DNA from: Planctomycetota bacterium
Lineage (GTDB): Bacteria > Planctomycetota > Phycisphaerae > Phycisphaerales > SM1A02
NCBI GenBank assembly: GCA_022566725.1
Contig: JADFIM010000004.1
Span: 1-32,491 of the forward strand
Direction: 5' to 3'
Length of the DNA stretch: 32,491 nucleotides
Shown here: one piece after another, positions 1-32,491 of the stretch
How positions within the stretch are numbered: position 1 is the first letter of the stretch
Layout of the letters: every line of letters starts with the position of its first letter
Position numbers and translations under genes: made by a program
The notes under the pieces: generated by a model
What the model saw: the letters and a program-made list of their open reading frames with translations, nothing else
What the model was told of the DNA's origin: nothing
The model's database searches: none

Positions 1-166
1 TGCCGCCACCGCTGGTTTCGAATTGCTCTCGCTGTTCAGGCGAGGCGTCCAGCAGACGGGGAAAGTAGGCGAGGGGGACGCCGAGTTGGCGCCCGTCGGT
101 GAGTTCGACCCAAAGGCTGTCGGACGTGAACCACACGCGTTTGGCCGCGGCCCTTCGTTCAAGCAT
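1..166 (-). CDS. DUF2442-like protein (partial, runs off window start)
   Basis: Reverse-strand translation from ATG at 166: [63 protein letters not shown]...VPL.YFPRLL.A..EQR matches the DUF2442 pattern. Confidence 0.8.
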
Positions 167-182
167 CACGATCGCCGTTCCG

Positions 183-2867
183 TTACCCGCCGATGCCGAG
201 GAGATCGCCGATGACGGGGGCGTATTTCACGACGAGGCCGGCGAAGACGACCGAGACCATGCTCATGAGTTTGATGAGGATGTTGAGGCTCGGGCCGGAG
301 GTGTCCTTGAAGGGATCGCCGACGGTGTCGCCGACGACGCCGGCCTTGTGGTCTTCGGAGCCCTTGCCGTAGACGATCTCGTCGGGTCGGCCGGCCTGGA
401 TGGCGAGTTCGGCCCGGTTGACGATGTCGTTGCGGATGACGGCGGGGAGCTTGTCGCGGATGGCCGCGTCGGTCTTGACGTCCTGGGCGGTTATCTTGCC
501 GTAAGTTTCGATGAGCTTCTTGGCGTTGTCCCAGGCCCCGCCGGCATTGGCCATGAAAATGGCCACGGCAAAGCCGCTGGTCAGACCGCCGACCAGCAAA
601 CCCATCACGCCGCCGACGCCGAGGATCAGACCGACCACGATCGGCACAATGATGGCCAACAGCGACGGGACGATCATCTCCCGTTGCGCCCCTGCGGTCG
701 AGATCTTCACACACTCGGCGTAGTCCGGGTACTGATGGCCCTGGACATCGACCTTGATCGGCCAAGTGGTGGGGTCGGCAATGTCCGCTTCGCTCATGCC
801 CTGCTTCCTGAAGGCATCGCGCATGATGGCGAACTGACGCCTCACCTCGTTCATCATGCGATACGCGGCCCGGCCGACCGCTTGCATCGTCATCGCGCAG
901 AACACGAACGCCAGCAGTACGCCGAGGAATATCCCGCCGAGCACCCGCGGGTTCATCAGCGAGACGTCGTAGAACGCGAGGACCTGCTCAATTCTCGCCC
1001 GATCGGCCGGGGCTATTTGGACGGTGTATCCCTCCAACTCGACCGCGAAGGTGTTGGTCATCTCATCGAGATCGCTGTCAAAGGCAAATGTCTGGCCGAC
1101 GGAGAGGAACTCACTCAGCGCTAATCGCATCTTGCCGCTGGCCAGGAGCAGGCCGCCAAAGACTCCTTGATCCTCGTCTCGGCTGGCGATCGTGAACAGC
1201 CCGGACCCGCGGTACTGCGCCACATACGCACTAGTGTGTCCGTCCAACAGCGCCGCGGCGTCGATCCCATCCTCAAGCTGGCGGTTGAGATTATATTGCA
1301 CCACGGAGATATACGCGGCTAACAGCGCCAAAGCGGTCAGCGCCGCCGAGCCGATAGCGAAGCCTTTGCCGGTGGCGGCGGTGGTGTTGCCCAGCGCGTC
1401 GAGCATGTCGGTGCGCTCGCGGACGAACGGCGGTTGATTGGTCATCTGGGCGTTGCCGCCGGCATTGTCCGCGATCGGGCCGTAAGCGTCCGTGGCCAGC
1501 GTGATGCCGAGTGTGGAGAGCATGCCGACGGCCGCGATCCCCACGCCATACAGCCCCAGCAGGAAGTTCTGCCCGCCGCCGGCGAAGTTGAACGCACAGA
1601 TGATCGCGACGACGATCGTTGCAATCGGCACCCAGGTGGAAATCATGCCGACCGAAATGCCGGAGATGATCACCGTTGCCGGTCCGGTCTGGGCCTGCTG
1701 GGATATCAACTGCGTCGGTTTGTGCTCGTAGCTGGTGTAGTACTCGGTGGACCAGGCGATGACCAGGCCCGCCACCAGGCCGGTGACGATCGATCCCCAC
1801 AGGCGCAAACCCGCGATCCCGAATCCCGTCAACGGCTGAACATCTCGCAGCAGGAGGTAGAACAGCCCGGCGGCGGCAATGGCGATGATGCCCGAGGCGG
1901 TCCACACGCCCAGGTGCAGGCTCTTGAGCAGTTGGGTGAACGAGGCGCCTTCTTTGGCCCGGACGACACCGATTCCCGCGAGCGAGGCGATGATGCCGAC
2001 GCCGGCCAGGGCCATCGGCGCCACGGCAAGTTTGACCGCCAACGAGTCGGCCTGGTCCCCGCTGGCCAGGCTGAATGCCGATGCTGCTCCCAAGGCCATC
2101 GAGGCCAAGATTGACCCGTAATAACTTTCGTAAAGATCGGCCCCCATGCCGGCTACGTCGCCGACATTGTCGCCCACGTTGTCTGCAATGGTGGCGGGGT
2201 TGCGCGGATCGTCTTCAGGTATACCGGCTTCGACCTTGCCGACGAGGTCTGCTCCCACATCAGCGGCCTTGGTGAAGATGCCCCCGCCGACGCGGGCGAA
2301 CAGCGCCTGGGTCGAAGCGCCCATGCCATAGCTCAACATGATGGTGGTGATGTCCACCATCGTCATTGATTCCGGGGCGAAGGCATTCCATAGCCCGAAC
2401 CACACCGACACATCCAACAGGGCGAAGCCGACCACCACCAGGCCCATGACCGCTCCAGCCCGAAAGGCGACGGTCAGCCCTTCGTTGAGCGACTGCTTGG
2501 CGGCAAAGGCAGTCCGGGCCGAGGCGTGAGTCGCCATCCTCATCCCGAACCACCCGCAGGTGCCCGAAAACAGGCACGCAAACAGCACACCGACCGGCGT
2601 CATCAAACTCTGGATGCCCGTGATTCCCAACAAGATGAGGATGGCCAGCAGCACCACGAATACCGCAGCGACGACCTTGTACTGTCGCTTCAGATAGGCC
2701 ATCGCTCCATCGCGGACCGCTTGGGCGATCTCGATCATCAGAGGCTCGCCTTCGGAATAGGACATGACCTTTCGGCTGTACCAGAAGGCGGCGGCCAGCG
2801 CTGCCAATGCGCTGGCGGGGGCAATGAAATACAGGCTGGGCAGGCTGGCGAGCGTAACGACGTTCAC
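183..2867 (-). CDS. hppA: Membrane-bound V-type H+/Na+-translocating pyrophosphatase
   Basis: [47 protein letters not shown] and [16 protein letters not shown] motifs, many TM segments; GTG start preceded by GGAGAAGG. Confidence 0.97.
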
Positions 2868-3088
2868 GTTGAACCTTCTCCGGGCACACCGCCGGGCCGC
2901 GGCGGCAATCAGGGTTTCGGGAGCTTGTGACGATGCTCGGATCCCCGGCGTGCAACCGGAGAGTCAAGGCCGGCCATCGACGACCGCCGGTAGGTTAGCG
3001 TGAACCCAATGAGTTTGCAGGCTCGCAAGATGATCTCGGCGGCGGTTCGGGCCCGCCGCAAGACCGGCAGGATGGGGCTCGACAATTC

Positions 3089-3316
3089 CTATCTTCTTCC
3101 GGACTTTCTGGGCGGCCGGAGCTGCCTGGGCTGTTCAGCCCGAATCGCGCGCTGGATCGACTTGCGCAGGGCGCGCCGACGGCGCTCCGACGGCTTCTCG
3201 AAGTACTGCCGGCGCTTGATCTCTTTGGTCAGGCCCTCCTTTTCACACAGCTTCTTGAACCGGCGGAGCATCTGCTCCACCGACTCACCTCCGCGGGCCT
3301 TGATGCGTATAGGCAT
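3089..3316 (-). CDS. rpsU: 30S ribosomal protein S21
   Basis: MPIRIKARGGESVEQMLRRFKKLCEKEGLTKEIKRRQYFEKPSERRRR... is S21-like; start placed at the internal Met (3316) rather than the ORF-track start (3451). Confidence 0.93.
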   Translation of the reverse strand: MPIRIKARGGESVEQMLRRFKKLCEKEGLTKEIKRRQYFEKPSERRRRALRKSIQRAIRAEQPRQLRPPRKSGRR

Positions 3317-3771
3317 GGGACGGGCGCCTTGCTCCAGCCAAATGAACGCACCATTAGATCGAAAACCCTCCGTCTTGGCAAGCCCCCAGCCAAGACCCAA
3401 TCGATCACCTGTCGCCACATCGAGCGGAGGGCTCTCACGAGGCACCCTCATTCAGCGGGTGAAGCACCGTGCATGACCCTCGGCCGGCGACCCGCTCGCA
3501 TCGGGGTGGGTGGCGGCGACCATGCAAACATGGCGGACCGCCTCACTCAACGAGACCTGATGGGCCACGCGCAACGATCAGCCTCGAGGCCGGCACGCCC
3601 TGGAATATCGGAACCGCCTGACTCACGATCGACGAGGGCTCGTCGCCCGCGTAGGCCCACCAGATTCCCCGACTGGTGATTCTTCGCAGATAACTGGGCC
3701 AAACCGGCTGATCTCGTGGGCCGCTCCGGGCGATAACTATTCCAGGAATCTCAGGCCAAGGAGCCGCTGGC

Positions 3772-6369
3772 GTGTCAAAGGGCGACGCAAGCAAAGGTAT
3801 CAAGAACCCGCCGGCGACCGAGCAGGAGGCGGCGAAGGGCCTGACCCAGACGATCCAGTCATTGATCGAAGAATCCAACCGCTCCACCGGCCGGCTTGAA
3901 GAGATGATCAATCTCACCCGGCGCACCAAGACCCAGATCGCCGCCGCTTCAGCGCGTCTCCAGCGGCACCTCCGCCCCCAGGCAAGCCGGCACAAGGCGC
4001 CGCAGGATCGGACCGCGGTCAGGATGCCGGGAAACTCCAAGCCGCCAGCTCGCCAGGGGGCCTCTCCACCAGCGAAGATCAAGCCACATCATCCGGCCGC
4101 TGACTTCACCGCCCTACTGAGCAACGGGTTTCGGCAATGCGAGGAGTATCTGCGCAAGTTCATCAAAGTGCTCGTCGAGCAGGCACCCGCCATCACCAGG
4201 ATTAGCGAAGCCGCCAGAGTGCAGGTATCGCTGGTCGCTCACCGGGCCGCCAGCGGCGCCACGCAATTCGCGCCCAAGCTCAGCCTCAGACGGCTCAAGA
4301 CCCAAGCGACGCAAAGGCGAAGTCGCATCCAGGGCCTGCTGGCTTCAAAGCGATCGCTCGAATCCAAGGTGTCGGCGTTGACCGTCAAATGCGAGCGACT
4401 GAAGAGGGAGCGGTCGGCCGCCAGGGAAGAGGTCCGCGAGCAGACGAAACTGCTGGCGTCAAAGGAGACGCTCGAGGAGCAGGTGGCCGAACTGACCGCC
4501 AAGTGCGAGCATCTCGACGCAGCACGAAATACCGCAACCACCTGGCTCGCAACGGCGGAAGCCGAGGTCCGCGACCAGAAAAAGCAGTTGGCTTCCAGCG
4601 AGGCGCTCCAGGAGCGGTTCGCCAAGCTGAGCGCCAAGTGTGAACGCCTGGCCAGGGAGCTGGCGGAGGTGAAGGCCCAGCTCAGCGCCAAGAGCGAGCT
4701 GTTGGCCGCCAAAGGAGTGCTGGAGCACCGGTTGACCGAGCTGACCGCCGAACGCGAACAACTGAAAGATGAGCGAGCCGCGGCGGAGGCTGAGGTCCAA
4801 GCCAAGACCAACCTGCTTGCGTCCAAGGAGGGACTCGAGGAACAGTTGGCCCAGTTGACCTCCGAGTGCGAAGAACTACGAAACGAGCGAGCGGCGGCGG
4901 AGGCTGAGGTCCAAGCCAAGACCAGCCTGCTTGCGTCCAAGGAGGGACTCGAGGAACAGTTGGCCCAGTTGAACTCCGAGTGCGAAGAACTACGAAACGA
5001 ACGAGCCGCGGCGGAGGCTGAGGTCCAAGCCAAGACCAGCCTGCTTGCGTCCAAGGAGGGACTCGAGGAACAGTTGGCCCAGTTGAACTCCGAGTGCAAG
5101 CAACTGAGAAACGAGCGGGCAGCGACGGAGGCTGAGGATCAGACAAGCATCGAGACACAGGTGCTCAATGAGGGACTCGAGCGCCGGCTGACCAGGCTGA
5201 CCGCCGAATGCGAACAACTGAGAACGGCGCAAACGGAAGCGGTGGCGGAGGCCCAAGCGAAGACCAGCCTGCTTGCGTCCAAGGACGGACTCGAGCGCCG
5301 ACTGACCGAGCTGACCACCAAGTGCGAACAACTGGAGAAGGAGCGGGCGGCAGCGAAGGCCAACGTCCACTCCAACGGCCTGGAGGTGATCACCCAGGCA
5401 TTGTCTGCGCCGGTTGACGCCGTGATCAGCACGATCGATCTCTTGCGAGAGACAAGACTCGATGACCAGCAACGGCAACACCTCAGGGCAGCCGACTCAT
5501 CCGTCGCCGCCTTGCTAAGCCTGCTCGATTGCGTGGCGAATCTGCCAAGAATCCTGGACGGCGGTCTCGAACTTGAAAGAACGGAGGTAGACCTTCGACA
5601 GACGCTCAAAGACACCGTCAGCATGTTGACCCCCATTGCGAACAACCGGGGGCTGGAGCTCACCTGCGAAGTCGAACCCGACCTCTCCGCCTTGGTTCAG
5701 AGCGACCCGAAATGGCTTCGGCAAATCCTCCTGTACCTCACGAGCCAGTCGATCCAGCTTGCCTCACAGGGTAAGGTGGTTATTCGCGCTACAGTGGAGA
5801 AGATGACGGAGGCTACCAACACGATACGGTTTGCCGTGCACTTCACGAGTACAGCGGTTTCGCAGGAAACATTGGATCGAGCATTCCCCTGGCACCGTCA
5901 CGCGAACGAGCCGGCGACCCCCAACAACGACGGAGATCTCACCTCGGCCCTGATGAGGCTTGTAGAGCTGTTGAAAGGTGAGATGGGCGTCGAGCGACAG
6001 GATAATGGCACACTAGCAATCTGGTTTACAATTGCGTTTGACATGGCCCATAAGCTGGGTGACGCCCGGCGGGCCTACGGACGATTGCGGCAGGAAGCGC
6101 TGGATTGCAACCTCGGGGCGGTCCTCGACCTTTCGCTGGGAGGGATGCGGGTACAGTGCAATCGACCCCCGAAAGGCGAGGTCGATGTCGAGCTGGTGGG
6201 CTCGGAGGTCAAGCTCAGACTCCGGGCCCAGGTTGTCTGGACCAGGCGCGTTGGCTTTCGCAAATATGAGGTCGGGCTGAACTTCCTCCGCCTCCCTGCG
6301 GAGACGAGCAAGCAACTGACTCGAATCTCACTCAACCACCGGGTGCGCCGCTCGTTCGGCCCCGTCTGA
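3772..6369 (+). CDS. Long coiled-coil protein with degenerate histidine-kinase core (HisKA/HATPase-like) and C-terminal PilZ domain
   Basis: GTG start with upstream AAGGAG; about 300 aa of heptad-rich repeats, then VDLRQTLKDTVSMLTPIANNRGLELTCEVEPDLSALVQSDPKWLRQILLYL (HATPase N-terminal pattern), then LDLSLGGMRVQCNRPPKGEVDVEL...LRAQVVWTRR...YEVGLNFLRL (PilZ pattern). Confidence 0.8.
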   Translation: MSKGDASKGIKNPPATEQEAAKGLTQTIQSLIEESNRSTGRLEEMINLTRRTKTQIAAASARLQRHLRPQASRHKAPQDRTAVRMPGNSKPPARQGASPPAKIKPHHPAADFTALLSNGFRQCEEYLRKFIKVLVEQAPAITRISEAARVQVSLVAHRAASGATQFAPKLSLRRLKTQATQRRSRIQGLLASKRSLESKVSALTVKCERLKRERSAAREEVREQTKLLASKETLEEQVAELTAKCEHLDAARNTATTWLATAEAEVRDQKKQLASSEALQERFAKLSAKCERLARELAEVKAQLSAKSELLAAKGVLEHRLTELTAEREQLKDERAAAEAEVQAKTNLLASKEGLEEQLAQLTSECEELRNERAAAEAEVQAKTSLLASKEGLEEQLAQLNSECEELRNERAAAEAEVQAKTSLLASKEGLEEQLAQLNSECKQLRNERAATEAEDQTSIETQVLNEGLERRLTRLTAECEQLRTAQTEAVAEAQAKTSLLASKDGLERRLTELTTKCEQLEKERAAAKANVHSNGLEVITQALSAPVDAVISTIDLLRETRLDDQQRQHLRAADSSVAALLSLLDCVANLPRILDGGLELERTEVDLRQTLKDTVSMLTPIANNRGLELTCEVEPDLSALVQSDPKWLRQILLYLTSQSIQLASQGKVVIRATVEKMTEATNTIRFAVHFTSTAVSQETLDRAFPWHRHANEPATPNNDGDLTSALMRLVELLKGEMGVERQDNGTLAIWFTIAFDMAHKLGDARRAYGRLRQEALDCNLGAVLDLSLGGMRVQCNRPPKGEVDVELVGSEVKLRLRAQVVWTRRVGFRKYEVGLNFLRLPAETSKQLTRISLNHRVRRSFGPV
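4771..5112 (+). repeat. Three near-identical 114-bp tandem repeats (38-aa coiled-coil module) within the coiled-coil gene
   Basis: Units 4771-4884, 4885-4998 and 4999-5112 encode ERAAAEAEVQAKT(N/S)LLASKEGLEEQLAQL(T/N)SEC(E/K)(E/Q)LRN; more divergent copies lie on both sides. Confidence 0.95.
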
Positions 6370-6430
6370 TCCAGAAGCCGACGGCCCGGCGGTGTCCTGC
6401 TCGCAAGAGCGTGGCCAACCCCCGTTCACC

Positions 6431-7027
6431 CTACGGGCACAGCCGCTGCGTGGTCCATCCGCCTTGATCATCTCGAGTGTACGCCACGCGATCGTGGAGG
6501 CGATCCGGCCTGCCCTGCCAGAACTCGATGCAATCGAGACTCACCCTATACCCACCCCAGTGCGGTGGGCGGGGTACATCGCGGCCCTCGTACCGCCGCT
6601 CGATCTGCGCCACACGGGCCAGCAGCGCCGCGCGGCTCTCGATCGGCTGCGATTGCAGGCTGGCCCAGGCGCCGATTTGGGCCGAACGGGGTCGAGTGGC
6701 GAAATACGCGTCACATTGGGCATCCTCCACCACAGACACCCTGCCCTCGACGCTCACCTGCCGTTGCAACGTGTCCCAGTGAAACAGCAACGCGGCGCTG
6801 GGGTTGGACTCCAGTGCCCGGCCCTTGCGGCTGATGCGATTCGTATAGAAGACCGCGCCCTGTCCATCGAGACCTTTCAGCAGCACCACCCGAACCGACG
6901 GTCGGCCGTCGGGATCAATCGTCGCCAGGCTCATCGCATGGGGATTGCGCAGGTCGGTCTGTTTGGCCTCTTCGAGCCACCGGTTCAGTTGGGCGATCGG
7001 GTCGGCGGGAGGATGGTCAAAGTCCAT
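6431..7027 (-). CDS. pdxH: Pyridoxamine/pyridoxine 5'-phosphate oxidase
   Basis: NPHAMSLATIDPDGRPSVRVVLLKGLD...FYTNRISRKGRALESNPSAALLFHWDTLQRQVSVEGRV...GGYRVSLDCIEFWQGRPDRLHDR. Confidence 0.97.
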   Translation of the reverse strand: MDFDHPPADPIAQLNRWLEEAKQTDLRNPHAMSLATIDPDGRPSVRVVLLKGLDGQGAVFYTNRISRKGRALESNPSAALLFHWDTLQRQVSVEGRVSVVEDAQCDAYFATRPRSAQIGAWASLQSQPIESRAALLARVAQIERRYEGRDVPRPPHWGGYRVSLDCIEFWQGRPDRLHDRVAYTRDDQGGWTTQRLCP

Positions 7028-7226
7028 GGCTACGATCCGCAGGCCTTGTCCGGCATTGGCGCACCGAGCCGGAAAGCTCCGGTGGAGTCTGCAACAAGCC
7101 CGATACTATAAGATGCAAGGTGGTGCTGCCCGTCGGGGGGGCGCATACCGTTGAGGATGCTTGCGCTGCATGAAGGGCACGGCTTCAGCAGTCGCGTAGC
7201 AAGGGGCACGAACGAAGGTCTGGCCG

Positions 7227-7961
7227 GTGCACGAGACGCGGAACTTCTGCCTGGTGATCATGCTCATCGCCTCGGTCATCTGGGCGAGTGTGGCCTGGTT
7301 CATCCTCGGCTCGGACTCTCCGTTCATCTGGTACCAGCGAGTCACCTTGCCGGCGATCATTCTGATCTCAGCGGCATGGCTGATCTACGCCCTGATGTTC
7401 GAGGAAAAGCTGCACGACCACCTCAAGGAAGTCGTCGGAGACATCTACTACGACGCCGATGGATTATCGTTCATGCCCATGATTCGCGCCCGCGGCACGC
7501 AGGCGGAGCTGAGTGTTTACTACCAGAATCGTTTCGAGAACCCGGTGGATGCGATCGTACACCTTCGGCCGCCGCAGGAGTGCTTCATCATTCGGCCGGG
7601 GATGCGTGACGTTCACTTTGCGTTCAATGCCAAGGGTGGCGCCTTCGGAGTGATCCACCAGCCGATCGCGATTCCCGAACATTTGCAGGGTGAGCTGATC
7701 AACGTCCTGCTCGCCGCGGCAAGCTGGTACCCGCACAGCCACGGGTCTCGGCTGCTGCGGCACGCCGGCTTGCCCTGCGGCGCCCTGCTGGTGGATTGGG
7801 GCGGCGCTGCGTTCAGGACCGGCGTCCACGAAGTCTCCGGCGAGATCGAGTTGATCAACCCCGTCACGCTTCATCTGTCCCTGCCTGTCGGCGTCAACTC
7901 AACCATCACCGGCAACGAAGTCTGGACGCAGGAGCAACTCGCCGCAGGCACGAGTGCCTAG
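7227..7961 (+). CDS. Hypothetical protein, two N-terminal TM helices plus a soluble domain
   Basis: 244-aa ORF with hydrophobic N-terminus (FCLVIMLIASVIWASVAWFIL; LPAIILISAAWLIYALMF); no family recognised. Confidence 0.7.
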   Translation: MHETRNFCLVIMLIASVIWASVAWFILGSDSPFIWYQRVTLPAIILISAAWLIYALMFEEKLHDHLKEVVGDIYYDADGLSFMPMIRARGTQAELSVYYQNRFENPVDAIVHLRPPQECFIIRPGMRDVHFAFNAKGGAFGVIHQPIAIPEHLQGELINVLLAAASWYPHSHGSRLLRHAGLPCGALLVDWGGAAFRTGVHEVSGEIELINPVTLHLSLPVGVNSTITGNEVWTQEQLAAGTSA

Positions 7962-8111
7962 CCGGGAAGATTCACCACCCAGTGCACAGAGGACACCCAG
8001 AAGAAGCCGAACCTCTTGAGGGAGCACTTCAGTCTAGGCGTACCTCTGGGCAAACCCCGAATGGCAATGCGGGGCTCACAGCTGATTGCCACGCGGCGCC
8101 TCTCGCAAGCG

Positions 8112-8139
8112 AAAAACGGGCCGCCCGAAGGCGGCCCGT
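8112..8139 (-). terminator. Intrinsic terminator of the metalloprotease gene
   Basis: Minus strand reads ACGGGCCGCC-TTCG-GGCGGCCCGTTTTT: 10-bp GC stem, UUCG-type loop, U tract, just downstream of the minus-strand stop at 8176. Confidence 0.8.
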
Positions 8140-8175
8140 TGTCGAGATTGAGCGTCCAAGAAGTGGGCTAAGCGG

Positions 8176-11115
8176 TCACTGCTCCGTCCCGGAGTCCGGC
8201 TGCGGTTGGCCGAAGAAGAACGGCATATTGAAGCCGATCCGGATGTCGTCGAGGTTGTAGATGTATTGGGCGTCCAGCGCCTTTTCAATGCGCACCATCG
8301 CCTCGCCCAGATGAGCGGTCGTGTATGGGTCGATCTTCTCGGCGCCTTGCTCCAGGACCTGGTCGATCTTGTCGCGCAGGTCACGCAGCTTATGGCAGCT
8401 GAGATTCGCGATCGGTTTGCCCGAAGCGCCGAAGCCCGTGTCGAGCATGCTCAGGTCGATCAACCGCTCGAGGTGCTCGCGCTGAAGGTTGCGTCGAAGA
8501 CTGGAGATCATCGGCTGACGGGCGGTGTAGGTTCCGTTGAGCGCTTTGTTATCGAGTTCCGACCAGATCTCATCGCTGATGCCGAAGAGGATTTCAGGCA
8601 GGGTGAGAGCATCTTGGTCCGAGGGCACGCGGAATTCGTTGTCGTAGACGCGATTGAGCGTCGTGGGATTCATCATCATGGTCAGCGTCGCGGCCTGGAT
8701 GCCCATGATTCGGTCGTGAACCGGCCAGGATGGGTCGGCGAAGATGTCGCGGAATCCGCCCTCGTCCCACCACTTGTCAACGGTCATCTTGGCCAGCAGC
8801 TCGGGGGTCAGGCCGAATGCCTCGTCCCGCAAGGCGTTCTCGAAGACGAATGCAAGCGCCCGGCGCTGCTTGTCGGCGGACACCACGACGACCGGATCGC
8901 GGTCGCCCGGATCACCCTTCTTGTCGCGGTTCACATAGGCGCCGCCCAGCCAGTTCGTGGCGATGGCCACCGCGCGGAAGTGGACCCGGAGCAGGATCTC
9001 ATACGCCTGACGGGCCTTGGCCCAACTGTCGCCCTCTTTGACCACCCGATCGAGGATCTTCGTCCGCAAGTGTTGGACGAGCCGCAACTGCGACTCCGCG
9101 TAATCCAGCGGATCGGAGCCGTAGTCAAAGCGACGGGCCAACGGATCGGGACCCCACGTGTCCTCGTCGGTGGCGTAGGGCAGCTCAGCCTCCGAGACAC
9201 GGCTGAGGATCGGCTTGAGGTTCTTCTCGAAGCTGTAGCCGTACTCGATAGCCCAGTGGTCGTAGGGACCGATGGTGACCATTGTGTAATCACCCTGTAC
9301 CGGCCCGTCATCGAAGTTGATGTTGATCGGGTTGTAGTCCATCACCGAGGCGGTCTGTGCTTTGCCTTTGAACTCCTCGGTGTTTATTTCCTGAATGCTA
9401 TGGATGCTCGAGGCTTTGAAATTGTGGCGCAGGCCCAGGGTGTGTCCGACCTCGTGCATGACGACGTCTTTGAGCAGCGGGCCGATGAACGACTCGGGCA
9501 CGCCGTCGAGCATCTGCTCTTTCTCCTCTTCCTCATCGTCCTCATCGTCCTCATCTTCCTCATCGTCGCCGTTCTTCTCGTCATCCTCATCGTCATCGTC
9601 ATCGTCACCGCGAGCAATCTCGGCGAATAGATCGGGTCCGAGGCGGAACAGCGCGACATCGATGGACTTGGCCAAGGCGTGAGTGCAGGCGCCGTTGATC
9701 TGGCTGACCCGCCCGACCAGACCGTCGTACAGATCGTCGCCGAGCAGGGTCGGATCGGTATTGGCGGCGGGGTGGCCGGCGAAACGGTTGAGCTGCCGGG
9801 TGGCGCGCTGCCAGGCCAGCTCCGCGCGCACGTTAGCGCGCTCCGCTGGCGGAGCCAGCCGCACCCGCGGATCCCACTCCGGGTGGTTTTCGAGCCACGC
9901 CAGCGTCTGAGGCCCAAAGCCCTCCATCGCCGTTTCGGGAATCAACTGCTTCCACGCCCGGACCCAGCTCGTGATGAACCCTTCGTCCATGACGATGTCG
10001 GCGTCAAGTATCTGGCCGGTATTGGGATCAACGCGGCTGGGGCCGATGGCGAAGCCCATGCCGGCGTTGGTCCACAGCACGAAGTTGTAGCGGGCATCTT
10101 CGGGGTCCTTCTCCATGTGGGCGCCGGTCCGGGCGTCCTGCTGGTAGACCTCGATGGCGTTGATAAGCCCGACCTTTTCGAAGGCCTTGTTCCACTCCAG
10201 CACCCCCTCGCGCACCCACCGGCGATATCGCACCGGCGTCGTGTGCTCAAGATAGAAGATAATGGGCTCCTTGGGCGGGCTGAGTTTGAGCTTGGGGTCG
10301 GCCTTTTCCAGCTTCCAGCGGTTGATGTAGCGAACCCACGGGGTATCGGCTCCGGGCTTGCCCACATCACGGTGCGTCGTGGTGAAGTAGCCGATACGAG
10401 CATCAGCATCGCGCGGCTTATATCCGGTGCTCTTGGGCAGCACGCTGATCGAATAGTGGAGCGTCCCAATGCGCCCGTCTCGCAAGGGAAGCGTGAAGGC
10501 AAGCTCGACGTTCTTGGGGAACGCCTTCGCCTTGGAGATTTCGGCCAGGTTGTTCGATGCGCCTTTGACGTATCTACCGAAGAACTTGGAGGCCTGCCCG
10601 ACGAGCAGCGCGTCCATGTCGATCACGGGGCCTCCATTCGGTCCCATCGTGGTGATGGGCACGCTGAGCAGGACACGGTCGGTGAAGACACGCTCCCGGC
10701 CCTTTTGAGATTCCAGGTCGCCGGATGTACGGACCGCGACATTCGGCTCAATGAGGGCCAACTGCTTGTCGTACCTCTTCCAGTACGCGTATCGGTCGCC
10801 GTACTGGACGCCAGCCCTGCGGACGCCTCCGGAGATGGTGTAGGCGATGAACAGGCGCTGCTGCTGGAAGCTGCTCGGCAGCTCGGCCAGCATCTGGTTT
10901 TTCTTTTTGTGCACCCAAATCGTGTACAGCGACTTGGCGCCGTCAGCGGTGGAGACCACCTTCTCGTAGTCTTTGGAGACCTCCTTGAACGGCGGGAACT
11001 CCGGCTTCTCCTTCTCCTTCTTCTTCGACTCCTGCGGCGGGTCCTGCCCCGCCAGGGCCCCGCCCACCAACGCCATAACGACCAGTCCCAAGATGCTCAG
11101 TTCTCGCTTTCTCAT
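8176..11115 (-). CDS. Secreted zinc-dependent metalloprotease (DUF5117/DUF4953-type)
   Basis: Zinc site VMHEVGHTLGLRHNF (HExxHxxGxxH); N-terminal MRKRELSILGLVVMALVGGALAGQ resembles a signal peptide; ATG at 11115 preceded by AGGAG. The ORF-track start at 11490 is probably too far upstream. Confidence 0.88.
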   Translation of the reverse strand: MRKRELSILGLVVMALVGGALAGQDPPQESKKKEKEKPEFPPFKEVSKDYEKVVSTADGAKSLYTIWVHKKKNQMLAELPSSFQQQRLFIAYTISGGVRRAGVQYGDRYAYWKRYDKQLALIEPNVAVRTSGDLESQKGRERVFTDRVLLSVPITTMGPNGGPVIDMDALLVGQASKFFGRYVKGASNNLAEISKAKAFPKNVELAFTLPLRDGRIGTLHYSISVLPKSTGYKPRDADARIGYFTTTHRDVGKPGADTPWVRYINRWKLEKADPKLKLSPPKEPIIFYLEHTTPVRYRRWVREGVLEWNKAFEKVGLINAIEVYQQDARTGAHMEKDPEDARYNFVLWTNAGMGFAIGPSRVDPNTGQILDADIVMDEGFITSWVRAWKQLIPETAMEGFGPQTLAWLENHPEWDPRVRLAPPAERANVRAELAWQRATRQLNRFAGHPAANTDPTLLGDDLYDGLVGRVSQINGACTHALAKSIDVALFRLGPDLFAEIARGDDDDDDEDDEKNGDDEEDEDDEDDEEEEKEQMLDGVPESFIGPLLKDVVMHEVGHTLGLRHNFKASSIHSIQEINTEEFKGKAQTASVMDYNPININFDDGPVQGDYTMVTIGPYDHWAIEYGYSFEKNLKPILSRVSEAELPYATDEDTWGPDPLARRFDYGSDPLDYAESQLRLVQHLRTKILDRVVKEGDSWAKARQAYEILLRVHFRAVAIATNWLGGAYVNRDKKGDPGDRDPVVVVSADKQRRALAFVFENALRDEAFGLTPELLAKMTVDKWWDEGGFRDIFADPSWPVHDRIMGIQAATLTMMMNPTTLNRVYDNEFRVPSDQDALTLPEILFGISDEIWSELDNKALNGTYTARQPMISSLRRNLQREHLERLIDLSMLDTGFGASGKPIANLSCHKLRDLRDKIDQVLEQGAEKIDPYTTAHLGEAMVRIEKALDAQYIYNLDDIRIGFNMPFFFGQPQPDSGTEQ

Positions 11116-11389
11116 GCGAACGCTCCTGATGTTGTCTCTTCCCGTGTGGTTGAAACGACCGCTGCTAATATAGCCTAGGCACGTCGATAGTGCATTGCGA
11201 CGCCACCGGCGACCGGACCACTCAAGTGTACATCTCATCGGATGCCGGGGTGACGCACATGGAAGCAACAACGCGATTTCGCCGGGAATTATTGCCCATT
11301 CCCGCCACATTGGCCCCAACCGCTCGACGCGGGCTCCACCAGCCGGCCAGGCACCCCTGCGCCGCCCGCCTTGGCCCGGCACATCTGGT

Positions 11390-12670
11390 TCACCGCCGAT
11401 CAGAGACGCGATGTACACCGAGCTGGACGTAGTCCCTGGAGAACACAAGATCAACGGTCCAGTCCAGCGCGACACGCACCTTGCGCGCAAGCGTCGGCAT
11501 CTTGAGCAGATACACCGTTCGCCAAAGCCACCACGCCGTGAACCCGGAGAGCTTGATGCCGTAGACCTTCGCCACGCCCGTACGACAGCCCAGCGCCGCC
11601 AAGGCGCCTCTGGTCTTGATGTGACATGGTCTGGGCTGCGCGCCTTTGAGGACCGCCGCCAGATTGCGCGCTAAGTGCGCGCCTTGGCGCACAGCATGCT
11701 GGGCTGTGGCCGCATAGGCATATCCGTCGGGATCGGGGTTCACCGCGCAATCACCGACCGCCCAGACGTTGTCGAACCCCTTCACCCGAAGATTATGCTC
11801 GCAGAGGATGTATCCGCGCTCATCCACCGGCAGCGACCAGCCTCGCACGATTGGATTCTGTTCAATGCCGGCACACCAGATGACGGTGTGGGCGCCCAGC
11901 GAGTCGCCGGTGCTGAGCGAGACTCGATCGCGCTCAATGGCCGTCACTGTGCTGTCCAGCAGGAGCTTGACACCGCGCTTGCTCAGGTGCGCGGCGGCAT
12001 ACCGCGAAAGATCAGGATCAAGGGCCGTGAGAATGCGGTCACCCAGCTCGATGAGCGTGATAGTCACATCCGTTTCGTTGACGTGGAGATACTGCCGACT
12101 GCCGTGGCGGAGAAACACGTCGAACTCCCCGGCCACCTCGACCCCGGTGAAGTTGCCCCCGACGACCACGAAGTGAAGCAACGCCCGCCGCTTCGCCGTG
12201 TCAGCGGTCGCGTCGGCCAACTCGAGCATCGAGATCGCCCGATCGCGCAAAGCCACCGCGTCGGCAAGGCTTTTCATTTCGTAGCCGAATTCACGAAGTC
12301 CCGGCACCTCGGGCAAGCGAGTAACACTGCCGACCGAGATCACGAGATGGTCATAGCGAATCTGCTCTTGGCTGTCACCGCCCACCAGTTGATAGCTGAC
12401 CACCTGCCGCTCGAAATCGATATCGCCCACCTCAGCCATGCGGAAGTCGGCTGATCTGAGGAATGCCCGCATGGGCACCACCGCGTGCCGCGGTTCGAGG
12501 CTGCCGGTTCCAGCCTCGATGAGCAGCGGATAGAACACGAAGTAGTTGTTGCGATCGATCAGCAGGACCTCGGCGTCGATACCGCGCAGCGATTTCTTCA
12601 GCGCCTGCGCGCAGTATGCTCCGGCGAAGCCTCCACCCAGGATGACAATTTGTTGGCGACTCGCGTTCAC
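11390..12670 (-). CDS. Type II NADH dehydrogenase-like FAD/NAD(P) oxidoreductase
   Basis: QQIVILGGGFAGAYCAQAL (Rossmann fold), VVVGGNFTGVEVAGE, VWAVGDCA; GTG start at 12670 overlaps the upstream gene's TGA (GTGA). Confidence 0.9.
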   Translation of the reverse strand: MNASRQQIVILGGGFAGAYCAQALKKSLRGIDAEVLLIDRNNYFVFYPLLIEAGTGSLEPRHAVVPMRAFLRSADFRMAEVGDIDFERQVVSYQLVGGDSQEQIRYDHLVISVGSVTRLPEVPGLREFGYEMKSLADAVALRDRAISMLELADATADTAKRRALLHFVVVGGNFTGVEVAGEFDVFLRHGSRQYLHVNETDVTITLIELGDRILTALDPDLSRYAAAHLSKRGVKLLLDSTVTAIERDRVSLSTGDSLGAHTVIWCAGIEQNPIVRGWSLPVDERGYILCEHNLRVKGFDNVWAVGDCAVNPDPDGYAYAATAQHAVRQGAHLARNLAAVLKGAQPRPCHIKTRGALAALGCRTGVAKVYGIKLSGFTAWWLWRTVYLLKMPTLARKVRVALDWTVDLVFSRDYVQLGVHRVSDRR

Positions 12671-13788
12671 GGACAACCTGATGCTAGCCGGTTCGCCTCG
12701 GCGGCCATCACCAGCGAAGCGCGGCCGTTGTGTTCCGTGACTTTCCGCTGATGGTCGGAATCGCGTATCCAGGCGACCTGATCGCGCATCATGGCCCGAA
12801 GCAGCTGGCCATATCGGTCGTACTTGACGGTTTCATGGCCTGCGGTCAGTTCCAGTCTCTGCCAAACCTCCAGGTTCTCTTGGCGAGCCCGACATCGGCG
12901 CTCCTGACCCTGGTAGAGCTGGGTGACATCGAGCCTGGCACCGGGGAACAGCTCGCACAACGTGCGGGTCTGGGCCTCGTCCGCGACGGCATGGATGCGC
13001 AGCCGCGTCGGCACCCACTCGTATAGCGTTACCTCCCCGCGCTCAAACAGAAGCCGGAACTTCTGGCGATCCATCCGCGACGGCTGATGGAAGCCATGAT
13101 ACATATTGACGAGCACATCGCGGTCGTAGCGAACGGTGCATTGGACCTGCTCCTGGAGGTCTGTACCCGGGCGAACAGCCTGCTGCGCCGCGACGACTCG
13201 TCCCGGGCCGAGCCAGCCTTCGAAGAGATCGAAGAAGTGCACGCCGTGCTCGATGAAGATGCCCCCGCTCTTTGCGCGATCCCAGAACCAATGCTCGGCC
13301 GGCAAATGCTCATCGGCGGCGTAGTTCTCGAAGTAGCCATGGAGCACCTCGCCCAGCGGCTTGGATTCGATCAACCGGTTGACCGCGTCAATCAGTGGGT
13401 TGTAGCGTTGCATGAGGTTCGCGACGATCAGCACGTTGCGCGCTTTCGCCAAGGCGATCATCGCGTCCGCTTGCTCAACGGTCAGAACCAACGGCTTTTC
13501 GCAAATGACGTGCTTGGACGCCTCCAGGGCAAGCATGGCCTGGGGATGATAGAGGAACGGCGGGGTCGAGATGTACACGAGATCGATGTCGTCTCGGGCA
13601 ACGAGCGCTTCGACATCTTCGATGTCGGGAATGTTGTAGCGCGCCGCGGCCCGCTTGGCGGCATCGCGATGCGTGCCCGCCATGCCGACGAGCTCCACGC
13701 CCGGTACCTGGACAAAGTGTTGCAGCGCAAACAGGCCAAAGCCGCCGCACCCGATGACCCCGAATCGAATGGCCTGATCGTCACCCAT
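12667..13788 (-). CDS. Gfo/Idh/MocA family oxidoreductase
   Basis: FGVIGCGGFGLFALQHF..., VISTPP-like YISTPPFLYHPQAMLALEASKHVICEKPLVLTVEQA. Confidence 0.93.
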   Translation of the reverse strand: MGDDQAIRFGVIGCGGFGLFALQHFVQVPGVELVGMAGTHRDAAKRAAARYNIPDIEDVEALVARDDIDLVYISTPPFLYHPQAMLALEASKHVICEKPLVLTVEQADAMIALAKARNVLIVANLMQRYNPLIDAVNRLIESKPLGEVLHGYFENYAADEHLPAEHWFWDRAKSGGIFIEHGVHFFDLFEGWLGPGRVVAAQQAVRPGTDLQEQVQCTVRYDRDVLVNMYHGFHQPSRMDRQKFRLLFERGEVTLYEWVPTRLRIHAVADEAQTRTLCELFPGARLDVTQLYQGQERRCRARQENLEVWQRLELTAGHETVKYDRYGQLLRAMMRDQVAWIRDSDHQRKVTEHNGRASLVMAAEANRLASGCP

Positions 13789-13811
13789 GGCGGTTCAGTG
13801 TGTCGGACCGC

Positions 13812-14414
13812 CTACGGACCCGCCGCTGCCCGCCGCGCGGAGTCGATTATCGTCTGGCTGCGAAGGCCGGCGGTCCGGCCTAGTTCCAACGCCTGGTCCC
13901 ACTGCATCCCTCGGGTGCGCGCCAGGTACGCCGCCCACATGCCGCCGACCCGATTGGACGAGCCACAATGCACCAGCACCGGCTGGTCGGTGGAAGCGAC
14001 AACCTCCGCGAACCGATCGATGATCGCGGGCGAGAAGCCATCCGACATCACCGGAATGTTGACATACTTCATCCCGAGCTCAGCCACCAGCGCCGGCTCG
14101 TCGAACGCCAGCCCCGCCACTTCCGGCTCCGTCCGGAGATTGATCACCATGGTCACGCCATCGGCGGCAGCTTTTCGAAAGGCGGCTTCACCGGGCTGAC
14201 CCGCAAAGTAGAACCGCCCCGCCCGGCTCACGTTGGAGGTGTCCGGCCAGTCGCCAACGGGCTCAGCCCGCTGCACCGTTGCCGCCTGCCCGGCCGGCTC
14301 AGCCCGCGCGATCGGCTCAGCATCGGGGCTCGTGTCAGGTTGCTGGCCGCAACTTACCAACCACATCACTCCAACCATCGCCAGGATTGTCTGCAATCTG
14401 CTCGTCCACATCAT
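13812..14414 (-). CDS. Lipoprotein with a beta-lactamase hydrolase-like / DUF442 phosphatase-type domain
   Basis: Lipobox-like ILAMVGVMWLVSC; FYFAGQPGEAAFRKAAADGVTMVINLRTEPE ... VLVHCGSSNRVGGMWAAYL (phosphatase-type Cys loop). Start set at ATG 14414 after GGAGGGAG. Confidence 0.8.
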   Translation of the reverse strand: MMWTSRLQTILAMVGVMWLVSCGQQPDTSPDAEPIARAEPAGQAATVQRAEPVGDWPDTSNVSRAGRFYFAGQPGEAAFRKAAADGVTMVINLRTEPEVAGLAFDEPALVAELGMKYVNIPVMSDGFSPAIIDRFAEVVASTDQPVLVHCGSSNRVGGMWAAYLARTRGMQWDQALELGRTAGLRSQTIIDSARRAAAGP

Positions 14415-14581
14415 GCTCCCTCCGAAAGGTCCAGCTCCAATAGAGACGGCAGTATCGCACAATCGCGGGCTTCCTGCGACCCGATCCGACTCATCACGCT
14501 TTATCCAGCGCGGTGACGACAATCCGACCCATGAGCTACTATGGCCACAACGCTTGAGACCCCTAATACGAGGAACCAGCG

Positions 14582-14971
14582 ATGCACATTGGAATACGAG
14601 TCCTGGCAGGCAGCATTCTGGGGGCCACGATCATAGCGAGCGGTGGATGTCTGGCGGTCGCCGCGGCGGCCGGCACGGGCCTTGGCGTCGCTTATGTGAA
14701 GGGCGATCTGGAAGCCGTCGTGGAGGCCACGCCGAGAAAGTTCGTCGCCGAGGCCGAGGCCGCACTGGAGAGCATGGGTATCAGGGTGCTGGCCGCCAAC
14801 GCCAACGACGTCCAAGGCACCGTCAACGCCCGCACCGCTGACGACAAGAAGATCATGATCAAGGTGCGCAAGCAGACCGAGGCCACCAGCACAGTCTCGA
14901 TCCGCGTGGGCACCTTCGGCGACGAGGCAATGAGCCAGACCATCTACGAGAAGATCAAAGCCAACCTGTAG
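14582..14971 (+). CDS. DUF3568-like small lipoprotein
   Basis: MHIGIRVLAGSILGATIIASGGCLAVAAAAGTGLGVAYVKGDLEAVVEATPRKFVAEAEAALESMGI..., Cys lipobox, AYxxGxLxA pattern. Confidence 0.75.
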   Translation: MHIGIRVLAGSILGATIIASGGCLAVAAAAGTGLGVAYVKGDLEAVVEATPRKFVAEAEAALESMGIRVLAANANDVQGTVNARTADDKKIMIKVRKQTEATSTVSIRVGTFGDEAMSQTIYEKIKANL

Positions 14972-15082
14972 GCATCCGCGACCCTTGCCCGCGCGATCCG
15001 CGTTCCTGATGACGAGCCGGGCGGCCCGCCGGGTAGTATGAGATGCACGATTGAGCGAAAGGCGCTCGCCTGGAAGGCGGCC

Positions 15083-15499
15083 ATGGCACACCAACAGCAG
15101 ATCGCCGTCGAAACCACCGGTCACCGCCACATGACCGACCTTACCGATGAGGTCACTCGCATCGTGGCTGAATCGGGGATCAACACAGGGACCGCGAACG
15201 TGTTCAACGTCGGCAGCACCGCCGCGGTGGGCATCATTGAATTCGAACCTGGTCTGCAAGGAGACCTGCCGGACATTCTCGACAAGCTGATGCCGCCCGG
15301 CCGCGACTACGGCCACGAAGAAGCCTGGCACGATGGCAATGCGCACTCACATCTTCAGGCCACGGTGCTGGGGGCATCGCTGACGGTTCCGGTCGCCGAT
15401 GGCCGGCCGGTGCTGGGCACCTGGCAGCAGATCATTCATCTTGAATGCGATACTCGCCCCCGCACCCGCAGCATCGTCGTCACCGTGCTGGGTGAGTGA
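15083..15499 (+). CDS. YjbQ/UPF0047 family protein (secondary thiamine-phosphate synthase-like)
   Basis: VGSTAAVGIIEFEPGL...LMPPGRDYGHEEAWHDGNAHSHLQATVLGASLTVPVADGRPVLGTWQQIIHLECD; start set at the internal ATG 15083. Confidence 0.9.
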   Translation: MAHQQQIAVETTGHRHMTDLTDEVTRIVAESGINTGTANVFNVGSTAAVGIIEFEPGLQGDLPDILDKLMPPGRDYGHEEAWHDGNAHSHLQATVLGASLTVPVADGRPVLGTWQQIIHLECDTRPRTRSIVVTVLGE

Positions 15500-15667
15500 C
15501 CGAGCCGCGTCTCCCCGCTGCGGAATCAGACATACGCCTCGGTGAGGAGGGTCCGTCATCATGGCCTCAGCCCTCCAATTTGTGGATTGAGAAGCCCCGT
15601 GGCGAGGCAGGATGGCGTCAAGTAGGATTCATCCGAAAGACAGCGTGTCAGCAAAGAAGAAACACAC

Positions 15668-16189
15668 GTGACTGAGCAAGTATCAGACGTCGCGGAGTGT
15701 GCTCAGATGGGCGCGCTCCTAGAAGCACATGCGAAGTTCGAGCCGTTCGTCGGCACGTTCACCGCCGAGGTCAAGATGTGGATGGGTCCCGGCGACCCGC
15801 ACGTCTCCACGGGCGTGATGATCAACACGCTGGAACTCGGCGGACGCTTCCTGCACCACAGCTACCAGGGCGACCAGGCCGACGGGCCCTTTCCGAACTT
15901 CCAGGGACGCGGCTACTGGGGATACAACACCAACGCCGGAAAGTACGAAGGCGTCTGGATCGACAGCGCTTCGACGCTCATACAGACCGAGACCGGTGAT
16001 GTCGATGCGTCTGGAAAAGTGTGGACGATGATCGGCCAGGTGACCAACCCGCAGACCGGCCAACCGATGCAGAAGCGGTCGGTCATTACGCTGCAAGACT
16101 CCGATCACCACCGCGTGGAAATGTTCTTCCAGGGCCCCGACGGCAACGAGTTCAAGGCGATGGAGATCAGCTACACGCGCAGGGGCTGA
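15668..16189 (+). CDS. DUF1579 family protein
   Basis: FEPFVGTFTAEVKMWMGPGDPHVSTGVMINTLELGGRFL...GYWGYNTNAGKYEGVWIDSAST...FKAMEISYTRRG. Confidence 0.88.
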   Translation: MTEQVSDVAECAQMGALLEAHAKFEPFVGTFTAEVKMWMGPGDPHVSTGVMINTLELGGRFLHHSYQGDQADGPFPNFQGRGYWGYNTNAGKYEGVWIDSASTLIQTETGDVDASGKVWTMIGQVTNPQTGQPMQKRSVITLQDSDHHRVEMFFQGPDGNEFKAMEISYTRRG

Positions 16190-16264
16190 GGGGGAGGGCA
16201 CTACAGATTGCCGGGCCGCCGGCCTTGTTTGCGCGCGCAGACCGGACCGTTGGCCCTCCTATGA

Positions 16265-17620
16265 GTGGACACCATCGACCGCAATCTCCTCGACGCCTGG
16301 CGCCGAATCGGCGACGAGGTCCGTCGCGACCGTGTCGAAGTCCTGCGCCGCTCCTACCGGCGTCTCACACCGACGCTCACCCGCCCCCCGCGGGCGTGGT
16401 GCCTCTGCCTGCGCGCCTGTGACACGCGCATCTCACCTGTGACGTGCGCGATCGAGCTCGACCCCAACGTCGAGCTACCCATCAACGACAGCCTTGAGTC
16501 CGCCCTCGCTCACGGTGCGCCACACACCGTCGCCCTCACCGGTGCAGTCATCCACCGGCTGTGCATACCCGTTTCCCTCCCCTGGCCGGGCATGGACTGG
16601 ACGATCGCCGCCCAACGTCTCGGCCGGCACGAGGAAACATTGCGCCGTTGGATCAAGCTTGGCATCCTGCGCGCGCGATACGACAACGCCGTGTCACACG
16701 GCAAGCGCGGCAAACCCGTCCCCATCGTCTGGTCGCCCTCACCTCTGGATCCGAACACGAACCACGGCCAGCCCCCCGATCCCGTCTGGGGGACGCTCTG
16801 GCAGACGCTCTGGAAGCGCCTCCCCGAGGATTACCAACTCATCGTCCGCAGGGAAGCTCGATTCGTCCACTACCGTGGCGAGCCGCGGCAGCGCGGCTGG
16901 CAATTCGTCTGCCCCGGCCGCCTCCGGTCGCCGCCGATTTCCGCGTCCATGCCGCGGGCTTCTCGCGAGCTCCCCGACGCTGCCTTGGAGCGCATCGCGT
17001 GCAACCGGCGCGTCAAGCGCCTCTACGCCCCGCAATCGACCTGGACCATCGCCCAGCAGCTTGGGGATGATCGCGGGTTCGCAATCTCCCCGCTCCCGCC
17101 CGGAGACGGAGCCCAGGGCAGCGAGGCGGATGACGGCGGACTTTGCCTCGCGGGCGCCTGGCATCCCGGGCAAAGCGATCCGATCAAAGCCATGGGCCCG
17201 CGGTCATTTGCCTGCCATCACTGCTGGCGCGTGCAGTTCACGAGTCTGCTCAATCACGTTGGTTGGAACGCGTTCGTCACCCACGTCTCCGGCGGTCTGC
17301 TATATGGCCACGAGGTCCAGCGCCCACTCGATGAAGCGCCCAAGCGCCGCAAGAAGCGCTTCGTGCCGCACCCGCGCCCGGCCCCGCGTCGCCGCGAGGT
17401 CTCCCTCGGACTGCTCCAAGGCCTGACCTACCAGCAGATCGCCGACCGCATGGGCATCACCTATAGCACCGTCCACGCCCACGTCAAGAAGATCTACAAA
17501 CAGCACGCCGTCCACAGCCGCGAGGAGTTGATCACATGTCTGGGCAAGCAGCGCGCCTCCCCTTCGATGGCGCCGACGGCGACAAGCTCAAGGCCGTGTA
17601 GATCGACTACACGCGGATGA
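16265..17620 (+). CDS. HTH / zinc-ribbon-like / C-terminal LuxR-type HTH protein
   Basis: WTIAAQRLGRHEETLRRWIKLGILRARY (helix-turn-helix), IACNRRVKRLYAP...FACHHCWRVQFTS (zinc-ribbon-like), QGLTYQQIADRMGITYSTVHAHVKKIYKQHAVHSREEL (LuxR/GerE HTH). Confidence 0.75.
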   Translation: MDTIDRNLLDAWRRIGDEVRRDRVEVLRRSYRRLTPTLTRPPRAWCLCLRACDTRISPVTCAIELDPNVELPINDSLESALAHGAPHTVALTGAVIHRLCIPVSLPWPGMDWTIAAQRLGRHEETLRRWIKLGILRARYDNAVSHGKRGKPVPIVWSPSPLDPNTNHGQPPDPVWGTLWQTLWKRLPEDYQLIVRREARFVHYRGEPRQRGWQFVCPGRLRSPPISASMPRASRELPDAALERIACNRRVKRLYAPQSTWTIAQQLGDDRGFAISPLPPGDGAQGSEADDGGLCLAGAWHPGQSDPIKAMGPRSFACHHCWRVQFTSLLNHVGWNAFVTHVSGGLLYGHEVQRPLDEAPKRRKKRFVPHPRPAPRRREVSLGLLQGLTYQQIADRMGITYSTVHAHVKKIYKQHAVHSREELITCLGKQRASPSMAPTATSSRPCRSTTRG

Positions 17621-17622
17621 GT
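17564..17622 (+). pseudogene. Decayed 3' tail of a second DUF1579-type gene
   Basis: Reads FDGADGDKLKAV*IDYTRM, against FQGPDGNEFKAMEISYTRR of the DUF1579 gene at 15668-16189; overlaps the HTH ORF C-terminus in another frame. Confidence 0.6.
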
Positions 17623-17640
17623 TCACTGGAGGGCGGGCCG

Positions 17641-17676
17641 CCGGGGGTGCGACACATTCGTCAGGCGCACTCCCGG
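17641..17676. repeat. Inverted repeat (hairpin)
   Basis: ccgggggtgcg-(14 nt)-cgcactcccgg, 10 of 11 stem pairs. Confidence 0.75.
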
Positions 17677-17802
17677 GGGCCGGATGGCCGGGTCCGTCCT
17701 CAACTCCACGCGGCAGCCGGATGACTCCCCATCCCTTCCAGGCAGGGGGTTTGGGGGTGGGTCCAGAGCAGCACATGTGGTGGCCAATCACCCCTCACCA
17801 TC

Positions 17803-17826
17803 CCCTCTCCCGGCAAGGGGAGAGGG
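17803..17826. repeat. Inverted repeat in convergent intergenic region
   Basis: ccctctccc-ggcaag-gggagaggg, 9-bp perfect stem. Confidence 0.85.
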
Positions 17827-17840
17827 TTCTGAAACAGTCA

Positions 17841-18701
17841 CTACGCCTTGGCGCTTACGACTATGGTTGTCTCTCGATCAACCTCAAACTTCTTAAACGA
17901 TTCGTTGGTGAAGGTCATTTTCGTCTCCATGAAACGCATGAACGCAGGTCCTAACGGCTTGTCCCAAGCGGCTAGATAGAAATGAAACGACTCTTCTAAG
18001 ACAACTTGGCGCTTCTGCCAATCCTGCGAGAATCGACTCGGCAGAGATAAACAGGGAAGCACTCGCATGAATGCCCAAGCGATGCAAACGGCAGTGTGGG
18101 TAAATCTGCTTGCCTTCAACTCATCGAACGTCGGCGCAATCGATGGCATTCGCTGGTCGGCCATCATCTCACCAATGAAGTCGATGATCGTCGAGGACGC
18201 TTTATGCACATGGGCGTGCAACACGTTAAACATCAATTCCAGTTCATCTTGATCGTCTTTCGACATTCCGCTTTCCTTACCACGCATCTTCCTCTTTATC
18301 GTTCCGTCGGTGTCACGCTGAACGTCGCGCTCTACTTTGAGTCGCTCTGCTTCCGAGGCTCGCGTGAAGTCCAGTTTGTGCGACGCGTCCAATAGTGCGT
18401 CAAACTTGATGTAGCCATGAGCTACCGCCCCTAGATACAACAGAGACTCGAAGACCGACCGGAGATTTGATGCTGCATCGTTGTAGTAGCCGCTATAGAA
18501 CTCGTTGAGAGCCACTCGCAATCGGCGCCAGGCGGCTCCGACAAACGCAACACCAAAGACATTTAGTATGTGTCCATGCCGCTGGGCCTCGTCATAGGTC
18601 TGCAGCGCGAAATCTTGAGTTGCATCCAACAGAGTCATGAATCCGCTGAAGTCTTTAACACTCCTTATCCCTGTGCAGTTTCTCCGCATGTGCGATTGCA
18701 C
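17841..18701 (-). CDS. Hypothetical alpha-helical protein, loosely DUF5677/HEPN-like; companion of the TIR gene
   Basis: 286-aa ORF; LNEFYSGYYNDAASNLRSVFESLLYLGAV and FNVLHAHVHKASSTIIDFI resemble the paired motifs of DUF5677-like proteins. The true start may be ATG 18638. Confidence 0.6.
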   Translation of the reverse strand: MQSHMRRNCTGIRSVKDFSGFMTLLDATQDFALQTYDEAQRHGHILNVFGVAFVGAAWRRLRVALNEFYSGYYNDAASNLRSVFESLLYLGAVAHGYIKFDALLDASHKLDFTRASEAERLKVERDVQRDTDGTIKRKMRGKESGMSKDDQDELELMFNVLHAHVHKASSTIIDFIGEMMADQRMPSIAPTFDELKASRFTHTAVCIAWAFMRVLPCLSLPSRFSQDWQKRQVVLEESFHFYLAAWDKPLGPAFMRFMETKMTFTNESFKKFEVDRETTIVVSAKA

Positions 18702-18792
18702 ACACCCGCTCTCCTACGATGCCTGATGGGCCTTTGAACGCCTCAGATAACTTGTGTTGCCACTGTCTGATTTCGTCGTCTCGATCAGTCAT
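18655..18792 (-). CDS. Small ORF upstream of and overlapping the helical protein ORF
   Basis: 45 aa from ATG at 18792: MTDRDDEIRQWQHKLSEAFKGPSGIVGERVCAIAHAEKLHRDKEC; same strand as neighbours. Confidence 0.4.
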   Translation of the reverse strand: MTDRDDEIRQWQHKLSEAFKGPSGIVGERVCAIAHAEKLHRDKEC

Positions 18793-18974
18793 GAAACACC
18801 TATGGTACCGTCGCAATTAGGACGAGCGGGAAAGGAACGTCGCCACATACCCATTCACATCGCATCGTCTTCACATGTTCCTCATCCAGAATCATCTGGA
18901 CGGTCAGTAGGTTTATGACACGGCCGATGCGCTTGTGGAGCCCGAAGCACTCCTGGTGAGAGGTGAAGAACCTT

Positions 18975-19961
18975 TCAACCGTCGATTAGCGCTCGCTTCA
19001 GTCTTGGCGAGACCTTCCAAATCGTGTATCCGCCGAAATACCGACTTATTTCAACAAAGCCCTGCTCCTCCAGAACGCGAAGCAGATGGTCGCGTAACCG
19101 TTCGGGGGCGTCGAGTACTTCAAGATCTGCTTTGGTGTGCCACTTCTCGTTTACCAGGCCGGAAACAAGTCGCGTCAGAAGGCTGTCGTAATTCGGCCAC
19201 TTCGCCTTCGCGTACGCATCGAAGGCGTGTGTTGCAATACGGAGATGAGTGATGCCAAACTCCTTATAGGTACCCCCGCTCGCCCCTGACAACTCAACGT
19301 AGCCTTCGTCGTCCAGGATGTTAAGAGAATCACCCAATGCTTCGTCTGTAATGCCAGTGGCGGACACGGCATCGAGACAAGACAAGCCGACCACGAGCAC
19401 GTCCTCGGCTCGCACGCTCTCATCGCACAGGGTCTCCAGAACCATGAGGTCAACTTTGTCTAGAGAAGGAATGTCTAAGAGTGGGTGGATATCTGCATAG
19501 CCGGGGGAGGCACCAATCGGCGGCTTGTCCGTAACTCCGAAGATTGAGGAGAGGATGCGCTGCAACTCCTCTGAGTAGTCAGTCAGGTTTGTGATACGCT
19601 GCCAGAGTGTGGACTGCAGACACTCCGGGACGGCGCAATCATCTAGAACAACAGGGATCAACCTACACTTGCCTGAAACTCGCTTGACAAATCCCGCGTT
19701 GAGCTCCTCGCGTACCCATGGCTTGGTAACGCTCACTTTCGAGAGGACAACGATCAGCGCGGTAGCGTTCTTGATCCCTTCTTCGAATATCTTGTCGACG
19801 AGACGATCGCCAGGCATCATCTCCCATTTATCCAGCCAAGCGTCGACCCCGTTGTCACGCAGCTTCTTTGCCAACTCAACGACAAAGCGATCTTTGTCTT
19901 CGCTGGCATGCGAAATAAACACTCGGGGTGGTGATGAAGCCTGCGGCATTTCTGTCCCCAA
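18975..19961 (-). CDS. TIR-domain protein with C-terminal winged-helix-like region
   Basis: RVFISHASEDKDRFVVELAKKLRDNGVDAWLDKWEMMPGDRLVDKIFEEGIKNATALIVVLSKVSVTKPWVREELNAGF is TIR_2-like with the conserved Glu after S..W; start could be TTG 19961 or ATG 19949. Confidence 0.9.
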   Translation of the reverse strand: MGTEMPQASSPPRVFISHASEDKDRFVVELAKKLRDNGVDAWLDKWEMMPGDRLVDKIFEEGIKNATALIVVLSKVSVTKPWVREELNAGFVKRVSGKCRLIPVVLDDCAVPECLQSTLWQRITNLTDYSEELQRILSSIFGVTDKPPIGASPGYADIHPLLDIPSLDKVDLMVLETLCDESVRAEDVLVVGLSCLDAVSATGITDEALGDSLNILDDEGYVELSGASGGTYKEFGITHLRIATHAFDAYAKAKWPNYDSLLTRLVSGLVNEKWHTKADLEVLDAPERLRDHLLRVLEEQGFVEISRYFGGYTIWKVSPRLKRALIDG

Positions 19962-20127
19962 ACTGCGTGGACGGCCAGTCTAGCTAAGATCGCAGCGGGT
20001 TTCACCCTCTTTGTGCCCCGGACAGTGAGGAAGGGGGGAAGGAACGGGGACGGGCGTCTTCTTCGGGGTGCGTGCGCCGCGTCATCACGCCATCATCTGT
20101 TCTTCCAGGGCTTCGAGGCACGGTCGG

Positions 20128-20172
20128 CGGCCTGGCCGGCGCTGGGTACCTGGCAGTAGACGATCCACCAAA
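20128..20172 (+). pseudogene. Possible decayed fragment of a YjbQ-type gene
   Basis: Reads PALGTWQ*TIHQK against PVLGTWQQIIHLE of YjbQ (about 15405-15450); several differences are at third codon positions. Confidence 0.4.
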
Positions 20173-20183
20173 AGCAGTTCTAC

Positions 20184-20843
20184 TCAAGCTGTAGCGTTTG
20201 CGACGGGGCGGCTCTGGGTCGTCCCGGTGCGCTGTGGGGTGATGTAGTCGAACACGTTCTCGAAGTATCGTTCATCCCACACCCATTTCACGCTCCCGCC
20301 CTTGGCCCACCACGGACGTCGAGGGGAATCGGATCCGAGCCGCCCGCTGTGCGGGCGGTCCGCCGACACAGTCGGCGGCTCCGAAGCGAACCGCTTCGTC
20401 AACGCTTGTCCCAACCAGGTCTTCAACCATCGCCGCACCGCTTGGCCGTCGCGATCCGTGGTCAACAGCACGTGGACGTGATCAGTTTGAGCGGCGAAGG
20501 CGTGCAGTTGCCATCCACCGCGCTCACAGACTCCTCGGATCGCATCCTCAGCGAAGCGACGCTGCTGCATGGTGAGCGTCACCGGCGGGAATCTGAGATG
20601 TGATCGCTCAATGCGCTGCCAGTCTTCGTTCTTCCCGATGATCGGATCACCCGGCTTGTTCATCGAGCGATCGACCGTCCCCCGCGGATCGCCATGCAAG
20701 CGTGTGCCGTGGGTTCCGATGGTAATGTGATACGCCAGCGGTCTGTCCGGCATGCGCGCAGTGTAACGCACAGTCATCAGAGCCACGGCGTGTCGCCGCC
20801 CGAATGCGATCAAAGAGTTCCACGATCCGGACTCCTCGCTCAA
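20184..20843 (-). CDS. REP-associated tyrosine transposase (Y1/HUH, RAYT-like)
   Basis: LAYHITIGTHGTRLHGD..., HUH-type DHVHVLL, WWAKGGSVKWVWDERYFENVFDYI with candidate catalytic Tyr. Confidence 0.88.
   Translation of the reverse strand: MSEESGSWNSLIAFGRRHAVALMTVRYTARMPDRPLAYHITIGTHGTRLHGDPRGTVDRSMNKPGDPIIGKNEDWQRIERSHLRFPPVTLTMQQRRFAEDAIRGVCERGGWQLHAFAAQTDHVHVLLTTDRDGQAVRRWLKTWLGQALTKRFASEPPTVSADRPHSGRLGSDSPRRPWWAKGGSVKWVWDERYFENVFDYITPQRTGTTQSRPVANATA
20337..20381. repeat. Double-hairpin palindromic element inside the RAYT coding sequence
   Basis: ccgcccgc-tgt-gcgggcgg (20340-20358) and ccgccgac-aca-gtcggcgg (20360-20378), bounded by gagccgcc...ggcggctc. Confidence 0.9.
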
Positions 20844-20887
20844 ATCACCGAATCATGCGTCGGGACGTTGTGCGCGGGGGCGGTCTT
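20836..20887. repeat. Copy 1 of a 52-bp imperfect direct repeat (thiC 3' tail)
   Basis: 48 of 52 positions match 21199-21250; minus strand encodes [15 protein letters not shown]-stop. Confidence 0.9.
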
Positions 20888-20917
20888 GAGCGGCGCGAAC
20901 TTCAGGGGCTTCGACGG

Positions 20918-21142
20918 CTACGCCGAGCGGCGGACGTACACCTGGCCAGCTTTGGCAAGTTCATCAACCTCACCGGCTTCTGCCATTCGATGAAGCTTGT
21001 CGAGCCACCGCACGGTGTGCGGTTCGAGACATGGCTCGCTGGGATCACTGTCAGGTATCACCGCATCCACTTCGACGCGGACGACGCAGGGGCCGCCATG
21101 TATCCAACGGGAAACCTTGATCCGCTTACCTTTGATTCTCAT
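20918..21142 (-). CDS. Small hypothetical protein
   Basis: 74 aa, ATG start: MRIKGKRIKVSRWIHGGPCVVRVEVDAVIPDSDPSEPCLEPHTVRWLDKLHRMAEAGEVDELAKAGQVYVRRSA; protein-like composition, lies between the two direct repeats. Confidence 0.65.
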   Translation of the reverse strand: MRIKGKRIKVSRWIHGGPCVVRVEVDAVIPDSDPSEPCLEPHTVRWLDKLHRMAEAGEVDELAKAGQVYVRRSA

Positions 21143-21198
21143 CGCTCACTCATCGAAAAAGTGCACTGTTACAAGCTTAGCGACCTTATCCGGCCTCT

Positions 21199-21250
21199 TC
21201 GCTCAGATCACCGAATCATGCGTGGGGACGTTGTGGGCGGGGGCGGTATT
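21199..21250. repeat. Copy 2 of the 52-bp direct repeat (native 3' end of thiC)
   Basis: Offset 363 bp from copy 1; 4 mismatches. Confidence 0.9.
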
Positions 21251-23065
21251 CAGTTTCACGATCTCATTTCGAGTCTTGCGTTGCTGGATTTGCTTTGCAT
21301 CGTCGGCGTCTGCGTCGTCGCTGTGGCAGGCGGGTCTGACACTCGCCTTCGAGCCTTCGCCGTTCGACCCCCCGGCAGAGCCGGGGGCTACGGGGCTCTT
21401 GGTGGCGAGATTGTGGATCTGCTGCGGCGAAAGCACGCCGCGCTGTTTGAGAATCTCCTGCTGCTCGGCAGTCAGCGCCTCGGTGCGCTGGGGCTTCTCC
21501 CAGGCGTACTCCTCGGCTTTCCCGCTCATGAACTCCTCGATCTCCTTACTGATGCGCACGCTGCACCAGTCGTGGCCACACATCGCGCAGAAGTCGGTGT
21601 CCACATCCAGGTCTTCATCGTGCAGCGCTCGTGCCGTATCGGGATCGAAGGAGAGTTCGAAATGCTTCTTCCAGTTCAATGCCGCGCGAGCCTTGGTGAG
21701 CTCATCATCCCAATCGCGAGCCCCCGGAATGCCCAAGGCAACGTCCGCAGCGTGCGCGGCGATCTTGTAGGCGATACAGCCTTGCTTCACGTCATCCTTC
21801 TTGGGCAGACCGAGATGCTCCTTAGGCGTGACATAACACAGCATCGCCGCCCCGTGATAGGCCGCTGCGGTCGCTCCGATGCAGCTCGTAATATGGTCAT
21901 AGCCAGGGAACACGTCGGTGACGAGCGGGCCGAGTACGTAGAACGGCGCGCCGTGGCAGAGGCGACGCTCGAGCTTCATGTTGTATTCGATCTGATCGAA
22001 CGGCACGTGGCCGGGCCCTTCGACCATGACCTGCACCCCGTGGGCCCAGGCGCGCTCGGTGAGCTCGCCGATGGTCTCAAGCTCAGCCAGCTGCGCATCG
22101 TCCGTGGCGTCGCCCAGTCCGCCGGGACGCAACCCATCTCCAATCGAAAATGAAACGTCGTAGCGGCGCATGATCCCGCATATCTCGTCCCACAGCTCGT
22201 ACATCGGGTTCTGTTGATTCTGGTGCAGCATCCACTTGGCCAGCAACGCCCCCCCGCGGGAGACGATGCCGATGAGCCGACCGCGGACGTACTTGAGATG
22301 CTCGCGCAACACTCCGGCATGAATCGTGAAGTAATCAACGCCCTGGGCGGCCTGCTTCTCGAGTTCGGCCAGGATGATCTCGTGGGTGAGATCTTCGAGA
22401 CGGCGGCCGATGATCATCGAATACAGCGGCACGGTGCCGATGGGGACGGTCGCGTGGCGGATGATCGTCTCGCGGCACTCATCGAGATCGCCCCCGGTGG
22501 ACAAATCCATCACGGTGTCCGCGCCCCAACGCTGGGCCCAGTGAAGCTTCTCAAGCTCCTCTGCGGTGCCGGAGGAGATAGGCGAAGCGCCCATGTTGGC
22601 GTTGATCTTGGTGCGTGAGGCCCGGCCGATGCACATGGGATCGAGGTGGTATTGGAGATGCACCGTGTTGGCGGGGATGATCATGCGGCCGGCGGCGACC
22701 TCGTCACGCACCTGCTGGGGCGTCAGATGCCCTTCGCGGTGGGCGACGCGTTTCATTTGCGGGGTGATGATGCCCAGGCGGGCGTGTTCGAGCTGAGTGA
22801 CCGGGGCAGGCACCGAGGCATCAAGGCATCGAGGCATCGAGGCGGCGCGGTCGAGACGGGTGCCGGTCGGCAGGAAATCCCACGCGGTATGCGGCGAGGG
22901 CTCCGGCATGCCGGGGGTGTCCGGCGAAGAGAACATCAGCGGCCCGCCGATGTCCGCCGAATTGGCGAAGCAGCCGGGTGTCGTACCCTGGCTCTTGGAT
23001 GATGGATCCAACGCGCCACGATATGGACGCTGGAATCGGTCGGTGGTGGTCTTGGGCTGAATCAT
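21203..23065 (-). CDS. thiC: Phosphomethylpyrimidine synthase ThiC
   Basis: [13 protein letters not shown]...[65 protein letters not shown] (CxxCxxxxC cluster motif). Start ATG 23065 after GGAGG; the ORF-track start at 23125 lies inside the riboswitch. Confidence 0.97.
21369..21387. repeat. Palindrome inside the thiC 3' coding region
   Basis: cccccggc-aga-gccggggg, in frame ([12 protein letters not shown]). Confidence 0.85.
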
Positions 23066-23116
23066 GGGGCGAACCTCCAAGCAAGAGGTGGGGGATCGCC
23101 CGGCTGGGGAAATGGA

Positions 23117-23201
23117 CGTTCGCATTCCCTCCGCCGGTACGAACCGGATCAGGTTCCACGGGTGCCTCTCAGGTCGCCGCGGCGACCGCTCCGAGCGAAC
23201 G
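23117..23201 (-). promoter_or_regulatory. TPP riboswitch (THI element) upstream of thiC
   Basis: Minus strand: CGTTCGC...GACCTGAGAGGCACCCGTGGAACCTGATCCGGTTCGTACCGGCGGAGGGAATGCGAACG; CUGAGA and ACCUGAUC...GGCGNAGGGAA signatures plus a 7-bp closing stem. Confidence 0.96.
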
Positions 23202-23307
23202 ATCCAAGTCTAGCAGGATTGTGCCCCCTGATCGAATCCAGCTCCAATAACACGGCGATCCGGCCGATACAATCGCACGGTGTTGTGGCCACGGTAGAGG
23301 ATCGAGC

Positions 23308-24123
23308 ATGCGGCGAATCATGTGCGCTGTTAGCGGGCTGATAACGCTGGCGCTGCTCGCTGGGTGTGCCAGTGGCGGCCTGCCTCCGCGGGCACTGTGG
23401 CATCCGGACACGTGGAGTCATCACAGAGCCGAGGATCAGCCGATCGTCCTGGAGGTAGCCAGGCCGGTGGCGATCGATGTGGAGTCGTTCAACGGCGACG
23501 TGATTATTACCGCCGACGACCGGCTGACCGTTGCGACGGTGTCGATTCTGCGCGAAGCGACCCATGGATACCGGCGCAAGGAGGAGGCGCAAGCGTCTTT
23601 GGCGGCAATCGACTACAGCCTCGCGCTGGTGCCGGGCGAGCTCGGCCAGGTGCTCCAGGTGCGTACCTGGACAACCCACGCCGAACCGCACTTTCAGCGG
23701 GCCCATATTCTCATCGACGTGCCTGAGGTGGACGGTATCACTGTGCGAGCTCAGCGCGGCAACGTATTTGTGACGAACATCGAGGGCGCGGTGGATATCT
23801 CAACCTCCCAGGGTAATGTGCGGGTGATGACGGATCTGCCCATGCGCCGGGCGGTCACCATCACCATTCGCCAAGGCAACATCGACTACCGCGTACGGGG
23901 TGAATCTTCCGGGGCGTTGGACTGTCACGCCACTCGGGGCCGGGTTGACCATCGCGTCAGGACCGGCCGGCTCATCATCGAGCCTGACAGAGACAAAGGC
24001 CGACTCCGGGCGACACTCAATGACGGCGAGAACCCAGTTGTGCTGCGGACCGCGGACGGCGACATCCGCATCGCCGTGGTTGACAACCCCACGGAGGTGG
24101 GCTGGCTCATCGTCGAACCATAA
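23308..24123 (+). CDS. Putative lipoprotein with DUF4097-like beta-repeat domain
   Basis: MRRIMCAVSGLITLALLAGCASG lipobox; repeated beta pattern VRAQRGNVFVTNIEGAVDISTSQGNVRVMTDLP...QGNIDYRV...TADGDIRIAV. Confidence 0.7.
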   Translation: MRRIMCAVSGLITLALLAGCASGGLPPRALWHPDTWSHHRAEDQPIVLEVARPVAIDVESFNGDVIITADDRLTVATVSILREATHGYRRKEEAQASLAAIDYSLALVPGELGQVLQVRTWTTHAEPHFQRAHILIDVPEVDGITVRAQRGNVFVTNIEGAVDISTSQGNVRVMTDLPMRRAVTITIRQGNIDYRVRGESSGALDCHATRGRVDHRVRTGRLIIEPDRDKGRLRATLNDGENPVVLRTADGDIRIAVVDNPTEVGWLIVEP

Positions 24124-24763
24124 CCCGCGCTGCTGCGCACAGCTTGTCACGCAGCGCATCTCGAACCCGCGCTGCCTCGCGCTGGGTATAGCGAACCCGA
24201 ATATCGATACCGGGCGAATAGATCCGCCGCCACCACAAAGGTACGAAACGGATTCGCCACTCGGATATGACATCAGCAGACGTTCGATCTCGCCTGCCGA
24301 ACAGGTTCACGGAAAGGGACCATGGCCGTCTCACCGTCACCTGAGCAAAGTAGCACCAGGGGAGGCTTCTCCTGGGCCAGCCACCACCCAGCCAACTGAC
24401 TCGATCATCAGTAACCAGCAAGCTGGTGTCTCCACCGCGGGTCCGGCGTAGCCATCGGCGATACAACCAGCCGAAAAAGCTGACGCTGCCCCATGCGAGA
24501 AGCCATCCGAATAAGGGGATCCCCCCAACGATGCCCGGCGTGACGATGGCGATGATGAAACACAGGATGAGCGCGGCGTAGGCAGCCAGTTCCCCGCGGG
24601 TGATCCGGGGCCGACGGGCATCACCTGTAATGATGAACATTGAGTCGTCGTACTCAAAGCCGCATTCCGGGCAGCGATGCTTGCGTGGCAGTGTCGCCAG
24701 GTCGTAGCCGCAGCACGGGCAATGTTTGAGGCGCAGGATGTCGCGGGGATCGCTCGTCATCAA
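24107..24763 (-). CDS. Zinc-ribbon membrane protein, paralogue A
   Basis: HCPCCGYDLATLPRKHRCPECGFEYDDSMFII then two TM segments. Confidence 0.75.
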   Translation of the reverse strand: MMTSDPRDILRLKHCPCCGYDLATLPRKHRCPECGFEYDDSMFIITGDARRPRITRGELAAYAALILCFIIAIVTPGIVGGIPLFGWLLAWGSVSFFGWLYRRWLRRTRGGDTSLLVTDDRVSWLGGGWPRRSLPWCYFAQVTVRRPWSLSVNLFGRRDRTSADVISEWRIRFVPLWWRRIYSPGIDIRVRYTQREAARVRDALRDKLCAAARVMVRR

Positions 24764-25399
24764 TCACCACCCACGCTCGTGATCATCTTGGGCTTTGTCT
24801 TCGGCTTCGGCTCTTAGCGCGGCGTTGATGCGGCGCTGGATTTCGTCGCGCACCGCCTCGGCTTCCTGATCGGGACATTCGAGACGGGCGTTGACAATGG
24901 GCGGGCCGAATAGCCGCCACCAGTTTGGATACAGATGGAGCCGCCAGGCGCCCTCGCCATCGGGCAGGAGCATCAGGTGGGAGAAATTGCGCCACAGATA
25001 GATCCGCCCACCCCTGCTGCCCACCCGCGCCACGCCATCCTCGGTAATGAGATAGCGAACCAATGCCCGGCTGCCTGTGTCGTCCCGCCTGTGGACGTAC
25101 CAGTACAGGGCAGCGGCGACAAGAACAGCCGCAGCGAAGATCGTCGCAACGATGCGCCACGACCACCCGAACTCAAACCGCAAGATGAGCAGGCCAAGCA
25201 GGGCCACAGGGCTGTAGATCACGCCCGCCCGCACCCATGTTCGCGCGTCCGGCAGGCGCCAGCCTTCCAGCACAAACATCGATTCGTCATAGGCGAACCC
25301 GCATTCGGGGCATCGATGGCGCCGAGGCAACGCCGCGAGGTCGTAGGAGCATCTCGGGCATCGTGTCAGGCGAACAGTGTGGGACACGGCGGCGGACAC
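24764..25399 (-). CDS. Zinc-ribbon membrane protein, paralogue B
   Basis: RCPRCSYDLAALPRRHRCPECGFAYDESMFVLEGWR then TM segments; adjacent tandem paralogue of A. Confidence 0.75.
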   Translation of the reverse strand: MSAAVSHTVRLTRCPRCSYDLAALPRRHRCPECGFAYDESMFVLEGWRLPDARTWVRAGVIYSPVALLGLLILRFEFGWSWRIVATIFAAAVLVAAALYWYVHRRDDTGSRALVRYLITEDGVARVGSRGGRIYLWRNFSHLMLLPDGEGAWRLHLYPNWWRLFGPPIVNARLECPDQEAEAVRDEIQRRINAALRAEAEDKAQDDHERGW

Positions 25400-25422
25400 C
25401 TTGCCATAAGCGTACCCTCATC

Positions 25423-26181
25423 ATGATGGCCCACGAGGTTCAGGATCATTACTTCCGCCAGGCCAAGCGCGAGGGGTATCTGTCGCGGGCGGCGTACAAG
25501 CTCATCGAGATCGACGACCGCAAGAGGCTGCTGCGGCACGGCGACTGGGTGCTGGATTGCGGCGCGGCGCCGGGCTCGTGGCTGCAGGTGGCCGCCAAAC
25601 GCGTCGGAGCCCGGGGCGTCATCGTCGGCATCGACCGTCGGCCGATCACCCACCATTTCGAGCACGGCAACATCCGCCTGATTGAGGGCGATCTGACGCA
25701 AACGCCGGCAACGCTATTGCTCCAGCTCGCACAGGACGGTGGATCCGGACCTTCCTCGTCCGCTGAGGTCCGCCGCGGCGGATCAGGTCCGGCTTGTGGT
25801 CGCGACCGTATGCGGCTGTTTGACTGCGTGCTTTCGGATATGGCTCCCACCACCTCGGGCGATCGAACGACGGACCACCACCTGTCGGTTCGGTTGTGCC
25901 ACACGGTGCTCGACTGCTGCGCCGAGGTGTTGCGGCCCGGCGGGCACCTCGTGATGAAGGTCTTCGAAGGCGAGGCGTATCCGGAGCTGGTGGCGCGAGC
26001 CCGCCGGCTCTTTGAGACCCTCAAAGGCTTCGTTCCCAAAGCCTCACGCCCTCAGTCCACGGAGATCTACATTGTCGCCCGCAAGTTCCGCGGGCCCGGC
26101 GCCGAGCAATCCACGCTTAGCCACTTCGAGCTTGACCAGCCGCCTCGGCGACGACCCTCTCGCGGATGGGGCGATGGGTAG
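25423..26181 (+). CDS. RlmE/FtsJ-type rRNA 2'-O-methyltransferase
   Basis: DHYFRQAKREGYLSRAAYKLIEID...VLDCGAAPGSWLQVA...VLSDMAPTTSGDR...LVMKVFEGEAY; start set at ATG 25423 rather than ORF-track 25237. Confidence 0.92.
   Translation: MMAHEVQDHYFRQAKREGYLSRAAYKLIEIDDRKRLLRHGDWVLDCGAAPGSWLQVAAKRVGARGVIVGIDRRPITHHFEHGNIRLIEGDLTQTPATLLLQLAQDGGSGPSSSAEVRRGGSGPACGRDRMRLFDCVLSDMAPTTSGDRTTDHHLSVRLCHTVLDCCAEVLRPGGHLVMKVFEGEAYPELVARARRLFETLKGFVPKASRPQSTEIYIVARKFRGPGAEQSTLSHFELDQPPRRRPSRGWGDG
25745..25792. repeat. Nested palindromic element inside the rlmE-like gene
   Basis: Outer ccggacct (25745-25752) / aggtccgg (25785-25792); inner perfect palindrome tccgccgcggcgga (25769-25782). Confidence 0.88.
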
Positions 26182-26356
26182 GGTGCCATCGGCGCCACGG
26201 AGCAAGAGCCGCATTATCGTGCGCAGTTTCTGCCGAACATCAGCAACCGCTGCCATCCGTGCAACCCGCAACCCGCGGGAGAACCCCCTTTTGCCGGGAC
26301 CGTCCATGGGCGCGTGATTTGCCTCACAGCCGGACGCAGCACAAGGAGCATTCCGC

Positions 26357-27382
26357 ATGCTTACCACCAGCGCATTGGCCGGTCATCTCACTCATGGGCT
26401 TCTTGCCGCCAGCCGGCTATCCCCCGTTCGCAAGTCCATCCCGGCGGAGGGGCTCACCACCCCGAGCGCATTCAAGAGTAAGGCGGCGCCTACTGCCCAA
26501 CTCGCCACGGCGCAACCGGCGAAACCGCTGGTGCACACCATCGCCAAGAACACGGTCGTTCCAAGCGGCCCCATGACGCTTCGGAACATCGCGCAGCCCA
26601 CTGTCACCAAGGCGATACCCGCACCCGCAGACTCGCAGCCCCCTGTCACAGACAATGTGGATACACCAAACGTGCTCATTACGGCAGACCAGGAGTTGCA
26701 GCAGCCGTATGACCCGTTGCAGGCCCGCGTCGACGCCCTGCTCGCCGACTGGGGTCAGGCCGACTCTCCCTATGATTTCAACGGTGACGGAACCGTTGAT
26801 CCGTACGACTTGACGATCCTTCTCGGCGGCAACTTCCCGCCGCAAGAAGCACCGCCCCAGCAGCCCACTGTCGCAGCCCGGCCGGCCGAGAGGGTGGCAA
26901 CAAGGCTGACCTCCGCCATCTTCGCCGCCCGTGATCGCGACCGCGACGGGACAATCAGAGAAAAGGAGTTCGCAGGCGGGCAGCATCTGTTTCGTCGCAT
27001 TGACCGCGACGGTGACGGAGTAATCAGCCGCACGGACCTCCATGACGCGATCACGGACAGTCTCAAGGTAACCTTGAGACGTGACGAGCCGCTGAGACTG
27101 GGCCATTTCACCCGGAGCTGGCTCTCGGCCTTCAACCGGCATGGCAAGGCCGACGGACCTGCGAAGATGTCCGAGCACATCCCATCGATGCGACGACACG
27201 AGCACAATCGCGCCGTCGCCGAGCACATCGCTCACGCATTGCAACCGCAGTTCTCCAGCAACCCCACTGATATCCGACAGGTCGTCGACAAATCCAACCT
27301 TGCCGACGATCAGAAGAAGATGACCCTCGATCGAATCGCCGCCTGGCATCCTCGGGGGCTGAAGGTCAGCCTTGTCGGATGA
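26357..27382 (+). CDS. Protein with dockerin-like/EF-hand calcium-binding loops
   Basis: DFNGDGTVDPYDLTILLGG; DRDRDGTIREKEF; DRDGDGVISRTDLHD. Confidence 0.75.
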   Translation: MLTTSALAGHLTHGLLAASRLSPVRKSIPAEGLTTPSAFKSKAAPTAQLATAQPAKPLVHTIAKNTVVPSGPMTLRNIAQPTVTKAIPAPADSQPPVTDNVDTPNVLITADQELQQPYDPLQARVDALLADWGQADSPYDFNGDGTVDPYDLTILLGGNFPPQEAPPQQPTVAARPAERVATRLTSAIFAARDRDRDGTIREKEFAGGQHLFRRIDRDGDGVISRTDLHDAITDSLKVTLRRDEPLRLGHFTRSWLSAFNRHGKADGPAKMSEHIPSMRRHEHNRAVAEHIAHALQPQFSSNPTDIRQVVDKSNLADDQKKMTLDRIAAWHPRGLKVSLVG

Positions 27383-27420
27383 TCATGAACCCAGACGGCT
27401 ACGCCCCCCGGTAAGCACGT

Positions 27421-27448
27421 GTGAACCGCAGCATCCGCTGCGGTTCAC
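27421..27448. terminator. Strong hairpin between convergent genes (possible bidirectional terminator or repeat)
   Basis: gtgaaccgcag-catccg-ctgcggttcac, 11-bp perfect stem; no clear U tract. Confidence 0.55.
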
Positions 27449-27496
27449 TTGGTTTCGTGATTGTGCGCGGCTGGCACAAGAGGCGGCCTCACCAAC

Positions 27497-28528
27497 TCAA
27501 ACCATCCTGGCGCCGGCTTCCCTCGCGGCCGCAACGATCCGATCTGCGGCGCGGACCGCGGCAAAGCCCGCCTGGACATCCACGCTCGCCCGACGTCCGT
27601 TGCGCACAGCGGAAATGAAATCCTCGATCTGCATTTTCAGCGGCTCACCGTCACTCACGGCTAGCGGCTCCACCTTCACCATACTGAGGTAGTCAACCTG
27701 CGAGAGGTCCTCCCCCGCCGCCAACCGCCGGCGCAGCTCGGCCAGCTGTTGGGCGTTGGCCGTCTTGCGGACCACGGTGCCGGTTCGCTTCACGAAGTCC
27801 GCCGAGACGTACGCATCTTCACTGATCAGCCGAATCTTCCGCTCGGTCTTTAGCGCCAGGCGACTTGCGGTGAGGTTCGCCACACAGCACATGCCATCGG
27901 CACCTGGGGGAAACGTCAGCCGGGCGTTGCAGACGTCCTCCGCTTCGCCGAACACACTGACCGCGTTGGCCTGCACCTGCTGCGGTTCGCAGCCCAGAAG
28001 CATCAGCAGCACGTCGATGTCGTGGATCATCATGTCTAGCACCACACCCACATCGACGCTGCGAAACGTCATTGGGCTGACGCGATCGACCTCGACGTAG
28101 CGGGGCGTGATGCCCGAAAGCGAGCGGATGGCCACAGTCACCGGGTCGTAGCGGACGATATGCCCTACCTGCAGCACGGCAACGGAGTGCTCGGCCGCAT
28201 CGACAATGGCCTGCGCCTCCTGCACATCGGGCGCCAAGGGCTTCTCAATCAGGCAAGCCACCTTCGCACTCAGCAGCGGCTCTGCGACGCGCCGGTGAGA
28301 AACCGTAGGGGTCGCGACGCTCGCCGCGTCAACGCCCTGTTCCAGGAGCTGCTCGACGGTTTCAAACGCCTGGACCCCCCATTGATCGTGAGCCTGGCGA
28401 CGACGCTGCGGGTCGATGTCCACCACGCCGACCAGCTCAACGGCCTCGGTCTCGGCATACACCCGTGCGTGATGCGACCCCATCCGGCCGACGCCGATCA
28501 CCCCGCAACGTATCGGGCGATCAATCAT
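27497..28528 (-). CDS. Gfo/Idh/MocA family oxidoreductase
   Basis: CGVIGVGRMGSHHARVYAETEAVELVGVVD...VATPTVSHRRVAEPLLSAKVACLIEKPLAPDVQEA; start overlaps the upstream gene's stop by 4 bp (ATGA). Confidence 0.94.
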   Translation of the reverse strand: MIDRPIRCGVIGVGRMGSHHARVYAETEAVELVGVVDIDPQRRRQAHDQWGVQAFETVEQLLEQGVDAASVATPTVSHRRVAEPLLSAKVACLIEKPLAPDVQEAQAIVDAAEHSVAVLQVGHIVRYDPVTVAIRSLSGITPRYVEVDRVSPMTFRSVDVGVVLDMMIHDIDVLLMLLGCEPQQVQANAVSVFGEAEDVCNARLTFPPGADGMCCVANLTASRLALKTERKIRLISEDAYVSADFVKRTGTVVRKTANAQQLAELRRRLAAGEDLSQVDYLSMVKVEPLAVSDGEPLKMQIEDFISAVRNGRRASVDVQAGFAAVRAADRIVAAAREAGARMV

Positions 28529-29514
28529 GAGCTGCCCCCATTCAGCACAACGTCAGTCGAAGGCACGGGTTGGATCGGCGGCGGGTCGGCGGACGGTTCA
28601 GCCAGCTCGATGGGGTTTGGAGGCGGAGGTATCGGCGCCAGCCTTGGGGCCATTCGCTCGTGCAGCTCCCGGCTGCGCTCGGCCCGGGCTTGAGAGTGAA
28701 CAACCGACCAGCCCAGAGCATGATTCAGCGAAAGCAGCCCCACGGGAAACACAAGGATCGAAGCCGCCAACAGCAGGGCGAATGGCACGACCACAAGCGG
28801 GATCACAATAAACCTCATCACGCCGAAGGACACGCCTATCAGGGGAACCAGCATGCTGAGCGCCACGGCAAACGGAATGCCGAACACGGCCAACTTAAAT
28901 GCCTTGGCTGCAAAGTCGTCGCGAACCCAGCCGGCAAACCGCGCCAAGTGCATCGCCAAAGCAAGGACGCCGACGAGGCCGAGAACCGCGCCACCGGCGG
29001 TCACGGCGAGAGCGACAGCCGGCGTGGCGACAGCCAAGTTCCAGGCGACCACGGCCAGGGCCCACCCGCCTTGCAACCAACGTGCCGAAAGGCGTAACCA
29101 GCTTCCCTTTGACAAGCCGTAAACGGCCGCCTGTGGCATATCCAGTGGTTCAGTCAGCCGCCAGACGGCGACGAACCACAGCGCGATCAGTGCGATCACG
29201 GCAACTTCGTACCCCCCGGGCGCGGCCGGCAGCATGTAGTGTGCGACCGGCACGACCAGAACGCCGCCCACCGCCCCGATCGCCATCCAAGTGCTCAGGC
29301 GAAACTTCTTGATCAACGGCAGCGGCAGCTCATCAAACGCAAGATCGGTGTCCCGGCGAAACCTGATCGGAGTGCCGCACTCCGGGCACACGCCGCCGTA
29401 GCGAAGCCCTCGCAAGTTATACTCGCACTGGTCGCACGGTTTGTCGGTGTCGATCGCTCGGCCTTGCAATGCGGCCCGGTACTTGAGGTACTTGTCGGTG
29501 AAGAACTGGGACAT
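28525..29514 (-). CDS. Zinc-ribbon multi-pass membrane protein
   Basis: CDQCEYNLRGLRYGGVCPECGTPIRF followed by multiple TM segments and a proline-rich tail. Confidence 0.75.
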   Translation of the reverse strand: MSQFFTDKYLKYRAALQGRAIDTDKPCDQCEYNLRGLRYGGVCPECGTPIRFRRDTDLAFDELPLPLIKKFRLSTWMAIGAVGGVLVVPVAHYMLPAAPGGYEVAVIALIALWFVAVWRLTEPLDMPQAAVYGLSKGSWLRLSARWLQGGWALAVVAWNLAVATPAVALAVTAGGAVLGLVGVLALAMHLARFAGWVRDDFAAKAFKLAVFGIPFAVALSMLVPLIGVSFGVMRFIVIPLVVVPFALLLAASILVFPVGLLSLNHALGWSVVHSQARAERSRELHERMAPRLAPIPPPPNPIELAEPSADPPPIQPVPSTDVVLNGGSS

Positions 29515-29565
29515 CAGCGAACCATCGTACCCTCGTCCGTCCGCCCCAGCCGACGATCAGGCTGC

Positions 29566-30369
29566 TCAGACCGCGGCGGCCTGAGCAGCCCAGGCCACCG
29601 CTTGGCGAAACATCGCAAGACCAAGCGGGTGACCGGCGACAGATGGTCCGCGCAGGCGCGTCCATTGCGGGTGCTGATTCCAACGGGTGAACCGCTCCGG
29701 ATGAGGCATCAACCCCAGCACCAGCCCCGAGGCATCGCAGACCCCAGCCACATCGCCCACGGAGCCGTTGGGGTTGTCGCCGGGCCGATAGCGCAGCGCA
29801 ATCTGTCCAGACCGCTCCAGCCGGCCCAGCGACCGCGGTGAACTGGTGACAAACTGTCCTTCTCCATGGGCGACGGGCAGCATCGCTGATGGATCGTCCG
29901 CAGTCAGGCCGTGCGTCCAAACACAGCGGGTCTCGAGCGGAACCACCACGCCACACCAACGGTCCACGAACCGGCCGGTGTCATTGTGGGCCAGAGCGAT
30001 CGTCGGCCGAGGCGGAGTCGATGGCCAGGGCTCGTCCCCCGCCGGTCCGGGCAGAATCCCCATCTGCACCGCGACCTGGAATCCGTTGCAGGGAGCAATG
30101 ATCGGGACGCCTCGCTCGATCGCGCAGGCCAACGCCCGGTATAGACGACGGCGCATCAGCACTGCGGCGATCCTCCCTGCGGCGATCGCGTCGCCGTAAC
30201 TGAACCCGCCGGGCAAGCCGATCAGTTCGAAACGGTCGATCAACTGGGGACTGGCGAGAAGCCGGTTCAGGTGAATGAACTCAGCGGAGGCGCCGGCCAG
30301 CTCAAACGCGTAGGCCAGCTCACGATCGCAATTGATCCCGGCAGTGGTGATGATCAAGGCGTTGGGCAT
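29566..30369 (-). CDS. purQ: Phosphoribosylformylglycinamidine synthase subunit PurQ
   Basis: ALIITTAGINCDRELAYAFELAGA, GLPGGFSYGDAIAAG, IIAPCNGFQVAVQMGILPG, GEGQF, MPHPER. Confidence 0.95.
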   Translation of the reverse strand: MPNALIITTAGINCDRELAYAFELAGASAEFIHLNRLLASPQLIDRFELIGLPGGFSYGDAIAAGRIAAVLMRRRLYRALACAIERGVPIIAPCNGFQVAVQMGILPGPAGDEPWPSTPPRPTIALAHNDTGRFVDRWCGVVVPLETRCVWTHGLTADDPSAMLPVAHGEGQFVTSSPRSLGRLERSGQIALRYRPGDNPNGSVGDVAGVCDASGLVLGLMPHPERFTRWNQHPQWTRLRGPSVAGHPLGLAMFRQAVAWAAQAAAV

Positions 30370-30416
30370 GGTGCGACAGAGGTTAGGGGTCAGGAGCTAT
30401 GAGCTATTCGTTTCGC

Positions 30417-30435
30417 GGGCGGGGTTGTCCCGCCC
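30417..30435. repeat. Hairpin in purL-purQ intergenic region
   Basis: gggcggg-(g)ttgt-cccgccc. Confidence 0.65.
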
Positions 30436-30438
30436 TCT

Positions 30439-31521
30439 TTACCAATCCAATGTGCCGAGCCACGCCGCTTGCAACTCCTTGACGCTTACATCCAGTTGGT
30501 CGTCTGCCAGCGTTAGCCGAGACGACGAATTGAACGTGCCGATGACGGCCCCGGGCAGATCGTGCAACCGCGAACTGACCTCCGCAAGATCATCGCCGCG
30601 TATCTCAAGCAGGTATCGTGCCGGTTGCTCGCAGAAGCAGCGGTGCTCAAGCGGTGGATCATCTTCGGCGGGCAAGTCAGCCAGATCAAGTTGCAGCCCG
30701 AGACCGCTGGCGATCGTCATTTCCGCAGCGGCGACCAGCAGACCCCCTTCGCTGCAATCGTGAGCCGAGCTCACAAGGCCGTCGTTGATCAACTCAGCTA
30801 CCGACCGCGCAATACGTGGTGCGACGTTGAGATCCACCGCGGGCAACGGAGAATGCCGAGCCTCACTATCACCAAACAGCATCTCGAAATGCGACCCGCC
30901 GATCGCCGAAGACGCCGGACTTCCGACGACCATCAGGAGATTCCCGGATTCCTTGGCATCCATGGTCACGCAACGGCTCACATCGGGCACGATGCCTATG
31001 CCGGAGATGAGCAACGTCGGCGGGATTTCGATTGTCTTGCCGTCGGAGGTGGTGAACTGGTTGTTCAACGAGTCCTTGCCGGAGATGAACGGCGCGCGAT
31101 AGGCCAAGGCCCCGTCATAGCACGCCTCCGCAGCGCGGACCAGCGCTCCCAGGTTTCGAGGGTCGTCGCAGCTCGGCCAGCAGAAGTTGTCCAGCAGCGC
31201 AATGCGGCTCGGATCGGCCCCGACGCAGACAAGGTTGCGCACGCATTCATCGATCGCTGCGAGGGCCATCAGATACGGATCATCGCGTAAGCCGGTGGCC
31301 AGACCATTGGCGATCGCAAGACCTCGCGTCGAGTCGAGCAGAGGCAGGATCACCGCGGCGTCCGACGGGCCGTCACCATCGGGGCCCACCAACGGCTTGA
31401 TGATCGAGCCGCCCTGCACTTCATGGTCGTACTGGCGGATAATCCACCGCTTCGACGCGATATTGGGATGAGCGAGGAAGCAGCGCATCGGCGATCGAAT
31501 TCGGGCGATCACCCGCCGCAA
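30439..31521 (-). CDS. purL: PurL C-terminal portion (frame differs from N-terminal portion)
   Basis: [44 protein letters not shown]...[11 protein letters not shown]...[16 protein letters not shown]. Confidence 0.92.
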
Positions 31522-32491
31522 GCGGCGGGCTATATAGCCCCCGGCTTGCCGGGGGGTTCCACGTCGCCTCTCGCGTCGATTGCGGCAACCCTTCGTGAAG
31601 AAAGTTCATCGACAGGCGTCCAACCTCTCTACCCTCGTAGCGCAGGATCAACTCTTGCCCGTCGGTGCCGAACTGGCCCAGCTCGCACATCTCGGCCTCA
31701 TGCAGGTTGCAGATCGCCCGCAGCCGGTCGAGGTTCTTCGGCGGCACGGCCAGCACCATCCGCTCCTGCGCTTCTGAAATCCAGATCTCGGTCGGGCTGA
31801 GGCCTTCGTACTTCAGCGGGGCCCGATCAAGATGCACCTCGGCGCCGAGATGCCGGCCCATCTCTCCGACGGCACTGGAGAACCCTCCGGCACCACAATC
31901 CGTGATGGCATGGAACAGGCATCCCTGAGGGTGATCACGGGCTTCGAGGATCGCATCCAGCAGCTTCTTCTCGGTGACCGCGTTACCGATCTGTACGGCA
32001 TGGCTGAACTCATCCGCATGCGTATCAGTCAGCTGGGCGGATGAGAATGTCGCGCCGTGGATGCCATCGCGGCCGGTACGTCCCCCGATAACGACAATGC
32101 GATCACCCGCCTGCGGATCACCGCTGATCTTCTTCCGCTGCATCACCCCAATGCAACCGCAAAACACCAATGGGTTGCCCACGTAATCGTCATCGAACCA
32201 CACTGTCCCGTTGAGGGTCGGTATCCCCATGCGGTTGCCGTAGTCGCGCACTCCGGCCACGACCTCCGTGAGTATCCGCCTGGGATGCAAACATCCGTCG
32301 GGAAGCTGCCTGACCTGCGCTGAAAGCCCACGCCGTGCACGGCGTGGGCTTTGGGACCAATGATCCGGATACGCCACGCAAAACACATCGGTAGCCGCGA
32401 TCGGCTTCGCCGCCAGGCCCGTGCCGATGATGTCGCGGATACACCCGCCGATGCCGGTGGCCGCTCCGCCGTAGGGTTCGATCGCTGAGGG
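31421..32491 (-). CDS. purL: PurL N-terminal portion (partial, open at window end)
   Basis: [44 protein letters not shown]...[50 protein letters not shown]...; frame open to 32491. Confidence 0.92.
31512..31555. repeat. Double-hairpin palindromic element in purL
   Basis: cccgccgc-aa-gcggcggg (31512-31529), ctatatag linker, cccccggc-tt-gccggggg (31538-31555). Confidence 0.92.
32323..32352. repeat. 30-bp perfect palindrome in purL coding sequence
   Basis: aaagcccacgccgtgcacggcgtgggcttt is identical to its own reverse complement. Confidence 0.95.

Follow-up and report, generated by a model that had tools for sequence, protein, structure and literature searches.

Gene, domains, and neighborhood

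The window, which is the whole stretch of 32,491 nucleotides analyzed here (Planctomycetota bacterium, assembly GCA_022566725.1, contig JADFIM010000004.1), carries a GTG-initiated open reading frame of 865 amino acids on the + strand, at 3772-6369, exactly where the first-pass annotation had placed it. The features of the gene and its product are as follows.

3758-3763, + strand: AAGGAG, resembling a Shine-Dalgarno sequence, 8 nt upstream of the GTG (direct sequence reading)
3772-6369, + strand: coding sequence, 865 aa, with N-terminal helix, repeat coiled coil, pseudo-DHp, pseudo-CA, and PilZ
3820-3969, + strand: N-terminal helix, residues 17-66, a pattern common to orthologues in four genera
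4596-5375, + strand: coiled coil of 114-bp (38-aa) repeats, copy number variable within the genus
5374-5559, + strand: pseudo-DHp, residues 535-596, two long helices (PDB match, model, Foldseek)
5389-5412, + strand: former H-box ITQALSAP, residues 540-547, His replaced by Gln542 (alignment)
5581-6042, + strand: pseudo-CA or HATPase-like domain, residues 604-757 (NCBIfam, PDB, model, Foldseek)
5728-5763, + strand: former N-box LLYLTSQSIQLA, residues 653-664, Asn replaced by Gln659 (alignment)
5839-5859, + strand: former G1 box HFTSTAV, residues 690-696, no DxGxG (alignment)
5923-5955, + strand: former G2 box NNDGDLTSALM, residue 718 on, no GxGLG (alignment)
6055-6366, + strand: PilZ domain and C-terminal helix, residues 762-865 (PF07238; the model is beta-rich there)
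6070-6084, + strand: RAYGR, residues 767-771, the canonical PilZ RxxxR (sequence)
6127-6144, + strand: DLSLGG, residues 786-791, the canonical PilZ [D/N]xSxxG (sequence)

Orthologues in two genomes of the same genus are 91% identical to the window protein over the core. The gene stands alone on the + strand, flanked by an H+-PPase gene (-) and a PNPOx gene (-). An H+-PPase lies upstream in genera g1 and g24, and the downstream PNPOx, a 244-aa ORF (7227-7961), and a met-zincin are common to g1, g24, g13, and g300. A kinase or response regulator was sought among the neighbors, which lie on either strand and are metabolic or unknown, and none was found. Inference of an operon or a partner from the neighbors failed, the gene standing alone on its strand.

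Other genes of the window deserve brief mention. The 244-aa protein at 7227-7961 (+) has no Pfam match and is 64-97% identical beside the gene in four genera. A TIR-domain protein (TIR_2, 3e-28, with a weak ThsB_TIR match as well) is encoded at 18975-19961 (-). For the GFO/IDH/MocA protein at 12667-13788 (-), the alignments with G001 and G003 span only residues 1-120 and 220-372, and the middle ~100 residues are unmatched.

Kinase ancestry and loss of the catalytic motifs

Residues ~519-763 are homologous to the core of GacS/BarA/TorS-type histidine kinases. NCBIfam models match residues ~521-773 (TorS 9e-26, BarA 1e-25), and the PDB sequence matches include GacS 7z8n (6e-21) and RetS (4e-14); judged from these matches, the kinase homology of the core is no doubt far beyond chance. 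Across the sequence and structure searches, the best relatives are GacS, RetS, and ShkA, and the family profile also matches DivL (7e-25). The Pfam HisKA and HATPase_c matches of the window protein fall below the cut-off. In syntenic orthologues they exceed it (HisKA 1e-11 to 1e-13, HATPase_c up to 6e-17), and the orthologues with such HisKA matches carry Arg or Ser in place of His. Since the kinase domains are still above threshold there, the window protein represents a further step in the same drift.

The C-terminal 348 residues were modeled with AlphaFold from a 15-row alignment of the window protein and its relatives (mean pLDDT 74, pTM 0.54). This model predicts the DHp-CA fold of HisKA histidine kinases, with DHp helices at residues 519-559 and 565-595, and a Foldseek search with it retrieved GacS (9e-19) and RetS (7e-15). 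The first of these helices is predicted to run on from the coiled coil without a break. A full-length model made without an alignment (mean pLDDT 49) is informative for helix content only and places the N-terminal helix at residues 16-66.

The catalytic motifs were compared with those of 41 intact kinases, consisting of Planctomycetota relatives of the same class and two Gammaproteobacteria, all of which have visible H, N, DxGxG, and GxGLG-type boxes. In the window protein, Gln takes the place of both His and Asn, FTSTA stands where DxGxG would be, and G2 is broken; the motif strings quoted in the first-pass annotation are all present at the aligned positions. These losses extend to its relatives: H, N, and DxGxG are gone from all 14 tabulated fusion proteins and from 0/41 intact kinases. 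Across the 14, the residue at the phospho-acceptor position is Q, R, S, T, G, D, or K and never His, the aligned N-box position is never Asn, and DxGxG is absent throughout. A G2-like GLGL or GMGL lid remains in six (L049, L050, L055, L040, L051, and L052). As read from the alignment, a GacS-type DHp-CA core has thus been shown to be stripped of its phospho-acceptor and ATP-binding residues. The annotation had suggested a kinase fold without catalysis and had proposed structure prediction and a search for homologues with the same losses as checks; the DHp/CA fold in the model, the Foldseek match to GacS at 9e-19, the lost boxes, and the 14/14 fusion proteins lacking H, N, and DxGxG bear this out.

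The altered CA domain could in principle still bind nucleotide or catalyze another reaction, given the G2-like lid in 6/14 relatives and the HATPase_c cut-off exceeded by some of them. Such a cryptic enzyme is highly improbable, as the N-box Asn (for Mg-ATP) and the G1 Asp (for adenine) are gone in every member, and in the window protein the G2 motif has disappeared as well.

Variable N-terminal parts

The coiled coil of the window protein contains six registered copies of a repeat with 114-nt spacing, and the open frames in G000, G001, and G003 have 885, 847, and 923 codons. Repeat copy number in the coiled-coil array of the genus changes quickly. The N-terminal helix pattern was seen in the window protein, L036, L037, L049, L050, L055, and L039. 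In the orthologue L038, the conserved N-terminal helix begins only ~65 residues ahead of the kinase-like core, and in the G026 orthologue, a short helical stretch alone precedes the core and the repeat array is absent. Three relatives (L040, L051, and L052) instead have an N-terminal hydrophobic stretch, read from the sequence, followed by a PAS domain. The pseudokinase and PilZ form the unit common to all members, and the part before them varies, which makes the long coiled coil a poor guide to function.

Further proteins share parts of this architecture. An in-genome paralogue (L043, 4774-7761, - strand, contig C258; further copies L044, L045, and L046) has hydrophobic N-terminal stretches, PAS, a different coiled coil, a pseudokinase with Lys for His, and PilZ. 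The PilZ of this type is without RxxxR and DxSxxG, and both catalytic and ligand motifs have therefore been lost. This type has nonetheless been kept in four genomes of the genus, where its pseudokinase and PilZ parts show dN/dS values of about 0.05-0.4. In G012, a 448-aa frame on the minus strand (L026) encodes a coiled coil-PilZ protein with a closely similar PilZ and no kinase-like part.

The protein may be a structural scaffold or positioning protein, in which the pseudokinase would be a homodimer module together with the coiled coil and PilZ would regulate assembly or localization with no link to a phosphorelay. This is unlikely, if still worth weighing: the long coiled coil of the genus, predicted to be continuous with DHp helix 1, the existence of a relative such as L026, and the lack of partner genes nearby are all in keeping with it, but the length of the repeat array varies, the G026 orthologue has no such array, and hydrophobic stretches and PAS replace the coiled coil in related members, leaving pseudokinase-PilZ as the shared unit. 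A cytoskeletal or positioning role, as first suggested, is unsupported by a coiled coil that is a 114-bp repeat of variable length and by the short N-terminal spacing in L038.

PilZ domain and cyclic di-GMP

The Pfam PilZ family (PF07238) matches residues 782-852 with an E-value of 1.1e-8 and 35.8 bits, above the curated cut-off of 22.5, in agreement with the earlier assignment of a PilZ-like domain after the kinase-like core. The PilZ part alone gave zero PDB matches by sequence. Canonical PilZ motifs are defined as RxxxR and [D/N]xSxxG (PMC10333796, PMC10912698). The first-pass annotation described RxxxR as not obvious; RAYGR and DLSLGG are RxxxR and DxSxxG, respectively. Both motifs are retained by every orthologue and are missing only in one paralogue clade. 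Binding of c-di-GMP, which had been called uncertain, is likelier than that assessment held because both canonical motifs are conserved in all orthologues. At least four GGDEF cyclases are encoded in the genome, with four domains having intact GGDEF motifs, and c-di-GMP is probably made by this organism. As the paralogue clade lacks the motifs, the group includes members for which binding is not essential.

PilZ of Xanthomonas is a protein-interaction domain with no c-di-GMP binding. A similar role is very unlikely for the window protein, which keeps RxxxR and [D/N]xSxxG along with all its orthologues, even if the paralogue clade has lost both motifs and is still under selection.

Distribution and selection

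From its nearest named relatives, Phycisphaerales bins among them, the source genome was judged to be a Planctomycetota MAG. Full-length pseudokinase-PilZ fusions were found in 14 of the 181 genomes of the source family, covering nine genera. The best five candidates per genome were also scored in three wider samples, from the order (400 genomes), the class (397), and the phylum (392), and no match listed outside the family extends through PilZ; the fusion is likely to be rare outside the source family. Within the same five candidates per genome, these samples of ~400 genomes each yielded no fusion of an intact histidine kinase to PilZ. In a phylogenetic tree, the fusion proteins are split from 41/41 intact kinases on a 100/100 branch. 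A clade produced as an artefact of shared motif loss was considered and rejected, as a tree without the motif columns still gave 100/99. Because the branches of the fusion proteins are long, the PilZ fusion they have in common is an independent support for a single origin. The pseudokinase-PilZ protein is a conserved family and not a lone decayed copy. The first-pass annotation had named close homologues with intact boxes as counting against its reading; no fusion of that kind was found in the family or, among the best five candidates per genome, in the samples of the order, class, and phylum.

Within the genus, dN/dS is 0.34 [0.16-0.71] for DHp, 0.53 [0.31-0.85] for CA, 0.29 [0.13-0.53] for PilZ, and 0.33 for the coiled coil, and two active kinases from the same genus have core values of 0.05 and 0.09, with dS being small (~0.1) and all the ratios hence rough. 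We read these values as relaxed but real constraint, that is, purifying selection on the gene. Relaxed constraint is expected where catalysis no longer matters and shape does.

The alternative of stand-alone decay, with a functionless kinase gene on its way out, would account for the CA dN/dS of 0.53 against 0.05-0.09 in active kinases, for the divergence of the gene, which is quicker than that of its conserved neighbors, and for a loss of G2 that is further advanced in the window lineage than in L049 and L050. Nevertheless, every copy is an open frame without stops, dN/dS is below 1, the catalytic losses are common to nine genera of the family, and the PilZ motifs are intact; we give this alternative very little credence. 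Overall, the kinase fold without catalysis, its maintenance by selection, and the family-wide losses uphold that part of the original interpretation, and the cytoskeletal or positioning role is the part left without support.

Proposed function

The protein may work as a c-di-GMP-responsive, non-enzymatic adaptor, in which the dead DHp-CA core docks a partner and c-di-GMP bound to PilZ alters phosphorelay activity; we hold this proposal with about as much confidence as doubt. The DHp bundle of the dead core would dimerize or dock a partner; candidates are an active histidine kinase, on the model of RetS and GacS, and a receiver domain, on the model of DivL and DivK. Binding of c-di-GMP to PilZ would then change the interaction with the partner, and the c-di-GMP level would be converted into altered phosphorelay activity by an adaptor that has no catalysis itself. 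From the homology, the motif loss and retention, and selection described above, we infer the binding of ligand, the binding of a partner, and the direction of the effect. Active-looking HisKA kinases encoded in the genome are possible partners, and G001 has 12 HisKA matches. L118 of G001, the nearest active kinase seen within the genus, was not found in G000, which is only 82% complete, or in G003. As a counterpoint, homodimerization alone would explain the retained DHp. The two-component adaptor, we infer, fits the homology better than a cytoskeletal or positioning role does.

More broadly, and somewhat more tentatively, the family could represent lineage-restricted non-catalytic two-component adaptors in which PilZ replaces the receiver and the c-di-GMP level, not phosphate, is passed to phosphorelays. 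Here, selection maintains a whole family whose main catalytic boxes are erased and whose attached second-messenger domain has intact motifs, in a phylum where c-di-GMP and two-component signaling are both little explored. With it, one could readily test whether the scaffold of a kinase can be reused purely for coupling c-di-GMP to two-component signaling. In addition, the graded losses among orthologues, with the G2 lid kept or gone, may reveal the order in which the catalytic parts were shed.

Comparison with known systems

Histidine pseudokinases are a known kind of protein, and we found no description in the open-licence literature of a histidine kinase-PilZ or pseudokinase-PilZ fusion. One published estimate has the phospho-acceptor substituted in ~1% of kinases, and the same paper describes studies of such proteins as few (PMC5361649). 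The window protein displays the feature of RetS- and DivL-like pseudokinases, a kinase fold without catalytic motifs that is conserved under selection. The nearest family of its core is that of the GacS/BarA/TorS hybrid histidine kinases, from which it differs in the loss of all catalytic motifs, the absence of REC and Hpt, and the presence of PilZ at the place of REC.

RetS of Pseudomonas aeruginosa has a DHp-CA core close to that of the window protein in sequence and fold. In its published sequence, RetS still has the His of the H-box and an Asn in the N-box; in the PDB sequence match, the H-box position lies at the edge of the alignment. Both residues are gone in the window protein, which has a C-terminal PilZ, whereas RetS has none. 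RetS blocks GacS by replacing the GacS DHp interface, and this action of a kinase-like region on another kinase resembles the proposed adaptor (PMC12148439). In Caulobacter, DivL has Tyr in place of His, binds DivK~P non-catalytically, and modulates CckA; as in the window protein, the phospho-acceptor is replaced, the fold is kept, and the protein is non-catalytic (PMC5361649). DivL differs in having no PilZ, a PAS sensor, Tyr and not Gln for His, and a known receiver partner, DivK.

Input of c-di-GMP into kinases has also been described. One example is HapZ, a PilZ protein that inhibits the phosphotransfer of the kinase SagS, more so with c-di-GMP bound (PMC10333796), and c-di-GMP thereby acts on a kinase via PilZ, as in the proposed adaptor (PMC10333796, PMC10912698). 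In that system, PilZ is a protein separate from an active kinase, whereas here it is fused to an inactive core. SgmT and ShkA/CckA likewise provide c-di-GMP input into two-component proteins (PMC3509222, PMC10333796); unlike the window protein, they are active and bind via GGDEF, a pseudo-receiver, or the kinase itself, and not via PilZ.

Follow-up and report, generated by a model that had tools for sequence, protein, structure and literature searches.

A probable solo TIR defence gene with winged-helix-like lobes in a variable block of a Planctomycetota genome, and its unrelated helical neighbour

Background

The closest known counterparts of the gene considered here include the bacterial TIR NADases AbTir, BtTir, PdTIR and TcpB, all of the TIR_2 type, solved as TIR domains of proteins with other partner regions. 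In the Thoeris system a TIR protein, ThsB, is paired with ThsA. Two further systems, bSEFIR and PDC-S66, are represented in the PADLOC models. Helical proteins encoded beside TIR genes call to mind the HEPN domains, most of which keep an Rx4-6H motif (PMC3710099).

The locus described here lies on a Planctomycetota contig, in a stretch of 32,491 nucleotides (the window, to which all unlabelled coordinates refer). An earlier note, made from the sequence alone, had proposed that a TIR gene and a helical protein in a lower-GC island could together form an undescribed defence or toxin-antitoxin system.

The variable block and its flanks

Three ORFs follow one another on the minus strand: the TIR gene (18975-19961, 328 aa, identified by ORF call and Pfam TIR_2), a 45-codon ORF (18658-18792) and a helical ORF of 286 aa from a rare family (17841-18701). 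These are the same-strand objects that the earlier note had listed, and the ORF calls agree with it. The TIR gene and the 286-aa ORF are separated by 273 bp, and the small stray ORF between them runs in a different frame into the 286-aa ORF at its 5' end. Relatives of the 45-codon ORF were not found in searches that included the fetched loci of the TIR relatives. The idea that it encodes the N-terminal part of the helical protein, split off by a frameshift, is not supported, since its match to the N-termini of the helical family is not significant (142 of 1000 shuffles match equally well). The lower-GC island is real by both measures of composition, as GC dips to 0.52-0.56 across 17.5-20 kb versus 0.60-0.67 (about 0.63) around it, and third-codon-position GC is 0.61-0.62 in the genes of the island versus 0.73-0.82 in their neighbours.

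The three ORFs lie inside a 2.55-kb variable block (17582-20133) that was delimited by blastn against two congeners, G001 and G003, and by alignment of the junction. G001 aligns to 13619-17581 and then straight to 20134-20799; it lacks 17582-20133, and the block edges adjoin there, so that the ORFs form one presence/absence unit in this comparison. The difference from G003 is larger by blastn, with 15507-21394 either missing there or replaced. Decayed gene tails lie at both edges. The left one (17560-17620) looks, by eye, like the terminal part of the gene at 15668-16189, and the right one (20134-20190) is similar to that of the UPF0047 gene at 15038-15499. Inside the block, its left edge carries on this decayed copy of the tail of 15668-16189, so that the block may have been lost from G001 just as well as gained here. 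The common strand and low GC of the TIR and helical genes can be explained without a functional tie, since both belong to this one block.

On the left side of the block is a dispersed intergenic repeat (17724-17843) with the palindrome CCCCTCTCCCGGCAAGGGGAGAGGG, in the arrangement CCCTCTCC...GGGGAGAGGG, and seven other partial copies at 79-95% are present in the same genome. The repeat is perhaps REP-like and tied to the RAYT-like gene at 20184-20843, which has a sub-threshold Pfam match to Y1_Tnp (E=6e-4). The flanks named in the earlier note (a HTH gene, decayed tails and a RAYT transposase) were all found, the last with the sub-threshold match just given. The HTH gene (16265-17599) encodes 445 aa, and the C-terminal part of its product is a LuxR/sigma-like HTH. 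It is present in G001 and has no alignment in G003, and is a further variable gene at this site beside thiC.

The TIR gene and its family

The TIR gene probably starts at an ATG four codons in, or else at the TTG at 19961. Its product matches TIR_2 (PF13676) over aa 14-137 with E=2.9e-28 and 99.2 bits against a curated cut-off of 28, and the TIR domain is followed by a linker and two winged-helix-like lobes (about aa 165-328). The Glu region 'KVSVTKPWVREEL', which had drawn attention to the gene in the first place, is present, and the catalytic-position residue E86 is invariant in 47 of 47 aligned relatives, as are D22, W42, D44, S74, S77, W82 and V83. E86 occupies the W-x3-E position of catalytic TIRs such as SARM1 and AbTir, here W82-x3-E. 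In this conserved Glu the protein fits the catalytic TIR NADase type, with NAD+ cleavage as its predicted activity.

The decayed gene tails at the block edges, and a helical ORF without the N-terminal region of its relatives, are what decaying cargo that no longer works in this strain might look like. The TIR frame, however, is complete and full length and has kept every invariant residue, and it is very unlikely that the locus is in decay.

An AlphaFold model of the TIR protein, built from the family alignment of 47 sequences, has a pLDDT of 88. Its TIR part matches AbTir 8g83 (Foldseek 2.7e-6, TMt 0.73; VIA Z 12.6, 126 aligned, 3.0 A) as well as BtTir, PdTIR, SPARTA TIRs and SEFIR structures (VIA Z 12-14, 116-134 residues). 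TIR structures fill the list of structure matches, which would mask any known fold that matches the C-terminal lobes. After about aa 165 the model has two lobes, each with helices and then a short beta hairpin, and the C-terminal region gives weak profile matches to TrmB in 10 of the 47 members and to Rrf2, HTH_34 and others in a few. The lobes and these matches together suggest tandem winged helices, which supports the winged-helix-like C-terminus that had been seen in the letters. The same lobes and similarities would suit a transcriptional or DNA-linked regulator that has no role in phage defence. Such a function is improbable, since the catalytic Glu and the TIR core are invariant across very divergent members and the distribution of the family is patchy and defence-rich.

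A scan of species genomes found about 50 full-length TIR-winged-helix relatives across many phyla, with hosts in Pseudomonadota, Chlorobiota, Planctomycetota, Acidobacteriota, Cloacimonadota, archaea and others. Family members are at 28-46% identity. Full-length relatives are also on a Rhodoferax plasmid (46% identity) and a viral contig (41%), and in two genomes of the same phylum. Clustering of the neighbouring ORFs at about 50 loci revealed no general conserved partner; the genes beside the TIR gene vary from locus to locus, which argues that it has no obligate partner. The recurring neighbours are patchy: a DUF499 gene lies upstream at 6 loci, type I restriction-modification genes are present at 3-5, and ThsA/ThsB at 3 (L042, L051 and L071, where the pair adjoins the TIR gene). 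Pfam matches in the neighbours include 7 ThsB_TIR, 3 ThsA_Macro, 4 N6_Mtase, restriction enzymes, DUF499 and one SMODS. In a PADLOC scan 348 models matched among 92 neighbour proteins versus 13 among 88 control proteins, which were picked arbitrarily from regions close to contig starts in those genomes. These are counts of redundant models and serve as a contrast, not as a number of genes.

In loci L056, L059, L060, L067 and L068 the gene for a DUF499-type ATPase overlaps the start of the TIR-winged-helix gene by 4 bases, and this overlap, with DUF499 upstream, is a recurring operon placement in several proteobacteria. A Desulfuromonadaceae MAG (L047, 4481-9265) has a row of different TIR or TIR-like genes that includes a TIR-winged-helix gene and also a gene that looks caspase-like.

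The conserved catalytic Glu and the repeated occurrence of relatives in defence neighbourhoods support well a defence role for the TIR gene, and this part of the earlier proposal holds up. The gene probably encodes a solo anti-phage effector, with an N-terminal catalytic TIR domain and tandem winged-helix-like lobes. The lobes would sense infection, as nucleic acid or as a phage protein, and the TIR domains would then assemble. Through Glu86, NAD+ would be hydrolysed or made into a cADPR-type signal, and its consumption would stop phage growth by abortive infection. More tentatively, the family may represent an undescribed single-protein system, in which the tandem winged-helix lobes would sense phage nucleic acid or protein directly and activate the TIR NADase without a separate sensor or effector. 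Against a solo role, some relatives may serve another system, given the Thoeris genes beside three of the loci.

A literature search found no TIR-winged-helix defence protein under those words, and one described under another name is possible. We know of no activity that has been demonstrated for any member of the family. The family seems to be unnamed in the libraries searched, yet of the known kind of TIR NADase-type immunity. It spans many phyla and defence neighbourhoods, and no model in PADLOC, NCBIfam or Pfam matches the full length of the protein, the matches being confined to the TIR part. Having sensor and enzyme in one chain would make the family simple to test. Proteins that now bear only the label 'TIR domain-containing' could be given a function by one assay of a member in culture, such as those of Marinomonas or Comamonas.

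The helical neighbour

Translation of the 286-aa ORF may begin either at the GTG at 18701 or at one of the downstream ATGs. In alignment its relatives extend about 45-105 residues further at the N-terminus, and the ORF is possibly 5'-truncated. Searches of Pfam, PADLOC and the PDB sequences gave no match to the protein, and NCBIfam gave none that is meaningful. Its family is very rare and is found beside unrelated genes, with one relative on a Paraburkholderia plasmid at 23%, a fragment in genome G424, a weak relative in genome G783 and another in a Krumholzibacteriia genome (E=4.7e-22). The Krumholzibacteriia relative (L122, 1444-2394) adjoins a tyrosine recombinase and also a terminase-like ORF, the latter called by eye and without a Pfam match; the family may thus be carried by prophage-like elements. 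The helical protein had no matches among the phages and viral contigs searched. The G783 relative (L124) matches DUF5677 below the cut-off (E=0.009), and DUF5677 and the helical protein have in common a SGYxxxAxxLLRxxxE-like helix. The 286-aa protein may be distantly DUF5677-like, by a link that runs via L124 and not through a Pfam match of its own.

The description of this protein as helical fits its model, which is all-helical, but that model is a single-sequence one of low confidence (pLDDT 47). Foldseek of the model returned generic helical bundles and receptors only, all with E>0.1 and none of them meaningful. The Rx4-6H motif is absent from the 286-aa protein and from L006, its closest full-length relative, and no R..H pair with this spacing is conserved in the family alignment. 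Loss of the motif is known in some HEPN families. With neither the motif nor a Pfam match, the earlier suggestion of a HEPN protein is not supported.

The proposed pairing with the TIR gene did not survive the co-occurrence check. Searching about 50 TIR loci (flanks up to 6 kb) by tblastn with the helical protein and its Paraburkholderia relative gave no helical relative at E up to 1, and a profile search found helical relatives absent from 48 of 49 whole genomes with the TIR gene. In the sole exception the relative is on a 25.8-kb contig, beside an integrase, and the TIR gene is on a separate 72.9-kb contig. The Paraburkholderia relative has no TIR gene nearby. In everything searched, only this genome has the combination. 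A defence or toxin-antitoxin system of two genes would agree with the shared strand, the similar low GC and codon-position bias, and the joint presence or absence between two congeners; set against these are the missing co-occurrence and the spacing of the genes with a stray ORF between them, which make such a system highly improbable. The pairing is not worth further pursuit. Judging from its distribution, the 286-aa protein almost certainly stands beside the TIR gene by chance and is not a partner, and it would have arrived, or stayed, in the same variable block. The two proteins could interact in this species only, being encoded on one strand of one 2.55-kb block.

Comparison with known systems

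The best PADLOC matches of the TIR protein are to bSEFIR and PDC-S66, and all 47 members match. The window protein covers only the TIR/SEFIR region of these profiles, positions 33-199 of 412 in bSEFIR and 151-240 of 282 in PDC-S66. Neither identity is supported, as neither profile is matched over its full length.

The likeness to Thoeris extends to the TIR domain and to the ThsA/ThsB pairs that adjoin three relatives. The TIR protein might on this basis be an extra ThsB-like infection sensor whose signal reaches an effector of Thoeris or a similar system encoded at another place in the genome, and ThsB_TIR does match 47 of 47 members above chance. The TIR_2 match is far stronger than the ThsB_TIR match, however, and the family is mostly solo, with ThsA_Macro in only 3 proteins among the scanned neighbours and no ThsA gene near the TIR gene at most of the loci. 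In the window no ThsA-like gene was recognised beside the TIR gene, and the adjoining 286-aa protein has no PADLOC match. A ThsB-like sensor is thus unlikely, and a solo effector remains the preferred reading.

A further close comparison is with AbTir, BtTir, PdTIR and TcpB. The protein has in common with them the TIR fold and the W-x3-E position, at about 26-32% TIR-domain identity. It differs from them in its architecture, in which an N-terminal TIR domain is followed by winged-helix-like lobes.
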